Shown: positions 1-64,000 of the stretch, one piece after another
How the letters are laid out: each line of letters begins with the position of its first letter
Position numbering within the stretch: position 1 is the stretch's first letter
Assembly: GCA_945913285.1 (NCBI GenBank)
Contig: CAMEDD010000001.1
Coordinates: 62,001 to 126,000, forward strand
Source of the DNA: Candidatus Sulfopaludibacter sp. SbA3
GTDB lineage: Bacteria > Pseudomonadota > Alphaproteobacteria > Caulobacterales > Hyphomonadaceae
Direction of reading: 5' to 3'
Length of the DNA stretch: 64,000 bases
The notes under the pieces: model-generated
Seen by the model: only the letters and a program-made list of their open reading frames with translations
Databases searched by the model: none
What the model was told of the DNA's origin: nothing
Program-made: the position numbers and the translations under genes

Positions 1-1620
1 CGCAACTTCGTGCGCGCAGGCGCAGCGCTGGCGCCGGACGTTCAGGCCGAAGTTGCGAAAATCAACGAGGAACTCTCAGGCCTGACGACGCAGTACGGCC
101 AGAACCTGCTCGCCGAAACGAAGGCCTTCAAACTAGAAGTGACTGACCCTTCCCGTCTCGGCGGCCTGACTGACGACTTCCGCAACGCGCTGAAAGTGGA
201 CGCCGAAAACAAGTGGGTCGTGGGCCTCGACCGCTCCGTGTACGAAGGGTTCATGACCAGCGCGAATGACCGCGAGCTGCGCAAACAGCTGTTTGACGGT
301 TACCGCCTGCGCGCAGATTCGGGCGAGTTCGACAATGGCACGCTCGCGATCAAGATCGCGCAGCTGCGCGCCAAGCGCGCCGAGCTGATGGGCTATCAGA
401 GCCACGCCCACTACGTGCTTCAGAACCGTATGGCCCGCACGCCGGAGGCGGCGCTGGAATTCCTGGTGAAGGTGCTGGAACCCGGCCTCGTGCGCGCCGC
501 CGAAGAAAAATCCGACATGGACAAGCTCGCGGGCTTCGCCATCGAAGGCCATGACTGGTGGCACTATGCGGAGAAAGTCCGCGCCGACAAATACGCCTTC
601 GACGAGAGCCAGCTGCGCCCATACTTCGAACTGGGCCGTACCCGCGACGGCGCATTTGAAGTGGCCGCGCGGCTGTTCAACATCACGCTCGAGCCTGTCG
701 AGGTCGCGGGCTGGCATCCGGGCGTGGAAGCCTTCGACGTGAAGGATAACGAGACGGGCGAACATCTCGGCCTGTTCATGATGGACCAGTTCTCGCGCGA
801 TTCGAAACGCGGCGGCGCCTGGATGAGCGCTTACCGCGAAGCGTCTGCTCTGGATGGCAAGACCATCCGGCCGATTATCACTAACAACATGAACATGGTG
901 CCGCCCGCCGACGGCCAGCCCGCGCTGATGTCCTTCGACGAAGTGAACACGCTGTTCCATGAATTTGGCCACGGCCTGCACGGCCTGCTTACCCAGATCC
1001 GCTACCCGTCCTTCTCGGGCACGTATGGCGGCCCGGACTATGTCGAGTTCCCGGCCCAAGTTCTGGAACACTGGGCCGGTGAGCCGCAGGTGCTCGCCGA
1101 ATATGCCCGCCACTACCAGACCGGCGAAGTGATCCCGCAAGCGCTCATCGACAAGATGAACAATGCCGCGACCTTCAACCAGGGTTTCAAGACGACCGAG
1201 TACATCGCGGCCTCGCTTATCGACCTTCACTGGCACATGCTGACCGCCGAGGAGGCCGCCAGAATCACCGACGCGCGCGACTTCGAACTCGAAGTTCTGA
1301 AGAAGTACAAGATCCCCGAAGTGATCGAGCCGCGTTACCGGACGACTTATTTCTCGCACATCTTCGATGGCGGTTACGGCGCGGGCTATTATTCCTATCT
1401 GTGGGCTGAAATTCTGGATGCTGATGGTTTCGACGCATTTAAGCAATCTGGCGACATCTACAATCCGGAACTCGCCGCCAAGCTCAAGCAATGGGTGTAC
1501 GAGTCCGGCGGCCTGCGCGAGACGGGCGAACTCTACCGCAACTTCCGCGGCTCGGACCCCGGCATTGAGCCTTTGCTGCGCAATCGCGGCTTCGCGCCCC
1601 CTTCGCCTGCCGGGGGGTGA
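1..1620 (+). CDS. M3 family metallopeptidase (peptidyl-dipeptidase Dcp-like), 5' truncated
   Basis: This is a zinc peptidase of the M3 (thimet oligopeptidase/Dcp) family, which cleaves short peptides left by protein turnover. The zinc motif HEFGH is encoded at 958-972 and sits in the family context FHEFGHGLHG. The downstream stretch around GGPDYVEFPAQVLEHW carries the third-ligand glutamate region typical of M3 enzymes. The frame is open from base 1, so the true start lies upstream and about 540 residues of a usual 680-720 are present. The GTG at 10 is internal. The gene ends at a strong hairpin shared with convergent ptsN. Whether it acts as a dipeptidyl carboxypeptidase or an oligopeptidase cannot be decided here. 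Confidence 0.93.
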   Translation, partial: RNFVRAGAALAPDVQAEVAKINEELSGLTTQYGQNLLAETKAFKLEVTDPSRLGGLTDDFRNALKVDAENKWVVGLDRSVYEGFMTSANDRELRKQLFDGYRLRADSGEFDNGTLAIKIAQLRAKRAELMGYQSHAHYVLQNRMARTPEAALEFLVKVLEPGLVRAAEEKSDMDKLAGFAIEGHDWWHYAEKVRADKYAFDESQLRPYFELGRTRDGAFEVAARLFNITLEPVEVAGWHPGVEAFDVKDNETGEHLGLFMMDQFSRDSKRGGAWMSAYREASALDGKTIRPIITNNMNMVPPADGQPALMSFDEVNTLFHEFGHGLHGLLTQIRYPSFSGTYGGPDYVEFPAQVLEHWAGEPQVLAEYARHYQTGEVIPQALIDKMNNAATFNQGFKTTEYIAASLIDLHWHMLTAEEAARITDARDFELEVLKKYKIPEVIEPRYRTTYFSHIFDGGYGAGYYSYLWAEILDADGFDAFKQSGDIYNPELAAKLKQWVYESGGLRETGELYRNFRGSDPGIEPLLRNRGFAPPSPAGG

Positions 1621-1643
1621 GCCCCGCGCGCTGGCTCAAAACG

Positions 1644-1673
1644 AAAACCCCGCCAGGGATGGCGGGGCTTTTC
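1644..1673. terminator. Bidirectional rho-independent terminator
   Basis: A 7-bp stem, CCCCGCC (1648-1654) and GGCGGGG (1661-1667), encloses a six-base loop. It has an A-run on the left and a T-run on the right, so it can end both the plus-strand peptidase gene and the minus-strand hpf-ptsN unit. Confidence 0.85.
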
Positions 1674-1695
1674 ATTGCGGCCTTGAAGGGGACGT

Positions 1696-2160
1696 TCAGC
1701 CTCGGACCGATTCCTTGCCGAGCAACGCGCGCACGTCCTCGACCGTCCTCGCCTTGCGCAGCGCCTCGCGGACAGGCGGCTGCCGGAAAACCCGGCTGAC
1801 CTGGGCCAGCGCACGCAGGTGTTCGGCGCCGGAACCGTCCGGCGCCAGCAGCATGAACACAAGATCGCAGGGGCGTTCGTCAATCGCTTCGAACTCGACG
1901 CCTTTCAGGAGGCGCATGAACCCGCCCACCGGGCGCTCAAGGCCGGCAAGACGCGCGTGCGGAATGGCAACACCTTCACCGACGCCCGTGGAGCCCAGCC
2001 GCTCGCGTTCCATCACGGCATCCTCGATCTCGCGCGCGCCAATACCGGTGGCCTCGCTCAAGGCTTCGCAAAGCACCTGGATCGCCTGCTTGCGGCTCGA
2101 CGCTTCGTGCAGCGGGATGATCACCCCGCCCTGCAACAAGGCACTCAAATCGGTTGGCAT
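1696..2160 (-). CDS. ptsN: PTS IIA-like nitrogen-regulatory protein PtsN
   Basis: This cytosolic phosphoacceptor belongs to the nitrogen-type phosphotransferase system (PtsP-PtsO-PtsN). That system signals nitrogen and potassium status and does not transport sugar. The 154-residue length is normal for a single EIIA domain. The phosphorylated histidine is about residue 68, in the motif GVGEGVAIPHAR. It lies just downstream of hpf on the same strand with a 21-bp gap, the usual hpf-ptsN order. In many proteobacteria rpoN precedes hpf, but here it does not. The identification is firm; its target in this organism is unknown. Confidence 0.95.
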   Translation of the reverse strand: MPTDLSALLQGGVIIPLHEASSRKQAIQVLCEALSEATGIGAREIEDAVMERERLGSTGVGEGVAIPHARLAGLERPVGGFMRLLKGVEFEAIDERPCDLVFMLLAPDGSGAEHLRALAQVSRVFRQPPVREALRKARTVEDVRALLGKESVRG

Positions 2161-2181
2161 GACTCTACGTTTCCGTAACGC

Positions 2182-2772
2182 TCAGGAGCGCGGCGTGTTG
2201 GCGGGATCAACCCAACCAATGTGCCCGTCCGGCCGGCAGTAGACCATATTCAACCCGTCATGACCAGCATTTCGGAACATCAATGCCGGAACATCTTGCA
2301 ATTCGAGCTGCATCACTGCCTCCGAAACGGTCATCGTTCGTATCTGGACGCTCGTTTCCGCAACCGTGAGAGGAGCATCGCCCACCTCAATGCCCGCATC
2401 TTCTGAATCATCCGTGTCCGAGACCTGGATGAGCATTTCCGAAGCTGCCTGGGCCGGGAGCGGCAGTGGCGCGGCGGCGTGGTGGTCCCTCAGGCGGCGC
2501 TTGTAGCGGCGCACCCGCTTTTCCATCTTCTCGAGGCTGACTTCCAGCGCGGCATACGGATCGTCGGCGCGCCCGGTCGATTGCAGCACGATGCCGGACG
2601 GCAGGTGTACGTTGCAATCGACTTCGACGAAGGGGCCTTGCTGGGAGACGAACACGCTCGCCTCGCCGGTCCGGGTAAAGTATTTCGCGACGGCGGCTTC
2701 CAGTCCGGCTTCGATGCGGTCTCGCATCGCTGCGCCGAGGTTCATATGTTTGCCGGTGATCTGAATCTGCAT
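2182..2772 (-). CDS. hpf: Ribosome hibernation promoting factor, long form
   Basis: This factor binds the 30S subunit in stationary phase and drives formation of inactive 100S ribosomes. The N-terminal domain (about residues 1-100) starts MQIQITGKHM and has the beta-alpha-beta fold of the S30AE/YfiA family, with the basic stretch KRVRRYKRRLRDHH at its end. The C-terminal domain (about 140-196, ending in MVYCRPDGHIGWVDP) marks the long, self-dimerising form. The ATG at 2772 was chosen because an AGGAG ribosome-binding site lies just upstream; the frame stays open further but with no homologous residues. It is probably co-transcribed with ptsN. Confidence 0.93.
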   Translation of the reverse strand: MQIQITGKHMNLGAAMRDRIEAGLEAAVAKYFTRTGEASVFVSQQGPFVEVDCNVHLPSGIVLQSTGRADDPYAALEVSLEKMEKRVRRYKRRLRDHHAAAPLPLPAQAASEMLIQVSDTDDSEDAGIEVGDAPLTVAETSVQIRTMTVSEAVMQLELQDVPALMFRNAGHDGLNMVYCRPDGHIGWVDPANTPRS

Positions 2773-2922
2773 GAGCGTCTCCTCTGTGCATGTCGGCAAT
2801 ACAGTATGACCCAAAGTAAACCCGCATGCGACCCCGAAAGGAGGCCCGGAATGGAGAAATTCTGTAACCTTCAAGACAATGTGCGACGGTCTCGCGACCA
2901 GATGCGGAAGATGGCCGGGCCG

Positions 2923-3168
2923 TCAATCAGGTCGCGCCGCGACATCCGCGCCCGGCAAGGCCCGCAAGTCGATCCCCTCAAACCGCGCGAGCTGCACAAG
3001 GATCCGGCTGTCATTCAGGATCAGCCCGGCTTGCCGTTACAGCGGCCACAGGTCCGCCGCCCGGTCCAGCCGCGCCTTGGCGTCGCCTGTGTCCATACGC
3101 TCAAAATCCAGCCCAAGTAAGTTTACCCCGACCCCCTCTCGGCAACCGGCCTGTGAAGCAAGCGTCAT
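2923..3168 (-). pseudogene. Possible decayed small gene with one in-frame stop
   Basis: On the minus strand an 82-codon frame starts at ATG 3166-3168, eight bases after the pspF stop, and runs to TGA at 2923-2925. It is broken only by a TAA at 3037-3039. Both halves use GC-rich third codon positions like the neighbouring genes. The peptide reads ...LDFERMDTGDAKARLDRAADLWPL, stop, then RQAGLILNDSRILVQLARFE... I do not recognise the family. It could be a genuine nonsense-mutated gene downstream of pspF, a 43-residue product, or chance openness in GC-rich DNA. The rest of the 2773-3174 interval shows no other gene. Confidence 0.3.
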
Positions 3169-3174
3169 TCCAGG

Positions 3175-4206
3175 TCAGCCACTGCCGCGCTCCGCCTTCG
3201 CATAGCCGTGCTTCTTCAGGAGGCCGCGCAGCTGGTGATAGGTGAGCCCGAGCGCCTCGGCCGCCCTTGCCTGATGGCCCTGCGCGCGGGCGAGGGCGGC
3301 GTCGAGGAGGCGCAGTTCGTAGAGGCGAACCGCTTCCGGAAAACCGCCCGGACCCGTCCATAAGCCGGGCGCTTCGTGCAGACGGTTTATGGGCGGTTTT
3401 TCCGCAGGCGCCGACGGCCTCCAGGGCGAGGCAAACGGGTCCAGCGCGGCGGGGTCGAACTGCACCGGATCGTTCGGCGCAGTGATCAGCGCGCGGTGGG
3501 CGAGGCGTTCGGCGAAGTTGCGCAGCTCGCGCACATTGCCCGGCCAGTCATGCGCTTCGATCGCGGCAATGGCGGACGGCGCGAAGCCGGGAAAATCCTG
3601 CGCCAGTTCGACCGCCATGCGGCGCGCGAAGAGATCCGCCAGCAGGCTCTTGTCCCCTGCCCGCGCGCGCAGCGGCGGCAGTGTAATCACGTCGAAGGAC
3701 AGCCGGTCGAGCAGGTCCCAGCGGAACTTGCCGGCCTCCGCGAGGGCTGGCAGGTCGGCGTTCGTGGCGGCGACGATGCGGACATTCGTGACCAGCACTT
3801 TCGAGCCGCCGACGCGCTGGAACTCGCCATATTCGACGATGCGCAGCAGCCGCTCCTGCAGCGCCTGACCGGCGTTGGCGATCTCGTCGAGGAAGATTGT
3901 GCCGCCATCGGCGAGCTCGAAGCGGCCGCGCCGCATCTCGGTGGCGCCGGTGAACGAGCCGCGCTCATGGCCGAACAGTTCCGAATCGAGCAGCGTTTCC
4001 GACAACGCCGCGCATTTCACCTTCACGAACGGGCCATCCCAGCGCTTGGACAGGAAGTGCAAGCGCTCGCCGATCAGCTCCTTGCCGGTACCGCGCTCGC
4101 CGATCACCAGCACGGACCGGTCGAGCGGCGCGACCCGGCTCGCATGTTCGAGGGCGGTCAGCCAGGGCGGCGACTCGCCGACCAATTGTTTGGAATGGTC
4201 CTGCAT
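3175..4206 (-). CDS. pspF: Phage shock operon transcriptional activator PspF
   Basis: This is a sigma-54 enhancer-binding AAA+ ATPase that remodels RNA polymerase at the psp promoter and is held inactive by PspA. The 343-residue protein has no N-terminal receiver domain, as expected for PspF. Walker A is GERGTGKE (about 36-43), the sigma-54-contact loop is GSFTGA (about 83-88, one change from GAFTGA), and Walker B is GGTIFLDE (about 101-108). A Fis-type helix-turn-helix closes the C terminus (about 303-340). It is divergent from the psp genes across an AT-rich 208-bp region that should hold its upstream activator sites. Confidence 0.94.
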   Translation of the reverse strand: MQDHSKQLVGESPPWLTALEHASRVAPLDRSVLVIGERGTGKELIGERLHFLSKRWDGPFVKVKCAALSETLLDSELFGHERGSFTGATEMRRGRFELADGGTIFLDEIANAGQALQERLLRIVEYGEFQRVGGSKVLVTNVRIVAATNADLPALAEAGKFRWDLLDRLSFDVITLPPLRARAGDKSLLADLFARRMAVELAQDFPGFAPSAIAAIEAHDWPGNVRELRNFAERLAHRALITAPNDPVQFDPAALDPFASPWRPSAPAEKPPINRLHEAPGLWTGPGGFPEAVRLYELRLLDAALARAQGHQARAAEALGLTYHQLRGLLKKHGYAKAERGSG

Positions 4207-4340
4207 ACCGCCTGTTTAGCCAAAAACGTTTGTGTTTTCGACCAGTCTTTTCGTCAAAAAGCGCGATTGATTCTTAACGCGAAAGCCTCAAAAATCTTTT
4301 TCTTTATGTTTTACAGGGCTCTAAAGAATTAATCCCAAAC

Positions 4341-4355
4341 TGGCACGGTCCTTGA
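4341..4355 (+). promoter_or_regulatory. Sigma-54 (-24/-12) promoter of the psp operon
   Basis: The sequence TGGCACGGTCCTTGA matches the RpoN consensus TGGCACG-N4-TTGC with one change at the last position. It lies 60 bp before the first small gene of the psp operon and faces away from pspF. The 4207-4340 upstream stretch is unusually AT-rich for this genome, which fits a bendable region with IHF and PspF sites. Confidence 0.82.
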
Positions 4356-4414
4356 AAACAGAAAGGCCATCAGGCGACGGGCGTTGCCAACCCTCTAAAG
4401 GACAAAAGAAGACG

Positions 4415-4546
4415 ATGAACGACCAGGATTATCGCTACCCGCCCCGCTCCGACTCCGGCCGCTTTGGCCGCTGGCTGACCACGCGGTCAGCGGAGACATG
4501 GATGTTCTTTGCCGCAGGTATCTTCCTCGGCGGCTTCTTCTTCTGA
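4415..4546 (+). CDS. Small single-TM protein, first gene of the psp operon
   Basis: A 43-residue protein starts MNDQDYRYPP. It has a basic, tyrosine-rich N terminus and ends in one hydrophobic segment (about residues 29-43, MFFAAGIFLGGFFF) that finishes at the C terminus, as in a tail-anchored membrane peptide. It is the first gene after the sigma-54 promoter and precedes pspA by 26 bp. An AAAGGA site lies 12 bases before the ATG. I do not recognise the family. Its position suggests a role at the inner membrane, perhaps in tuning PspA, but that is inference. Confidence 0.65.
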   Translation: MNDQDYRYPPRSDSGRFGRWLTTRSAETWMFFAAGIFLGGFFF

Positions 4547-4572
4547 TCCGGGACCAAGAAAGGAAACTGACA

Positions 4573-5256
4573 ATGGGCCTCTTCTCCCGCCTCGGCGACA
4601 TCATCAACTCGAACCTCAATGCGATGCTCGATGGCGCCGAAAACCCCGAAAAAATCGCCCGGCTGATCATCCAGGAAATGGAAGACACGCTGGTCGAAGT
4701 GCGCACATCGGCTGCCCGCGCGATGGCCGACAAGAAAGAAATGGAACGCGAGATCGTCCATTTCGGAGCGGCGCGTGACGACTGGGCCGCCAAGGCAGAG
4801 CTCGCCATCGACAAGGGCCGCGAGGACCTTGCCCGCGGCGCGCTGCTTGCCAAGCAGAAGGCCGAAGCCGAGATCGTCCGCCGCCAGGAGGCGATGTTGA
4901 TCGCCGAGGAAGCCTTCCACCGCCGCCAGGAAGACCTCGTGAAGCTGCAGGCGAAACTCGACGAAGCCAAAGCCAAGCACCGTGCCCTCGTAATGCGCCG
5001 CGAAGCCGCCGAGCAACGCATCCGCATGCGCAGTCAGCTTTATGATGGCCGCGCTGACGAAGCGATCCTCCGTTACAATCAGCTGGAGCGGAAGGTGGAC
5101 GAGATGGAAGCCTATGCCGACGCAATCCGCGGCGTAGAGCCGAACCTTGCGCAGGAGTTTGCCGAGCTTGAGCAAAGCGACTCCGTCGAGAAGGAACTCA
5201 CCGCGCTGAAGGCCCGTAAAGGCAAGCCGGCGCCTTCGAAGAAGTCGGAGGGCTGA
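4573..5256 (+). CDS. pspA: Phage shock protein A
   Basis: PspA is the peripheral inner-membrane effector of the phage-shock response. It forms ESCRT-III-like oligomers that stabilise stressed membrane, and it inhibits PspF when unstressed. The 227-residue protein begins MGLFSRLGDIINSNLNAMLD, the amphipathic membrane-binding helix. A long charged coiled coil fills about residues 25-210, with the family stretch NPEKIARLIIQEMEDTLVEV. The ATG at 4573 follows an AGGAAAC site; the longer upstream frame overlaps the preceding small gene and is not conserved-looking. Confidence 0.95.
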   Translation: MGLFSRLGDIINSNLNAMLDGAENPEKIARLIIQEMEDTLVEVRTSAARAMADKKEMEREIVHFGAARDDWAAKAELAIDKGREDLARGALLAKQKAEAEIVRRQEAMLIAEEAFHRRQEDLVKLQAKLDEAKAKHRALVMRREAAEQRIRMRSQLYDGRADEAILRYNQLERKVDEMEAYADAIRGVEPNLAQEFAELEQSDSVEKELTALKARKGKPAPSKKSEG

Positions 5257-5259
5257 TCC

Positions 5260-5370
5260 ATGCTCACATCTATTCTGGTTCTCTCCAGCGTGCTCGCCGT
5301 CATCTGCGCACCGGGCCTCATCGCGCAAAGCCGCGAACACGCTCGCCGCCAGGATGAGGGAGACGTCTGA
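5260..5370 (+). CDS. 36-residue membrane micro-protein between pspA and pspB
   Basis: The product starts MLTSILVLSSVLAVICAPGL, a single hydrophobic segment, and ends in a charged tail (SREHARRQDEGDV). A strong GGAGGG ribosome-binding site sits seven bases upstream at 5247-5252, and its stop codon overlaps the pspB start by one base (TGATG), so it is very probably translated and coupled to pspB. I know no named psp component of this size at this place. Gene callers with a length cut-off will miss it. Confidence 0.65.
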   Translation: MLTSILVLSSVLAVICAPGLIAQSREHARRQDEGDV

Positions 5371-5636
5371 TGGATCAAGCCGCCATCGTTCTGATCGCCG
5401 TTTGCAGCGTACTTGCGCTGTTCGTCATCTTGCCGGGCATGATCCTCCACTACATCACGATGTGGCGGAAACAGAAAACCCTCCAGCCGGATGATGAGCG
5501 GATGCTCGAAGACCTGTGGCGGTCTGCCAAGGCGATGGAGCGGCGCATCGAGTCCCTCGAAGCCCTGCTCGAGAAATCCGAGGCGGACGCCCCGCGCCGT
5601 CCGCCTCGCCCCTCCCGCTCAACTCTTGAAGACTGA
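5370..5636 (+). CDS. pspB: Phage shock protein B
   Basis: PspB is an inner-membrane sensor/transducer that works with PspC to draw PspA away from PspF. The 88-residue product has an N-terminal membrane helix (about 5-30) followed by the PspB signature of a basic patch (MWRKQKTLQPDDERMLEDLW) and a short coiled coil (about 45-70). A GAGGGAG site at 5356-5362 precedes the ATG by seven bases, inside the preceding micro-gene. The C terminus is proline and arginine rich and somewhat longer than in enterobacteria. Confidence 0.88.
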   Translation: MDQAAIVLIAVCSVLALFVILPGMILHYITMWRKQKTLQPDDERMLEDLWRSAKAMERRIESLEALLEKSEADAPRRPPRPSRSTLED

Positions 5637-5648
5637 GGAAACACCTCC

Positions 5649-6065
5649 ATGTCCCGCACTTACGACCCCTACGGCTCCCCCAATCCGAAGCGCTTTTACC
5701 GCTCGCGCAATGACAGCGTCCTTGCCGGCGTGTGCGGCGGACTTGCCGAACGCTTTGGCTGGGACCCTTTGCTCGTCCGTATCCTGACCGTTCTCCTGAC
5801 CATCTTCATGATGGGTCCGGTGGCGATCATCGCCTATATCGTGACCTGCCTCGTGACCCCGCGCGCGCCGATAGGGTACGGAAATTTTTCCGCAGATGAA
5901 GACGCCTTCTGGCGCGGCGTCTCCGATCGCCCCCGAGCGACGTTCGGCACCATCAAGTATTCCTTCATGGACCTCGAAGAGCGCCTGAAGAACATTGAAC
6001 GCACAGTCACATCTGACGAATGGCGCCTGCGCCAGGAATTCAAAGACCTCGAGAAGGGCAACTGA
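5649..6065 (+). CDS. pspC: Phage shock protein C (PspC domain)
   Basis: This is the inner-membrane partner of PspB. The PspC domain occupies about residues 15-75, with the signature FYRSRNDSVLAGVCGGLAER followed by a hydrophobic segment (TVLLTIFMMGPVAIIAYIVTC). The C-terminal half is soluble and helical (LEERLKNIERTV...), likely a coiled coil that contacts PspA. It starts 12 bp after pspB behind a GAGGAAA site. Confidence 0.92.
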   Translation: MSRTYDPYGSPNPKRFYRSRNDSVLAGVCGGLAERFGWDPLLVRILTVLLTIFMMGPVAIIAYIVTCLVTPRAPIGYGNFSADEDAFWRGVSDRPRATFGTIKYSFMDLEERLKNIERTVTSDEWRLRQEFKDLEKGN

Positions 6066-6121
6066 CGCCTGCCCTTTCCACTCTGCCCAACACAGGACTT
6101 TTCCGACCAAGGACCGGACCA

Positions 6122-6307
6122 ATGAAACAGGGGACTCTTCTTCGCGACAACCGTCTGCTGGCGGCGCTGGCCTTCATGTTGATCGCAGCGGGCGTTTACG
6201 CAGCCCACCTGCAAGGCGGTGTGTCGATGGAGCTCGGCGACGTGCTGCTCAGCATCAAGTCGCATCAGGAAGGCGGCCTCGTTGTCTCCTTCATCAAGGC
6301 CCATTGA
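6122..6307 (+). CDS. Small membrane protein, last gene of the psp operon
   Basis: A 61-residue product starts MKQGTLLRDNRLLAALAF, with one membrane helix at about 12-30 and a 30-residue soluble tail (MELGDVLLSIKSHQEGG). It follows pspC by 56 bp on the same strand and ends six bases before the convergent mnmC stop. The place recalls enterobacterial pspD, but I see no clear sequence similarity. It is probably transcribed from the sigma-54 promoter at 4341; function is unknown. Confidence 0.6.
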   Translation: MKQGTLLRDNRLLAALAFMLIAAGVYAAHLQGGVSMELGDVLLSIKSHQEGGLVVSFIKAH

Positions 6308-6313
6308 AGCGCT

Positions 6314-8164
6314 TCAGCCGCGACGCAGCGCGCGCAAGACGAAGCGCATCGGGCTGACCGCCTGACGGGACGCGAGTGAAGCCGGGACGGGCGCTCCTGC
6401 AAGCTGCGCCGCGATCAGCTCCGCGGCCCACGGCGCCCAGGTGAAGCCGCGCGCGCCATATCCGCTGGCCACATAGATGCCGGCAAGAAGAGGGGCGTCT
6501 GCGTCAGCGGCACGCCCCTTTTTTACATCCGCGAAGCGCGTGACGGCCGCCGCCGGATCCGGCACAGCGCCAATCAACGGCAGTCGGTCCGGGGTCGTCG
6601 CCCGAAGGCTCGCCCGAGATTGCACATCCTCGCCTTCCGCATCGCGCACCCACCAGGGCGAGAGCCGTTTCAGGCCGGCCAGATTTTCATCGCGCGCGGC
6701 GAGCGTGCCATCAGCCGCGTAATCCGGACCCGAGGGCTCAAACGTTGCACCCCACAGACGGTCACTGCCTGCCGCAAGCGCATAGGTGCCGGACGCGAGC
6801 GCGGAAGGCGGCGCGGTGACATCCTGGGCGACGAAATCGACCTGGCCAAGGCGAGCCTCGAGCGGCAGGTGCGGCGCGAGATGGGCGGCATTCATGCCAT
6901 TGGCAAGGATGATGGCATCGAAAGCTTCTCCGTTGACGGAGCGTTTTTCGAATGAGATGTGAGCCGGCGCGCCGAAATGGCAGCTGGCACCGGCGAGCAA
7001 TCGCGCAATAAGCCCCGGAGGGCGCAGGATCAGCGCGCGCTTGTGGAGCAAACCACCTCCCCGCACAGCCTCCAGGTCTTCCAGCGGCAGGGGCGGGTCG
7101 GCCAGCAGCTTTTCGAACCTCGTGACCTCTGGCGCGTTGCGAGGCGATTGAAGAACATCCGAGACCTCCGCCTCCGGCATTCCGCGATAGAGTTCCCGGG
7201 CGGCGAGATAGGCATCGATCAGGAGTCCGGCTTCGGCAGTCGCGCCGGCATCGAGGCGCGGCATCAGGAGGGCGAGCGGATTGCCGCTGGCGCCGCTCGC
7301 AGGCGCCGGCGCAGGATCGAAGATATGCGCGGCGAAGCCATACCTGGTGAGCGCATGGGCAATTGCGGCGCCCGCAATGCCGGCGCCCAGGATCGCAACT
7401 CGGCGAGGCGGCGATGCGGGGCTACGCAGGCCATAGGGATCCGGCGCCGGCGCTGGGGGCGACTCGAGGCGCGCTTCGAGCCGCTCGCGCTTGCGCCCGT
7501 GCCCCTCGGCCTTGGTGACACTGAAGCCGGCCTCACTCAGGCCGCGGCGGACCGCGCCGGCGACCGTGAATGTGCCGAGCACGGCGCCAGGCTGAGACCG
7601 CGCGGCGATCTCCGGATAGATCCAGGCGCCCCACATATCTTCGTTCTTCGCGGGGCTGAAGCCGTCGAGGAACCAGGCATCGGCACGAAACGCGCTTTGC
7701 GGCAGGCAATCTCGGATATCGCCCAGATGCAGGACGAGCCGCACGCCTGCACCCGGAAAGACAATGTTGCGTACACCCCGGACAGGGCCGGGCCATTGCG
7801 CCAGCAGCGCGCCTGCTTCGGCCGCGAGCTGCGGCCAGGCGGCGAGCGCGCGGCGGGCATCTTCTGCCTGCAGCGGAAAACCCTCGAAACTGACAAAGGT
7901 CAGTTGGGCATCCGGTGACGGCCGGTGCGCCGACCAGAGTTGCCAGATGGCGAGGAAGTTGAGGCCGGTGCCGAAACCGGTTTCGGCGACGGTGAACTGC
8001 GCGCGCCCGGCCCAGGCCTCCGGCAGGCCGCAGCCTTTGAGGAAAACCGCGCGGCTTTCGGCCAGGCCGTCCTGTGCCGAGAAATACACGTCATCATGCC
8101 CCTCGGCGACGGGGGCGCCGTCCGCGCTCCATTTAATTCGGGGAAAAGTAAGCAAGCGTGCCAT
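6314..8164 (-). CDS. mnmC: Bifunctional tRNA mnm5s2U biosynthesis protein MnmC
   Basis: MnmC completes the 5-methylaminomethyl-2-thiouridine modification at the wobble base of several tRNAs. The N-terminal half (about 1-235) is the SAM-dependent methyltransferase (MnmD), with the motif [13 protein letters not shown] and [14 protein letters not shown]. The C-terminal half (about 250-616) is the FAD-dependent oxidase that removes the carboxymethyl group, beginning with the dinucleotide motif [10 protein letters not shown]. The 616-residue length fits the fused form. A perfect 9-bp inverted repeat lies seven bases before the start codon and covers the nearest purine-rich site. Confidence 0.94.
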
Positions 8165-8170
8165 TGCTCT

Positions 8171-8203
8171 GCCCTACCCGGCGCCCCCGCCTTTGGGTAG
8201 GGC
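8171..8203 (-). promoter_or_regulatory. Leader hairpin before mnmC
   Basis: GCCCTACCC (8171-8179) and GGGTAGGGC (8195-8203) form a perfect 9-bp inverted repeat with a 15-base loop. On the mnmC transcript the 3' arm (GGGTAGGGC) holds the only Shine-Dalgarno-like stretch and ends six bases before the start codon. The hairpin could therefore hide the ribosome-binding site. It lacks a T-run and is unlikely to be a terminator. Confidence 0.5.
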
Positions 8204-8212
8204 GCGGTTACT

Positions 8213-8237
8213 GGAACATAGTGCGCGGCCCTGCGTT
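8213..8237 (+). promoter_or_regulatory. EcfG-type general stress response promoter for the CsbD-like gene
   Basis: GGAAC at 8213-8217 and CGTT at 8234-8237 are separated by 16 bases, an exact match to the alphaproteobacterial sigma-EcfG consensus GGAAC-N16/17-CGTT. It lies 46 bp before the csbD-like start on the correct strand, and CsbD-family genes are known members of this regulon. Confidence 0.8.
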
Positions 8238-8244
8238 GACTGAA

Positions 8245-8265
8245 AGACCGCACCTTCTGCGGTCT
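8245..8265 (+). promoter_or_regulatory. 5'-end hairpin of the csbD-like transcript
   Basis: AGACCGCA (8245-8252) and TGCGGTCT (8258-8265) form a perfect 8-bp stem with a five-base loop, starting roughly where transcription from the EcfG promoter should begin. The ribosome-binding site AAAGGAAA follows unpaired. It may stabilise the short mRNA. Confidence 0.5.
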
Positions 8266-8282
8266 GTTGAAAGGAAACTGCC

Positions 8283-8453
8283 ATGGACAAGGAACACCTC
8301 AAGGGCGCGGCCAAGACGGCCGAAGGCCAGATCAAGGAAACCGCCGGCAAACTGACCGGCGACAAGAAGCTGGAAGTTGAAGGCAAGCTCAAGCAGGCCG
8401 AAGGCGAAGTCCGCAAAGCGGTCGGCGACGCGAAAGACGCCATCAAGAAGTAA
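8283..8453 (+). CDS. CsbD-like general stress protein
   Basis: This is a 56-residue hydrophilic protein of the CsbD family, which is widespread, abundant under stress and of unclear biochemical role. It consists almost wholly of charged helical repeats (KGAAKTAEGQIKETAGKLTGDKKLEVEGKLKQA in overview), with the family pattern AEGQIKETAGKLTGD. The ATG is preceded by AAAGGAAA. The EcfG promoter 46 bp upstream places it in the general stress regulon, and a hairpin follows the stop. Confidence 0.85.
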   Translation: MDKEHLKGAAKTAEGQIKETAGKLTGDKKLEVEGKLKQAEGEVRKAVGDAKDAIKK

Positions 8454-8491
8454 GTATTTCGCAAGGCAAACGGGGCTGGGGAACTGGACAA

Positions 8492-8536
8492 AATGGCCCC
8501 GTTGCGAGCGATCGCGGCGGGGCCATTGCGCTTTTG
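8492..8536 (+). terminator. Rho-independent-like terminator after the csbD-like gene
   Basis: AATGGCCCC (8492-8500) pairs with GGGGCCATT (8519-8527), with an inner GCGA/TCGC helix, followed by GCGCTTTT. It ends the short csbD-like transcript. Confidence 0.6.
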
Positions 8537-8583
8537 GTGCGCCGGCGCCACTTTCGGGCGAAGCGACAATCTGGGAGAGCGGC

Positions 8584-8757
8584 ATGACTGAGATTACCGT
8601 CACGCGTGAGGATGGCCCGGCCGGCGGGCGCTACCTGGCCGCGATTGAAGGCCATAGGGCCGAGATGACCTCTCCCAAGGCGGGCGCGCTGCGCGGCAAA
8701 GGCACGGGCCAGGCGCAGATCGAAAAACATGCCGAATGCCAGGACGTGCTGGCATGA
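8584..8757 (+). pseudogene. Internally deleted GNAT acetyltransferase remnant
   Basis: The 57-residue frame starts like a YjdJ-type GNAT domain (MTEITVTREDGPAGGRYLAA...EGHRAEMT), jumps to the acetyl-CoA loop (ALRGKGTGQA) and then to the C-terminal end (KHAECQDVLA, compared with the usual HPEWQDVLA). The strands between these blocks are missing, so about a third of the usual 90 residues is gone while the frame is kept. This comparison is from memory of the family, not an alignment. Its stop overlaps the start of the intact GNAT gene by ATGA. It may still be translated only to couple the next gene. Confidence 0.55.
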
Positions 8758-9032
8758 CGCAGGAGATTGCGCATGACCCCGCGCGCCAGCGCTACAGCGT
8801 GGTGATCGGGGGCGCCGAAGCCTATCTGACCTACGAACGGCCAAAGGCGGGGCACCGTTTCATCACGCACACGGTCGTGCCGGATGCGCTCGGCGGACAA
8901 GGGCTGGGCAAAAGACTGGTGCAGCGCGTGATGGCGGATATCATTGCGGGCGGTGAGACCGTGTCTTCGACGTGCTGGTTCGCCAAGGGGCTGATCGACA
9001 AGACACCGGAATGGGCGGCGAGGCGTTCATGA
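8754..9032 (+). CDS. GNAT family N-acetyltransferase (YjdJ type)
   Basis: A 92-residue minimal GNAT domain. It has the N-terminal strands (RYSVVIGGAEAYLTYE), the central strand (ITHTVVPDALGGQGLGKRLVQRVM) with the acetyl-CoA pyrophosphate loop GGQGLGKRL, and the C-terminal signature CWFAKGLIDKTPEW. Substrate is unknown; this subgroup is usually annotated only by fold. It is the second gene of a tightly overlapping trio with the decayed copy upstream (ATGA) and the YcgN-like gene downstream (ATGA). Confidence 0.8.
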   Translation: MTQEIAHDPARQRYSVVIGGAEAYLTYERPKAGHRFITHTVVPDALGGQGLGKRLVQRVMADIIAGGETVSSTCWFAKGLIDKTPEWAARRS

Positions 9033-9481
9033 CCGGCCCGCCCTTCTGGAAAACCAAGAGGCTCGACCAGATGGATGCGGCCGAGTGGGAGTCGCTGTGT
9101 GATGGCTGCGCGAAATGCTGCCTGCTGAAACTCGAAGACGAGGACACCGGCGAGATTGCCTACACACGGTTGCACTGCCGGTTGCTGGATGCGGGGACGT
9201 GCCAGTGCTCTGACTATGCCAACCGCAAACTCCATGTGCCGGACTGCGTGAAGCTGACCCCCGCGGGCATAGAGGAGATCCGCTGGATGCCGGGCAGCTG
9301 CGCCTACCGGCTGATCAACGAGGGCAAGGATCTGCCGGACTGGCATCACCTCGTCTGCGGCGACCGTACGCGCGTCCATACTGAAGGCCATTCCGTCCTT
9401 GGGCGGACGGTCTCGGAGGATACTGTTCTCGACGAAGACCAGGAGGACTGGGTCGTCGATTGGGAAGGCACCGAGTTCTGA
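9029..9481 (+). CDS. YcgN family cysteine-cluster protein (UPF0260)
   Basis: A 150-residue protein of the YcgN/UPF0260 family. The conserved cysteines are in CDGCAKCCLLKLED near the N terminus, then CRLLDAGTCQCSDY and DCVKL, a pattern expected to bind a metal or iron-sulfur centre. It also has the family stretch WMPGSCAYRLINEGKDLPDWH. The ATG at 9029 overlaps the preceding GNAT stop. Biochemical function is unknown. Confidence 0.87.
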   Translation: MTGPPFWKTKRLDQMDAAEWESLCDGCAKCCLLKLEDEDTGEIAYTRLHCRLLDAGTCQCSDYANRKLHVPDCVKLTPAGIEEIRWMPGSCAYRLINEGKDLPDWHHLVCGDRTRVHTEGHSVLGRTVSEDTVLDEDQEDWVVDWEGTEF

Positions 9482-9524
9482 TCCGGAAACGGCGTCTTAA
9501 GGGAAACCGGCGACAAATCCGCGG

Positions 9525-10424
9525 ATGGACGTTCTGCCCGCCTTCCTGTCGCATCTCGGAAATGAGCGCCGCATGGCGGCGAAGACCGTCGAGGCCTATG
9601 GCTCGGACCTTGCGGCCTTCTTCGGCTTCATGCGCATCCACCTCGGCGAAGAGCCGACCTTGCGCGCGCTGGCCGGCCTGAAGGCGCGCGATATCCGCGC
9701 CTATCTCGCGGCACGGCGGCGGGATGGGCTGTCGGACGCTTCGATTGCGCGCCTACTCTCCTCGATCAAGGCGCTGTACCGCTGGATGAGCCGGGCGCAT
9801 GGCCTCGAGAATGCCGAGATCGGCTACCTTCAGGGCCCGCGCCGGGCGCCGCGATTGCCGCGCCCGGTCTCGGTTGAAGCGGCGCGGGACATCCTGCACG
9901 AGGCCGAGACCGAGCCGGACGCTGAACCCTGGATGGCCGCTCGTGACGCCGCTGTCCTGTCGCTGCTCTATGGCGCCGGCCTGCGCATCTCGGAAGCCTT
10001 GAGCCTGACGGGCGCCGACCTGCCAGCGCCCGAGCGCCTGCGGGTGTCGGGCAAAGGCGGCAAGACGCGCATCGTGCCGCTGATTGCGCCCGTGCGCGAG
10101 GCGATCGATGCCTATGCCGCAGTTTGTCCCTATGCGCTGACCCGCAGCGGCGCGCTGTTCCGGGGCGCCAAGGGCGGACCGCTCAGCCCGCGGATCATCC
10201 AGGGCCGGATGCAGATGCTGCGCGGCCTGCTCGGCCTGCCGGAGACGGCGACGCCGCATGCGTTGCGGCATGCCTTCGCCACGCACCTGCTGGCCAACGG
10301 GGCGGACCTGCGAGCGATCCAGACCCTGCTCGGTCATGCCTCGCTCTCGACAACGCAGGTATACACGGGCGTCGACTCAAGCCGCCTGCGCGCGGTGCAT
10401 GCGGCCGCGCACCCACGCGCCTGA
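9525..10424 (+). CDS. xerC: Tyrosine recombinase XerC
   Basis: XerC, with XerD, resolves chromosome dimers at dif near the terminus. The 299-residue protein has the N-terminal SAM-like core-binding domain (about 1-100). The catalytic domain follows, with all active residues visible: R154 (GLRISE), K180 (GKGGKTR), H245 and R248 (HALRHAFATH), H271 (LLGHASLS) and Y280 (TTQVYT). The GAKGGPLSPRIIQ and AHPRA tail favour XerC over XerD. It is convergent with hemW. No dif site is visible in the window. Confidence 0.9.
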   Translation: MDVLPAFLSHLGNERRMAAKTVEAYGSDLAAFFGFMRIHLGEEPTLRALAGLKARDIRAYLAARRRDGLSDASIARLLSSIKALYRWMSRAHGLENAEIGYLQGPRRAPRLPRPVSVEAARDILHEAETEPDAEPWMAARDAAVLSLLYGAGLRISEALSLTGADLPAPERLRVSGKGGKTRIVPLIAPVREAIDAYAAVCPYALTRSGALFRGAKGGPLSPRIIQGRMQMLRGLLGLPETATPHALRHAFATHLLANGADLRAIQTLLGHASLSTTQVYTGVDSSRLRAVHAAAHPRA

Positions 10425-10426
10425 TC

Positions 10427-11599
10427 TCAGGGGCTCAGCGCTGCGGTGATCGCATCGGCCAGCAGGCGTCCGCTCGCCGTGAGGCGAAGTTCAGCGCCCG
10501 CCATCTTGGCCCAGCCCTTATCTACGAAGACGGCAATCTTGTCGCGCGGCACTGCAGCGCCGGACACGGTCTCGACGCGGCGCAGGTCCACCCCTTCCGC
10601 TGCCCGAAGCCCCATCGCCAGAAGTTCGCGCGCAATCTCCAGCTGCGCCAGTTGCGCGGCATTGCTCCAGCCGCTCTGTGAGGCCTGGACGTTGGCAATG
10701 TAGGCTTCCGGCCGCCGCTCAGCTTCGCTGGCATAGCGATTGGCGCCCACACTCACACGCCCATGCGCCCCGGGCCCGACCCCGATCCAGTCGCCGCCGC
10801 GCCAATAGATCAGGTTGTGTACGGACTGATACGCCGGCGACGCTGCGTGGTTCGAGACTTCGTAGGCGGGCAAGCCGGCGGCGGCCGTGACACTCTGCGT
10901 CAGCTCATAAAGATCGGCCTGCGCATCGTCGTTCATCGGCGAGATATCGCCGCGCTTTGCCGCAAGGCCAAACGGCGTCTTCGCCTCGAAGGTCAGCTCA
11001 TAGAGCGAGAGGTGCGGAGCGCCGAGCGCGAGCGCGTCGCTCAGTTCGGATTCCCAGCTCGCAGGGCTCTGGCCCGGGCGCGCATAGATGAGATCAATCG
11101 AGACCGAACCGAACACGCGCAAGGCGCGCCGGACGGCTTCAGCCGCCGAGACCGCGTCGTGGTCGCGCCCGAGGAATGCGAGGGCCGCGTCGCGCAGCGA
11201 CTGCACACCAATCGACAGCCGCGTCACCCCTGCCCTCTGCCAGCCTTGAAGGTCGGCGCGCATAACATCGTTAGGGTTGGCTTCGAGCGTGATCTCGGCG
11301 CCCGGCTTGATACCGAAGGCATCGGAGGCGGCGAGCAGGATGGTGCCAAGCTCATCCGGGCGCAGCAGCGCTGGCGTACCGCCGCCAAAGTAGACCGAGT
11401 CCAGGGGCCGGTGCTGCGGCATGCGCGGACGGTGCGCGTGAATGTCGGCCGCGATCGCATCGACCAGCGCGCCGCCCTGCCGGTCCTTGGCGGCGTAGAC
11501 GTTGAAATCGCAATATGGGCAGATACGGGCGCAGTACGGCCAATGCACGTACAGGCCAAAGCCGAAATGCGGTCCGAAGGGTGCAGGGATGAGCGTCAC
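10427..11599 (-). CDS. hemW: Radical SAM heme chaperone HemW
   Basis: HemW inserts haem into acceptor proteins and was formerly called oxygen-independent coproporphyrinogen oxidase-like. The radical-SAM iron-sulfur ligands are C23, C27 and C30 in [14 protein letters not shown]. The four-residue spacing and the missing extra cysteine (CDFNVY rather than the HemN form) place it in HemW. The 390-residue length is standard and a C-terminal HemN domain is present. Its ATG overlaps the rdgB stop (ATGA-type), the usual rdgB-hemW operon. Confidence 0.93.
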
Positions 11600-12219
11600 G
11601 TCAGCAGCGCCGCCCGCAGCTTGTTCACCGCGTCGGCGCGGTGGCTCATTGCATGTTTCCGGCTGGGATCCATCTCGCCGAAAGTCATTGTCTCGCCGGC
11701 GGCGATGAAGACGGGATCATAGCCGAAACCCCGGTTTCCGCGCGGCGGCCAGACGAGCGTGCCGTGCACTTCGCCTTCGAACACGGCCTCCGATCCATCC
11801 GGCCAGGTCACAGCCAGCGCGCAGACGAACTTTGCCGACCGGTCTGGAGACCCGCTCGCCTGCAAGGCCTGCTCGACACGTTCCATCGCCCGGTAGAAGT
11901 CTCTTGGCTCACCCGCCCAGCGCGCTGAATAGATGCCGGGTTCGCCGCCGAGCGCGGTGACCGCGAGGCCGGAATCATCGGACAAGGCTGGCAGGCCGGA
12001 GGCCTTCATGGCGGCGCGGGCCTTGAGCAAGGCATTTCCCGCAAAAGTTGTCTCCGTCTCCTCGGGTTCGTCGAGGCCCAGTTCGATAGCTGAGACAACT
12101 TCGAACCCATGCGGCTCGAACAGCGCCTTCAGTTCCGTCACCTTCCCGGAGTTGTGGGTCGCCGCCAACAGGCGGCCGGGCACCAGCCGGGGGTGCGATT
12201 GAGTGAAATTCACAGGCAT
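11596..12219 (-). CDS. rdgB: RdgB/HAM1 non-canonical purine NTP pyrophosphatase
   Basis: This enzyme hydrolyses dITP, ITP and XTP to keep deaminated purines out of DNA. The 207-residue product has the substrate motif [11 protein letters not shown] near the N terminus, [22 protein letters not shown] in the middle, and GFGYDPVF and [12 protein letters not shown] near the end. The start at 12219 is supported by a GGAG site. In many alphaproteobacteria rph precedes rdgB; here rph is 1.9 kb away on the same strand, with a DUF2975/HTH pair and creA between. Confidence 0.94.
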
Positions 12220-12324
12220 ACTGGCTCCGTTCTTGCGTTGTGCGCGAACTGATATATCGTTATTCGGTAATATTGGCACATCGGGCGATCTGGGTGCGGA
12301 TTCATGAACCATCAAGGATAGAGG

Positions 12325-12870
12325 GTGAAAAGACCAGACATGCCCAGCACCGGACACAATTCTATGGCGGAAATCATGTCTGTGCTCGTCACAGTCGCCA
12401 TGTGGATCGTCGGCGCCATGGGCGTGATCGGCATCCCCGTCCTTGGTATGGGCTTGATGGCCAGCCTGTCGGGCGGCGCCACGGAAGTCTCCGGCATCAA
12501 GGCGCTCGCAGAGGGCGTGACGCCTGGTCAGCTGGTGATCGGCCTTGCCGGGCTCGTTGTGATTGTGCCGGGCGTCATCTTCATCTGCCTTCAGCTGCGC
12601 CGTATCCTGCAGACGCTCTCCGAGGGCGACCCCTTCGTGCCAGAGAATGCCACCCGCCTGTCGCGGATCGGGATCACCATCGCGGCAATGGAACTGATCC
12701 GCATTGCCACGGTTCTGGCGGTCTTCACGGCGCCCACCCTTGTCGGCGACGAGCCGCCGCGCGTCTCGACACAGATCATACTGTGGATCTCGGTTGCGGC
12801 GCTGTTCGTGCTTTCCCAAGTCTTCCGTGAAGGCACCCGCCTGCGCGACGAAGAAAAAATGACGATCTGA
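12325..12870 (+). CDS. DUF2975 membrane protein
   Basis: An integral membrane protein of about 181 residues with four predicted helices (about 20-50, 70-95, 115-140 and 148-168). The stretch [28 protein letters not shown] matches the DUF2975 signature of a loop between helices 2 and 3. DUF2975 genes nearly always sit beside a small HTH regulator, as here. GTG 12325 has AAGGA six bases upstream; ATG 12340 is the alternative start. Function is unknown. Confidence 0.83.
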
Positions 12871-12886
12871 GGAGCGCCATAAACCC

Positions 12887-13126
12887 ATGACCATTCGCGT
12901 GACCCTCGACCGCGTTCTTCTGGAACGCAGGATGTCTCTGACGGAACTGTCCGAGCGCGTTGGCGTGACGCTTGCGAACCTGTCGATACTTAAAACCGGA
13001 AAGGCCAAGGCTATCCGGTTCTCGACGCTGGAAGCCCTTTGCCGTGAATTGAAGTGCCAGCCAGGCGATATCCTCGTGTTCGATACCCAAGACGAGCAGG
13101 GCGAACGGCGCTTCGCGGCCGAGTAG
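12887..13126 (+). CDS. Small XRE-type helix-turn-helix regulator (YozG-like)
   Basis: A 79-residue single-domain Cro/C1-type DNA-binding protein. The helix-turn-helix is in [46 protein letters not shown]. It follows the DUF2975 gene by 16 bp, and this pair is a recurring two-gene unit in which the regulator probably controls its own operon. Confidence 0.87.
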
Positions 13127-13163
13127 CCAGCTCACGTTCGCCTTCTGCCTGGCACAGATTGCG

Positions 13164-13184
13164 TGCAGCCTCCCTCAGGCTGCA
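13164..13184. terminator. Stem-loop after the HTH gene
   Basis: TGCAGCCT (13164-13171) and AGGCTGCA (13177-13184) make a perfect 8-bp stem with a five-base loop, 38 bp after the HTH stop. There is no T-run, so termination would need help; it may also protect the mRNA end. Confidence 0.4.
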
Positions 13185-13211
13185 TCCTGGGCAGCCCACG
13201 GGGGCGAGGCG

Positions 13212-13520
13212 ATGACGCCGGGTGATGATGTCCTGAACATTGAACGGCTGCGCCTTCTTGCCTCGGCTGCCCTGGGTGGCCCCGCGGAACGCGCCCTCCA
13301 GGTTGAAGCCGCGCCCGGAGACCTTTTCGAAACTCACCTTGCAAGCCCGCGCGGCCGGATCGTGCTGTTTCGCCTGCGCAACAGGCAATTGCGTTCGCTC
13401 CCGCGTTTGCCGGCCGGCGAGCGCGGCGAACGACGGATACACACAACCGGATTGTGTCCGGATGAGGCGTGCGCCATCGCGGTTTGCGAAGCGCCGGGAT
13501 CGCTTCGCTCAGCCGGGTGA
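13212..13520 (+). CDS. Doubtful ORF in the gap before creA
   Basis: The 447-bp interval between the HTH gene and creA has a plus-strand frame of 102 codons starting MTPGDDVLNIERLRLL, with GAGG four bases before the ATG. A similarly long frame lies on the opposite strand, and third-position GC does not separate them clearly. I recognise neither product. The interval could hold one small gene, a decayed one, or nothing. Confidence 0.25.
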   Translation: MTPGDDVLNIERLRLLASAALGGPAERALQVEAAPGDLFETHLASPRGRIVLFRLRNRQLRSLPRLPAGERGERRIHTTGLCPDEACAIAVCEAPGSLRSAG

Positions 13521-13573
13521 GTTGATCGCCGCCGCCCGCAGGGTTAGACAGCGACCTTCCGGAACCAGCAGAA

Positions 13574-14086
13574 ATGGCGCGCAGCATGATCCTCTCACTG
13601 CGCGCCGCGAGCCTTGCCCTGTGTGCGATGGGGCTCGCCGCATGCGGCGGCAGCGGCAAGGAAGTGGGCGAGTTCAAGAACGACTGGACCGGCAACGAGA
13701 TCAAGATCATGCAACTGCAAGATCCGAAGGTCACCGGTGTGGTCTGCCACCTCGCGCATTTTGATCGCGGCGTTTGGGACCGGATCGGCAATGGTAACTG
13801 GTTCGAGAACCCGTCCAACTCCTCGATCTCCTGCCTTCAGTCTGGCCAGATCACCGTTGGCAGTATCGATCTCGATAAGTCCGGCGAAGAAGTCTTCGAC
13901 CAGAGCCAGAGCCTGGTCTTCAAGCAGCTTGCCGTCCGGCGCATCTATGATCCGGGCACGGACAGCCTGATGTATGTCTCGTTCAGCCGCACGATTGTCG
14001 ATGGCTCGGCGAAAATGAGCCTGTCCACCGTTGCGCTCTATGGCCGCGACGTAACGTGGCCGGCGGGAAAACCGGCAGCCGAATAG
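13574..14086 (+). CDS. creA: CreA family lipoprotein
   Basis: A 170-residue exported protein of the CreA family, of unknown biochemical function. It has a signal peptide with the lipobox-like LAAC near residue 20-24. The conserved CreA core follows: FKNDWTGNEIK, DPKVTGVVCHLAHFDRGVWD, NGNWFENPSNSSISC and the terminal DGSAKMSLSTVALYG. Two conserved cysteines probably form a disulfide. The start could also be the ATG four codons later (13586). Confidence 0.85.
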   Translation: MARSMILSLRAASLALCAMGLAACGGSGKEVGEFKNDWTGNEIKIMQLQDPKVTGVVCHLAHFDRGVWDRIGNGNWFENPSNSSISCLQSGQITVGSIDLDKSGEEVFDQSQSLVFKQLAVRRIYDPGTDSLMYVSFSRTIVDGSAKMSLSTVALYGRDVTWPAGKPAAE

Positions 14087-14087
14087 G

Positions 14088-14813
14088 TCAGCCGATCGCG
14101 GCACGCTGGGCGGCGAACAGTTGGTTGCAACCCTTCTCCGCCAGCACCATCATTGCATCGAGTTCAGGCCGCGTCATCGGACGCGACTCGCCAGTGCCCT
14201 GCACTTCGATGAAGCCGCCGTCCGAGCTCATCACCACGTTCATATCGGCCTCGCCGCCGGAATCTTCCGGATAGTCCACATCCAGAACAGGGTGGTTCTG
14301 GAACAGGCCAACCGAGATAGCGGCCGCCTGTTTGAGCACCGGGCTGGTCTTAATGATGCCCTCGGTCTGCAGGTACTTGCAGGCGAGCGCCAAAGCCACG
14401 AAGCCGCCGGTGATCGAGGCGGTGCGGGTGCCACCATCGGCCTGCACAACGTCGCAGTCGATCGTTATCGTGTTCTCGCCGAGTGCGTTGAGGTCGATGA
14501 CCGAGCGCATCGAGCGGCCGATCAGGCGCTGGATTTCCTGCGTCCGGCCGGACTGTTTACCTTGTGCCGCTTCGCGCCGTCCGCGCGTGTGCGTGGCGCG
14601 TGGCAGCATGCCGTATTCGCCGGTGACCCAGCCTGCGCCCTTCCCCTTCATCCAGCCGGGAACGCCTTTTTCCCAACTGGCGGTGCAAAGCACGTGGGTG
14701 TGCCCGAATTTTGCAAGGCACGAGCCCTCAGCATAGCGGGTCACGCCGGTTTCAAGGGAAATCGGACGCAATTCGTCGAAAGGGCGTCCTGATGGGCGGA
14801 CAAGGCTGGGCAT
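14088..14813 (-). CDS. rph: Ribonuclease PH
   Basis: RNase PH is a phosphorolytic 3'-5' exoribonuclease that trims tRNA 3' ends and forms a ring-shaped hexamer. The 241-residue product has the family start [18 protein letters not shown]. Conserved stretches follow: [35 protein letters not shown], the RNA-binding [12 protein letters not shown], and [19 protein letters not shown]. It is complete and convergent with creA. Confidence 0.95.
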
Positions 14814-14903
14814 GGCGCGGAATCCTTATAGGTTGCGGCCTGATTTGCGGGTTTTGAGGGCGATGTCCACCTAAAGGATGCGCCCGGAGTGTAGAGGCAG
14901 GAT

Positions 14904-16577
14904 ATGGCAAGTGACATCGAGATCGCGCGGGCGGCCAAGAAGCGCCCGGTCGTAGAGGTGGCCGCGACCCTCGGCATCCCGCCCGGGGAACTGATCCCCT
15001 ATGGCCATGACAAGGCGAAGCTGTCGGCGCGCCATATCAAGGACCTGCGCCCGCTGGACCTCGGCAAGCTGATCCTCGTCACCGCCATCAACCCGACCGC
15101 CGCCGGCGAAGGCAAGACGACCACCTCCATCGGCCTCGCCGATGCGCTGAACCGGATCGGGGAAAAGACGCTGCTCTGCCTGCGCGAGCCTTCGCTGGGG
15201 CCTTGCTTCGGGATGAAGGGCGGCGCCACGGGCGGCGGCCTCAGCCAGGTCGTGCCGATGGACGAGATCAACCTGCACTTCACGGGCGACTTCCACGCCA
15301 TCACGTCTGCGCACAACCTGCTCGCGGCGATGGTGGACAATCACATCCACTGGAACCAGGAGCCGCAGATCGATCCTGTGCGCCTCACCTGGCGGCGGGT
15401 GATCGACATGAACGATCGCAGCCTGCGCAGCGTCGTCTCAGGCCTCGGCGGTCCGGGCAATGGAAGGCCGGTCGAGACCGGGTTCGATATCACGGTCGCT
15501 TCCGAAGTGATGGCGATCCTGTGCCTCGCCAAGGACGCTGCTGACCTTGAAGCGCGCCTGTCGCGCATCATTGTCGGCTATACCCGCGAACGCGCTGCGG
15601 TGACCGCCGCCGACATCAAGGCGGTGGGCGCGATGATGGTGCTGCTGAAGGATGCGATCCAGCCCAACCTCGTCCAGACCCTCGAGAACAATCCGGTCTT
15701 CATCCATGGCGGGCCCTTTGCCAACATCGCGCACGGATGCAATTCGGTCATCGCGACGCGCGCGGCTATGCACATGGCGGATTATGTCGTCACCGAAGCA
15801 GGCTTCGGCGCCGATCTGGGCGCGGAGAAATTCCTCAACATCAAATGCCGGCAGGCGAATCTCGTGCCCGACGCAGCGGTGCTGGTCGCGACCGTCCGTG
15901 CCCTGAAGATGCATGGCGGTCTCACCAAGGACGAACTGGCGGCCGTCAGCTACAGCGCGCTGGAATCCGGCCTCTCCAATCTCGGGCGCCATATAGAAAA
16001 CCTCAAGCTGTTCGGCTTGCCGGTGGTCGTCGCGGTCAACCGGTTCACCACAGATACCTCGGCCGAGATCGGCGCCATTGAAGCCTTTTGCAGCGCGGTG
16101 GGCGTGCCGGTAGCTGTCTGCACGCATTGGGCGGAAGGCGGACGCGGCGCAGAAGCGCTCGCGCACGTCGTGAAGGCCCTCGCGAACCAGAAAAGCAAAC
16201 CACAATTCAAGCTGCTCTATCCGGACGACATGCCCTTGCTCGAGAAGATCGAGACCGTGGCTACGCGCATCTACCGGGCAACGCGCGTTGAATCGACGCG
16301 CGCTGTCCGCAACCAGCTGAAAGCCTGGGAAGCCGCGGGGTTTGGGAACTTGCCGGTCTGCATGGCCAAGACCCAGTACAGCTTCTCGACCGATCCGAGC
16401 CTGCTCGGCGCGCCCGTGGACCATGTGGTGCGCCTGCGCGAGGTGCGCCTTTCGGCTGGCGCGGGCTTCGTCGCCGCGATCTGCGGGGACATCATGACCA
16501 TGCCCGGCCTGCCCCGCCGCCCGGCCGCCGAGATCATGTCGCTCAACGCGCTGGGACAGGTGGAAGGCCTCAGCTGA
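14904..16577 (+). CDS. fhs: Formate--tetrahydrofolate ligase
   Basis: Fhs makes 10-formyl-tetrahydrofolate from formate, ATP and tetrahydrofolate, feeding one-carbon units to purine and formyl-methionine synthesis. The 557-residue length is standard. The ATP-binding loop [15 protein letters not shown] is at about 64-78, followed by [20 protein letters not shown] and [11 protein letters not shown]. The C-terminal [16 protein letters not shown] is the family end signature. It runs into hrcA with a 64-bp gap. Confidence 0.96.
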
Positions 16578-16641
16578 CCCCGAATCGCAGCTTCTGTCAG
16601 CGGCGGGCCTATTGAACACCGGGCCTGCGGTCCCTAATCCA

Positions 16642-17739
16642 ATGGGTATGGCCGAGCGTTTCGAGACGGAATCCCTGATGCAGCGCCTTGACCAGCGCTC
16701 CCGCGACATATTCCGGGAGATCGTCGAGGGTTATCTGGCCACCGGAGAGCCGGTTGGCTCGCGCACGCTGTCGAAGAGCGGCATACACCTGTCGCCCGCC
16801 TCGATCCGCAACGTGATGGCCGACCTGACCGAACTGGGCCTGCTGGACGCCCCCCACATCTCGGCGGGGCGCGCGCCGACCCATAAGGGCCTTCGCATGT
16901 TCGTCGACGGCTTCCTCGAGTATGGCGAGCCATCGAAGCTCGATAAGGCGGCCATCGACGACCGGTTGGCCGCGGCCGGCGCGGACTTCGACGCGGTCCT
17001 GGGCGAGGCCTCGGACATTCTCTCAGGCCTCACCGGCGGCGCAGGGCTCGTTTCCTCACCGACGCGGGATGCACCGGTCCGGCATGTCGAATTCGTGCCG
17101 CTGGCCGGCGGGGACGCGCTTTGCGTGCTGGTCACCGAGGACGGCGACGTCGAAAACCGGTTCATCAAGGTGCCGGACGGATTGCCCGTCACCACGTTGA
17201 TCGAGGCCGGCAATTACCTCTCCACCCGCCTCAAGGGCCGCACGCTGGCCGAAGCCACCCATGAAGTGCGTGACGAGCTGCGCAGCCGCCGCGCCGCCCT
17301 CGACAGCGCCGCCACCGCCCTCGTTGAAGCAGGCCTCGCCCAATGGGGCGGCGACGCGCCGGGCCGGGGCCGCAGCCTAATTGTGCGCGGCCGCGCCAAC
17401 CTTCTGGAAGATGCCAAGGCCGCCGAAGACCTCGACCGCGTCCGCCAGCTGTTCAATGAACTCGAGCGCCAGCAGAGCCTCCTGGAAATCCTTGACACGA
17501 CCCGGGACGCCGAGGGCGTGCGCCTGTTCATCGGCGCCGAAAACAGGCTTTTCCCACTTTCGGGTTCAAGTGTGATCGTGGCTCCCTATATGGGGGGCTC
17601 GAAACAAGTCATCGGAGCCCTGGGTGTGATCGGGCCAACGCGCCTGAATTATGCCAGGGTGATCCCGATGGTGGATTATACCGCGAAAGTGGTTGGCGAG
17701 ATCCTCGCCGGCCGGCGCGGAAAGGATGGGAAGTCATGA
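16642..17739 (+). CDS. hrcA: Heat-inducible transcription repressor HrcA
   Basis: HrcA represses heat-shock genes by binding CIRCE elements and needs GroEL to fold. The N-terminal winged-helix domain (about 15-85) shows [25 protein letters not shown] and [31 protein letters not shown]. The rest is the GAF-like dimerisation region ending [14 protein letters not shown] 16642 or 16648 is the likely start; the frame extends to a TTG at 16612 but no clear ribosome-binding site is seen. I find no CIRCE inverted repeat upstream, so its targets, such as groESL, lie outside the window. Confidence 0.92.
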
Positions 17740-18302
17740 GCGATACATCAAACACGGGCGACGCTGCCGATCTCGAAACACCGCCGGAGGCCGCTGAGGC
17801 GCAGGCCCCTGCCCCGCCGCCTGAAGAGGTGATTGCGAAACTCGAGGCAGAGAAGGAAGAGCTGCGGATGCAGTATGTCCGCCTCTATGCCGACCTCGAC
17901 AATACCCGAAAGCGCGCCGACCGCGAAGTCTCCGAAGCGCGCGTCTACGCCATCGGCAAGTTCGCCGGGGATCTCCTGAACGTCGCAGACAACCTTGCGC
18001 GCGCCCTGTCCGCCCTGCCCGACGCGGGCCGCGACACGCTGACTGAAGCCGGCAAAAACCTGCTCGGCGGCATCGAGATGACGCAGAAGGAACTGCACAC
18101 CGTCTTCACGCGCCACAATGTGCTGCCGATCGAGGCCGAGCCCGGTGGGACGTTCGATCCGAACGTCCATCAGGCTGTCGCGCAAATTCCGTCGCCCCAT
18201 CCAGCCGGAACCATAGCCCAGCTCTTCCAGCCCGGCTGGCGCATCGGGGAGCGCACGCTGCGCGCCGCGATGGTGGCTGTGAGCCTCGGGCAGGCGAACT
18301 AG
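17736..18302 (+). CDS. grpE: Nucleotide exchange factor GrpE
   Basis: GrpE releases ADP from DnaK. The 188-residue product has a disordered acidic N terminus, a long coiled coil (about 30-75, [20 protein letters not shown]) and a C-terminal beta domain with the signature FDPNVHQAV and [21 protein letters not shown]. Its ATG overlaps the hrcA stop, so the two are translationally coupled. dnaK itself is 4.5 kb downstream. Confidence 0.95.
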
Positions 18303-18305
18303 GCG

Positions 18306-18989
18306 CTAGGGCGCCAGCTCACTCTTCTTGCCCGGCGACGCGGTCTGCGAGCCATGGCGGCGTGTCCGCAGATCGTCCGCGAATGCATGGTTCACATCGC
18401 GGTGGCCCGCTTCGTCCGCGCGCACAACGATCACGACATCGCGGAGTGTGGCGTTCGCCGGCAGCTTCCAGTAGTCGATTGCGACTTGCGGAGCGGGCGG
18501 GTTCGGCAATCGCCCGGCATCGATCTCGTTCAGGTAAGCTGTGTAGCTGACGACCGCCTCTTCCTCGAAATACCCAACCAGCCGATGCGCAGTGCGCGGG
18601 GCAAACAGGTAGAGCAGGAAGAAGGCGTTGAAGAACACGCCTTGCGCAAAGATGATCAGCGCGCGCTCGAACCCGTTGGGATGCGCCACGGCAATGAACG
18701 TCATCAGGTGCATCCGCTCGTTCTCGGCCTCGTCGAGCAACGTGTGGATCCAGCCGCGATCATCCTCGAACCGGCGCAGGCTTTTCAGGTGGTTCAGCAT
18801 CCCGCCGACCATCCCGGGAACGGCCGCCACCGTTTCCAGCACCACGGCGCGGTGTCCATAACGTTTCCGGAAGAAGGTGTCCGCAAGGAAGCGCAGCATC
18901 TTGGTCAGCGCGTAGGCGACGCGGTCCGATCCGTCCTTCGGCGTGTGGCGCAGCTGCACGCTGGGCTGGTAATTCTGGTCGAAGGCCAT
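18306..18989 (-). CDS. aox: Alternative oxidase (AOX)
   Basis: AOX is a diiron ubiquinol oxidase that passes electrons to oxygen without pumping protons. All ligand motifs are visible: E52 in [11 protein letters not shown]91 and H94 in NERMHLM, the glutamate of FEEEAVVSY (about 142-144), and E193 and H196 in [12 protein letters not shown]. At 227 residues it is the short bacterial form without a targeting sequence. A GAGGGGAAC site precedes the ATG. It is uncommon in bacteria overall but known in alphaproteobacteria, where it protects against over-reduction or cytochrome oxidase inhibition. Confidence 0.93.
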
Positions 18990-19072
18990 GTCGTTCCCCT
19001 CTCAGTCCGAGGTGGGCGAGCGGACGGGCTCGGCAAGAGGTGCAGTCCCGGACATCGCGTCGCATCCTCAGT

Positions 19073-19966
19073 TCAGGGGTTTGTGATCTTCCACGCTGTA
19101 ACCGTCCCCGGCTCCCAGTTCGGAACGATCACCACGTCGCCGAACACGGACAGGTCGTTCTGCAGGATGCCGTCTGCCTTGGTATCCATCAGCAGACTGA
19201 CCACGCCGCCGGGACTGACATGGTGAATCTCGCCCGGCCAGCTCGATACGAGGTACCCGCCGCCCGGTATCAGGCCGATCCCGTCCGCATCCTTCATGCC
19301 GGCGGCGATCAGCGTTTCCGCGCTGGCGCTGTCGAGGCCAATCAGCTTGCCTTCGGTCATTGTCGCAATCAGCAGCCGGTCGCCATCCCCCAGGATGCCG
19401 TTGATGCCGTCCCAGGCCGCATTCGTTGCAAACACCGAAGCGCCTTCCGGCGTAATCTTGTGGATCGTGGCGGTGCCGGAATCGGAGACGAGCACGTCAC
19501 CCTTCCAGACCGTCATGTCGTTCAGGAAGCCGGCGCCCTCGATCAGCACCTTGCCTCCCGGCGCACCCGTCGAAGCGTCGAACATCGCCACGCCGTCCCG
19601 GTCGGCAGCATAAAGCACGCCCTCATGCACCGCGAGGCCAGCCGGGGCGTCGAGACCTTCCGCAAACTTCGCGGCCGCCACACTACCATCCGCGTTCAGC
19701 TTCGAGATGTGGCCGTTGCCGTCCAGATCGGCGGGGTCGCCCGGGCCGATATTCGAAATGAAGTATCCGCCGTCCGGCGCGAGCGCCGCGCCCTCGGGCT
19801 GCTCGAATCCGCTCGCCATCCAGACCAGTTCCAGCGAGCGGGACGCGGCCTCCGGTGCCGCGGCCGCCTCTGGCGCAACAGCAGGTCCAACCGTCTTTTC
19901 GGGTGCCTCGCCGCTGCAGGCGGCTGTCAGCAAGGCCGCAACAAGGCCGGCTAGCGGTAAACGCAT
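19073..19966 (-). CDS. SMP-30/gluconolactonase-like beta-propeller lipoprotein
   Basis: A 297-residue exported protein with a signal peptide and lipobox (LTAACSGE) followed by an alanine- and proline-rich linker to about residue 45. The remainder contains repeated strand motifs of a six-bladed propeller (GFEQPEGAALAPDGGYFISN, GLDAPAGLAVHEGVLYAADR, GFLNDMTVWKGDVLVSDS, MKDADGIGLIPGGGYLVSSW). This resembles the SMP-30/NHL group. Substrate is unknown. GGAGAG precedes the ATG. Confidence 0.78.
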   Translation of the reverse strand: MRLPLAGLVAALLTAACSGEAPEKTVGPAVAPEAAAAPEAASRSLELVWMASGFEQPEGAALAPDGGYFISNIGPGDPADLDGNGHISKLNADGSVAAAKFAEGLDAPAGLAVHEGVLYAADRDGVAMFDASTGAPGGKVLIEGAGFLNDMTVWKGDVLVSDSGTATIHKITPEGASVFATNAAWDGINGILGDGDRLLIATMTEGKLIGLDSASAETLIAAGMKDADGIGLIPGGGYLVSSWPGEIHHVSPGGVVSLLMDTKADGILQNDLSVFGDVVIVPNWEPGTVTAWKITNP

Positions 19967-19997
19967 GTATCACTCTCCGCCTGTGAACAGGCCCGAG

Positions 19998-21275
19998 TTA
20001 TGACACGGAGGCCGCCCTCGTGACCAGTGCTGTCCTGAATGCAGCCAGTCCGGGCCAGGCCCAATGCAGCAGCAGTCCGGTAAGAACCAGCGGCGGCAAC
20101 AGCAGCAACAGGTCCGGACGGCCGAGCAAGGGCGTCCAGAGCGGCAGCGCCATCACCAGCCCGCCCGCCAGCGCGGCTGTCCAACCGCTCGCCTCCGGGC
20201 TCCGCCGGGCCGCGAGTTGCAATCCAGCGAGCGCGAGGAGCGCGCCCAGATCGTAGTTGAACGCATAAGGCGTCAGCACAAACGTCGCGGCGATGATCAA
20301 GCGGCTGCGCGCCACGTCGTCCGGGCATCGCGTCATCGCCGCCAGCCCCGCCAGAACGAAGGTAGCGGCAAGGCCGATGTGTGCGGCCAACGCTACCTCG
20401 TGCCCGGCCCCGGCGGCTCGCAGCGCTGCAAACCAGGTCGGCATCATGTACAGGAACTGGCCGCTCCAGTGGGCCGCAACATACTGCTGGTACGGCAAGG
20501 TCGACGCAAAGAAGGCGGTCCAGGGCGCAAGGCCGAAACACAAGACCGACAGGCCAACCATCAGACCGGTGAAGAGAACCGCCCAGACGATCGTCGCAAA
20601 CCGCCGCTCGAAAAGCAAAAGGAACGGCAGAAGCAGGCCGAGCTGCGGTTTCATCGTCAGGATGGCCAGCATGAACCCGGCCGCCATCGGCCGCGACCTG
20701 CGCCAGAGCAGCGCCTGCAGCATTGCCGCGCCAAAGAAAAAGCCATTCTGCCCGGCGAACACCTGCAAGACGATGAAAGGACCGAGCAGCACCATCGCGG
20801 CGGCATACACCCGCCGGGCATTCTCCCCTGCCGCCTCACGCGCGCAGCACCAGACCGCCCAGCCGAACCATCCACCGGTCAGCGCCATGAACAGCGCGTA
20901 TGCGGCCGGATAGGACATGAGTCCCAATGGCCAGGTCACCAACAGAAAATGCGGCGGATACGACCAGGCGCGCGGCTCCATTTGCGCGAGACCAAAGGAA
21001 GCTTCGAGCGCCGCCTGATGCGCCGGCTGCGTCGCAAGCGCCTCGAGTCCGCCGCCGAGCGCCAGTCTCCCCGAAATCCAGTAATTGGCAAAGTCCCGGT
21101 TGGCGAAATCCGCCGGAGGCGATGCGCTCAGCATGCCGGCGATGACGCTGGCGAGTGACGGTGCCCAGAAGGCGGCATTGATCAGGCTGAGCAGCACGAT
21201 GCAGATCATCAGCCGCGCCGAGCCGCTGAAGCCCGGCGCATTTGCCGGGCCGGTTCCAGCTGGTATGCCTGACAT
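19998..21275 (-). CDS. Polytopic membrane protein, GT87/DUF2029-type glycosyltransferase
   Basis: About 425 residues with ten or more hydrophobic helices. The short periplasmic motif region NRDFANYWISGRLALGG near residues 40-60, followed by WSYPPHFLLVTWPLGLM, is typical of the GT87 (DUF2029) mannosyltransferase-like family, which uses polyprenyl-phosphate sugars. ATG 21275 was chosen because GGAG lies six bases before it; a TTG seven codons upstream is the alternative. The sugar and acceptor are unknown. Confidence 0.75.
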   Translation of the reverse strand: MSGIPAGTGPANAPGFSGSARLMICIVLLSLINAAFWAPSLASVIAGMLSASPPADFANRDFANYWISGRLALGGGLEALATQPAHQAALEASFGLAQMEPRAWSYPPHFLLVTWPLGLMSYPAAYALFMALTGGWFGWAVWCCAREAAGENARRVYAAAMVLLGPFIVLQVFAGQNGFFFGAAMLQALLWRRSRPMAAGFMLAILTMKPQLGLLLPFLLLFERRFATIVWAVLFTGLMVGLSVLCFGLAPWTAFFASTLPYQQYVAAHWSGQFLYMMPTWFAALRAAGAGHEVALAAHIGLAATFVLAGLAAMTRCPDDVARSRLIIAATFVLTPYAFNYDLGALLALAGLQLAARRSPEASGWTAALAGGLVMALPLWTPLLGRPDLLLLLPPLVLTGLLLHWAWPGLAAFRTALVTRAASVS

Positions 21276-21356
21276 GCTCAGCTCCGCCGCGATCAATCGA
21301 GACGGTTTTTCTAGCAGGCCCGGCTTAAGACTTTCTTCTGCCGGCGAAAGGAGTGC

Positions 21357-22445
21357 TCAAACCTGTCCGCGCCGGTCGGCGCCCTGCCGGTCCACCATCC
21401 AGCCCGGATACTCCGGCGCCAGCGCCGAGACCGCGTCGAGAGCCGTGAGATCAGTCGCATCCAGCACAACGTCCACCGCCCCGAGATTGTCCGACAGCTG
21501 CTGCATGGTCCGGGTGCCGATTATGACGCTGGTGACATGGCTTTGATGCAGCAGCCAGCCGAGCGCGACCTGCGGCACGGTCGCGCCTTTCTTGGCGGCG
21601 ATCTCGCGCATCACGTCGATAATGTTGAAGCCCTTCTCCTTGTCCACCGGCGGAAAGTCGAAGATTGTCCGGCGCGCGTCGTTCGGCCCGGCCCCGTCGC
21701 GCGTGAACTTGCCGGACAGGAATCCGCCCGCCAACGGGCTCCATGGCAGGATCGCGAGCGACTGGTCCTTGGCCATGGGCACCACTTCGCGCTCAAGATC
21801 GCGCCCGGCGATGGAATAATACATCTGGCAGCTCTCGAAGCGGGCGAGGCCCCGCTTCTCGGCATACGCCACCGCCTTCATGATCAGCCAGGCCGGCATG
21901 TTGCAGAGGCCCACATACCGCACCTTGCCGGAGCGGACGAGCGCGTCCAGCGCCTCCACCGTCTCCTCGATCGGCGTGACCGGGTCCGTGCCGTGCACCT
22001 GGTAGAGGTCGATATAGTCAAGTCCAAGGCGTTGGAGGCTTGCGTCTACGGCGTCGAAGATGTGCTTGCGCGACAGGCCGGAAATGTTGCGCGCGAACTT
22101 CTCCCGGCGCTCCGCTTCGGCCTTCTGCGCCTCGGTCGCATCGTCCGCGACCAGCATGGACACGCGCCCGAACACCTTCGTCGCCACCACGATCTCGTCG
22201 CGCGGCAGGCCGGCATTGCGGATCGCCTGTCCGAAGATCTCCTCCGACCGGCCGGCGGAGTACACATCCGCCGTATCGAAGAAGTTGATCCCGGCCCCGA
22301 ATGCCGCCCGGACGAGCGCATCGGCCTCGTCCTGTTGCTGCTTGCCGATGAACTTCCAGATGCCGCCATCGCCGCCGAAGGTCATGGTGCCCAGGCAGAG
22401 TTTTGACACGACCAGTCCGGTGCGTCCGAGTTTCGCGTATTTCAT
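21357..22445 (-). CDS. Aldo/keto reductase
   Basis: A 362-residue NADPH-dependent oxidoreductase of the aldo/keto reductase family. It starts MKYAKLGRTGLVVSKLCLGTMTFGG. The catalytic Asp and Tyr are in FFDTADVYSAGRSEE, followed by the Lys in ATKVFG and the His in DLYQVHGTDPVTPIEET. The cofactor-binding end includes SVIIGTRTMQQLSDNL. It belongs to the larger YajO/Tas-like subgroup. Substrate is not predictable. Confidence 0.92.
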   Translation of the reverse strand: MKYAKLGRTGLVVSKLCLGTMTFGGDGGIWKFIGKQQQDEADALVRAAFGAGINFFDTADVYSAGRSEEIFGQAIRNAGLPRDEIVVATKVFGRVSMLVADDATEAQKAEAERREKFARNISGLSRKHIFDAVDASLQRLGLDYIDLYQVHGTDPVTPIEETVEALDALVRSGKVRYVGLCNMPAWLIMKAVAYAEKRGLARFESCQMYYSIAGRDLEREVVPMAKDQSLAILPWSPLAGGFLSGKFTRDGAGPNDARRTIFDFPPVDKEKGFNIIDVMREIAAKKGATVPQVALGWLLHQSHVTSVIIGTRTMQQLSDNLGAVDVVLDATDLTALDAVSALAPEYPGWMVDRQGADRRGQV

Positions 22446-22595
22446 GGATCAGCCCTCTGTTTGCCTGATCTAGATAGGGCCGAAACGGGCCCGCAGGCAC
22501 CCCTTGCCGCGTGGTTGCGAATTGTTTTCAGCCCGGAGCGGCCGTTTCTGGCGCGGACGCAGCGGAAGGCGCTCCGTACCCAAATGCGCACGCCC

Positions 22596-22625
22596 CCCTT
22601 GAGCCGGGCCCAGGGTTCACCATAT
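22596..22625 (+). promoter_or_regulatory. Sigma-32 (RpoH) type promoter of dnaK
   Basis: CTTGAG at 22598-22603 and CACCATAT at 22618-22625, spaced by 14 bases, each differ by one base from the RpoH consensus (CTTGAA and CCCCATNT). The dnaK start codon is 143 bp further on, leaving a leader of about 135 nt. The rest of the 322-bp aldo/keto reductase-dnaK interval shows no gene. Confidence 0.65.
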
Positions 22626-22767
22626 CGACGACCGAACAGGCGTGCGGACTGAACCTCCGTTTCGCTGCTCAAAACAGAAACTTGAAGAGAGCCATTGGCC
22701 GGCCGGGGCTGCTGAGCAGACCGAACCCAAACCCCGACCAGGGCAGCTGAACGAAGAGAGAGACAGT

Positions 22768-24660
<1,893 letters not shown>

Positions 24661-24683
24661 TCCGCTTCAGTCTTTACACAGAC

Positions 24684-24716
24684 AAAACCCCGCCGGAGCG
24701 ATCCGGCGGGGTTTTT
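24684..24716. terminator. Rho-independent terminator after dnaK
   Basis: CCCCGCCGGA (24688-24697) pairs with TCCGGCGGGG (24702-24711) around a GCGA loop, followed by five T. The preceding A-run lets it serve the convergent oxidoreductase gene too. Confidence 0.92.
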
Positions 24717-24761
24717 CTATCAGGTTTGTGGTCATTCCCGGGAAGCCGGCAGGGCGCTGCC

Positions 24762-25751
24762 TCAGATCAGCACAACAACCTTGCCCGTCGCCTTACGGTC
24801 CATCAGCTCACGGATCGCTTCGCCGCCGCGCTCGAGCGGGTAGGAGTTCGAGACGTGCGGGCGGATCTTGCCCGACTTGTAGAGCTCGAACAGCTCCTTG
24901 ACGTTCTGCGCATGCGCTTTGGGATCACGCGCAACGGCCGCGCCCCAGAAGACGCCGCGCACGTCGCAGCTTTTCAGCAGTGTCAGGTTCAGCGGCAGTT
25001 TCGGAATGCCGGCCGGGAAACCGATCACGAGGAAGCGCCCTTCCCAGTTCAGCGCCCGCACGGCCGGCTCGGCATAGTTGCCGCCGACACCGTCATAGAC
25101 GATATCGACGCCGCCGCCGGAGACGGTCTTGATGTCGTCGGCGAACTTCTTCTGGCCGTCACGGTCGAGTTCGGCCGCATAGACGAGGCCCTTGTCGGCG
25201 CCTTTCGAGAGGCAGAAATCTACTTTCTCCTGCGTCGAGGCCGCCGCGATCACTTCAAGGCCCATCGCCTTGCCGAGTTCCACGGCCGCAATACCGACGC
25301 CGCCCGCCGCGCCCAGGACCAGCAGCTTCTCGCCGGGCTTGGGGTCCGCCCGGTCCTTCAGAGCATAGTAGGACGTGCCATAGGTCATCATCAGGGCTGC
25401 GGCTTCATCAAAGGGCATGTTGTCCGGGATCGGCATCACGCTCGGCGCCGCGGCCAGCGCATATTCTGCCATGCCTCCGGTGCCGACCGAGGCCAGCACC
25501 CGGTCACCCGGCTTCACGTGGCTGACGCCCTCGCCGAGGGCGGAGACGATGCCTGCCACTTCGCCGCCCGGCGCAAACGGGCGCGCGGGTTTGAACTGGT
25601 ACATGTCGAGCAGCATCAGCGAGTCCGGGAAGTTCACCCCGCAAGCCTTCACCTGGATCAGCACCTGGCCCTTGCCTGGCACGGGCGTAGGCACGTCCTC
25701 AACCACCAGCGTTTCTGGTCCACCCACGGTTTTCGACAGCACGGCTTTCAT
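24762..25751 (-). CDS. NADPH:quinone oxidoreductase family protein (zinc-free MDR)
   Basis: A 329-residue medium-chain dehydrogenase/reductase of the zeta-crystallin (QOR) type, reducing quinones or enoyl compounds with NADPH. It has the GroES-like N-terminal domain (VKACGVNFPDSLMLL...GGEVAGIV) and the Rossmann motif VLGAAGGVGIAAVELGKA at about 145-165. Zinc-ligand cysteines are absent, as expected. The ATG at 25751 is chosen; the longer open frame overlaps the divergent asparaginase gene. Confidence 0.9.
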   Translation of the reverse strand: MKAVLSKTVGGPETLVVEDVPTPVPGKGQVLIQVKACGVNFPDSLMLLDMYQFKPARPFAPGGEVAGIVSALGEGVSHVKPGDRVLASVGTGGMAEYALAAAPSVMPIPDNMPFDEAAALMMTYGTSYYALKDRADPKPGEKLLVLGAAGGVGIAAVELGKAMGLEVIAAASTQEKVDFCLSKGADKGLVYAAELDRDGQKKFADDIKTVSGGGVDIVYDGVGGNYAEPAVRALNWEGRFLVIGFPAGIPKLPLNLTLLKSCDVRGVFWGAAVARDPKAHAQNVKELFELYKSGKIRPHVSNSYPLERGGEAIRELMDRKATGKVVVLI

Positions 25752-25850
25752 GCGAGAGCTCCCTTCCTGACTTGTTGTTTCCTTGCCCTGACGGTAGCCA
25801 TGCGCCACACCCACGCCAAGCCTGACGCGAGGGGAAAGAGGCAAAAAGAG

Positions 25851-26735
25851 ATGGCGAAAATCTGGTCCCTGGCCCTGCATGGCGGCGCTGGTCCGATCTT
25901 CGGGCGCAACTACGCCCAGGAAGAGGCGCACATTAGCGGCCTGCTGACTGAGGGGGCCTCAAGGCTCGCCGCCGGCGAGGCTGCGCTCGACGTGGTCGAA
26001 GCGATGGTGACGGCCCTGGAAGCCTCCGGCTTCTATGTCGCCGGCAGAGGCGCGAGCCCCAACACGGCCGGCGTCTGGGAACTCGACGCCGCCATCATGG
26101 ACGGGCGCACCCGCCGCGCCGGCGCGGTCGGCGCGCTCGTCGGGTTCGAGAGCCCCGTTCAGGCCGCCCGCGCTGTGATGGAGCGCACGCCCAACGTACT
26201 GCTCGTCGGCGCCGGAGCAGCCCATCTCGCCGCCAGCGCCGGCCTCGCCCGTGTCGAAGATCCGGGGAGCTATTACGGCGCCGTCGCCGAGGACACCGTG
26301 CAGGAAGATGCGTGGCAAATGCGCCCGAATATGGGAACGGTTGGCGCTGTCGCGCTCGACCAATATGGCGACCTTGCCGCGGCCACGTCCACCGGCGGCG
26401 TGCTCTCGAAAACCCCCGGCCGTATCGGCGACACGCCGATCATCGGCGCCGGCACCTGGGCGGACGAGCGCTGCGCGGTCAGCTGCACTGGCCTTGGCGA
26501 ATACTTCATCCGCGCCAATGCCGCCGCCGACGTTTCGGCCCGCGTCCGCTATGGCAACCAGCCATTTGAAGCCGCCGTCCGCGGCGCCCTCGACGATGTC
26601 AAACGCCTCGGCGGCAATGGCGGCATGATCGCCGTCTCAGCCAGCGGCGATCTCGCCTGGGGTTTCAACTCCTCAGGCCTCAAACGCGGCCTCGCCGATT
26701 CGCGCGGCCGGTTCGAGGTTGCGACCTTCCTGTGA
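25851..26735 (+). CDS. Isoaspartyl peptidase/L-asparaginase, Ntn-hydrolase type
   Basis: A plant-type asparaginase (IaaA/EcAIII family) that self-cleaves to expose a catalytic threonine, here T163 in MGTVGAVALDQ. It hydrolyses isoaspartyl dipeptides and asparagine. The N-terminal LALHGGAGPI is the family start, and AATSTGGVLSKTPGRIGDTPIIGAGTWAD covers the substrate loop. The 294-residue length fits. AAAGAG precedes ATG 25851. Its stop overlaps a downstream GTG start. Confidence 0.92.
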   Translation: MAKIWSLALHGGAGPIFGRNYAQEEAHISGLLTEGASRLAAGEAALDVVEAMVTALEASGFYVAGRGASPNTAGVWELDAAIMDGRTRRAGAVGALVGFESPVQAARAVMERTPNVLLVGAGAAHLAASAGLARVEDPGSYYGAVAEDTVQEDAWQMRPNMGTVGAVALDQYGDLAAATSTGGVLSKTPGRIGDTPIIGAGTWADERCAVSCTGLGEYFIRANAAADVSARVRYGNQPFEAAVRGALDDVKRLGGNGGMIAVSASGDLAWGFNSSGLKRGLADSRGRFEVATFL

Positions 26736-27052
26736 TCATCGCGTTCTGGGTCCTCGCCGCGCTGCTGGCCTTCGCCATCCTGCTCGCCGCGCAGATGCGC
26801 TACCTTTTGTCCGTCGTCCTGCGCCGCGCGCTCGCCGCGAAATTCGGCGGCGAGCATACGGACGCCGGCTACCGCACCGCCATCTATGAGGCCGGGCGCA
26901 AGGCGCCGGAGACCGATCACGCGCGCCATCTGTCCACGGAGTATCCGGTGCCGCTCTCTCATCTCGCCCTCGCCCGCCGCGTCGCGCTGGTTGCGCCCGG
27001 CCTGCTGCTTCTGCTCGTCCTCGCGGCTCGTTTCGGCCTGGGAGTGATCTGA
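26732..27052 (+). CDS. Small hypothetical membrane protein
   Basis: A 106-residue product with a membrane helix at each end (about 1-27 and 84-104) and a charged middle section (KFGGEHTDAGYRTAIYEAGRKAPETDHARHL). Its GTG start overlaps the asparaginase stop, and the RNA methyltransferase starts one base after its stop, so the three form one operon. I do not recognise the family. Confidence 0.6.
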   Translation: MIIAFWVLAALLAFAILLAAQMRYLLSVVLRRALAAKFGGEHTDAGYRTAIYEAGRKAPETDHARHLSTEYPVPLSHLALARRVALVAPGLLLLLVLAARFGLGVI

Positions 27053-27053
27053 C

Positions 27054-27575
27054 ATGCGCGGTTTCTTCGCCATCGGCGCCGAGCGGATCTCGAAGCCCAT
27101 GAACCTCGGCGCCCTGATGCGCACGGGCCACGCCTTCGGCGCGAGCTTCGTCTTCTCGATCCGCGCTGCAAAGAACATCAAGGAAGGCCACTGGGCCGAC
27201 ACGTCCAAGAGCGAGGACCAGATCCCGTTCTACCAGTGGGATACGGTAGATGAGATGCAACTGCCGCGTGGCTGCCAGCTCGTCGGGATCGAGCTGACGG
27301 ACGACGCGGTCATGCTGCCCTCGTTCCGGCATCCGCCGCAGGCGGCCTATATCCTCGGCCCCGAGAAGGGAAACCTCTCGCCGGAAATCCTCGCGCGCTG
27401 CGCGCACGTCGTGAAGATCCCGACCAAGTTCTGCATCAATGTCAGCCTTGCGGGCGCCTTGGTCATGTATGACCGCCACCTCTCGATGGGCGGCCACACC
27501 CCCCGACCCATCATGCCCGGCGGATCGGACGCCCCCCGAAAATATATTCCGGGTCCGGACAGAAAGCGGCCTTGA
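27054..27575 (+). CDS. TrmH/SpoU family RNA methyltransferase
   Basis: A 173-residue SPOUT-class enzyme that 2'-O-methylates tRNA or rRNA using SAM bound in a trefoil knot. Motif 1 is in ISKPMNLGALMRTGHAFGASFVF, motif 2 in AAYILGPEKGNLSPEIL, and motif 3 in VKIPTKFCINVSLAGALVMYDR. It lacks an extra RNA-binding domain, so the target cannot be named. The C-terminal tail is basic and proline rich. Confidence 0.87.
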   Translation: MRGFFAIGAERISKPMNLGALMRTGHAFGASFVFSIRAAKNIKEGHWADTSKSEDQIPFYQWDTVDEMQLPRGCQLVGIELTDDAVMLPSFRHPPQAAYILGPEKGNLSPEILARCAHVVKIPTKFCINVSLAGALVMYDRHLSMGGHTPRPIMPGGSDAPRKYIPGPDRKRP

Positions 27576-27595
27576 GGATCGGACTGTAGAGCGCC

Positions 27596-28270
27596 TCAGC
27601 GCGCCCCGAGCATCCGCTGGATGATGCCGAACATGCCGGTGAAGCGCAGGCCGCCGTCGCGCACGGCGAGGGCGTAGCAGATTTCGCCTTCATCCCCGAC
27701 CGGCTGATGGCAATCGTCTGGCCCGTTGATGATCACGTCTCCGGGACCATAACTGCCGCGCTCATCTGTAAAACCGCCCGCGACCACGAGCGTGTATTCG
27801 CTGCCCGCGTGGGAGTGCCGCGGAATCCTGGCGCCGGGAGCAATCCTGTAAAGTTCGGTCTCCAGCCGCGAGCCGGCATTCAGGTTCAGCCGTTTCAGGC
27901 CGCGCCCCATCACCTGCCAGCCGGATTTGCCGACCGCGTCGAGCGCCGCAGCGCGAAGCGGTTCCGGCAGGCCCAGCACTTCTTCCATCGCTTCGCCTGC
28001 TGCGAGGCCCGCTTTCACAGAAGCGGTCTCATCAGCGCCCAGGGCATCGATGGCGGCCAGCGCCCGGTCGAGTGCGCCGCCGCTCAGCGCGGCCATGGGG
28101 GCGGTTTCGAGGAGGCTGCCAGAGATCATCTCGCTGCTCGCCACCGCGTCGCCGATCCCGGGACGCAGCACGCTTTGCGTCTCGACCATCAGCGCAAAAG
28201 CGGGGTCGAGGCAGCCGGCCGCATAGGCCGAATAGAGCTCACTGAAGGAATTGGCGGGCGTATAGGACAT
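27596..28270 (-). CDS. ChrR-like cupin anti-sigma factor with degenerate zinc site
   Basis: ChrR proteins hold an ECF sigma factor inactive through an N-terminal zinc domain and release it on singlet-oxygen stress sensed by a C-terminal cupin. This 224-residue product has the N-terminal helix pattern (FSELYSAYAAGCLDPAFALMVETQ), but the expected HxxxCxxC region reads TQSVLRPGIG, so the His and Cys ligands are absent. The cupin keeps HSHAGSEYTLVVAGGFTDERGSYGPGD and CHQPVG, so its metal site looks intact. It is the gene after the sigma factor (gap 87 bp). ATG 28270 is assumed; no good ribosome-binding site is visible. Confidence 0.78.
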   Translation of the reverse strand: MSYTPANSFSELYSAYAAGCLDPAFALMVETQSVLRPGIGDAVASSEMISGSLLETAPMAALSGGALDRALAAIDALGADETASVKAGLAAGEAMEEVLGLPEPLRAAALDAVGKSGWQVMGRGLKRLNLNAGSRLETELYRIAPGARIPRHSHAGSEYTLVVAGGFTDERGSYGPGDVIINGPDDCHQPVGDEGEICYALAVRDGGLRFTGMFGIIQRMLGAR

Positions 28271-28357
28271 GTTATCGCAAAATTCCGGTGTTTTAAGCAA
28301 CATTGTCCTGATTAAGCGAAGGTCAAGGACCACGAGGCGCAGATTGCAGGCGCGGAG

Positions 28358-29002
28358 TTAAGTCCCCCCTTCCAATTCGCCTCTCAGGCGAAGGAAAGCC
28401 AGCCGGATGCGAGATTTCACCGTGCCGAGCGGCAGGTTGAAGGCGCGCGCGATCTCGGAATGCGAAAGCCCGTCATAAAAAGCCGCCTGAAGGAGGCGCA
28501 GCTGGTCCAGCGGCAGTTTCACCAGTTCGGAGCGCACGATGCCTTCCAGCTGGTCGCGCGCCAGCAGCGCGTCCGGCTGTTCAATCTCAGGCGGGCGCAG
28601 CATCGGATCGTCGGGGGTCAGTTCCGGCCGGCGTTGGCGACGCTGCGCGTCGATGCGGCGGTTGCGGGCAATCCGGAACATCCAGGTCGAGACGGACGCC
28701 TGATTGCGGTCATACATACCAGCCTTCTGCCAGACCGTGATCATAACGTCCTGCGCGAGCTCTTCGGCTTCGGAGTCACTCGCGCCGAGACGCAGCATGT
28801 AGCTCTTGATCCGCGGCGCATAGAAATCGAACAATTCGGCAAAGGCTTCCTTCGAACGGTTCGCCGAAATCGCCGCCATGCAGTCGGCATGCCGCTCGCG
28901 CTGGGCGGGATCAACCGTCCTGACTGTCTTGTCGAACACGCGCCGGGCCTTTCCCGCTGGAACGAAACCACTGTCGGCCTTATTTGCGCGCAAAGCAACC
29001 AT
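28358..29002 (-). CDS. ECF sigma factor, ChrR-associated (RpoE-like)
   Basis: A 214-residue RNA polymerase sigma factor with region 2 (AFAELFDFYAPRIKSYMLRLG, EELAQDVMITVWQKAGMYD, VSTWMFRIARNRRID) and region 4 (LPLDQLRLLQAAFYDGLSHSEIARAFNLPLGTVKSR). Pairing with a ChrR-type gene downstream places it with ECF11/RpoE-like factors that respond to photo-oxidative or oxidative stress. The N terminus is about 35 residues longer than the core family and the true start may be the internal ATG near residue 43. The 104-bp region to the divergent ialB-like gene shows no clear autoregulatory TGATCC promoter. Confidence 0.88.
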   Translation of the reverse strand: MVALRANKADSGFVPAGKARRVFDKTVRTVDPAQRERHADCMAAISANRSKEAFAELFDFYAPRIKSYMLRLGASDSEAEELAQDVMITVWQKAGMYDRNQASVSTWMFRIARNRRIDAQRRQRRPELTPDDPMLRPPEIEQPDALLARDQLEGIVRSELVKLPLDQLRLLQAAFYDGLSHSEIARAFNLPLGTVKSRIRLAFLRLRGELEGGT

Positions 29003-29106
29003 GACGGTTAAATTATCCCAGTTACACTCGTTATAGGTGTTTCTCGTGGCCCGCTCAGGCTGCGATTGCCACTAAGTTTCTTGCAACTCACTATGGGAAT
29101 AAAATA

Positions 29107-29628
29107 TTGAGCACGCAACATAAAATATGCGCGCCCCGGCGCGCTCTCGCGATCGTGATCGCCGCGCTCCTGCTCGCGGCCCCCGCCTCGGCAGAAAAGA
29201 CAGCCGTTGGCCGGTTCAAGGACTGGGCGGTGTTTACCGAAACTGTGGGCGGCGAGCTGATCTGCTACGCGGCGACAGAGGCGACCTCGAAAGCGCCTTC
29301 CCGCGCCGACCACGGCGCCGTCTGGTACTATGTGACCAGCTGGAAGTCCGGCAAGGCTGCCAACCAGCCAAGCCTGAAGACCGGCTTCAACTTCAAGGAA
29401 GGCTCAAGCCCGAAGGCAAAGGTCGGCGGCTCGTCGTGGACGCTGTTTCCAGCAGGACCGGAGCTGTTTGCCGAGAATGCCGACGATCCGGCGATCGTTT
29501 CGGCGCTGCGCTCGGGCGCCAGCCTGACCGTCGAGGCCACCTCGGCGCGCGGCACGTCCGTGTCCTACAAGTTCTCGCTGAGCGGATCGGCGAGCGCCAT
29601 CGACAAGGCCGCCGAGGCTTGCCGCTAA
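29107..29628 (+). CDS. IalB-like (invasion-associated locus B) secreted protein
   Basis: A 173-residue exported protein with a signal peptide (ALAIVIAALLLAAPASA, cleaved near residue 29). It has an IalB-type beta domain starting at KTAVGRFKDWAVFTE and including ELICYAATEATSKAP. In Bartonella, IalB affects erythrocyte invasion; in free-living alphaproteobacteria the role is unknown. The only in-frame start before the signal peptide is a TTG at 29107, with GGGA nine bases upstream. It is divergent from the sigma factor. Confidence 0.72.
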   Translation: MSTQHKICAPRRALAIVIAALLLAAPASAEKTAVGRFKDWAVFTETVGGELICYAATEATSKAPSRADHGAVWYYVTSWKSGKAANQPSLKTGFNFKEGSSPKAKVGGSSWTLFPAGPELFAENADDPAIVSALRSGASLTVEATSARGTSVSYKFSLSGSASAIDKAAEACR

Positions 29629-29629
29629 A

Positions 29630-29673
29630 GCGATGTCCGCTCAAGTGGGTACCGGTTGAGCCCAAGACATCGC
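29630..29673. repeat. Two-tier imperfect palindrome, REP-like
   Basis: GCGATGTC (29630-29637) pairs with GACATCGC (29666-29673), and inside it GCTCAA (29639-29644) pairs with TTGAGC (29656-29661). It lies directly after the ialB-like stop. Its layout resembles dispersed intergenic palindromes of alphaproteobacteria. Only one copy is seen in this window. Confidence 0.5.
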
Positions 29674-29687
29674 AGCAAAACACAACT

Positions 29688-29731
29688 CTGGAGCCGGCAG
29701 TCTGATCCCTTCAGATCGCACCCGGCTCCAG
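29688..29731. terminator. Convergent-gene terminator hairpin
   Basis: CTGGAGCCGG (29688-29697) and CCGGCTCCAG (29722-29731) are a perfect 10-bp stem, with an inner TCTGA/TCAGA helix in the loop. It stands between convergent ialB-like and acyltransferase genes. Confidence 0.55.
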
Positions 29732-29734
29732 GCT

Positions 29735-30367
29735 TTACCAGTCCGGCCGCACGAAGCGGTCCGGGAACATGCCGTCGGCGTTCACGTAATAGGCGAGTAC
29801 CCGCTTCATGTCGGCCGCCGCGTCATCGGTCGTCGCAAGTGGACCCTCGAGCCGCATGACTTTCGTCCGGTAGTCCAAAACCGCCATCATCAGCGGCACG
29901 CCGGCGGACCGGGCGATGTGGTAGAAGCCGGTTTTCCAGTTGGCATTGGCGTTGCGGGTGCCTTCCGGCGCCACGGCAAGATGCAAGGTGGGAGAGGCTG
30001 CAAACGCCTTGCGCATCTGCTCCACCACGTCCTGCGACGTGGACCGCTCCACCGGCACGCAGCCGGACCGCTTCACCAGCCATCCCAGCGGCCCCTTCAC
30101 CAGTGACGCCTTGCCCATCCAGCTCAGCTTCACCCGGTACCAGCCGGCAATTGCCACCATCGTCAGACCGTCCCAGTTGGAGGTGTGCGGGGCCGCGACG
30201 ATGACCGATTTCGGGATCTGCACCGGCCAGTCCGAGCCGACCCGCCAGCCCGTCGCTTTGAGGTAAAGCCAGGAAAGTCCGCGGACGAACTCCGGGAACA
30301 GGCCGGCATATGGCGCACTGCGTGCGAACGGGCCCTGCGCCCGTACCTTTGGTGTGATCTGGTTCAT
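29735..30367 (-). CDS. PlsC-type acyltransferase family protein
   Basis: A 210-residue protein of the lysophospholipid acyltransferase superfamily. Block I is the HX4D motif HTSNWD, block III the stretch APEGTRN, and a proline-containing block IV follows (SAGVPLMMAVLDY). It lacks obvious membrane anchors apart from the FVRGLSWLYLKATGW region. The acyl acceptor is unknown; the canonical PlsC of this genome is more likely the gene at 57755. ATG 30367 was chosen by similarity of the start (MNQITPKVRA); no strong ribosome-binding site decides it. Confidence 0.82.
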   Translation of the reverse strand: MNQITPKVRAQGPFARSAPYAGLFPEFVRGLSWLYLKATGWRVGSDWPVQIPKSVIVAAPHTSNWDGLTMVAIAGWYRVKLSWMGKASLVKGPLGWLVKRSGCVPVERSTSQDVVEQMRKAFAASPTLHLAVAPEGTRNANANWKTGFYHIARSAGVPLMMAVLDYRTKVMRLEGPLATTDDAAADMKRVLAYYVNADGMFPDRFVRPDW

Positions 30368-30532
30368 GCCGCCACGATCCCCGCTTTGCCTCGGAACACC
30401 ATATACCGATACGCGAATTCCTGCGGAAAACATGATGCAGATCAGCGCCGGCCTGTGGCCTCGACGCAAACGGGCGGCAGTCCTGCGACTGCCGCCCGCT
30501 CATTTTGGTCCGCCCCTGAGGGCGAGCGCGGA

Positions 30533-31174
30533 TTACGGCGCGACGATCGGCGTGAGCAGGATTTCAACACGGCGGTTGGCAGCGCGGCCCTCGGCGGTGG
30601 CGTTATCGGCAATCGGCTGGGTCTCGCCCATGCCGATGGCGTTGATGCGGACCGACTGCGTACCCCTGCTGACGAGGTAGTTCCGCACGGACTGGGCGCG
30701 CTGCTGCGACAGGGTCATGTTGTAGGCGTCATCGCCGTCGGAGCTGGCATGGCCGATGATGTCGACGGACGTGTCGTTGTACTGGACGAGTGTTGCGGAA
30801 ACATCGTCAAGCGCCTTGAAAAAGCCCGGCTGGATCGTCGCGCTGTTGACCGCAAAGGTCACGTTCGACGGCATCGTCAGCTGGATCTGATCGCCCACGC
30901 GGTCGATTTCGATACCGGTGCCGGCGGTGGCTTCTTCCAGCTTGCGCTGTTGCTCGTCCATGTAACCGCCGACGGCTGCGCCGGCGAGACCGCCCACCAC
31001 AGCGCCGATGGCGGCGTTGCGCTTGTCATCACCGCCGGCAATGGTGCCCAGGCCGGCGCCCGCGATAGCGCCCGCTGCGGTGCCGATCAGCACGCGCTGG
31101 CTCGGGCCCGATTGGCAGGCCTGAAGGGTCATCGGCAGCGCCATGGCGGCGACGAGGATCAGTGACTTCTTCAT
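30533..31174 (-). CDS. OmpA family lipoprotein (YiaD-like)
   Basis: A 213-residue outer-membrane lipoprotein. The signal peptide ends at the lipobox LQAC (cysteine about residue 20). A glycine-zipper segment (GTAAGAIAGAGLGTIAGG...GAVVGGLAGAAVGGY) lies at about 31-71. The C-terminal OmpA domain (about 95-210) has NSATIQPGFFKALDDV, IIGHASSDGDDAYNMTLSQQRAQSVRNYL and EGRAANRRVEI, so it should bind peptidoglycan. Confidence 0.92.
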   Translation of the reverse strand: MKKSLILVAAMALPMTLQACQSGPSQRVLIGTAAGAIAGAGLGTIAGGDDKRNAAIGAVVGGLAGAAVGGYMDEQQRKLEEATAGTGIEIDRVGDQIQLTMPSNVTFAVNSATIQPGFFKALDDVSATLVQYNDTSVDIIGHASSDGDDAYNMTLSQQRAQSVRNYLVSRGTQSVRINAIGMGETQPIADNATAEGRAANRRVEILLTPIVAP

Positions 31175-31364
31175 GAGGTGTCTTCCTTGTCATGAACTTG
31201 ATGGGCCGCTCATGCGGCAACTCGGACGCGTATACGCCAATACGCAGGCCTTTACCCGCCATTTCGTAAGGGAATGAAGGCTGAAAGCAAGAAATTCCCC
31301 CTTACATAACGTCCATGTGCGCCCGTATTTTCCCTGATCCCGCGTCCATGCTATAGGACCGCCA

Positions 31365-32528
31365 ATGTCCCAGACCCTTGATCTTTCTCGGCGCCCCGCG
31401 CCGGTGCCCGGCCCTAAATCGCTGGCGGGCCTGTCTATCCCGGCGCTCCGGGCCGAGATGGAAAGCCTTGGGCTCGACCCCAAACAGGCCGGCATGCGCG
31501 CCAAGCAGCTGCGCCGCTGGATTCACCATTTCGGTGCCCGTGATTTCTCGGTGATGACCGACATTGCGAAGGACCTGAGGACAAGACTGGCGGATGCCTA
31601 TTTCATCGACCGGCCCGAGATCACCGATCACCAGGTCTCGAAAGACGGCACCCAGAAATGGCTGACGCGCTTTGCCCCCGGGGTCGAAGGCGAAAGCGTC
31701 TATATCCCGGATGTCGGCAAGGCAGGCGCCCTTTGCGTCTCGTCGCAGGTTGGCTGCACGCTGAACTGCACTTTCTGCCATACCGGCACGCAGGCCCTTG
31801 TGCGCAACCTCACCGCCGCCGAGATCGTCCAGCAGGTGCTCATCACCCGCGACGCCCTCGACGAGTGGCCGAGCGCCGAGGAAGGCCGCCTGCTGACGAA
31901 CATCGTGTTCATGGGCATGGGCGAGCCGCTCTATAACCTGGATAACGTGGCCGAAGCGATCGACACGATCTCGGACGGGGATGGCATCGCCATCGGCCGC
32001 CGCCGCATCACCGTCTCGACCGCCGGCGTTGCCCCCAAGATCGCGGAACTCGGCACACGGACGAATGCGATGCTCGCGATCTCATTGCACGCGACGAATG
32101 ACGACCTGCGCAATGAACTCGTGCCGATCAACAGGAAGTACAACCTCGCCGAATTGATGGCCGCCATCTCCGCCTATCCGAGCCTCGGCAATTCCCGCAA
32201 GGTGACGTTCGAATATGTGATGCTGAAAGGCGTCAATGACACCGTGGTCGAAGCGCACGATCTCGTCCGCCTGCTGAAGGGTGTGCCGGCGAAGATCAAC
32301 CTGATCCCGTTCAATCCCTGGCCGGGCAGCCCGTATGAATGCTCCAGCTGGGAAACCATCGAAGCCTTCGCGGAAATCCTCAACCGCGCCGGCTACGCCT
32401 CCCCCATCCGCACCCCCCGCGGCCGCGACATCCTCGCCGCCTGCGGCCAGCTGCGCTCCGAAAGCGTCAAGAAATCCGCCGCCGAAAAGCGCCGCGAAGC
32501 GCTGGCGAGCGGCGAAGCAGGAGCTTGA
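31365..32528 (+). CDS. rlmN: Dual-specificity 23S rRNA/tRNA adenine-C2 methyltransferase RlmN
   Basis: This radical-SAM enzyme methylates A2503 of 23S rRNA and A37 of some tRNAs. The cluster ligands are C131, C135 and C138 in [14 protein letters not shown]. Other family blocks are [50 protein letters not shown], and a C-terminal region with [15 protein letters not shown] and [15 protein letters not shown] holding the mechanistic cysteine. The 387-residue length is normal. Confidence 0.96.
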
Positions 32529-32535
32529 TAGCTCC

Positions 32536-32715
32536 CTACCGCATCTTCGAAATCTTCAGCTTGTCGATCTTCGCCCGCGTCTGAATCGATTCCTCGCTGC
32601 GGGTCATCGCTTTGCTGATGGCTTTCAGGCTCATGCCCTTGCCCGCCAGCAGGTGCAGCTTTTGCACTTCGTCTGTCGTCCAGGCCTGACGATGGCGTTC
32701 AAAGTGTTCAGCCAT
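32536..32715 (-). CDS. Small helix-turn-helix protein
   Basis: A 59-residue protein with a single three-helix domain (WTTDEVQKLHLLAGKGMSLKAISKAMTRSEESIQTRAKI), like the SANT/GcrA-type DNA-binding fold. AGGAGA sits just before the ATG. It lies between a second small gene and convergent rlmN, sharing the strand with the former (gap 32 bp). Probably a DNA-binding regulator; targets unknown. Confidence 0.62.
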   Translation of the reverse strand: MAEHFERHRQAWTTDEVQKLHLLAGKGMSLKAISKAMTRSEESIQTRAKIDKLKISKMR

Positions 32716-32747
32716 CACCGGTATCTCCTTTTGGTGCCAAGCCCCGC

Positions 32748-32978
32748 TCAGCTGTTCCCGAAGGCCGAGCGCGTGCCCGACTGGTCGGCCAGGGCCTTTT
32801 CCAACTCGATTCCTGCCGGCGTGATGTTGCCGTCCGCGTCCAGCCAGCCGCGTTCGACGGCATAAGCCATCACCTCCGCCGGTTCGCTGCGGCCCGACAC
32901 CATCACCGTGAACTGGAGCAGCGAATTGCGCCCGTCCAGGGCAACGGCCGCTGGCTGATTCTTGTACTCGGGCATCAT
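32748..32978 (-). CDS. Small hypothetical protein
   Basis: A 76-residue soluble protein (MMPEYKNQPAAVALDGRNSLLQF...) with a mixed alpha/beta look and the stretch PAEVMAYAVERGWLDADGNITPAGIELEKAL, which resembles a winged-helix tail. GAGGA precedes the ATG. It is probably co-transcribed with the small HTH gene downstream. Family not recognised. Confidence 0.55.
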   Translation of the reverse strand: MMPEYKNQPAAVALDGRNSLLQFTVMVSGRSEPAEVMAYAVERGWLDADGNITPAGIELEKALADQSGTRSAFGNS

Positions 32979-33147
32979 CAATCCTCAAACGGACACAGCT
33001 GGGCCACGCGGCCCTGCGCAGTTATACGATACCAACACCGCCCGCGAGACGAAAAATGACGCGTCCGCCCACAAAAGCCTTTGCACGCAACAATGCCGCA
33101 GATCTCACAGCCTCCTGCAGGCATCGAGGTTGCGGGTTTCGGCTCGC

Positions 33148-33927
33148 ATGACTAACCTGAAACGTATGCGCTGGCGCAATGCCCTCCTCGCCCTCTGCGG
33201 CGGCCTGCTGGCAGCCTGTACGGGCGAGCCCGAAGGCCCCTGCGAGACCCGCCTGTTCGAAGCCGTGCCCTATCTCATCTGCAGCTTTGACCCAGCGTCC
33301 GACGACATCCGCCTCTTTCTGCGCGACGATACCGGCGCGCCTTTCGGCCAGTTCGACCGGCTGGCCAACCATGTCGCCTCAAAAGGCGGACACCTCGTCT
33401 TCGCCATGAACGCCGGCATGTACCACGAAGACCGCCGCCCGGTCGGCCTTTATGTCGAGGAAGAAGAAGCCGAGATGGGCCTTGTCAAGACTGCGGGCCC
33501 CGGCAATTTCGGCATGCTGCCCAATGGCGTGTTCTGGATCGAGGACGGCGCCGCCGGCGTCACGGAAACCCTCGCCTATGACGCCGAGTTCGCGGACGAT
33601 CCGCCGCGCTTTGCCACCCAGTCCGGCCCGATGCTCGTGGTCGGCGGCGAGCTTCACCCGATCCTCAACCCGGAAGGCTCCAGCGTGCGCCGCCGCAACG
33701 GCGTCGGCGTCAGCGCCGATGGCCGCCGCGTCTGGTTCGTCATCAGCGATGCGCCGGTGAACTTCCACTCCTTTGCCCGCCTGTTCCGCGACGAACTCGG
33801 CGCCCCCAACGCCCTCTACCTCGATGGCGCCGTCTCCAAGGTCTACGCCCCAGCGCTGGAGCGCAACGAAACCGGTCTCGACATGGGCCCCATCGTCGGC
33901 GTGGTGCGCGCCACCGGCCGCTCGTGA
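33148..33927 (+). CDS. Phosphodiester glycosidase (NAGPA domain) family lipoprotein
   Basis: A 259-residue exported protein with a lipobox (GGLLAACTGE, cysteine about residue 24) and a NAGPA-type domain. Matching blocks are HLVFAMNAGMYHEDRRPVGLYVEE, NFGMLPNGVFWI, ATQSGPMLVVGGELHP, RRRNGVGVSADGRRVWFVIS and NALYLDGAVSKVYAP. Human NAGPA uncovers mannose-6-phosphate; the bacterial substrates are mostly unknown. ATG 33148 is chosen so that the signal peptide begins the protein (33163 is possible). The next gene's GTG overlaps its stop. Confidence 0.87.
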   Translation: MTNLKRMRWRNALLALCGGLLAACTGEPEGPCETRLFEAVPYLICSFDPASDDIRLFLRDDTGAPFGQFDRLANHVASKGGHLVFAMNAGMYHEDRRPVGLYVEEEEAEMGLVKTAGPGNFGMLPNGVFWIEDGAAGVTETLAYDAEFADDPPRFATQSGPMLVVGGELHPILNPEGSSVRRRNGVGVSADGRRVWFVISDAPVNFHSFARLFRDELGAPNALYLDGAVSKVYAPALERNETGLDMGPIVGVVRATGRS

Positions 33928-34163
33928 AACCGCTGAAGCTATCGCCCGAGCGCCGCGAGCGTCTGATCGGCCAGGTGCAGACGATGTTCGCGCGCGATTT
34001 CGACGAAACCCTGAGCGATTTCCGCGCCGGCGAAATCGTCGACCGGATGACCGCGCTGATCGGACCGGGCGTTTACAACCAGGCCGTCGAGGACGTGCGT
34101 GCTCACCTGCAAGGCCGTCTCGATGATCTCTCCGGCGAGGTCTTCGTCGACGACTCCGCCTGA
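33924..34163 (+). CDS. DUF2164 family protein
   Basis: A 79-residue cytosolic protein of DUF2164: MKPLKLSPERRERLIGQVQTMFARDFDETLSDFRAGEIVDRM in outline, followed by IGPGVYNQAVEDVRAHLQ. It starts at a GTG that overlaps the stop of the preceding gene. Function is unknown. Confidence 0.82.
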   Translation: MKPLKLSPERRERLIGQVQTMFARDFDETLSDFRAGEIVDRMTALIGPGVYNQAVEDVRAHLQGRLDDLSGEVFVDDSA

Positions 34164-34173
34164 GCCTCGCGCG

Positions 34174-35325
34174 TCACCGGCCCAGCGCCGTCTCGATCAG
34201 CGGTTGCAATTGCTGCTCCAGCCCGACGCTGATGGTCGCCGGTCCCGTCTCCGAACCGGTGCCCGCGCTGATTTCCTCGATCACCACGATGCCCCAGTAG
34301 CGATTGTCAAAATCAATCCATGGCGTGAAGCCGAAGGCGCCCGGCGAGGAAATCACCGGCGCAGCATCGCAGGCGGGAGCATAGGGCCGCACGTCGCACT
34401 CTTTCCAAAATCCGAACCCGTAATGCCAATCAAGCCCGTTGACCTCAATTCCCGGGGGGCGGAACATCAGGATGCCGTTGGTGCGATCCTCGAGGAAGCC
34501 GGCACGGTCGCGAATCACATCCCCCTTGAGAATCGCCGTGAGAAGTTTCGCGTAGTCCTCGCCGTTTGACCGCATTGATCCGGCATAGATCGCATTCTCT
34601 CCCGACCCGGGCGGGTACTGTGTCGCCGCGCTGATGCCGAGCGGATCGAAGATCAACTCGCGCATCACGGCGTCGACGCTCTTGCCCCGCAGGTTCGAGA
34701 TCATCAACGCGGCAATCTGCATGTGCTCGGAGCCGTAATAGTAGACAGCGCCCGGAAGCGTATCGAGGCCCTGATTGTAGACCTGCTGCACACAGGCCGA
34801 CAGCGTGAAAGCCGAGCTTCCGACACAGCTCGGCGGCGTACTGATGTTGAAACCGGATCTGAAACTGAGCAGCTGGTCCAGCGTGACCGCTGAGCGGCCG
34901 TCGCCGGAAACCGATGTCCAGAATGCGATATGATCCTGCGGGCGGCTCGTCCGCGACAGCTCTCCGCGCTCTACCAGCGTCCAGGCCGTCACAGCGAAAA
35001 CCAGCTTCGACGCCGACGCGATCAGCACGGTCCGGTCGGTCTTCATCGCCCCCTTCTCATGCCGGAACAGGACACCCGTCTCATCCCCGACAAGGACCGC
35101 GATATTGGCCAGCGGCTCCGCGTTCACCCGGGCGACGACGGCGCTGAAATCGGGCGCCGGAGGTGGAGGCGGGGGTGGAGGAGGAGGCGGGGGTGGGGGT
35201 GGGGGTGGGGGTGGGGGTGGGGGTGATACCGGCGGCGGCATGGCAGGGACAGGATCCGGACCACCCCCGCCGCAGCCGGCAAGGCTGAGCGTTGCGGCAA
35301 CCATCATGAGCATCACGCGCTTCAT
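34174..35325 (-). CDS. Serine hydrolase lipoprotein (beta-lactamase/EstB fold) with polyproline linker
   Basis: A 383-residue exported protein: signal peptide with lipobox (LSLAGCGGGG), then a linker holding 22 consecutive prolines (codons at 35158-35223), then a class C beta-lactamase-like domain from about residue 60. The SXXK motif is SASK in LIASASKLVF, and the second motif appears as YYGSEHM. No carbapenemase-type or class-specific residues can be argued, so it may be an esterase or peptidase. GGAGGG precedes the ATG. The domain ends at GLEQQLQPLIETALGR. Confidence 0.83.
   Translation of the reverse strand: MKRVMLMMVAATLSLAGCGGGGPDPVPAMPPPVSPPPPPPPPPPPPPPPPPPPPPPAPDFSAVVARVNAEPLANIAVLVGDETGVLFRHEKGAMKTDRTVLIASASKLVFAVTAWTLVERGELSRTSRPQDHIAFWTSVSGDGRSAVTLDQLLSFRSGFNISTPPSCVGSSAFTLSACVQQVYNQGLDTLPGAVYYYGSEHMQIAALMISNLRGKSVDAVMRELIFDPLGISAATQYPPGSGENAIYAGSMRSNGEDYAKLLTAILKGDVIRDRAGFLEDRTNGILMFRPPGIEVNGLDWHYGFGFWKECDVRPYAPACDAAPVISSPGAFGFTPWIDFDNRYWGIVVIEEISAGTGSETGPATISVGLEQQLQPLIETALGR
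35158..35224 (+). repeat. Polyproline-coding G-rich microsatellite with six GGGGGT hexamers
   Basis: Six perfect GGGGGT units fill 35189-35224, preceded by degenerate GGT/GGA/GGC triplets from 35158. On the coding (minus) strand each unit encodes two prolines, so unit gain or loss keeps the frame. The plus strand can form G-quadruplexes, and the tract is likely to vary between strains. Confidence 0.9.
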
Positions 35326-35461
35326 CGTTCCCTCCAGATCCCGGTTCTTGGGTCGCCGCGATAGACTGAACGGGCGGCTCGCACAAATCCGTCGGACACC
35401 TGGTTGCGCTTCGCCGGTACGGGCCACATCTGCACGCCTCGCCATAGCAGGAACGCGCGCC

Positions 35462-35803
35462 ATGACCCTGAAGCTTTTCGGCCTGAAGAATTGCGACACC
35501 TGCAAGAAAGCGCTCGCCGAACTCGAAGCGGCGGGCCAGGCGACCGAGTTCGTGGACATCCGTACCGAAGCGGATCTTCCCGGCAAGGTTCCGGGCTGGC
35601 TGAAAGCCGTCGGCGGCAAGCTCGTCAACCGCGCCTCGACCACCTGGCGGGGCCTCTCCGATGAAGACAAGGCGCGCGCCAGCGGCTCAAGCCTCGAAGG
35701 CCTGCTGCTCGGTAACCCCACGCTGATCAAGCGCCCAATCATCGAACTGGACGGCGAGGTCCTCGTCGGCTGGACGCCGGAGACCAAGGCCCGCATCGGC
35801 TGA
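35462..35803 (+). CDS. ArsC/Spx family protein (YffB-like)
   Basis: A 113-residue thioredoxin-fold protein of the arsenate reductase/Spx family. It starts MTLKLFGLKNCDTCKKALAEL with a CXXC pair and contains the family blocks FVDIRTEADLP, LVNRASTTWRGL and NPTLIKRPIIELDGEVLVGW. It resembles YffB, a glutathione-dependent reductase-like member, more than true ArsC. No arsenic-resistance genes flank it. Confidence 0.88.
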   Translation: MTLKLFGLKNCDTCKKALAELEAAGQATEFVDIRTEADLPGKVPGWLKAVGGKLVNRASTTWRGLSDEDKARASGSSLEGLLLGNPTLIKRPIIELDGEVLVGWTPETKARIG

Positions 35804-35922
35804 CGACACAAATTCTCGGCGCCCGAGCCTCTGCAAGCCCGCCCGGATAGAACTTCGAGCAAGCCCTCCTCGCCTTCTGCGAACGCCGGCGCCGATGAGC
35901 GCCAAATTTGTGTGCGCACGGA

Positions 35923-36090
35923 TCAGGCGCTCACGAACGCGCGGCCCAGCCGGGCCAGCGCGCTCGACCACCCCGCCTTGACGCCCTCGAGCAGGTCCGA
36001 CCCGTCGACCTCAGGCCGAGCCCGGCCTCTTGCTGCCCAAAACCGGACGCTGACCGCCAGCTTTCCAAGCCGCCGGGAAAAGACTAGAAC
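35923..36090 (-). pseudogene. Possible gene remnant before the TPP riboswitch
   Basis: The 295-bp gap between the ArsC-like gene and the riboswitch has a minus-strand frame of 56 codons that ends in TGA at 35923-35925. It reads KLAVSVRFWAARGRARP, then SDLLEGVKAGWSSALARLGR, with coding-like third positions, but it has no start codon after the upstream stop at 36091. It may be the tail of a lost gene or chance. Nothing else is seen in the gap. Confidence 0.2.
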
Positions 36091-36098
36091 TTATGCCA

Positions 36099-36178
36099 TC
36101 CGAGGGGTGTCCGGCATGGGGCCGGGCTGAGAGTAACCCTTTGAACCTGATCCGGGTCATGCCGGCGCGAGGGACGGA
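36099..36178 (+). ncRNA. TPP riboswitch (THI element)
   Basis: The conserved THI core is clear: GAGGGGTGTCC (36102-36112), GGGCTGAGAGTAACCCTTTG, GAACCTGATCCGGGTCATG and GCCGGCGCGAGGGA. Helix P1 pairs TCCG (36099-36102) with CGGA (36175-36178). The GGAG ribosome-binding site of the next gene (36176-36179) lies within the 3' strand of P1, so ligand binding should block translation initiation. Only the P3 extension is short. Confidence 0.95.
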
Positions 36179-36186
36179 GAAACGAC

Positions 36187-38804
<2,618 letters not shown>

Positions 38805-38863
38805 CCTCAAACCCCTTACCCTTCGTACTTGGCTGGCCTCCCAGAGACGAACGCAAACGATTG

Positions 38864-39382
38864 ATGATCACTAACGCAATGACGCTTCGCCGACCGGCCA
38901 CCTTCGCCCTGCTCGCGCTCGCCGCCTGCGCCGCGCCGCCCGAACCTCATCCCACGTCCGCATACGCACCTGCAGACCCTTCCCTCACGGCGCTGATCGC
39001 AGAGAAGGGCGCCGCCATGTTCGCCGCGTTCAATGCCTGCGACGGCGACGGCTTTGGCGCCTATGTCGAGGAAGGCCTGGAATTCTACCACGATCAGGCC
39101 GGCCTCTCGGTCGGCCGCGCGGCCACGGTCGAGGCCGTGAAAAACAACGTCTGCAACAATTTCACGCGCCAGCTTTTGCCCGGCACGCTCGAAGTCTGGC
39201 CCGTGCCCGGATACGGCGCAATCGAGACCGGCCTGCACACCTTCACGAAGGTTGGCGCAGACGCGCCCCACGGCGTCGCCCGCTTCCTCCACGTCTGGCA
39301 TCAGGCGGGCGACGCCTGGCGCATTTCCCGCATCGTCAGCTACGCTCACGGCCCCTATGCGCCAAAGCCAAAAGCTGACTAG
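38864..39382 (+). CDS. Secreted NTF2-like (DUF4440) lipoprotein
   Basis: A 172-residue exported protein with a signal peptide and lipobox (LLALAACAAPP, cysteine about residue 22) and an SnoaL/DUF4440-type cone domain (AAMFAAFNACDGDGFGAYVEEGLEFYHDQAGLSVG, then GDAWRISRIVSYAH). It lies 59 bp after thiC but there is no sign it belongs to thiamine synthesis. ATG 38864 or 38879 starts the signal peptide. Function is unknown. Confidence 0.7.
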   Translation: MITNAMTLRRPATFALLALAACAAPPEPHPTSAYAPADPSLTALIAEKGAAMFAAFNACDGDGFGAYVEEGLEFYHDQAGLSVGRAATVEAVKNNVCNNFTRQLLPGTLEVWPVPGYGAIETGLHTFTKVGADAPHGVARFLHVWHQAGDAWRISRIVSYAHGPYAPKPKAD

Positions 39383-39693
39383 GACTGGGCGTGCACGTTC
39401 GCGCCAAGGATCCCGTTCGCGCGCCGTGCTTTCATGCACTCGAAACTCCCCGCCCGGAACGCGCGGCACGCCTCAGGGCGGTCCTCGTAAACCGCGCAGA
39501 CCGCCTGGCCACCGCCCAGCTGCAGGTGCACGCAGTGCCCGCATCTGTAATCGACATAGGTGCGCCCCTCATGCTCGAAGAGGCTTGTCTGAGGCAGGCG
39601 CCGCCCGGCATCCTCCGGCAGCAGCACGAGATAACGCGGGTTCTTGCTGAAACAGCACGCGCCGCAGGTCACGCAATCGAACGTCTCACTCAT
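39379..39693 (-). CDS. YkgJ family cysteine-cluster protein
   Basis: A 104-residue protein of the YkgJ/CxxCxxCC family, thought to bind zinc or an iron-sulfur cluster. The N-terminal motif is CVTCGACCFSKN, followed by YRCGHCVHL, AVCAVYEDRPEACRAFRAGSFEC. It is convergent with, and overlaps by a few bases, the lipoprotein gene. Role unknown. Confidence 0.87.
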   Translation of the reverse strand: MSETFDCVTCGACCFSKNPRYLVLLPEDAGRRLPQTSLFEHEGRTYVDYRCGHCVHLQLGGGQAVCAVYEDRPEACRAFRAGSFECMKARRANGILGANVHAQS

Positions 39694-39831
39694 GGCGCAG
39701 CTCCGCGGGGCTCGGCGCGGTCTACTGTGTCCGCCCCGTCCCTCGCAAGGTCCGGCGCGCTCCCCCTTCCCCTCCCGCGCGGCGCTGCTACACTCCCCTC
39801 ACGCCGGGGGCGCAACCAGAGGGACACTGCC

Positions 39832-40308
39832 ATGAAATACCTGACTGCCGGGCTGCTGCTCGCCGCCGCCACAGGCCTTGCCGCCCTGCCCGCCGCTGCG
39901 CAGGGCGATGGCCCTCCACCCGTGATCAAGCCCATCCCCAAGGTTCCAGGACCCAAATTGCCCAAGGTGCCCGAGGCCGCGCCCGTCACCCAGGCCCGCC
40001 TCGCCGGGTGCATCCGCCACCAGACCTACAATACGCAGTCGCCCACGAACTTCTCCACCGCCTTCACGCTGATCACGCCAACCGGCGACCAGCAGTTCAA
40101 CTTCGAAGCCGACAAGATCCGCTACATTCCGCCCGGGGCGCCGCTCCCACTGCCCACGGCGGCTGAAACTTTGAAATGGACTCGCATCCTCGATACGCTC
40201 GAGCGCGCCGCCGCTGCAAATAAGCCGCTGCTGGTAGACTACACCACGCCCTCGAACGAAGTGTTCGGCATCTATGTCCAGTGGTCGGGAAACTGCCCGG
40301 CGCCCTGA
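39832..40308 (+). CDS. Hypothetical secreted protein
   Basis: A 158-residue product with a clear signal peptide (LTAGLLLAAATGLAALPAAAQG, cleaved near residue 23) and a proline-rich linker (PPPVIKPIPKVPGPKLPKVPE). It continues into a small domain with two cysteines (GCIRHQTYN and SGNCPAP) that could form a disulfide. No family recognised. It starts 139 bp from the divergent ykgJ-like gene. Confidence 0.62.
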   Translation: MKYLTAGLLLAAATGLAALPAAAQGDGPPPVIKPIPKVPGPKLPKVPEAAPVTQARLAGCIRHQTYNTQSPTNFSTAFTLITPTGDQQFNFEADKIRYIPPGAPLPLPTAAETLKWTRILDTLERAAAANKPLLVDYTTPSNEVFGIYVQWSGNCPAP

Positions 40309-40334
40309 ACCGAACATAACTTTCCCGCGCAGCA

Positions 40335-41234
40335 TCAGTTGCGCGGGAAAGCGCCCGCCCGGCTGAGCGCCGACGACACGCCATGCCCCAGCGCGCCCTC
40401 AAGCCAGCGCGCCGTCTCGATCATCCGCCCAAGGTCGATCCCGGTCTCGAAGCCTGCGCGCTCCAGCATCCAGACCACGTCCTCCGTCGCCACATTCCCC
40501 GTCGCCCCCGGCGCAAACGGGCAGCCGCCGATGCCGCCACAGCTCGCGTCGATCACATCGACGCCCGCCTCCACCGCCGCGAACACGTTGGCAAGCCCCG
40601 CCCCGCGCGTGTCGTGAAAGTGCAGCCGCAGCGCAACGTCCGGCGCCTCGGTCCGTACACGGTCGATCACGCGGCGCACATGCCAGGGCGTTGCCGCGCC
40701 GATCGTGTCGCCGAGACCGAGCTCCGCAATCCCCGCCCGCTGCGCCTGCGCGGCCAGATTGCCAACGACCCCGATATCGACATCCCCGTCATACGGGTCC
40801 CCGAACGCCACCGAGATCGTGGCCGAGAGGGGCAGCCCCGCCTCGTGCACCAGCGGCGCGCATTTCGCCAGCATGTCGGCGCTCTCCTGCGGGCTCATGC
40901 CCTGGTTGCGCCGGCCGAAGCCCTCGCCCGCAACCAGCACGAAATTGATCTCGTCCGCCTTCGCCTCGATGGCGCGCCGCACGCCCGTCTCGTTCAGCGC
41001 GAGAGCAATGTGCCGCGCCCGCCCGCCGCGCTTCAGGCCCGCAAACACCAAGGCCGAATCCGCCATTTTCGGCACCGCCTTCGGCGAGACGAAACTGCCC
41101 GACTCCATGCGAACCACGCCTGCCGCCTCGAGGCGCGATATGAACTCCAGCTTCTGGCTGACGCTCAGGTCCGCCGGGTCATTTTGCAACCCGTCGCGCG
41201 GGCCGACTTCCACGATATGGATGCGCTGTGTCAT
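40335..41234 (-). CDS. mvaB: Hydroxymethylglutaryl-CoA lyase
   Basis: This TIM-barrel lyase splits HMG-CoA into acetyl-CoA and acetoacetate in leucine breakdown. It opens with [14 protein letters not shown] (active-site Arg and Asp). It contains [32 protein letters not shown] with metal-binding histidines, and the catalytic cysteine region [20 protein letters not shown]. The 299 residues match the bacterial enzyme. No other leucine-degradation genes flank it. Confidence 0.95.
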
Positions 41235-41316
41235 GCCTGCTCATCTGCCCCCGCGCGGCGCGCTATGCAAGGTGAAGGCATGGACAAGCCCCCGCCGCCC
41301 CGGTCATAAGCAGCCG

Positions 41317-41718
41317 ATGACCAACTACCTCCCTCCCCTCGCTGGCACAGCCCAGGACGAAACGCGCGAGCTGCGCCCGAAATTCGATGCAGACGGCCTC
41401 GTCGCTGCGATCGCGCAGGACGCGGAAACCGGCGAGGTGCTGATGCTCGCCTGGATGAATGCCGAGGCGCTGCGTCTCACGCTGGAAACGGGCCGCGCCA
41501 CTTACTGGTCGCGCTCACGCAGCGCGCTCTGGGTGAAGGGCGAAACCTCGGGTCATACGCAGGCGGTCGTCGAGGTGCGGGTCGACTGCGACCAGGACGC
41601 GCTGCTCCTGAAAGTCCGCCAGACCGGCGGCGCCTGCCATACGGGCCGCGAAAGCTGCTTCTACCGCGTCGCGGATGCCGCCGGGCATGCGCTGGCCGAA
41701 CCGGGCAAACCGGACTAA
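41317..41718 (+). CDS. hisI: Phosphoribosyl-AMP cyclohydrolase HisI
   Basis: HisI opens the purine ring of phosphoribosyl-AMP in histidine synthesis. The 133-residue, single-domain form has the family blocks [41 protein letters not shown] and the zinc/magnesium motif [29 protein letters not shown]. HisE is not fused or adjacent. The upstream open frame extends much further but the conserved start is ATG 41317. Confidence 0.94.
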
Positions 41719-41751
41719 CTTCGGTAAAAACCAGAAGGGAAGGAAACTCTC

Positions 41752-42633
41752 ATGCGTCTCGCCCTCCTCAGGACGACCCCACTCAGCGCCGTCCTGCTCG
41801 CCGCCTGCGCCACAGAAGCCGCAGCGCCCGTTGAGGCCGATGAGCCGCAAGTCGCCGAAGTGGCAGAGGCGCCGGCATTGACCGTCAACGTGCTTGATTG
41901 CGGCAAAATCTCCATCTCCGACCTCGACGCCTTCTCAACCGCTGGCGACTACGCGGGCCAGGCCGACGAGTTCACCAATACCTGCTACCTGATCAACCAC
42001 CCGAACGGGCGCCTGCTCTGGGATCTCGGCCTGCCGACGCAACTCGTCGGCAGGGCGCCCTTCACACAGCAGATCTTCACGGTGTCGGTCGAGAAATCGA
42101 TCACCGACCAGCTCGCCGCGCTCGGCGTCGCGGCCTCGGAGCTCACCTACATGTCGATCTCGCACAGCCACTTCGACCATATCGGCCAGGTGGACCAGGT
42201 GCAGGGGGCGACCTGGCTGGTGAACCAGAAAGAGTATGACGCGATGTTCCCGCCGGATGGCTCGCCGCCGGCCGACCCGGCGCTGGCTGCCAACTACGCC
42301 CTGTTCCAGCCGATGGAGCGCCAGATCATCGGCGCGGAACATGACGTGTTCGGCGACGGCTCAGTCCTGATTTTCGCGACGCCGGGCCACACGCCAGGAC
42401 ATACCTCCCTGCAGCTGAAGATGCCCGAATCCGGAACGGTGCTGCTGACCGGCGACCTCTATCACCGCACCGAAAGCCGCACGCTCAGCCGCGTGCCGCG
42501 CTTCAACAACAACGAAGCCGATACGGCCGGCTCGATGGCCGCTTTCGAAGCGCGCGGCGCGGCGGTCGGCGCAAAGGTCATCATCCAGCATGAACCTGCG
42601 GATGTGACGCCGCTGGGCGGCATCATCCGCTAG
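41752..42633 (+). CDS. Metallo-beta-lactamase fold lipoprotein, N-acyl homoserine lactonase-like
   Basis: A 293-residue exported protein with a lipobox (LLAACATE) and an MBL domain. The metal site is HSHFDHIG (about 138-145), with TPGHTPGHTSLQL and LTGDLYH further on and a C-terminal QHEPAD. The NTCYLINHPNGRLLWDLGLP start is like the AiiA/AttM lactonase group, which opens homoserine lactone rings. A periplasmic or outer-membrane location and lack of a recognisable luxI/luxR neighbour leave the substrate open. Confidence 0.82.
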   Translation: MRLALLRTTPLSAVLLAACATEAAAPVEADEPQVAEVAEAPALTVNVLDCGKISISDLDAFSTAGDYAGQADEFTNTCYLINHPNGRLLWDLGLPTQLVGRAPFTQQIFTVSVEKSITDQLAALGVAASELTYMSISHSHFDHIGQVDQVQGATWLVNQKEYDAMFPPDGSPPADPALAANYALFQPMERQIIGAEHDVFGDGSVLIFATPGHTPGHTSLQLKMPESGTVLLTGDLYHRTESRTLSRVPRFNNNEADTAGSMAAFEARGAAVGAKVIIQHEPADVTPLGGIIR

Positions 42634-42946
42634 CGGAGCAAAGCGCAGCGCCGCCAGATGCGGCCTGCCGCCGGCGCATTTGCCGGTAATCGCGCGACGA
42701 CGAACTTGCCCAAGGGCAGGATCGCCGAGAGGTATCCGCGGCCCATCCGGTTATGGGTCATCACGGTCTTGGACGGCGCGACGCGGCGGCGTAGCGCTTG
42801 CCAGTGTCGACCGGGTCCGTCCGCTCACGCCATGAACCACCTGCGATGCCGAACGGCTTGGCCGGCGCGGAGCGATCGACCAGCAACTGCTTGAAGACGC
42901 CTGGAAGGTGGTCGAGCCCGGCGGCGTACATGCCAATCAGGCTCAT
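42630..42946 (-). pseudogene. Frameshifted gene remnant
   Basis: The 440-bp gap before mcd carries minus-strand coding-like DNA in two frames. From ATG 42944-42946 it reads MSLIGMYAAGLDHLPGVFKQ through ...SWRERTDPVDTGKRYAAA. The frame then shifts near 42770-42785 and continues MTHNRMGRGYLSAILPLGKFV... to a TAG at 42630-42632. The 317-bp span is not a multiple of three. I do not recognise the family. A one-base insertion or deletion in a small gene is the simplest reading; sequencing error is the alternative. Confidence 0.45.
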
Positions 42947-43038
42947 CGCGGCGCGCCTGACGGGCAGCTGCCAGGGGCCAGTTTAGTCTCTGTCCTCGCC
43001 GCGCTAGCGCGCAGCTGACTGGACGCCGGAAGCAATCA

Positions 43039-43068
43039 GGGCGCCGCGCGGCTGGCCACGCGGCGCCC
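43039..43068 (-). terminator. Strong hairpin after mcd
   Basis: GGGCGCCGCG (43039-43048) pairs perfectly with CGCGGCGCCC (43059-43068) around a ten-base loop, four bases beyond the mcd stop. There is no T-run, so it may be rho-assisted or an mRNA-stabilising end. Confidence 0.5.
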
Positions 43069-43072
43069 CCGA

Positions 43073-44773
43073 TCAGTTCCCGCCTTCGATCAGGCGGCGG
43101 GCGATGACCATCGCCTGAACTTCACCGGCGCCTTCGAAGATATTAAGGATACGGGCATCCTGAAGCAATCGGCTGATCGGATACTCGAGCGCAAAGCCGT
43201 TGCCGCCGTGGATCTGCACGGAGTTGTCGGCAGCTGCCCAGGCAACACGCGCCGCGATCAGTTTCGCCATACCGGCTTCGAGGTCGCAGCGCTTGCCATC
43301 ATCCTTCTGGCGGGCCGAGAAATAGGTCAGCTGGCGCACGCCGATCAGTTCAGCCGCCATCATGACGAGCTTGTTGGAGACGCGCGGGAAATTGAAGATC
43401 GGCTGACCGAACTGGTTACGGTCAAGCGCGTAGCGCAGGCCGATCTCGAAGGCGTTCTGCGCGACGCCCACGGCGCGGGCGGCCGTCTGGATGCGGGCGC
43501 TCTCGAACGTCGCCATGAGGTGCTTGAAGCCCTGGCCTTCGACACCGCCGAGCAGGTTCTCGGCCTTCACCTTGAACGCATCAAAGCCGATCTCGTATTC
43601 CTTCATGCCGCGGTAGCCGAGCACTTCGATCTCGCCGCCAGTCATGCCTTCAGCCGGGAACGGGTGCTCGTCGGTGCCGCGCGGCTTCTCGGCGAGCAGC
43701 ATCGAAAGGCCGGAGAAATTGTTCGTGGCCGGATCAGTACGCGCAAGCAGTGTCATCAGGTCGGCGCGGACCGGATGCGTGATCCAGGTCTTGTTGCCGG
43801 TCACCACATATTCTGTTCCGTCGGCGGACTTTACCGCGCGCGTGCGCAGCGAGCCGAGGTCAGAGCCCGTGTTGGGCTCGGTGAACACGGCCGTCGGCAG
43901 GATTTCGCCGCTGGCGATCGCTGGCAGCCATTTCTGCTTCTGCTCTTCGGTGCCGCCGATGAGGATCAGCTCGGCTGCAATTTCCGAACGTGTGCCAAGC
44001 GAGCCCGTGCCGATATAGCCGCGCGAGAGTTCTTCGGAGACGACGCACATCGCCGTCTTACCCATGCCGAGGCCGCCGAATTCTTCCGGGATCGTCAGGC
44101 CGAAGACGCCGAGCTCTGCCATCTCGTTGACGACGTCCATCGGGATATAGTCGTTCTTGAGATGCCATTGATGCGCCACGGGCTTGATCCGGGTGGCCGA
44201 GAATTTGGCGAACTGATCGCGCACCATTTCCATCGTCTCGTCGAGGCCGGTGCGCTCGACCGAGTGACGCGAGAGCGCGTCCGGCAGGAAGGTTGCGGCG
44301 GCGGCCATCACTTCAGGCGTCTTGCCTTCGGCGATGAAACGCTGGATCGCAGGCGCCTGCAGCAGCAGGATGTCGGCAGCCGAACAGCCGAGATCGGCGG
44401 GGCGAACCATCTCGCCCTGGTTCATCGGGATGCCGCCAACGAGTTGGGCGCAGTATTCACTGAACAGCACTTGTGCGAGCAGCGCTTCGACGTCGCCGAA
44501 CTGGCCTTCAGCTTCGAGGCGCTCAGCCCAGCCGGCCGTCTGGCGGAGTGTTTCGAGGTAGGTTGCAACCCAGGCAAGACCGTGGGCGCGGTGCTGATGG
44601 CGCTCGAAGGCGGCGCGGTCCGGCTTGCCGTTCGGCAGGGACAGGCTGGCGCGGGCCGACAGTGTGGCGGCGTTAACATAGGCGTCGACCGCGGCGACCG
44701 CTTCCGTCATGGCCTCAGCCAGGCCTGCCATGCGGACATCGGCCACATCGTTAAAACCGCTCAAGCCGTCCAT
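43073..44773 (-). CDS. mcd: (2S)-methylsuccinyl-CoA dehydrogenase
   Basis: This FAD enzyme oxidises methylsuccinyl-CoA to mesaconyl-CoA in the ethylmalonyl-CoA pathway, which assimilates acetyl-CoA where isocitrate lyase is absent. The 566 residues are about 170 longer than ordinary acyl-CoA dehydrogenases because of an N-terminal helical domain, the mark of Mcd. The core includes TIPEEFGGLGMGK, FTEPNTGSDLGSLRTRAV, GGEIEVLGYRGMKEYEIGFD and IHGGNGFALEYPISRLLQDARI with the catalytic glutamate in the EGAGE end. Other pathway genes are not in the window. Confidence 0.88.
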   Translation of the reverse strand: MDGLSGFNDVADVRMAGLAEAMTEAVAAVDAYVNAATLSARASLSLPNGKPDRAAFERHQHRAHGLAWVATYLETLRQTAGWAERLEAEGQFGDVEALLAQVLFSEYCAQLVGGIPMNQGEMVRPADLGCSAADILLLQAPAIQRFIAEGKTPEVMAAAATFLPDALSRHSVERTGLDETMEMVRDQFAKFSATRIKPVAHQWHLKNDYIPMDVVNEMAELGVFGLTIPEEFGGLGMGKTAMCVVSEELSRGYIGTGSLGTRSEIAAELILIGGTEEQKQKWLPAIASGEILPTAVFTEPNTGSDLGSLRTRAVKSADGTEYVVTGNKTWITHPVRADLMTLLARTDPATNNFSGLSMLLAEKPRGTDEHPFPAEGMTGGEIEVLGYRGMKEYEIGFDAFKVKAENLLGGVEGQGFKHLMATFESARIQTAARAVGVAQNAFEIGLRYALDRNQFGQPIFNFPRVSNKLVMMAAELIGVRQLTYFSARQKDDGKRCDLEAGMAKLIAARVAWAAADNSVQIHGGNGFALEYPISRLLQDARILNIFEGAGEVQAMVIARRLIEGGN

Positions 44774-44802
44774 GCCCCGTTTCCTCCAAGCTTATGGTGA
44801 TA

Positions 44803-44815
44803 GTCTATTATAGAC
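44803..44815 (-). promoter_or_regulatory. Palindromic operator-like site upstream of mcd
   Basis: GTCTATTATAGAC is a 13-base inverted repeat 30 bp before the mcd start. On the minus strand it contains TATAAT, so it may overlap the -10 box, and a repressor binding here would block the promoter. No convincing -35 box is seen. Confidence 0.4.
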
Positions 44816-44922
44816 GCGCGGCGGCGGCTGGCGAGTCCGTCCTTGTGCGGCGCAACATCGCCCCGATGCAAAGGCCGTGCAGTTAACGTGCGGGTCATAT
44901 CTGTTAACCCTCTCAGCCTTTC

Positions 44923-44939
44923 TTAAAGCCTTGTAAACC
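44923..44939 (+). promoter_or_regulatory. CtrA-box-like site upstream of the 2TM/beta protein
   Basis: TTAA (44923-44926), seven bases, then TAAACC (44934-44939) differs by one base from the CtrA consensus TTAA-N7-TTAACC. It lies 83 bp before the start codon at 45022, in an AT-rich stretch. CtrA operates in this group of bacteria, but one mismatch makes this tentative. Confidence 0.35.
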
Positions 44940-45021
44940 GGCAATTTATTAACGCAATGTTCGTACGATGCGCAGTATTCCTATCGACATCAAAACACTT
45001 CTTAAAGGAGATGGGCACCGG

Positions 45022-46110
45022 ATGAACCCCTATTCACGTTTCAGGCTTGTATCGAGTACAGCCTCGGCGGCGATCATCGTTGCCGGTCTATGTGCGTTTG
45101 GCCGCCCCCTGCTGACGGCTGTTGCCGATGCAGCCGGGCCAGGAACCGGGCTGTGGATCGCACTTGGCGGCGCTGTCACGGTGCTGGTTGTTTTCTGGCT
45201 GGCCCTGACCGAGGCCATCTTCCCCAGCCTGTTCAGGTTCGACGCGGTGCGCCGTGCGATCCTCGGCAAGTACTATATAGAAGGCACCTGGCTGCAGGCT
45301 GAGCGCGGCACGGCCGGCGGCCACCGCCTGGCGGTGATCGACATCCAGCCGTCGGGACGCACCTTCATCTTCTCCGGCTACGCGCTGAACAAGGACCTCG
45401 AAATCGAGAGCAACACGCTGATCGAATTCTCGAAGTTCGAATGGCCGTTCATGACTTACAAGTATCGCAACTCCCTTTCCGATGGCGCAGATGGCCAGCG
45501 TGAAGGCGTGGGCGAGATCCAGTTCGAGATGAACCGCTCGGCCGCAACCCGCTTCAACGGCTATGTGCAATACGTGAAAGCCGCCCGCCGTATCAAGATA
45601 GAAGGCGCCAAGCTGACGAAAAACTCGGAAGTGAAACGTCTGCGCAGCCTTGAGAGCCGCAAGGTCGTGCTTGAGAAATACTGGTCGCTCTTCTTCAACA
45701 CGTCGCTCAACACGGGCGCCGCAGCCGTCCAGCCGGCGGCCGCACGCCCGGTCATCGTCGAAACGACCCGCGCCGTGGTGGCCGAACGCCGCCAGGCCGC
45801 CAGCGCCTCCACCGAGAGCAAGGTGGTCCCGCGCCGCCGCGCCAGCGACTGGCGGGCCGAAGACACGACCCCGACCGCGGACCGCATCCGCGCCAAGATC
45901 GAAGCCGAAGAGATCGAGGACGAGGACGTCTACGAAGAAGAATTCGAAGACGAAGCCGAACTTGACGCAGAAATCGAAGTTGATGCCGCCGATGAACAAG
46001 ACGAAGCCATAATGGAAGACAACCCCGGCCAAGAGACGGCCGAAGTTGCTGACGAAGAAAATGATGACGAACCGGCCATCCGCCGGCGTGGCCGCCCTGC
46101 CGCTCGGTAA
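45022..46110 (+). CDS. Two-TM, beta-rich domain membrane protein of unknown function (Cap15/S-2TMbeta-like layout)
   Basis: A 362-residue inner-membrane protein. Two helices come first (about 11-34 and 43-66), then a soluble beta-rich domain from about 82 to 200 that opens GKYYIEGTW and includes GYALNKDLEIESNTL, FEWPFMTYKYRNSL, GEIQFEMNRSAATRFNGYVQY. A linker and a very acidic C-terminal tail (from about 285, EEIEDEDVYEEEFEDEAELDAEI) finish it, ending in RRRGRPAAR. The order 2TM plus beta barrel recalls the S-2TMbeta effectors of CBASS, but no nucleotidyltransferase is adjacent. AAAGGAG precedes ATG 45022. No firm family. Confidence 0.7.
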   Translation: MNPYSRFRLVSSTASAAIIVAGLCAFGRPLLTAVADAAGPGTGLWIALGGAVTVLVVFWLALTEAIFPSLFRFDAVRRAILGKYYIEGTWLQAERGTAGGHRLAVIDIQPSGRTFIFSGYALNKDLEIESNTLIEFSKFEWPFMTYKYRNSLSDGADGQREGVGEIQFEMNRSAATRFNGYVQYVKAARRIKIEGAKLTKNSEVKRLRSLESRKVVLEKYWSLFFNTSLNTGAAAVQPAAARPVIVETTRAVVAERRQAASASTESKVVPRRRASDWRAEDTTPTADRIRAKIEAEEIEDEDVYEEEFEDEAELDAEIEVDAADEQDEAIMEDNPGQETAEVADEENDDEPAIRRRGRPAAR

Positions 46111-46135
46111 TTCGCATATGGACTGAATTGAAGCG

Positions 46136-46162
46136 GCCCCTCTGAACGGAGGGGCGGTTTTT
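46136..46162 (+). terminator. Rho-independent terminator
   Basis: GCCCCTC (46136-46142) pairs with GAGGGGC (46149-46155), then GGTTTTT. It ends the transcript of the preceding gene, 26 bp after its stop, and precedes the convergent SDR stop. Confidence 0.8.
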
Positions 46163-46171
46163 GTTTGCCGC

Positions 46172-46981
46172 TCAGTCCATCCGGCGATAGCGAGAGGATT
46201 GCGCGCGCACCATTGCCCGGCCGAGCGGCTCAGGCAGGATGCGGGTCAAGGTCGCCATTGTCTTGTTGACGGGGCCAGGGACGACAACCGGCTGGCCGCG
46301 ATTGACCGCCTCGATCCCCGCGGCGACGACCGGAGCCGACTCCATCCAGAGCCAGGCCGGCATCTGCTTGGTCGCTTCACGCGTGCCGTTCACGTCGTGG
46401 AACTCGCTATAGGTAAAGCCGGGGCAGAGCGCCGTGCAATGAATATCCGTATAACCCAGCGCTTCGCATTCGGCGTTGATGCTTTCGGAAAACTTGATCA
46501 TCCCCGCCTTGACGCTGGCATAGAGTGTATGCCCGGCGCTGCCAGCCGCATATCCTGCCAGTGAGGCGACGTTGATGATCCGCCCGAACTTGCGCGTCGC
46601 CATGCCGGCCAGCAGGCGATGGGTGAGTTCAACCGGCGCGGTGTAGAGAACCTGCAGGAATGCGGCCTGATCCTCCCACGAAGTCGAGAAGAACGTGCCT
46701 GGCAGGCCATACCCGGCATTGTTGACGAGCGCGTCCACCTCCAGGCCTTTGGAGGCGAGCGCGGCGACGAGGCGGGCGGGCGCGGCGGGGTCTGCGAGGT
46801 CCTCGGCGATCACGGTCAATTCAGTTTTGTTCCGAGCCCGCACTTCATCGGCGAGCGCCTGAAGCCGGTCCTCGCGCCGGGCCGTCAGCACCAGGTTCCA
46901 CCCCAAAGCGGCATACTGGCGGGCAAACTCGGCGCCGATGCCGGCCGAGGCTCCCGTAATCAGGCACAGACGGCGTTTCAT
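46172..46981 (-). CDS. Short-chain dehydrogenase/reductase
   Basis: A 269-residue classical SDR. It has the NAD(P)-binding motif TGASAGIGAEFAR at about 8-20, NNAGYG at about 88-93, and the catalytic serine, tyrosine and lysine in NVASLAGYAAGSAGHTLYASVKAG. The extended C terminus (SAPVVAAGIEAVNRGQPVVVPG) is like the DltE/YqjQ-type group. ATG 46981 has GGTGAG upstream. Substrate unknown. Confidence 0.9.
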   Translation of the reverse strand: MKRRLCLITGASAGIGAEFARQYAALGWNLVLTARREDRLQALADEVRARNKTELTVIAEDLADPAAPARLVAALASKGLEVDALVNNAGYGLPGTFFSTSWEDQAAFLQVLYTAPVELTHRLLAGMATRKFGRIINVASLAGYAAGSAGHTLYASVKAGMIKFSESINAECEALGYTDIHCTALCPGFTYSEFHDVNGTREATKQMPAWLWMESAPVVAAGIEAVNRGQPVVVPGPVNKTMATLTRILPEPLGRAMVRAQSSRYRRMD

Positions 46982-47157
46982 GCTCAAAAACTCACCTTAC
47001 ATGCGAAAATGTGACTGTTATGCAACATGAGCAAGGCTAAATTGGGCCTTAAGTCCCGCTGCGTTGTTGCTCCGCGCGAACGCTCCACCTTACGCTGTTA
47101 CACAAACTACAACAACCTGCGGGCTGGCCCCGCGTTTAAGTGACCGGAGCCGATACG

Positions 47158-49650
47158 ATGAAGTTCAAGAACCTCCTGCTTGCCGCAGCCGCGACGGTGG
47201 CCATGACGGCCAACGCATCCGCCGCATCGGCACAAGACGCCGCAGCGCCCGAAGAAGAGCTGCGCCGGACCGAGACGATCGTAACGATCGGCACGCGCGT
47301 GGCGGACCGCTCGGCGCTCGATACGGCAGCCGCGGTGGACGTGGTGTCCGAAGCTGCAATCCAGAATGGCGGGGTCAGCGAACTCAACCAGGCACTGGCC
47401 GTCAACCTGCCCGCCCTGAACTTCCCGCGCCCTGCCCTCGCAGACGGTACGGACTCGGTGCGTCCCGCCGCCCTGCGCGGTCTCGCGCCCGACCAGACGC
47501 TGGTTCTCGTCAACGGCAAGCGCCGCCACACAGCCTCGCTCGTCAACGTCAACGGCACGATCGGCCGCGGCGCGTCTGCGGTTGACCTTAACACAATCCC
47601 GAACCTCGCCGTCAGCGGCGTGGAAGTGCTGCGCGACGGGGCCTCGGCGCTCTACGGCTCGGACGCCATTGCCGGCGTGGTCAACGTGCGCCTGCGCGAT
47701 GCCAGCGAGGGCGGCGCGATCTCGGCGAGCTACGGTTTCCGCGAGACCGAATACACGACGCCCGTCACGCCGCCGACCGCGGCCGGCGTGCCTAACCCGG
47801 GCCGCGACGTAACGCGCGAGCGCACCGATGGCCGCGTTTATACTGTTGCCGGCTGGAAAGGCTTCGAACTCGGCGACGGCGGCTTCCTGACCGTCACCGG
47901 CGAATACAAGGATCAGGGCCGCACCGAGCGCCCCGGTTATGACTTCCGCGCACAATATCCCGGCAGCCAGCCTGCCGCGGAAGCGATCATCGGCCGCTTC
48001 AATGCCTGGACAGGCGAGCCTGAACTGGAACAACTGAGCCTCTTCGCCAATGCCGGGCTCGATCTCGAGAATGGCGCCGAGCTCTACGGCTGGGCGAGCT
48101 TCCAGGACCGCGAAACCACATCGGCCGGCTTCTTCCGCCGCGCGCTCGACGACCGCAACGTCATCCAGATCTATCCCAACGGCTTCCTGCCGAAGATCAA
48201 TCCAACGACCACGGACTATTCTGGTCTTGGCGGGGTGCGCTTCGACTGGGCCGGCTGGGCGGCAGATGCCTCGCTCGGCTATGGCTCCAACAAGATGGAA
48301 TTCCAGATCGTCGACACGCTGAACCGGTCCCTCGGTACCGCGTCCGGCACGTCGTTCGACGCTGGCGGCTTCGAGCACTCGCAGCTGGTCGCTAACATTG
48401 GCTTTGTCAAAGGCTTCGATGTGGACGGCCTCGCGTCGGCCCTCAACGTCGCCTGGGGCGCCGAAGCACGCCAGGAAACGTATGAAATCGTTGCGGGCGA
48501 ACCGGACTCCTACCGCAATGGCGGCGTGCGCCTGCCGAACGGCAGCCCGACCGCTTCCGGCGCGCAGGTCTTCCCTGGCTTCCGGCCGGAGAACGAGCTT
48601 GAGGAAGACCGCACGGCCGTGGGCGCCTACCTCGACCTTGAAGCCAACCTCACCGACGCCCTTCTGGTCTCGGGCGCTGTTCGCGCCGAATCCTATTCGG
48701 ACTTCGGCGAAACACTGACCGGCAAGGTGGCCGCACGCTATGATCTGACCGACAATTTCGCACTTCGCGGCTCTGCGCAGAACGGCTTCCGGGCCCCTTC
48801 CCTCCAGCAGCAGTTCTTCACCACCACGTCCACGAACTTCATCGCCGGCGTGCCGTTCGACATCACCACCTTCACGGTGGACAGCCCGGTCGCGCGCGCA
48901 TTGGGCTCGCAGGACCTCGACGCTGAAACCTCGGTCAACTACGCCGTGGGCGCGGTGTACCAGGCCGGCGCATTTAACCTCACGGTTGATGCTTACCGGA
49001 TCGACGTCACGGACCGGATTGTGCTGTCGGAAAACCTGACCGCCGCGAACGTTCGCGCATTCCTCGTCTCCCAGGGCTTCATCGGGGCCGGCGGCGGACG
49101 CTTCTTCCTCAACGGTGTCGATACCGAGACGACCGGCATCGATATCATCGCCAACTATGCCTTCCCGGAAACGGCCTATGGTACGTTCGACGTGACGGCA
49201 GGGGCGAACTTCAATTCGACCGAAGTGACCAAGGTTCCAGCCATCCCGCAATTGACGGCGCTGACCCCGCCGCCCGTTCTGTTTGCCCGCGTCAACGTGC
49301 TGACCCTCGAGGAAGGCGCGCCGAAGGACAAGTTCACGGCTCAGGTGAACTGGGATCACGGTCCGTTTGACGCCACGCTGCGCGCGGTGCGCTACGGCGA
49401 AGTTCTGGTGCCGCAGAGCGTTGCGGCTCAGGACTATACCCTCAGCCCCAAGACGTTGCTCGACATCGAGGCCCGTTATACCTGGAACGATCAGGTGACC
49501 ATCGCCGTCGGCGCTGACAACATCTTTGACGAGTACCCGGACGCGGCGCCGTTTGCCCTCAACAGCACCGGGAACACGCCCTTCTCGACCTACTCGCCGT
49601 TCGGCTATTCGGGCCGCTTCGTCTACACGAAAGCAACCTTCAACTTCTGA
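47158..49650 (+). CDS. TonB-dependent receptor
   Basis: An 830-residue outer-membrane receptor. The signal peptide ends near residue 27 (ASAASAQD), the TonB box region is ETIVTIGTR, and the plug domain (about 45-165) has LRGLAPDQTLVLVNGKRRH and GVEVLRDGASALYGSDAIAGVVNV. The barrel runs to a terminal aromatic (YTKATFNF). It resembles the subgroup with long vitamin/siderophore-type plugs, but the ligand cannot be told from the sequence. GGAG precedes the ATG and a terminator follows. Confidence 0.95.
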   Translation: MKFKNLLLAAAATVAMTANASAASAQDAAAPEEELRRTETIVTIGTRVADRSALDTAAAVDVVSEAAIQNGGVSELNQALAVNLPALNFPRPALADGTDSVRPAALRGLAPDQTLVLVNGKRRHTASLVNVNGTIGRGASAVDLNTIPNLAVSGVEVLRDGASALYGSDAIAGVVNVRLRDASEGGAISASYGFRETEYTTPVTPPTAAGVPNPGRDVTRERTDGRVYTVAGWKGFELGDGGFLTVTGEYKDQGRTERPGYDFRAQYPGSQPAAEAIIGRFNAWTGEPELEQLSLFANAGLDLENGAELYGWASFQDRETTSAGFFRRALDDRNVIQIYPNGFLPKINPTTTDYSGLGGVRFDWAGWAADASLGYGSNKMEFQIVDTLNRSLGTASGTSFDAGGFEHSQLVANIGFVKGFDVDGLASALNVAWGAEARQETYEIVAGEPDSYRNGGVRLPNGSPTASGAQVFPGFRPENELEEDRTAVGAYLDLEANLTDALLVSGAVRAESYSDFGETLTGKVAARYDLTDNFALRGSAQNGFRAPSLQQQFFTTTSTNFIAGVPFDITTFTVDSPVARALGSQDLDAETSVNYAVGAVYQAGAFNLTVDAYRIDVTDRIVLSENLTAANVRAFLVSQGFIGAGGGRFFLNGVDTETTGIDIIANYAFPETAYGTFDVTAGANFNSTEVTKVPAIPQLTALTPPPVLFARVNVLTLEEGAPKDKFTAQVNWDHGPFDATLRAVRYGEVLVPQSVAAQDYTLSPKTLLDIEARYTWNDQVTIAVGADNIFDEYPDAAPFALNSTGNTPFSTYSPFGYSGRFVYTKATFNF

Positions 49651-49676
49651 TTCGTTCCCAATGGAACGAAACCTCG

Positions 49677-49704
49677 CGCCGCCTCCGAAAGGGGGCGGCG
49701 TTTT
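49677..49704 (+). terminator. Rho-independent terminator after the TonB receptor
   Basis: CGCCGCCTCC (49677-49686), a GAAA tetraloop, and GGGGGCGGCG (49691-49700) form a ten-base-pair stem followed by TTTT. Confidence 0.9.
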
Positions 49705-49768
49705 GGTTTGCGCTTGATCGAGCCCCGGCCTTGCCTAGTGTGCCCGCAAAACGAGAGGACCAAAGCGC

Positions 49769-50659
49769 ATGCCACGGGCGAAGACGAATGGGATCGAGCT
49801 TGAATATGATACGCTGGGCAGCGCTAATGACCCGGCTGTTCTTCTGGTCATGGGCTTCGCGCTGCAGATGACGCGCTGGCCCGAAGGCCTGAAGCGGGGG
49901 CTCGCGGATGCAGGCTTCCGCGTGATCTGGTTCGACAACCGGGATGTCGGCCTCTCGACCGAGATCGCAAACATCACGCCGCTGGGCGCGCTGGAGATGA
50001 TGCAGGCCGCGATGACGGGCAAGGACACCTCGAAACTGGCGGCGTACACGCTCGACGACATGGCCGCAGACACAGCAGGGTTGCTCGATGCGATCGGAGT
50101 GGACCAGGCAAACATCATCGGCATGTCGATGGGCGGCATGATTGGGCAGCTGATGGCGCTCGACCATCCGCACAAGGTGCGCAAGCTGGTCGCGATGATG
50201 ACGACCTCCGGCAATCCGGCCTTGCCGCCACCCACGCCGGAGGCGGTAGCGGGGCTGTCCGCGCTGCAGCCGGTTCGAACCGCTGAAGCCATCGGCGAGA
50301 TTGCGGTCGTCGCCCAGCACGCAATCGGATCGCATCCGGATCTGCGCAACAACGCGGACGTGATCCGTACGCGGGGCATCGAGGACTTTCACCGCTCCGA
50401 CCGGCCGTTCGGTATCCTGCGCCAGAACGGGGCGGTCGTCGCCCAGAAGCGGTGGCATGACCGGCTCGGCGGCGTGACCGCGCCGACGCTGGTGCTGCAC
50501 GGCGCGGATGATCCGTTGATCCGGCCGGCCGCGGGTGAAGACATCGCCAAGCGCATCCCGGGCGCCGTTTTCAAATCCTATCCGAAATGGGGGCACGACC
50601 TGCCGGACAAGATGTCGGATACGCTGGTGGCGGACATCGTCCCGTTCTTGCGGGCTTGA
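49769..50659 (+). CDS. Alpha/beta hydrolase
   Basis: A 296-residue hydrolase of the esterase/haloperoxidase type. It begins with the strand GIELEYDTLGSANDPAVLLVMGFALQMTRWP, carries the nucleophile elbow GMSMGGMIGQ (Ser about 117-118), and ends with the Asp and His region (LVLHGADDPLIRPAAG, YPKWGHDLPDK). No lipase-specific lid is evident. Substrate is unknown. Confidence 0.92.
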   Translation: MPRAKTNGIELEYDTLGSANDPAVLLVMGFALQMTRWPEGLKRGLADAGFRVIWFDNRDVGLSTEIANITPLGALEMMQAAMTGKDTSKLAAYTLDDMAADTAGLLDAIGVDQANIIGMSMGGMIGQLMALDHPHKVRKLVAMMTTSGNPALPPPTPEAVAGLSALQPVRTAEAIGEIAVVAQHAIGSHPDLRNNADVIRTRGIEDFHRSDRPFGILRQNGAVVAQKRWHDRLGGVTAPTLVLHGADDPLIRPAAGEDIAKRIPGAVFKSYPKWGHDLPDKMSDTLVADIVPFLRA

Positions 50660-50699
50660 TACTGCCCCCCTCGCCCACGACCGGGAGGGGGGGAAACAG

Positions 50700-51677
50700 T
50701 CAGCGGATCGCGACCGGGTTCACGATGGCCTGGACAGCACCTTCAAGACGCGGCGCGCCGAGCGTGAAGAAGAATTCTGTCACGCCGTCGGCGGCCAGTT
50801 GCGTGGTCACCATGTTCTCGAGGATGTAGACGCCATTCTTCGCGAGCAGCGTGAGGTGCACGTCAAACGGACGCGTCTCCTTTTCGAACGGAATGACTTC
50901 GAGGGCCCAGGTGTCGGCGCCGATGGCGACGACGCCGAGATCAGCAAGATATTGCGCGCCCTCCACACCGATACCGGGCTCGACCGGCGACAGTGTCGCC
51001 GAGCCTTCCGATGCCTTCATCGTGCCTGTATGGAAGAGCACGATATCGCCCCTGCCGATCGTCACGCCAGCGGCTTTTGCGGCGGCTTCGATTTCCTTGC
51101 GGTTGAACGCCGTTCCGGCCGGTACGGGATCGCCGAAGGCTTTCGTCATGTCGAGCAACACGCCGCGCGTCGCGACCGGCGGCAGCGTGTGGGTGCCATA
51201 CTGCGTCAGGCCGCCCGTCGTGACGAAATCAGCGACGGGCACGCCGTTATAGTAGCGATGGTCGATGCCCATATGGCCAAGCCCGTCGAGCTGGCTGCCA
51301 ATGCCGACATAGGTGTTGACGAGGTCATCGTTCCCGACCGCCTTGTTCTCGCCGAGCGGCGTGCCCGAACCGTCCGAGAGCTGAAGAACCGTCATGTTGA
51401 ACGTACGCGGCCCATAGGCCGGTGTCTTGCGGCCCGTCACCTGCCCCAGCGCGTAGGTCTTTCCGGTCTTGATCAGTTTGGCCGCTTCGGCGGTTTTCTC
51501 CGGGGACAGATTGTTCATGGCGCCCAGCCGGTCGTCCGCGCCGTAGCGAGAGGGGTACCAGCCCTCTCCCTTGATTTCGGTCTTGGCAGCGGGCGCCCCC
51601 GGTGCATCCACCAGTCCGCTGGAAAAGTGGCCGCAGGCAGCCAGCAAGGCCGTGCTGGCGATCAGAATACGCTTCAT
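50700..51677 (-). CDS. Cyclase family lipoprotein (kynurenine formamidase-like)
   Basis: A 325-residue exported protein with a lipobox (TALLAACGHF) and a cyclase/formamidase domain. The metal-site motif appears as GIGSQLDGLGHMGIDHRYYNG, where the family's HxGTHxDxPxH has lost the first His and the Thr-His. The later IVLFHTGTMK and GADTWALEVIPFEKET fit the same subfamily of cyclases with variant motifs. Function is unknown. ATG 51677 starts the signal peptide. Confidence 0.8.
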   Translation of the reverse strand: MKRILIASTALLAACGHFSSGLVDAPGAPAAKTEIKGEGWYPSRYGADDRLGAMNNLSPEKTAEAAKLIKTGKTYALGQVTGRKTPAYGPRTFNMTVLQLSDGSGTPLGENKAVGNDDLVNTYVGIGSQLDGLGHMGIDHRYYNGVPVADFVTTGGLTQYGTHTLPPVATRGVLLDMTKAFGDPVPAGTAFNRKEIEAAAKAAGVTIGRGDIVLFHTGTMKASEGSATLSPVEPGIGVEGAQYLADLGVVAIGADTWALEVIPFEKETRPFDVHLTLLAKNGVYILENMVTTQLAADGVTEFFFTLGAPRLEGAVQAIVNPVAIR

Positions 51678-51741
51678 GGTGATTACCTCAATTATTAAGT
51701 TTGTGAAGAGCGTAGCCGCGCGGCGGCGCAAGACAAGGGTG

Positions 51742-52689
51742 TCAGGCCCGGCGTACCAGGAATCCGGCGCGCGGGAAGTGGACGTGGATCGTCTCCGCCT
51801 CGGGCGTGAACCGGCGCACGATTACGCGCTGCGAATCAGCGTGCACCAGTTCGCCCTCGACCCAGATCTGGCCATAGTCGTCCGGCGCCACGGCGACCTT
51901 TTCGCCGGGCGAGAATTCCTGCGGCTCGTTTCGGGTGGTGGCCGCCACGAGGCGCGGCGCGGCGTCCCTGGCAATAGCGAGGGCCTCGCCGGACGTGATG
52001 GTTTCCGGCTCCTGCCCCTCGGCCTCTGCCAGGCGGCGGGCCCAGGCAGCAGTCAGCGGCGCATTTTCGAGACAGGACTGCGCGAATTCCGGCACAGCGT
52101 TCTTCATCCACCAGACATTCATGTAGGCGTGGATATCGACGAGACCGGGCTTCGCCCCGATCAGGTAGTTGCCGGCCCCTGCCCCCTTGCCGCCGGCGAG
52201 GCGTTCCTCGATCAGCATCAGGCGGGCTCGCCACTGGTCCTTCATCATCGGGGCGACGGCCTTCAGCGCATTCACATCAAACGGGCGGCCAGACAGCTGC
52301 TCTCGGTCCTTGATGAAGGCCTCCGGAACCGCATCGCCCATATGCCCGAAAATCACCGCGACGGAGGACTGGAACCAGCGCGAATCGGCCCAGCCCGCAA
52401 CCATCTGGGCGAGGCCCTCATGGCCGGGCAGCTTCAGCGTGTAGAGGGGATAGCGCGCTTCGATCTCGCGCAGGATGATGGCTGTGTCGCAATACACGTC
52501 CGCGCCGATCTGCATGACCGGTGTGCGCCGGTAGCCGCCTGTCATCGGCATCAGGTCCGGACGCGGCATGATCATCGCAATCTCAACCCTCGAATAGGCG
52601 AGGTTCTTAAGACGGAGCGCGAGACGGACCTTCTCCGAGAAGGGTGAAGAGGGATATTCGTGCAGGATGATACTACGGGCGTCCGCCAT
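51742..52689 (-). CDS. Glutathione S-transferase family protein
   Basis: A 315-residue protein with an N-terminal thioredoxin-like domain (about 6-85: LHEYPSSPFSEKVRLALRLKNLAYSRVEI, then RRTPVMQIGADVYCDTAIILREIE) and a helical C-terminal domain with the GLVDIHAYMNVWWM core. About 60 extra residues at the end form a beta-rich tail that is unlike standard GSTs. Conjugation substrate is not known. Confidence 0.87.
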   Translation of the reverse strand: MADARSIILHEYPSSPFSEKVRLALRLKNLAYSRVEIAMIMPRPDLMPMTGGYRRTPVMQIGADVYCDTAIILREIEARYPLYTLKLPGHEGLAQMVAGWADSRWFQSSVAVIFGHMGDAVPEAFIKDREQLSGRPFDVNALKAVAPMMKDQWRARLMLIEERLAGGKGAGAGNYLIGAKPGLVDIHAYMNVWWMKNAVPEFAQSCLENAPLTAAWARRLAEAEGQEPETITSGEALAIARDAAPRLVAATTRNEPQEFSPGEKVAVAPDDYGQIWVEGELVHADSQRVIVRRFTPEAETIHVHFPRAGFLVRRA

Positions 52690-52828
52690 GTTCCGCTGCT
52701 TGCCTCCCGGGCTTTTGACAGCGCACCTTGCGTGTTCCCGGGGTCAGGTAAAGAGGCAAAAAAATCCTGCTTCGATGCCGCGCAAGAAACGGGTGGCGCG
52801 CTGGCCGGGCGCGGTTCATTTTGCGGAC

Positions 52829-53713
52829 ATGCTTGACGCCCCTGCCCCCCTCGATGAACGCGCCCGGACCTATGACCGTATGGCCAAAGCCCTCGACTGG
52901 CTCGGCGAAAGCTGGACCGAATGGCCGGACCTTGATGCCGCAGCGTCGGCCATGGGTCTCTCGCCCCATCATTTCCAACGGGAGTTTACCCGCTGGGCCG
53001 GGATCAGCCCGAAACAGTTCCAGGGCGCACTTGCCCACGGCGCTGCGGGCGACTTGCTGCGAAGCGGCGCGAGCGTCCTGGAAGCGGCCCTGGAGACAGG
53101 CCTATCCGGTCCCGGCCGGCTGCACGACCTGTTCATTGCGCATGAAGGCCTGACGCCGGGCGAAGCGAAAGCGGGCGGCAAAGGCGCAGACCTTGTCCTT
53201 GGCCGCGCGCCGACACCGTTCGGGCTGGGCGCCTGGCTGACGGGTCCGCGCGGTCTCGTCGCGCTGGGCTTCATTGATGATGGCGCGCCGGCCCGCATGG
53301 GATTCGAACATCAGGGACGCCGCCAGGACGAGGCGTTTGCGAACCTCGCTGCGCGCTACCCGGGGGCCAGCATCCGGCGTGATGACACCGAAGCGGAACG
53401 CCTCGCCGCGCGCGTGTTCGAGGCGGGCGAGCCACTGCCCGTCTGCCTCTATGGCACCCCCTTCCGGCGGCAGGTCTGGCGCGCGCTTCTGGAGATCCCG
53501 GCGGGCGAAACGCGAACCTATGGCGCGCTCGCCGCCCGCATCGATGCACCCAAGGCCGCGCGCGCGGTGGGCGCAGCTGTAGGAGCCAACCCGGTCAGCT
53601 GGTTCATTCCCTGCCACCGCGCCCTTGCAGCCGACGGGCGCCTGCATAACTACCATTGGGGCGTGGCACGCAAACGCGCGATGCTGGTTTACGAGACGGC
53701 GCACGCCGCCTGA
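52829..53713 (+). CDS. AraC-type HTH/methylated-DNA--cysteine S-methyltransferase (Ada-like, without N-terminal domain)
   Basis: A 294-residue fusion: AraC-type DNA-binding helices (about 32-115: LDAAASAMGLSPHHFQREFTRWAGISPKQFQ) followed by an O6-alkylguanine methyltransferase domain. The acceptor cysteine is C262 in PCHRAL, with the arginine-finger region GAAVGANPVSWFIPCH. Ada's N-terminal zinc domain that senses phosphotriesters is missing, so autoregulation must differ from E. coli. The start may be the earlier ATG 52775, which would add 18 basic residues. Confidence 0.9.
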   Translation: MLDAPAPLDERARTYDRMAKALDWLGESWTEWPDLDAAASAMGLSPHHFQREFTRWAGISPKQFQGALAHGAAGDLLRSGASVLEAALETGLSGPGRLHDLFIAHEGLTPGEAKAGGKGADLVLGRAPTPFGLGAWLTGPRGLVALGFIDDGAPARMGFEHQGRRQDEAFANLAARYPGASIRRDDTEAERLAARVFEAGEPLPVCLYGTPFRRQVWRALLEIPAGETRTYGALAARIDAPKAARAVGAAVGANPVSWFIPCHRALAADGRLHNYHWGVARKRAMLVYETAHAA

Positions 53714-53735
53714 TCTCAAAAAAGGAGCCTGCCGA

Positions 53736-54209
53736 ATGAGCCCTGAATTCCTGCACACGATGGTGCGTGTCGGCGACCTGCCGGCGGCCCTGAAGTTCTA
53801 CTGCGATGGACTGGGGCTTACGCAAGTCGCCCGCGCGGACAATGAAGCGGGCCGCTTCACGCTCGTCTTCCTCGCATCCCCCGCCGACATCGCGCGGATG
53901 GGCGGAGTGCCGGCCGGCAAGACGCCAACGCAGATGGACATCGCGATGATCGAGCTGACCCATAACTGGGACGAGGCGGATTACCAGGGGGGGCGAAATT
54001 TCGGCCACCTCGCCTACCGCGTGGACGACATCTACGCCGCCACACAGCGCTTTGCCGATCTCGGCGTCACGATCTCCCGTCCGCCCCGCGACGGGCGCAT
54101 GACCTTCATCCGTTCGCCGGACGGCATCTCGGTCGAGCTTCTCCAGAAAGGCGCCGCCCTTCCGCCGCAGGAGCCGTGGGCGAGCGCGCCGAATATCGGG
54201 GTCTGGTGA
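53736..54209 (+). CDS. VOC family protein, glyoxalase I-like
   Basis: A 157-residue vicinal-oxygen-chelate protein. The two babab modules carry FLHTMVRVGDLPAALKFYCDGLG and FGHLAYRVDDIYAATQRFADLG, with glutamates in IELTHNWD and SVELLQKGA, as in lactoylglutathione lyase (GloA), though the exact ligand set cannot be proved by eye. It follows the Ada-like gene by 22 bp. Confidence 0.83.
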   Translation: MSPEFLHTMVRVGDLPAALKFYCDGLGLTQVARADNEAGRFTLVFLASPADIARMGGVPAGKTPTQMDIAMIELTHNWDEADYQGGRNFGHLAYRVDDIYAATQRFADLGVTISRPPRDGRMTFIRSPDGISVELLQKGAALPPQEPWASAPNIGVW

Positions 54210-54284
54210 GCGCCGGCCGGCAAGTTTCCGCGTGATCTCCGGCCGAAGCAGGCTAAGGTCGCGTCACAACCGGAGGACACATCC

Positions 54285-54677
54285 ATGACACCCATCGCTG
54301 CCGTTACGCTTTATCTCGGCCTCTTCGGCCTGTTGATGCTTGCCCTCAAACTGAATGTCGGGCGAGTGCGCACGTCCCAGAAGGTCGGCTTCGGGGACGG
54401 CAACAACGAAGCGGTCCAACGCGCGATCCGGGTTCAGGGCAACGCGGTCGAGGACGTGCCCATCGTGCTTCTGGGGCTGATCGGCCTCGCCCTGATGGAT
54501 GCGCCGGTCCTGCTGATCCATGGCCTCGGCGGCAGCTTTTTCGTGGGACGCGTGCTGCATGCCGTCGGGCTCGGCGGGTCATCCGGCGCAAGCTTCGGAC
54601 GTTTTGCCGGCACGTTGCTCTCGCTACTCGTGATCATCATTACGGCGGGCGCCTGCATCTGGTTTGCGGTGACATGA
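54285..54677 (+). CDS. MAPEG family membrane protein
   Basis: A 130-residue protein with four hydrophobic helices (about 3-22, 60-80, 82-100 and 108-130) and the MAPEG motif EAVQRAIRVQGNAVEDVPIVLLG between helices 1 and 2. Members bind glutathione and handle lipid peroxides or electrophiles in the membrane. Its place after GST and glyoxalase-like genes fits detoxification. Confidence 0.88.
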   Translation: MTPIAAVTLYLGLFGLLMLALKLNVGRVRTSQKVGFGDGNNEAVQRAIRVQGNAVEDVPIVLLGLIGLALMDAPVLLIHGLGGSFFVGRVLHAVGLGGSSGASFGRFAGTLLSLLVIIITAGACIWFAVT

Positions 54678-54764
54678 GGCCGCCGGGCTGACTGCCAACT
54701 CGGGCGGCGGGCCGTTTTACATCACGGGTCTTGGCGACGCGCTCGTGAAGGTCGGCAGATAAGC

Positions 54765-55313
54765 TCAGTCGAGCGCGCCGATATACGGCAGGCCGCGGTA
54801 GAGCCCCGCATCGTCCATGCCGTAACCGACGAGGAAGCGGCCGGGCGAATCGAACGCGCAATAGTCGACACCGTCAGCGCCGCGCGGGGCCCAGGGCTTT
54901 TGCGTCAGCGCCACGGTGATCACTTCGCGCGCGCCCTTCGCGAGCAGGTGATGCTTGGCGAACTCGAGCGTGCGGCCCGTATCGAACACATCATCGATCA
55001 GCAGCATGCCGCGCCCTTCAACGGGGCGCGAAACATCGGCGCGCACGACGACACGGCCGGAGCTTTCGCGCGCGTCGCGGTAGCTTTCGAGCCAGAGCAC
55101 ATCCAGAATCGGATGCACATCCCGCCGGGCCAGCGCCTTCATCAGGTCGCTGGTGAAGGGCGTGGCGCCAATCAGGATGGAAACGGCGGTCCAATCCCCT
55201 GTGAGGCGCGGCGCAAGACGGTCCGCCAGTTCGTCGACGCGGGCCATCAGGTCGGCTTCCGACAGGATCACATCGATCTTCGGCATCGGGGCGAGCGGCG
55301 TAGGAGCTTGCAT
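54765..55313 (-). CDS. hpt: Hypoxanthine phosphoribosyltransferase
   Basis: A 182-residue type I phosphoribosyltransferase that salvages hypoxanthine or guanine. The PRPP motif is MLLIDDVFDTGRTL (about 98-111), with SILIGATPFTSDLMKAL earlier and the hood DYCAFDSPGRFLVGYGMDD near the end. The usual GTG-type loop and Lys are consistent with HPRT. The MQAP start or the internal ATG 27 bases later are both possible. Confidence 0.9.
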   Translation of the reverse strand: MQAPTPLAPMPKIDVILSEADLMARVDELADRLAPRLTGDWTAVSILIGATPFTSDLMKALARRDVHPILDVLWLESYRDARESSGRVVVRADVSRPVEGRGMLLIDDVFDTGRTLEFAKHHLLAKGAREVITVALTQKPWAPRGADGVDYCAFDSPGRFLVGYGMDDAGLYRGLPYIGALD

Positions 55314-55315
55314 GT

Positions 55316-56047
55316 TCAGGTGGGTTCCTCAGTGGCTGGAACAGTCTCTTCCGTCTCCGGAACGGTCTCGTCAACGATGGGCGATAACTCTTCCGCTGGC
55401 GGATCATCTGGCACAGCCGAGCGCTCGACAAAGCGGACGACGATTTCGAAACTCTCGACCGGCGCGGGCTCGACCACCACGCCGAACTGTCCCGACGCGC
55501 CGGGCTCAAGTTCACCGGGCGTGATGAAACTGTATTGGCTGGCAACAACCTTGCCGTCCTCGTCGCGCAGGTCCACGCGCACGCCGGGTGTTTCAACGGA
55601 GGTGCGCGCGACATTCACTGCGCGGCCCGTGACGGTGACGACCGGGATCGTGTCATTGAAGGTGCGGGCGCGTTCGATATCCGCAAAATCGAGACCGAAC
55701 CGGTTCACATCAAGACCCGCCAGCTTGTAGGCAGCCGCCGAGTGAGGCCAGACTTTCACCACGTCATTGCGGAAGAAGAAGGCGGCAATGGTTGCGGCGA
55801 CGAACAGGCTGATCGTCAGCAACCAGGAAAACACCGCTGCAAACCGGCTCTTCTCGCGGCGCTGCTCGCGCATCCGCTCGCGGTAAACTTCATGAGCGGG
55901 CGCCGACGGCTTGTCTTCGGCCAGCGCTTTGGGCTGCACAAACCACGAATGGCCGCACGCCGCGCATTTCACAGTGCGCCCGCTTTCACCGATTGTTGAG
56001 TCATCGGCGAAATAATGGGTGCTGCAAGACGGACAGGTAAGGATCAT
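55316..56047 (-). CDS. Zinc-ribbon (MJ0042) and DUF3426 membrane protein
   Basis: A 243-residue protein. The N-terminal zinc ribbon is CPSCSTHYF...CAACGHSW, with four cysteines within residues 5-35. A basic stretch (REQRREKSRF) precedes one membrane helix (about 68-92) and a periplasmic beta domain (DUF3426) with TVTGRAVNVARTSVETPGVRVDLRD. An acidic, threonine-rich tail closes it. This gene sits divergent from ftsE, its common neighbour in Caulobacterales. Confidence 0.87.
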   Translation of the reverse strand: MILTCPSCSTHYFADDSTIGESGRTVKCAACGHSWFVQPKALAEDKPSAPAHEVYRERMREQRREKSRFAAVFSWLLTISLFVAATIAAFFFRNDVVKVWPHSAAAYKLAGLDVNRFGLDFADIERARTFNDTIPVVTVTGRAVNVARTSVETPGVRVDLRDEDGKVVASQYSFITPGELEPGASGQFGVVVEPAPVESFEIVVRFVERSAVPDDPPAEELSPIVDETVPETEETVPATEEPT

Positions 56048-56095
56048 TCCGTTATCTCTCCTGCTGCCTCACTTGGCCAACCCGGACCCCGCCCC

Positions 56096-56848
56096 ATGAC
56101 CCAGCTTCGCCCGGACATGTTTGAAGAAGCCGCCGTCCGTCTGGACGGGGTGTCTCTGCGCTACGATTCGTCCGAGGAAATCCTTAGCCGGATTGATCTG
56201 GTCCTGAAACCCGGAAGCTTCAGCTTCCTGACCGGCGCCTCGGGGGCGGGCAAGTCCAGCCTGCTCAAGCTGCTTTATCTGTCACAGCAGCCCAGCCGGG
56301 GCGAAGTCTCGCTGTTCGGCAGCGCCACCAGCCGCCTTTCGCGGGATCAGCTGTCGGCCCTGCGGCGCCGGGTTGGCGTGGTGTTCCAGGAGTTCCGCCT
56401 GCTCGGCCACCTTACCGCCTATGAAAATGTTGCTCTCCCCCTGCGCGTCATGGGCCGCAAGGAAAGCCAGTACCGCCGGGATGTCGAGGAACTTCTCGCC
56501 TGGGTCGGCCTTGGCGAGCGCATGCACAAGCGGCCGGAGACGCTGTCGGGCGGCGAGCAGCAACGCGTCGCAATTGCCCGCGCCGTCGTCACCCAGCCAG
56601 ACCTGCTGATCGCCGACGAGCCGACCGGCAACGTGGACCCGGACATGGCGGCGCGTCTGATGCGCTTGTTCCACGAGCTGAACAAGCGCCTGGGCACCAC
56701 CGTGGTGATCGCCACCCACGATCTCGGTCTGATCCGGCAGATAGATGCGCCGGTGTACCGGATCGCAAACGGCATGCTGGTGAAGGAAAGCAGCGCCGCC
56801 GCGCCCACTGCGCGCCGGCGGACAGATCCGCTCAAGGTGATGCCATGA
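56096..56848 (+). CDS. ftsE: Cell division ATP-binding protein FtsE
   Basis: FtsE is the ATPase of the FtsEX complex, which controls peptidoglycan hydrolases at the division site. The 250-residue product has Walker A GASGAGKSS (about 47-55), the ABC signature LSGGEQQRVAIARA and Walker B DLLIADEPTGNVDPD. It overlaps ftsX by ATGA. The earlier frame start at 56015 lies in the divergent promoter region and was rejected. Confidence 0.93.
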   Translation: MTQLRPDMFEEAAVRLDGVSLRYDSSEEILSRIDLVLKPGSFSFLTGASGAGKSSLLKLLYLSQQPSRGEVSLFGSATSRLSRDQLSALRRRVGVVFQEFRLLGHLTAYENVALPLRVMGRKESQYRRDVEELLAWVGLGERMHKRPETLSGGEQQRVAIARAVVTQPDLLIADEPTGNVDPDMAARLMRLFHELNKRLGTTVVIATHDLGLIRQIDAPVYRIANGMLVKESSAAAPTARRRTDPLKVMP

Positions 56849-57717
56849 AACAGGCCGAAAGCTCTCTGCTGCCGCTCGAGGACGCGCGCGAGGCCGCGCT
56901 GTTCTTCGTCGTCGGCGCCTTGTGCTTCCTTGCCGCGCTGGCGGCCTTGTCGGCGAAGTCCACCTATGGCGCCGCGCGGGCCTGGACGGCGCAAGTGGAA
57001 GGTGAGTTCACCGTGTCACTCTCCGGCGCCGATGCTTCGGCCGCCGACATGGCCGCCAAACTGCTGGCCGGGATCGAGGGCGTCGAGACCGCGCGTGCGT
57101 TCAGCGATGCCGAGATCAACGCCCTGTTGGAGCCGAACTTCGGCCAGAGCGGCCTGCCGGAGGACCTGCCGGTTCCGCGCCTCATCGCCGTGACCGCCGA
57201 AGCCGGCGCGGACGATCTTGGTCCGGGGCTGAGCACCGCCTTGAACGCGGCGGGCTATACCGCAGCCGTTGATTCCCACGGTGAGTGGGCGGGCGATGTG
57301 CGCCATATGCTCTCGGTCTCCCGCATCGTGGCCCTGTCGATCGTCGCGCTGCTTTCGGCGACCGCGATTGCCGTGATCGCGTTCGCGACGCACGCCGCCC
57401 TGCTGGCGCGGCGGGATATCGTGGACGTGCTGCACATTGCGGGCGCAAAGGACCGGTTCATCGCAGGACTTTTCCAGCGCCGGTTCTGGCTGCTCGGCCT
57501 GCGCGCCGGCACCGTTGGCGCGCTGCTGGCGCTGGCGAGCGTCGCGGTGCTGATCGCGCTGGGGCGTTCCGGCGCCGAGCGGAACGGCCTCTTGCCGCAA
57601 TTGTCGCTGGATTTCCACGACCTTGCCGTTCTGGTGATTACACCTGTGCTTGCAGGGCTCGCTGCACGCCTTGCAGCCGGTGTAACGGTTCGGCGGGCGC
57701 TGCGGACGGTCATGTAG
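56845..57717 (+). CDS. ftsX: Cell division protein FtsX
   Basis: A 290-residue integral membrane partner of FtsE. It has an N-terminal helix (about 15-40), an extracytoplasmic loop (about 45-155, EFTVSLSGADASAADMAAKLLAGIEGVETARAF) that activates a hydrolase through EnvC-like proteins, and three C-terminal helices (about 160-290) with the family stretch RIVALSIVALLSATAIAVIAFATHAAL. It is coupled to ftsE by a four-base overlap. Confidence 0.9.
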   Translation: MKQAESSLLPLEDAREAALFFVVGALCFLAALAALSAKSTYGAARAWTAQVEGEFTVSLSGADASAADMAAKLLAGIEGVETARAFSDAEINALLEPNFGQSGLPEDLPVPRLIAVTAEAGADDLGPGLSTALNAAGYTAAVDSHGEWAGDVRHMLSVSRIVALSIVALLSATAIAVIAFATHAALLARRDIVDVLHIAGAKDRFIAGLFQRRFWLLGLRAGTVGALLALASVAVLIALGRSGAERNGLLPQLSLDFHDLAVLVITPVLAGLAARLAAGVTVRRALRTVM

Positions 57718-57754
57718 TGACGCCGCGCTGACAAGAAGCTAGAGCCCGGGAGCG

Positions 57755-58498
57755 ATGCAGATGCTCCGGTCTTACCTCTTCCTGATCTGGCTGTACGGCT
57801 GGATGGCCATCTGCGGGGTGGCCTACCTGCCGACGCTGCTGTTTCCGCGCGTGGTGACGCTGAAAGCCATCGGACTCTATGGCGAGATCATCCGGGTTGG
57901 CCTGAAGCTTATCTGCGGCATCCGCACGGAAATCCGCGGCCGCGAGCATATCGTGCCGGGTCCTGCGCTCTACGCCGGCAAGCACCATTGCATGCTGGAC
58001 GTGTTCATCCCCTTCATCGTGACCCGCGAGCCCTGCCATATCCTGAAGCAGGAACTGGCCTGGACGCCCTTCCTCGGCTGGTATGCGATGAGCACCGGCA
58101 TGATCGCCATCGACCGCGCGGGCAACACCAAGACCCTGAAGAAGATGGTCGAAGCGGCCAAAAAGCGAGCCACCGAGAAGCGGACAATCATCATCTTTCC
58201 GGAAGGCACGCGCCGCGACCCCAACGCCCCGCCGGACTATCAGGCTGCCGGCATTTCAGCGCTGAACAAGGCATTGAACGTGCCGATCATCCCCGTCGCG
58301 ACCAATGCAGGCCTCTGCTGGCCAGCCCGCGGGCGCCGGTTCGAGCCTGGGCTGATCATATATGAAGTCCTCCCCGCCATCCCCGGGGGCCTCGACCGCA
58401 AGACCCTGATGGCCCGCCTCGAAGCCGATCTCGAAACCGCCTCGAGGCGGCTGATCGAGGAAGGCCGCGCCGCGCAGGCCCCCAAGAGTGGCCGGTGA
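57755..58498 (+). CDS. plsC: 1-acyl-sn-glycerol-3-phosphate acyltransferase PlsC
   Basis: PlsC acylates lysophosphatidic acid to phosphatidic acid in phospholipid synthesis. The 247-residue protein has an N-terminal membrane anchor (about 5-30). The HX4D motif is KHHCMLD (H77, D82), block III is FPEGTRRDP, and block IV is VPIIPVATNAG. It follows ftsX by 37 bp and its stop overlaps the next GTG start, so it is in the same operon. Confidence 0.93.
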   Translation: MQMLRSYLFLIWLYGWMAICGVAYLPTLLFPRVVTLKAIGLYGEIIRVGLKLICGIRTEIRGREHIVPGPALYAGKHHCMLDVFIPFIVTREPCHILKQELAWTPFLGWYAMSTGMIAIDRAGNTKTLKKMVEAAKKRATEKRTIIIFPEGTRRDPNAPPDYQAAGISALNKALNVPIIPVATNAGLCWPARGRRFEPGLIIYEVLPAIPGGLDRKTLMARLEADLETASRRLIEEGRAAQAPKSGR

Positions 58499-59139
58499 CG
58501 GCGCCGTCAAGACGGACGCTGAAGGCGGCCTGCGAGCGCCTCGCCGCGACAGACATGGCCCTCGCCCGCGCTTATGAGGCCATCGGCGTGCCGGTTTGGC
58601 GCGCCCACGCGCCGAGCTATGCCCTGCTTGGCGAGCTTATCTCTCACCAGCAAATCTCGCTTTCGGCAGCCGCGGCGATCTGGTCTCGCGTCGAGGCGCA
58701 TCTGGGCGATGTCACGGCCGCGGCGATGCTGGACGCCGATCCGGAAGCGATCCGGCTTTGCGGCATGTCGCGGCCGAAGGTGGCGCATCTGACCTCGATT
58801 GCTCAGGCAATGGTGAGCGGCCAACTGAACCTTGACCGCGTGTGCGCTGCACCGCTGGACGAAGCGCGGGCCGAACTGCTGGCGGTGCGGGGCATCGGCC
58901 CGTGGACGGCTGAGCTGTTCCTGCTGTTCGCCGTGGGGGCGCCAGATGCGTTTCCCACCGGCGATGTCGGGTTGATGGAGGCGCACAAGCGGCTTGGCGG
59001 GTACGAGCCGCGCCTCGACTCCAAGGCATTCACGGCCCTCGGCGAAGACTGGCGGCCGTACCGGGGAGTTGCCGCGCATCTGCTATGGGGTTGGCTCCAT
59101 GTTGACCGGGCCCGCGACGCGGCGCCCGGGGCGCGATGA
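58495..59139 (+). CDS. DNA-3-methyladenine glycosylase (AlkA/HhH-GPD)
   Basis: A 214-residue DNA glycosylase of the HhH-GPD superfamily, removing alkylated bases. The helix-hairpin-helix is AVRGIGPWTAELFLL and the catalytic aspartate is D157 in PTGDVGLMEAHKRLGG. It is the short form without the N-terminal AlkA domain. It starts at a GTG overlapping the plsC stop. It complements the Ada-like methyltransferase at 52829. Confidence 0.9.
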   Translation: MTAPSRRTLKAACERLAATDMALARAYEAIGVPVWRAHAPSYALLGELISHQQISLSAAAAIWSRVEAHLGDVTAAAMLDADPEAIRLCGMSRPKVAHLTSIAQAMVSGQLNLDRVCAAPLDEARAELLAVRGIGPWTAELFLLFAVGAPDAFPTGDVGLMEAHKRLGGYEPRLDSKAFTALGEDWRPYRGVAAHLLWGWLHVDRARDAAPGAR

Positions 59140-59296
59140 TGCCCACCCCGTAGGCTCTGCCCCCCTTGCGTTCGCCTTCTCCTGTCATAATCTCATCAAG
59201 GGAATCGCCTAAACAGGGGTAGGCTAAGCGAAGGAGCGCGCGTCTTCTGTAGGATCTGCACGATATCCGGGACCCTTTTGCGCCGGGGAGGTACAC

Positions 59297-59860
59297 ATGG
59301 CTGAAGTCATTACCGTGCCGCCCAATGGCCGCCCTGCCCTCGTTCTGAACGCAGATTTCAGGCCGCTTTCTTATTATCCCCTCTCGGTCTGGCCCTGGCA
59401 GGAAGTGGTGAAAGCCGTCTTCCTCGACCGGGTCGATATCGTCGCCGAGTATGATTACGTCGTGCGCTCACCGAGCCGCGAGATGCGCCTGCCGTCGGTC
59501 ATCGCACTGCGTGATTTCGTGCGTCAGGACCGCCCGCCTGCTTTTACGCGGTTCAACGTGTTCCTGCGCGATGGGTTCGAGTGCGCCTATTGCGGCGCGC
59601 CGGACAACCTGACCTTTGACCACGTGATCCCCCGCTCCAAGGGCGGGCGCACGACCTGGGAAAACATCGTCACGGCCTGCAGCCCCTGCAACCTCGCCAA
59701 GGGTGGCCGGCTGCTCAAGGACAGCGACCTGGGCCTCCAACGCCGCCCCTTCCGGCCGAACAACTACCAGTTGCAGGACATCGGCCGGAAATTCCCGCCA
59801 AACTACCTGCACGAGACCTGGATGGACTACCTCTACTGGGATGTCGAACTGGAGGGTTAG
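59297..59860 (+). CDS. HNH endonuclease
   Basis: A 187-residue protein with an HNH nuclease domain: CAYCGAPDNLTFDHVIPRSKGGRTTWENIVTACSPCNLAKGG, where the pair of CXXC motifs holds zinc and DHV and N-K carry the catalytic residues. The N-terminal part (ALVLNADFRPLSYYPLSVWPWQEVVKAVFLDRV) is conserved in the family that occurs throughout alphaproteobacterial core genomes. It is not linked to a prophage here. It is preceded by a 157-bp gap with no gene. Confidence 0.9.
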   Translation: MAEVITVPPNGRPALVLNADFRPLSYYPLSVWPWQEVVKAVFLDRVDIVAEYDYVVRSPSREMRLPSVIALRDFVRQDRPPAFTRFNVFLRDGFECAYCGAPDNLTFDHVIPRSKGGRTTWENIVTACSPCNLAKGGRLLKDSDLGLQRRPFRPNNYQLQDIGRKFPPNYLHETWMDYLYWDVELEG

Positions 59861-59869
59861 TCCGTCTGG

Positions 59870-61906
59870 CTAAGGACATCCGCCCCAGTCAAACCGCCAG
59901 GCGCGGAAGTGTACCGGGTCGCCGTTCGAATAGTTCAGCGCGTAATAGGACTGGCCTTCGGTCACACAGGCGCCAAGGCTTTCGGCTTCGGCCCGGAGGC
60001 GGGCGGCTGTGTCCATGACCGGTTCATCCGCCTTGCGATCCTCGAAGTTGAGAAGATAGACGATGGGGTAAACCGCCCGATCCGTAGGCAGGTCCAGCGG
60101 CGTCTGCGGCGGGTGGAGGTTCTGCGTGCCGAGCGTCAGGATATAGGACGGCTCAGCATAGCCGAGCGCCAGTACACGCGCCGGGGCCGGAACATTGCAG
60201 AGTTCGCCCTCCCCCGGGACGCCGCACACATCCTCAAGCGCAAGGCGCGCGGTCTCGGTCGGCTGAATCCAGACCTGCGACGGCAACATGTAAATGCGGA
60301 TGTGCCAGCCGAGGGCTATGCTGGACAGAATCGCAATCGCTATCGCGGCCGTCACATGACGGCGGGAAAACTCGATCAGTGCAAGTCCGGCAAGGGCGAA
60401 GCCCGCCCACCAGAGCCAGAGCGGAAATTCCCTGTACACGGCCCAGGATGCGAGGACGTCCTCTGCCGAGGCGGTTTTGAAGTCGCCTGCCGTCTCGGCC
60501 ATGAAACTCGTCGTCACGCCCGGGAAGGACGCCGCGAGCAGCACCGTGGCCCCGAGAGTGAAGAGTATGAAACCAACGGTGTTCGAAACCGGTAGCTTCG
60601 CGCCGTCCATGATCTTCACTGCTGCAAAGCCGCACAGCAGGCCGAGGGCCGGATAGGCTGGCAGGATGTAGTGGCTGAGAAGGGTCGGCATCAGTTCGAA
60701 GAAGGCATAGGTGAGCAGTGCCCAGGCGAGCAGCAGGCGCAGGCCCTTGGTCTCGGCCGAAGCATCCGGCGCTGGCGCCGTGCCGGATGACAGGATGCCC
60801 ACCGCTGCAATGAACAGGAACGGCCAGGCTGGCAACGGCTTCAGTGTACGGAGCGTTTCAGCGATGCTGCCCGCTTCAAACGGCGGAACTTGTGAAAGTA
60901 TGTAATTGAGGCCGAGCAACACGGCGAACAGGACAAGGCCCGCGATGCCATACTTGCGGACGGGCGCAGCGGCCAGCCCGCCGGCGCCTGCAACCTGCTT
61001 TAGGGCTGTCACCAGCCCTGCCACGAAGAGGAGCGTCGCCGGAAAGAACCAGGCCGGAATGTGGCTCAGATGATAGAACAACCAGCCGCCATGCCCTTCG
61101 GAGGCGCCGGTGAACTTGTCCTTGAGGTCCTTGCCGACCGCGCCCTCGATATAGGCCCCGCCGGTCGCCCACTGGATCCAAAGGAACCAGGGCAGCACCA
61201 GCGCGACGAACAGGGCCGGGCCCGTCCAGCGTGCGAGCGGGCGCCACCAGTCACCGCCCTTTCCCGGTTCAGAGCCCTCTGCCGCCCGGCTCCAAACCCA
61301 CGCGCCGAAGCCCGCGAACGCGACCACCATCATGGTGACCGGCCCCTTGATCAGGAACGAGGCGCTGACAGTCAGCCAGACAAGCAAAGCCATGCGGCCC
61401 GGCTTGTCCGTGCCCAGATAAAGCCGCCCGAGCGCGCCGATGCCAAGCGTCGTGAGGAAAACCAGCACACCGTCGGTCTTCGAGATATGTGCTTCGGAGG
61501 TGAGCAACAGGCTTGCCCCGAACAGCGCCGAGCCGAGGAAGGCTGCCCGCCGCCCGACCAGCGGGATACCCGCCCAGAAACAGGCCAGTGTCGCAAAGGC
61601 GGCGCCCAGCCAGCTCGGCACCCGGTAGGTCCAGATCTGCTTGGCTTCCGGCCCGGTGAAGATCGCCGTCGAAGCCGCCTGCAGCCAGTGGATGCCGGCG
61701 GGCTTCTTGTTGCGCAGCTCATCCTGGTACTGGATGAGGATGTAATTGTCCTCCTCGAGCATTTCCTTGGAGGCCTGCGCAAAGCGGCTCTCATCCCGGT
61801 CCAGCGCGGGCAGAAGGAAGACACCCGGCGCCGCAGCGCCAAAGGTCAGCACGAACAGGATCACCCAGGCTTTCCAGCCGGTCGAAAGTCGGTCGAGAAC
61901 GGTCAT
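59870..61906 (-). CDS. GT39-type (ArnT-like) membrane glycosyltransferase
   Basis: A 678-residue polytopic protein with about twelve hydrophobic helices and a C-terminal periplasmic domain (about 540-678). The first loop motif is ALDRDESRFAQASKEML, where the DE pair is the catalytic signature of GT-C enzymes that use polyprenyl-phosphate sugars, and YRVPSWLGAAFATL follows. It is divergent from a GT2 synthase that could make the donor. The acceptor may be lipid A, a glycan or protein. Confidence 0.88.
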   Translation of the reverse strand: MTVLDRLSTGWKAWVILFVLTFGAAAPGVFLLPALDRDESRFAQASKEMLEEDNYILIQYQDELRNKKPAGIHWLQAASTAIFTGPEAKQIWTYRVPSWLGAAFATLACFWAGIPLVGRRAAFLGSALFGASLLLTSEAHISKTDGVLVFLTTLGIGALGRLYLGTDKPGRMALLVWLTVSASFLIKGPVTMMVVAFAGFGAWVWSRAAEGSEPGKGGDWWRPLARWTGPALFVALVLPWFLWIQWATGGAYIEGAVGKDLKDKFTGASEGHGGWLFYHLSHIPAWFFPATLLFVAGLVTALKQVAGAGGLAAAPVRKYGIAGLVLFAVLLGLNYILSQVPPFEAGSIAETLRTLKPLPAWPFLFIAAVGILSSGTAPAPDASAETKGLRLLLAWALLTYAFFELMPTLLSHYILPAYPALGLLCGFAAVKIMDGAKLPVSNTVGFILFTLGATVLLAASFPGVTTSFMAETAGDFKTASAEDVLASWAVYREFPLWLWWAGFALAGLALIEFSRRHVTAAIAIAILSSIALGWHIRIYMLPSQVWIQPTETARLALEDVCGVPGEGELCNVPAPARVLALGYAEPSYILTLGTQNLHPPQTPLDLPTDRAVYPIVYLLNFEDRKADEPVMDTAARLRAEAESLGACVTEGQSYYALNYSNGDPVHFRAWRFDWGGCP

Positions 61907-62082
61907 GGCGCGCCATTTAGCGCAGCTTTGCCGGGGCGTCTTGCGGAATTGGCCGAAAGACGGGCGCGGGGCACATGCGAGGGGGGCCTCGATTTTGCCG
62001 GCAAGGCCCGGTATGAGGCGCCGTTTAAGGCCGCGCCGCGTTTTGGCGCCCATTTATCGCACCGGGCCGGGATGAGGGCAAA

Positions 62083-62814
62083 TTGACCGAAGCTGCCGAA
62101 TTCTCCGTCGTCGTGCCCGTCCATAACGAGTCCGGCAATGTCGCAACCCTGGTCGGCGAAATCGCCGCCGCTCTCGAAGGGCGCGCCTTCGAAATTGTGT
62201 TCGTGGACGATGCCTCGACGGATGATACGCGCGCCCGGCTGATGACCCTGAAGGCCAAGTACCCGATGCTGCGCGTCGTCGGCCACCGCACAAATGCCGG
62301 CCAGAGCCGGGCGATCCGCACCGGCATCCTCGCCGCCCGCGCGCCCGTTGTGGGCACGCTTGACGGAGACGGCCAGAACGACCCCGCCGACCTGCCGGAC
62401 CTTTACCGCCAGCTGACCCGCGCCGATGCCCCGCACGGGCTCAGAATGGTGATGGGCCGCCGCGCCAGCCGGCAAGATTCAGGCTGGAAGAAATTCGGCA
62501 GCCGGTTTGCCAACAATATCCGCCAGAAGATGCTGCGCGATGACTGTGACGATAGCGGCTGCGGCATCAAGGTGATGGACCGCGCCGCCTTCATGATGCT
62601 CCCCTACTTCGATCACATGCACCGCTACATGCCGGCGATGATGCGCGCTGAAGGACACCGCGTCGAGTTCCGCGATGTGAACCACCGCCCGCGCGCCACC
62701 GGCAGGTCAAACTACACGAACTTCGGCCGCCTGGGCGACGCCCTGTCCGACCTGCGCGGTGTGATGTGGCTGATCCGCCGGCGGAGGAACCCGGGCGGCT
62801 CGGACGAGTTTTAG
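62083..62814 (+). CDS. GT2 polyprenyl-phosphate sugar transferase (DPM1-like)
   Basis: A 243-residue inverting GT-A enzyme of the dolichyl/undecaprenyl-phosphate mannose synthase type. It has SVVVPVHNESGNV, EIVFVDDASTDDTRARL, NAGQSRAIRTGIL, TLDGDGQNDPADLP with the DXD-like motif, and HRPRATGRSNYTNFG. It starts at a TTG with GAGGG six bases upstream. It lacks the extra membrane helices of GtrB-like enzymes, and is placed to supply a polyprenyl sugar to the adjacent GT39 protein. Confidence 0.88.
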   Translation: MTEAAEFSVVVPVHNESGNVATLVGEIAAALEGRAFEIVFVDDASTDDTRARLMTLKAKYPMLRVVGHRTNAGQSRAIRTGILAARAPVVGTLDGDGQNDPADLPDLYRQLTRADAPHGLRMVMGRRASRQDSGWKKFGSRFANNIRQKMLRDDCDDSGCGIKVMDRAAFMMLPYFDHMHRYMPAMMRAEGHRVEFRDVNHRPRATGRSNYTNFGRLGDALSDLRGVMWLIRRRRNPGGSDEF

Positions 62815-63464
62815 GGCGCGCTTTGCGCTGCTGGGACCTGCTGCAAGCAGTCCGCAATCGTGTCCGGGGTATCTTCGTGGGTGAAGAAGGTCTTCAGCTT
62901 CCAGTCCTCGTCCATGAGGTAGAGGAGGCTTGTATGGTCCATCGTGTATTCGGCCATGCTGCCGGGCTGTTCGACGCGCGAATAGTCCGCCTTGAACGCG
63001 TCCGCGGCTGCGCGGATTTCCGCTTCGCTCCCCGTGAGGCCCAATAGTCCGGCCGGGAACGCCTTGTTTGCCACATAGGCCGCAAGCGCCTCCGGCGTGT
63101 CGCGCCCCGGGTCGACGCTGATCAACAAGGTCTGCGGCGCCGCGACGCCCTCGGGAAGTTTCCGGTAGGCGGCGGCAACAGTCGTCAGCGTCATCGGGCA
63201 GACATCCGGGCAATAGGTGAAGCCGAAATAGATCAGCGTCGGGCGGCCCTTGAAGTCCGCCTCGGTCACGCGCGCGCCGGTGCTTGAAATCAGCGAGATC
63301 GGCCCTCCGATTTCCGGATAGGCGCGCGACAGGCAGCCCGATTGCGTCCCGCCGGACTGCACACCAGCCGGAGCGCTCGCCTCCGATTGCCCGGGCGCGC
63401 CCGGCGCCGGCGAACAGGAGACCAGAAAGGCGGCAAGCAGGACAGGGAGAGCCGGAAAACGCAT
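62811..63464 (-). CDS. SCO1/SenC family copper chaperone
   Basis: A 217-residue membrane-anchored thioredoxin-fold protein that delivers copper to the CuA site of cytochrome oxidase. It has a lipobox-like signal (LVSCSPAPG), the copper motif CPDVC (C85, C89) in FGFTYCPDVCPMTLT, and the third ligand histidine in MDHTSLLYL (about 174). In Rhodobacter the homologue PrrC lies beside regB/prrB, which matches the divergent kinase gene here. Confidence 0.92.
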   Translation of the reverse strand: MRFPALPVLLAAFLVSCSPAPGAPGQSEASAPAGVQSGGTQSGCLSRAYPEIGGPISLISSTGARVTEADFKGRPTLIYFGFTYCPDVCPMTLTTVAAAYRKLPEGVAAPQTLLISVDPGRDTPEALAAYVANKAFPAGLLGLTGSEAEIRAAADAFKADYSRVEQPGSMAEYTMDHTSLLYLMDEDWKLKTFFTHEDTPDTIADCLQQVPAAQSAP

Positions 63465-63525
63465 GCGCTCATAAGCCCCGAAACCTCCGCTTGGCGCAAG
63501 CGACAGGCTGCCGCATAAGGCCCAC

Positions 63526-64000
63526 ATGGATGAAACGTCGCGCGATTCACGGCTAGGATTCGAAGACGCCATCTTCACACTGGCGCCCGAAGGCCTCGGC
63601 ACGGCACAGACCGCGCTCGGCCGCACGCGCCTTCGCACCTTCATCACGCTGCGCTGGCTTGCCGTTGCGGGACAGACCTGCGCCGTGCTGATCGTGTATT
63701 TCGGCCTCGGATTCGAGCTGCCACTCGCGCTGTGCCTCGCCATCATCGCCGGCTCCGCCTGGCTCAACGTCTTCTTGTCCTTCGCCTTTCCCTCACAGCG
63801 CCTGACACACAGCTGGGAAGCAGCTCTGCAACTTGGCTTCGACACGGTGCAACTCGCCGGGCTGATCGCGGCGACCGGCGGCCTTTCGAACCCTTTCCTG
63901 CTCCTGCTGCTCGCGCCTGTGACGGTTGCCGCCCTGAGTCTCGCGCCGGTTCGGGCCAGCCTGATCGCCGGGCTTGCCCTCATTCTCGCGCTTGTCATGC
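63526..64000 (+). CDS. regB: Redox sensor histidine kinase RegB/PrrB (3' end outside window)
   Basis: The first 158 residues of a RegB-type kinase are present. It has LRTFITLRWLAVAGQTCAVLIVYFGLGFELPLAL and later QLAGLIAATGGLSNPFLLLLLAPVTVAALSLAPV, the quinone-binding loop GGLSNPF of the six-helix sensor. The H-box, ATPase domain and the redox cysteine lie beyond the window. RegB with RegA regulates respiration, carbon and nitrogen fixation and photosynthesis genes by oxygen status. It is divergent from the SCO gene across 61 bp. Confidence 0.88.
   Translation, partial: MDETSRDSRLGFEDAIFTLAPEGLGTAQTALGRTRLRTFITLRWLAVAGQTCAVLIVYFGLGFELPLALCLAIIAGSAWLNVFLSFAFPSQRLTHSWEAALQLGFDTVQLAGLIAATGGLSNPFLLLLLAPVTVAALSLAPVRASLIAGLALILALVM

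Follow-up and report, generated by a model that had tools for sequence, protein, structure and literature searches.

The ECF sigma factor and the ChrR-like anti-sigma factor encoded side by side in the window (the whole 64,000-nucleotide stretch of DNA analysed here) most likely form an ECF11 photo-oxidative switch in which the anti-sigma domain (ASD) binds the sigma factor without zinc, the signal is sensed via the cupin domain and autoregulation has been given up, a reading to which we assign a probability of about 0.7. The system has the architecture and the regulon features of ChrR/ECF11 and lacks the sequence feature by which ZAS proteins are defined, an HHCC/CHCC zinc site with Hx3Cx2C. 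A sequence-only reading of the same DNA had posed two alternatives, namely that sigma binding no longer needs zinc or that the protein has become a regulator of another kind. The former is favoured here, and the latter disfavoured, because the sigma/anti-sigma pair is kept in 93 of the 94 zinc-less sigma-type loci of the family, the ASD is under purifying selection, the predicted fold is that of ChrR and canonical promoters precede the target genes.

The anti-sigma ORF (27596-28333, 245 residues) lies downstream of the sigma gene on the same strand (Table 1). The sigma protein contains Sigma70_r2 and Sigma70_r4 domains; its best PDB match is RpoE of Rhodobacter sphaeroides (2q1z_A, E 3.7e-42; next solved ECF 8.1e-16), and its ECF11 membership is assigned after this closest sequence. 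For the anti-sigma protein, the best phmmer matches are to ChrR (2z2s_B, E 1e-19, followed by 2q1z_B) and cover both the N-terminal and the cupin parts. Against TIGR02451 it scores 124.2 bits, which is 0.3 bits short of the curated cut-off of 124.5 bits; 52 of the 101 family genomes contain a protein above this cut-off, the window's genome not being among them. The sigma protein probably starts at GTG 28939 rather than at ATG 29002, since a start codon is kept at the former position in the window and in all nine close relatives checked (9 GTG and 1 TTG in all) and a promoter-like element overlaps the latter. The anti-sigma protein probably starts at ATG 28270 rather than at GTG 28333, with Met found at the same place in 8 of 12 relatives. 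Beside the sigma gene lies a divergent IalB-like gene (29107-29628, plus strand).

Table 1. Features of the sigma/anti-sigma locus, in coordinates of the window
Feature	Position	Strand	Remarks
ECF sigma factor, RpoE/ECF11-like	28358..28939	-	Probable CDS, from GTG 28939; called ORF 28358-29002, from ATG 29002
ChrR-like anti-sigma factor	27596..28270	-	Probable CDS, from ATG 28270; ORF open from GTG 28333
Anti-sigma domain	28079..28252	-	Residues 28-85 of the 245-residue ORF; N28, Q53, R57 and I60 replace the zinc ligands of ChrR
Cupin domain (Cupin_7)	27674..27931	-	Pfam E 8.4e-13; metal ligands H173, H175, E179 and H209 kept
Promoter-like element TTGCTT-N17-GACAGT	28970..28998	-	Overlaps the called ATG; candidate operon promoter replacing the ECF11 self-promoter

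When the window's protein is aligned with ChrR, the residues that replace the zinc ligands fall opposite H31, C35 and C38 (phmmer alignment, in this order for Q53, R57 and I60) and opposite H6 (multiple alignment, for N28), and E51 occupies ChrR position 29. The region singled out by the sequence-only reading is therefore indeed the ChrR zinc site, and the loss of its ligands is real; it is, at the same time, a trait of nearly the whole family and not a peculiarity of one protein. TIGR02451 matches (E 1e-4) occur in 99 of the 101 genomes of the window's family. Among the 102 loci from 97 genomes that make up the family set (G018, the hit of G099 and most second matches being left out), 99 lack both zinc cysteines (C35 and C38) and three have all four ligands (G006, G016 and G072), the zinc-less sequences coming mostly from one clade, such that these counts do not represent independent events. 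The fetched stretch contains a sigma gene in 93 of the 99 zinc-less loci, the other six being five orphan paralogues (ChrR2, described below) and L134. In the class, 115 of 289 genomes have a match (E 1e-10), two of them from the window's own family, and the class set, from which six genomes and a number of second or broken matches were omitted, comprises 112 loci from 107 genomes, 82 with HHCC, 25 with neither cysteine and 5 with one. A further 12 contig loci (Hyphomonadaceae, Hyphomonas, Henriciella, Ponticaulis and three Acidobacteria-type titles), which overlap the family set and were kept out of the counts, are all zinc-less and each has a sigma gene. Three contigs whose titles name Acidobacteria or Sulfopaludibacter (L006, L007 and L011) are probably mislabelled or mixed bins of the window's family; the proteins they encode share 79-83% identity with its anti-sigma factor.

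A quick maximum-likelihood tree built from 113 sigma proteins places 28 of the 29 zinc-less family representatives in one group (SH-aLRT 94, just under the program's star), and zinc loss in the family thus seems to reflect a single old event together with a replacement. This group is nested in a starred group of 33 that includes zinc-type proteins of family f44 and also altered types (RHCA in f122 and ECKV in f124). The HHCC proteins of the window's family, three in all, cluster together elsewhere (96*), and the remaining zinc-less representative, L121, sits on a long branch outside the main zinc-less group. Across the rest of the class the zinc-less label requires 11 changes on the tree, of which only 2 are forced by starred branches, so that the number of losses there is uncertain. 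Nine genomes of the window's genus carry another zinc-less ChrR (type SQ-L/V; loci L112, L113, L120, L121, L123, L124, L216, L217 and L219) along with a distant sigma factor, a combination that looks like a replacement from another lineage; a canonical self-promoter is present in 8 of the 9 (strict pattern) and ChrR2 is absent from all 9.

The second departure from ECF11 concerns autoregulation. The RpoE promoter of R. sphaeroides is reported as TGATCC(N15)GCGTA (PMC5036791). Scanning for TGATC-N16/18-CGTA within ~420 bases upstream of the sigma core, which was placed in 190 loci, located the motif at 53 of 72 zinc-type class loci and 3 of 3 zinc-type family loci, as against, among the zinc-less loci, 7 of 17 in the class and 8 of 93 in the family, all eight of the latter representing one deviant type from the window's genus. 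With a weight matrix (40 sites), sites of at least 12 bits were found at 50/72 zinc-type class, 2/3 zinc-type family (3/3 at 10 bits), 5/17 zinc-less class and 9/93 zinc-less family loci, and none in shuffled sequence. No ECF11-type promoter occurs upstream of the window's sigma gene, nor is there a matrix site of at least 10.5 bits in the 64-kb window; the earlier remark that the sigma factor has no clear self-promoter has thus held up. The autoregulated sigma/anti-sigma operon, an ECF11 feature, is missing here, which is not decisive for ECF11 membership because the motif is common, not universal, in zinc-type loci (53/72, see above). Since the nearest relatives in the tree, including the zinc-type f44 loci (0/3), are likewise devoid of the motif, the loss of autoregulation may be older than that of the zinc site.

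The operon could instead be read from TTGCTT-N17-GACAGT, a candidate promoter pointed to by conservation: GGTTGC recurs at one constant distance in 51 of the 63 loci of the main zinc-less type (QR-type) versus 0 of 21 other zinc-less family loci, and continues as TTGCnn-N16/18-GAYAnT in 27 loci of the main type. An E. coli hexamer promoter scan of 27500-29300 returned nothing, this element not being an E. coli consensus match. Altered promoter specificity of the sigma factor, to which the conserved GGTTGC and GTTAAGGC blocks had seemed to point as an explanation for the missing self-promoter, was rejected in view of the canonical promoters before ChrR2 and phrA. Another conserved block, GTTAAGGCC-AA-T--GAC, was seen in 30 of 44 dereplicated loci (e.g. 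L100, L043 and L093), ~200 bases upstream of the sigma core codon, and is missing from the window and its nearest relatives.

What might hold the ASD together in place of zinc? In the main type (63 loci), the residues at and around the former zinc site are themselves nearly fixed (ChrR numbering: Tyr12 97%, Glu29 95%, Gln31 100%, Arg35 97%, Val/Ile38 100%), and the second zinc-less type (17 loci) has Asp/Glu29 and Arg35 throughout. An acid at 29 together with Arg/Lys35 is found in 79 of the family's 94 zinc-less sigma-type proteins and in none of the 85 of the zinc type; the other 15 family proteins do not have it, and elsewhere in the class it occurs in only 2 of 25 zinc-less proteins. The pairing is a correlation among related proteins; we read it as a possible substitute for the zinc clamp in this lineage, in the form of a salt bridge between the two side chains. 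Comparison of the window's gene with nine relatives gave dN/dS values of 0.11-0.31 for the ASD and 0.06-0.19 for the cupin; the ASD is hence under purifying selection, and across 13 sequences many of its helix positions do not vary. Gene decay was rejected on the basis of these dN/dS values and the family-wide conservation.

The cupin was said to keep its metal motif, and it does, as HxH...E...H (Table 1). The ligands read HHEH in 208 of 214 loci: 97 of the 102 family loci (four have HHDH and one is cut at a contig end) and 111 of the 112 class loci. Given that the ASD zinc site has been lost widely and the cupin site almost never, the former appears to be dispensable in the ChrR-like family. 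The reverse case was encountered once, in L144 (G356), where the HHCC zinc site is kept and the cupin ligands are lost (NEGK), with no sigma gene in the fetched stretch. As to the fold, an AlphaFold2 monomer model from 13 sequences has a mean pLDDT of 69, with ~67-81 for the first three ASD helices (27-38, 44-56 and 58-77) and ~50 for the low-confidence fourth (87-98). It resembles ChrR across the anti-sigma and the cupin domain (Foldseek 2q1z E 1.3e-14; VIA alignment Z 18.7, rmsd 4.1, 173 residues aligned), which predicts that the order and fold of 2q1z, an N-terminal helical anti-sigma domain followed by a cupin, are kept; being a monomer model of moderate confidence, it carries nothing about the complex with sigma. 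Non-zinc anti-sigma structures do not appear among the 50 VIA matches listed, an outcome that is uninformative either way.

It is against this background that the strongest rival has to be judged, according to which the ASD no longer binds the sigma factor, the metal-cupin acts otherwise, for instance as an enzyme or a co-regulator, and sigma is controlled by its expression level. Zinc is reportedly required for inhibition by R. sphaeroides ChrR (PMC6852236), the first helices are strongly altered in a 17-locus part of the family, and an operon without an ECF11 self-promoter is what one would expect if another regulator set the level of sigma. Against it speak the purifying selection on the ASD, its invariant helix residues, the near-constant gene pairing and the existence of class I ASDs, such as RseA and RskA, that are described as binding their sigma factors without zinc (PMC7406223). 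Taken together, we consider loss of sigma binding unlikely.

Sigma binding without zinc, the reading preferred here, is also in keeping with the genes that the sigma factor appears to control. In the window's genome, a canonical ECF11 site stands 37 bases before the DNA photolyase gene phrA, which is followed by an amine-oxidase-like gene, DUF1365 and a cyclopropane-synthase-type gene (cfa) with overlapping ends. PhrA matches occur in 38 of 41 family genomes, and of 30 PhrA loci read, 21 have the site, always at -54 to -77, and nine do not, the background being 85 of 6000 random windows from the same loci. In Shewanella, ECF11 promoters of this kind are described before photolyase and cfa genes (PMC4336711), and furan fatty acid genes are reported as part of the core ECF11 regulon (PMC6852236). 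The second site precedes ChrR2, an orphan ChrR-like gene on contig C9 (L228:5806-6369) that encodes 187 residues without the zinc cysteines and is followed by DUF6134 and a photolyase-related protein. Promoters of the TGATCC-N15-GCGTA type thus stand before core regulon genes, as is characteristic of ECF11. Because TGATC-N17-CGTA occurs 22 times in the whole genome versus ~23 expected at equal base frequencies, single sites were trusted only where position and conservation agreed; the reversed-pattern control gave 0, but the reversed pattern contains CTAG, and a pattern list drawn up for 21 relatives contained too much noise to be of use.

These observations suggest that the window's sigma factor reads the TGATCC promoters before phrA and ChrR2. 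Another sigma factor could do so; a second RpoE-like sigma serving them was sought in the window's genome (assembly 93% complete), and the candidate was dropped, as none was close (next best 30% identity). With canonical promoters before both genes and no other close sigma, it is most likely, judging from the DNA, that the sigma factor has kept its specificity and lost only its own promoter.

ChrR2 itself has matches of E 2.6e-27 or better in 58 of the 101 family genomes, with an ECF11 site in front of it in all 30 loci read (the best 30 of the 58 genomes). It occurs in none of the 11 family genomes whose pair is autoregulated, compared with 56 of the 84 others (Fisher 2e-5, uncorrected for shared descent). 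ChrR2 may be imagined as a sigma-induced brake where autoregulation of ChrR is lost. The promoter and the distribution could also be taken to mean that ChrR2, induced by sigma, is the effective anti-sigma factor and has displaced the zinc-less protein as the main inhibitor. This we regard as quite improbable: 28 of the 84 non-autoregulated genomes have no ChrR2, the five ChrR2 proteins in the alignment likewise miss both Cys ligands, no sigma gene lies beside ChrR2 in the 35 loci checked, and shared descent remains in the association. Finally, that zinc or another metal is still bound elsewhere, by N-terminal Asn/Gln/Asp, by the Cys next to the AYAAG motif (ChrR position 19, 48% of the main type) or with ligands from sigma, is very improbable, since even though some domains contain one or two Cys/His, the ASD of 38 of the family's 94 sigma-type zinc-less proteins is free of Cys and His, HxxxCxxC and CxxC are found in 0/94 each and no Cys or His column is conserved. 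Equivalent Cys/His ligands at shifted positions, which would have told against the loss of the zinc ligands, were rejected on the same counts.

How would such a switch work? The N-terminal helical bundle would still bind and inhibit the sigma factor independently of zinc, its fold being held by acid 29, Q31, R35 and V/I38 (ChrR numbering) where ChrR relies on the HHCC zinc site. The metal-binding cupin, with its nearly invariant ligands, would read the signal, in ECF11 systems typically singlet oxygen or an organic peroxide, and bring about the release of sigma. Free sigma would then transcribe the phrA-amine oxidase-DUF1365-cfa and the ChrR2-DUF6134-photolyase-related protein genes from TGATCC-N16-CGTA promoters, while the sigma/ChrR operon, no longer its own target, would be read from another promoter. 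The negative feedback that autoregulation provides elsewhere may, in many of these genomes, come from induced ChrR2. The complete scheme, a rebuilt ECF11 switch with an acid-arginine pair for zinc, sensing by the cupin only, a different promoter instead of autoregulation and ChrR2 as a delayed brake, is tentative and, with all its parts taken together, rather doubtful.

The closest known system is RpoE-ChrR of R. sphaeroides (ECF11; 2q1z, 2z2s), which resembles that of the window in the gene pair, the two-domain anti-sigma factor, the cupin ligands and the predicted fold, and in the type of target promoter with photolyase and fatty-acid-modifying target genes. RpoE2-ChrR of Shewanella oneidensis is described as sharing the TGATCC/CGTA promoters and, in its regulon, a photolyase, a photolyase-related protein and cfa; unlike the window's pair, rpoE2-chrR is reported to be autoregulated from such a site (PMC4336711). 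In contrast to R. sphaeroides, the window's system has no ASD zinc site and no self-promoter that could be found, and its genome has a further ChrR-like gene with an ECF11 promoter in front of it. RseA of Escherichia coli and RskA of Mycobacterium tuberculosis differ from the window's protein in having no cupin, in being membrane-bound and in belonging to other ECF groups. Their ASDs are nevertheless described as binding an ECF sigma factor without a zinc motif, as proposed here (PMC7406223), and RseA is said to form the same bundle as ChrR, held by protein contacts (PMC6852236). In RsiW of Bacillus subtilis, the conformation of the SigW complex is reported to be kept without zinc (PMC5358783); RsiW differs in that its CHCC motif is still there, in its membrane location and in its ECF group. 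A survey of class I ASDs describes those with and without the zinc motif as mixed across the tree, ~72% of the soluble ones having it (PMC7406223). Together with RseA, this means that zinc-free anti-sigma domains as such are already known; a description of a zinc-less ChrR lineage was not found in the open-licence literature, as judged by titles and the beginnings of abstracts.

According to a review of R. sphaeroides, the precise role of the ASD zinc of ChrR in the singlet-oxygen response is unknown (PMC6852236). A large natural group without this site, in which the partner, the cupin ligands and the expected regulon are kept, indicates that the roles of the two metals can be separated, and makes structural versus sensory functions open to direct comparison between the zinc-type and the zinc-less groups. 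The findings further suggest that a whole lineage can lose ECF11 autoregulation. With most members of the family lacking the zinc site and apparently controlling the same light- and oxidation-stress genes, the family amounts to a natural experiment on the function of the zinc.
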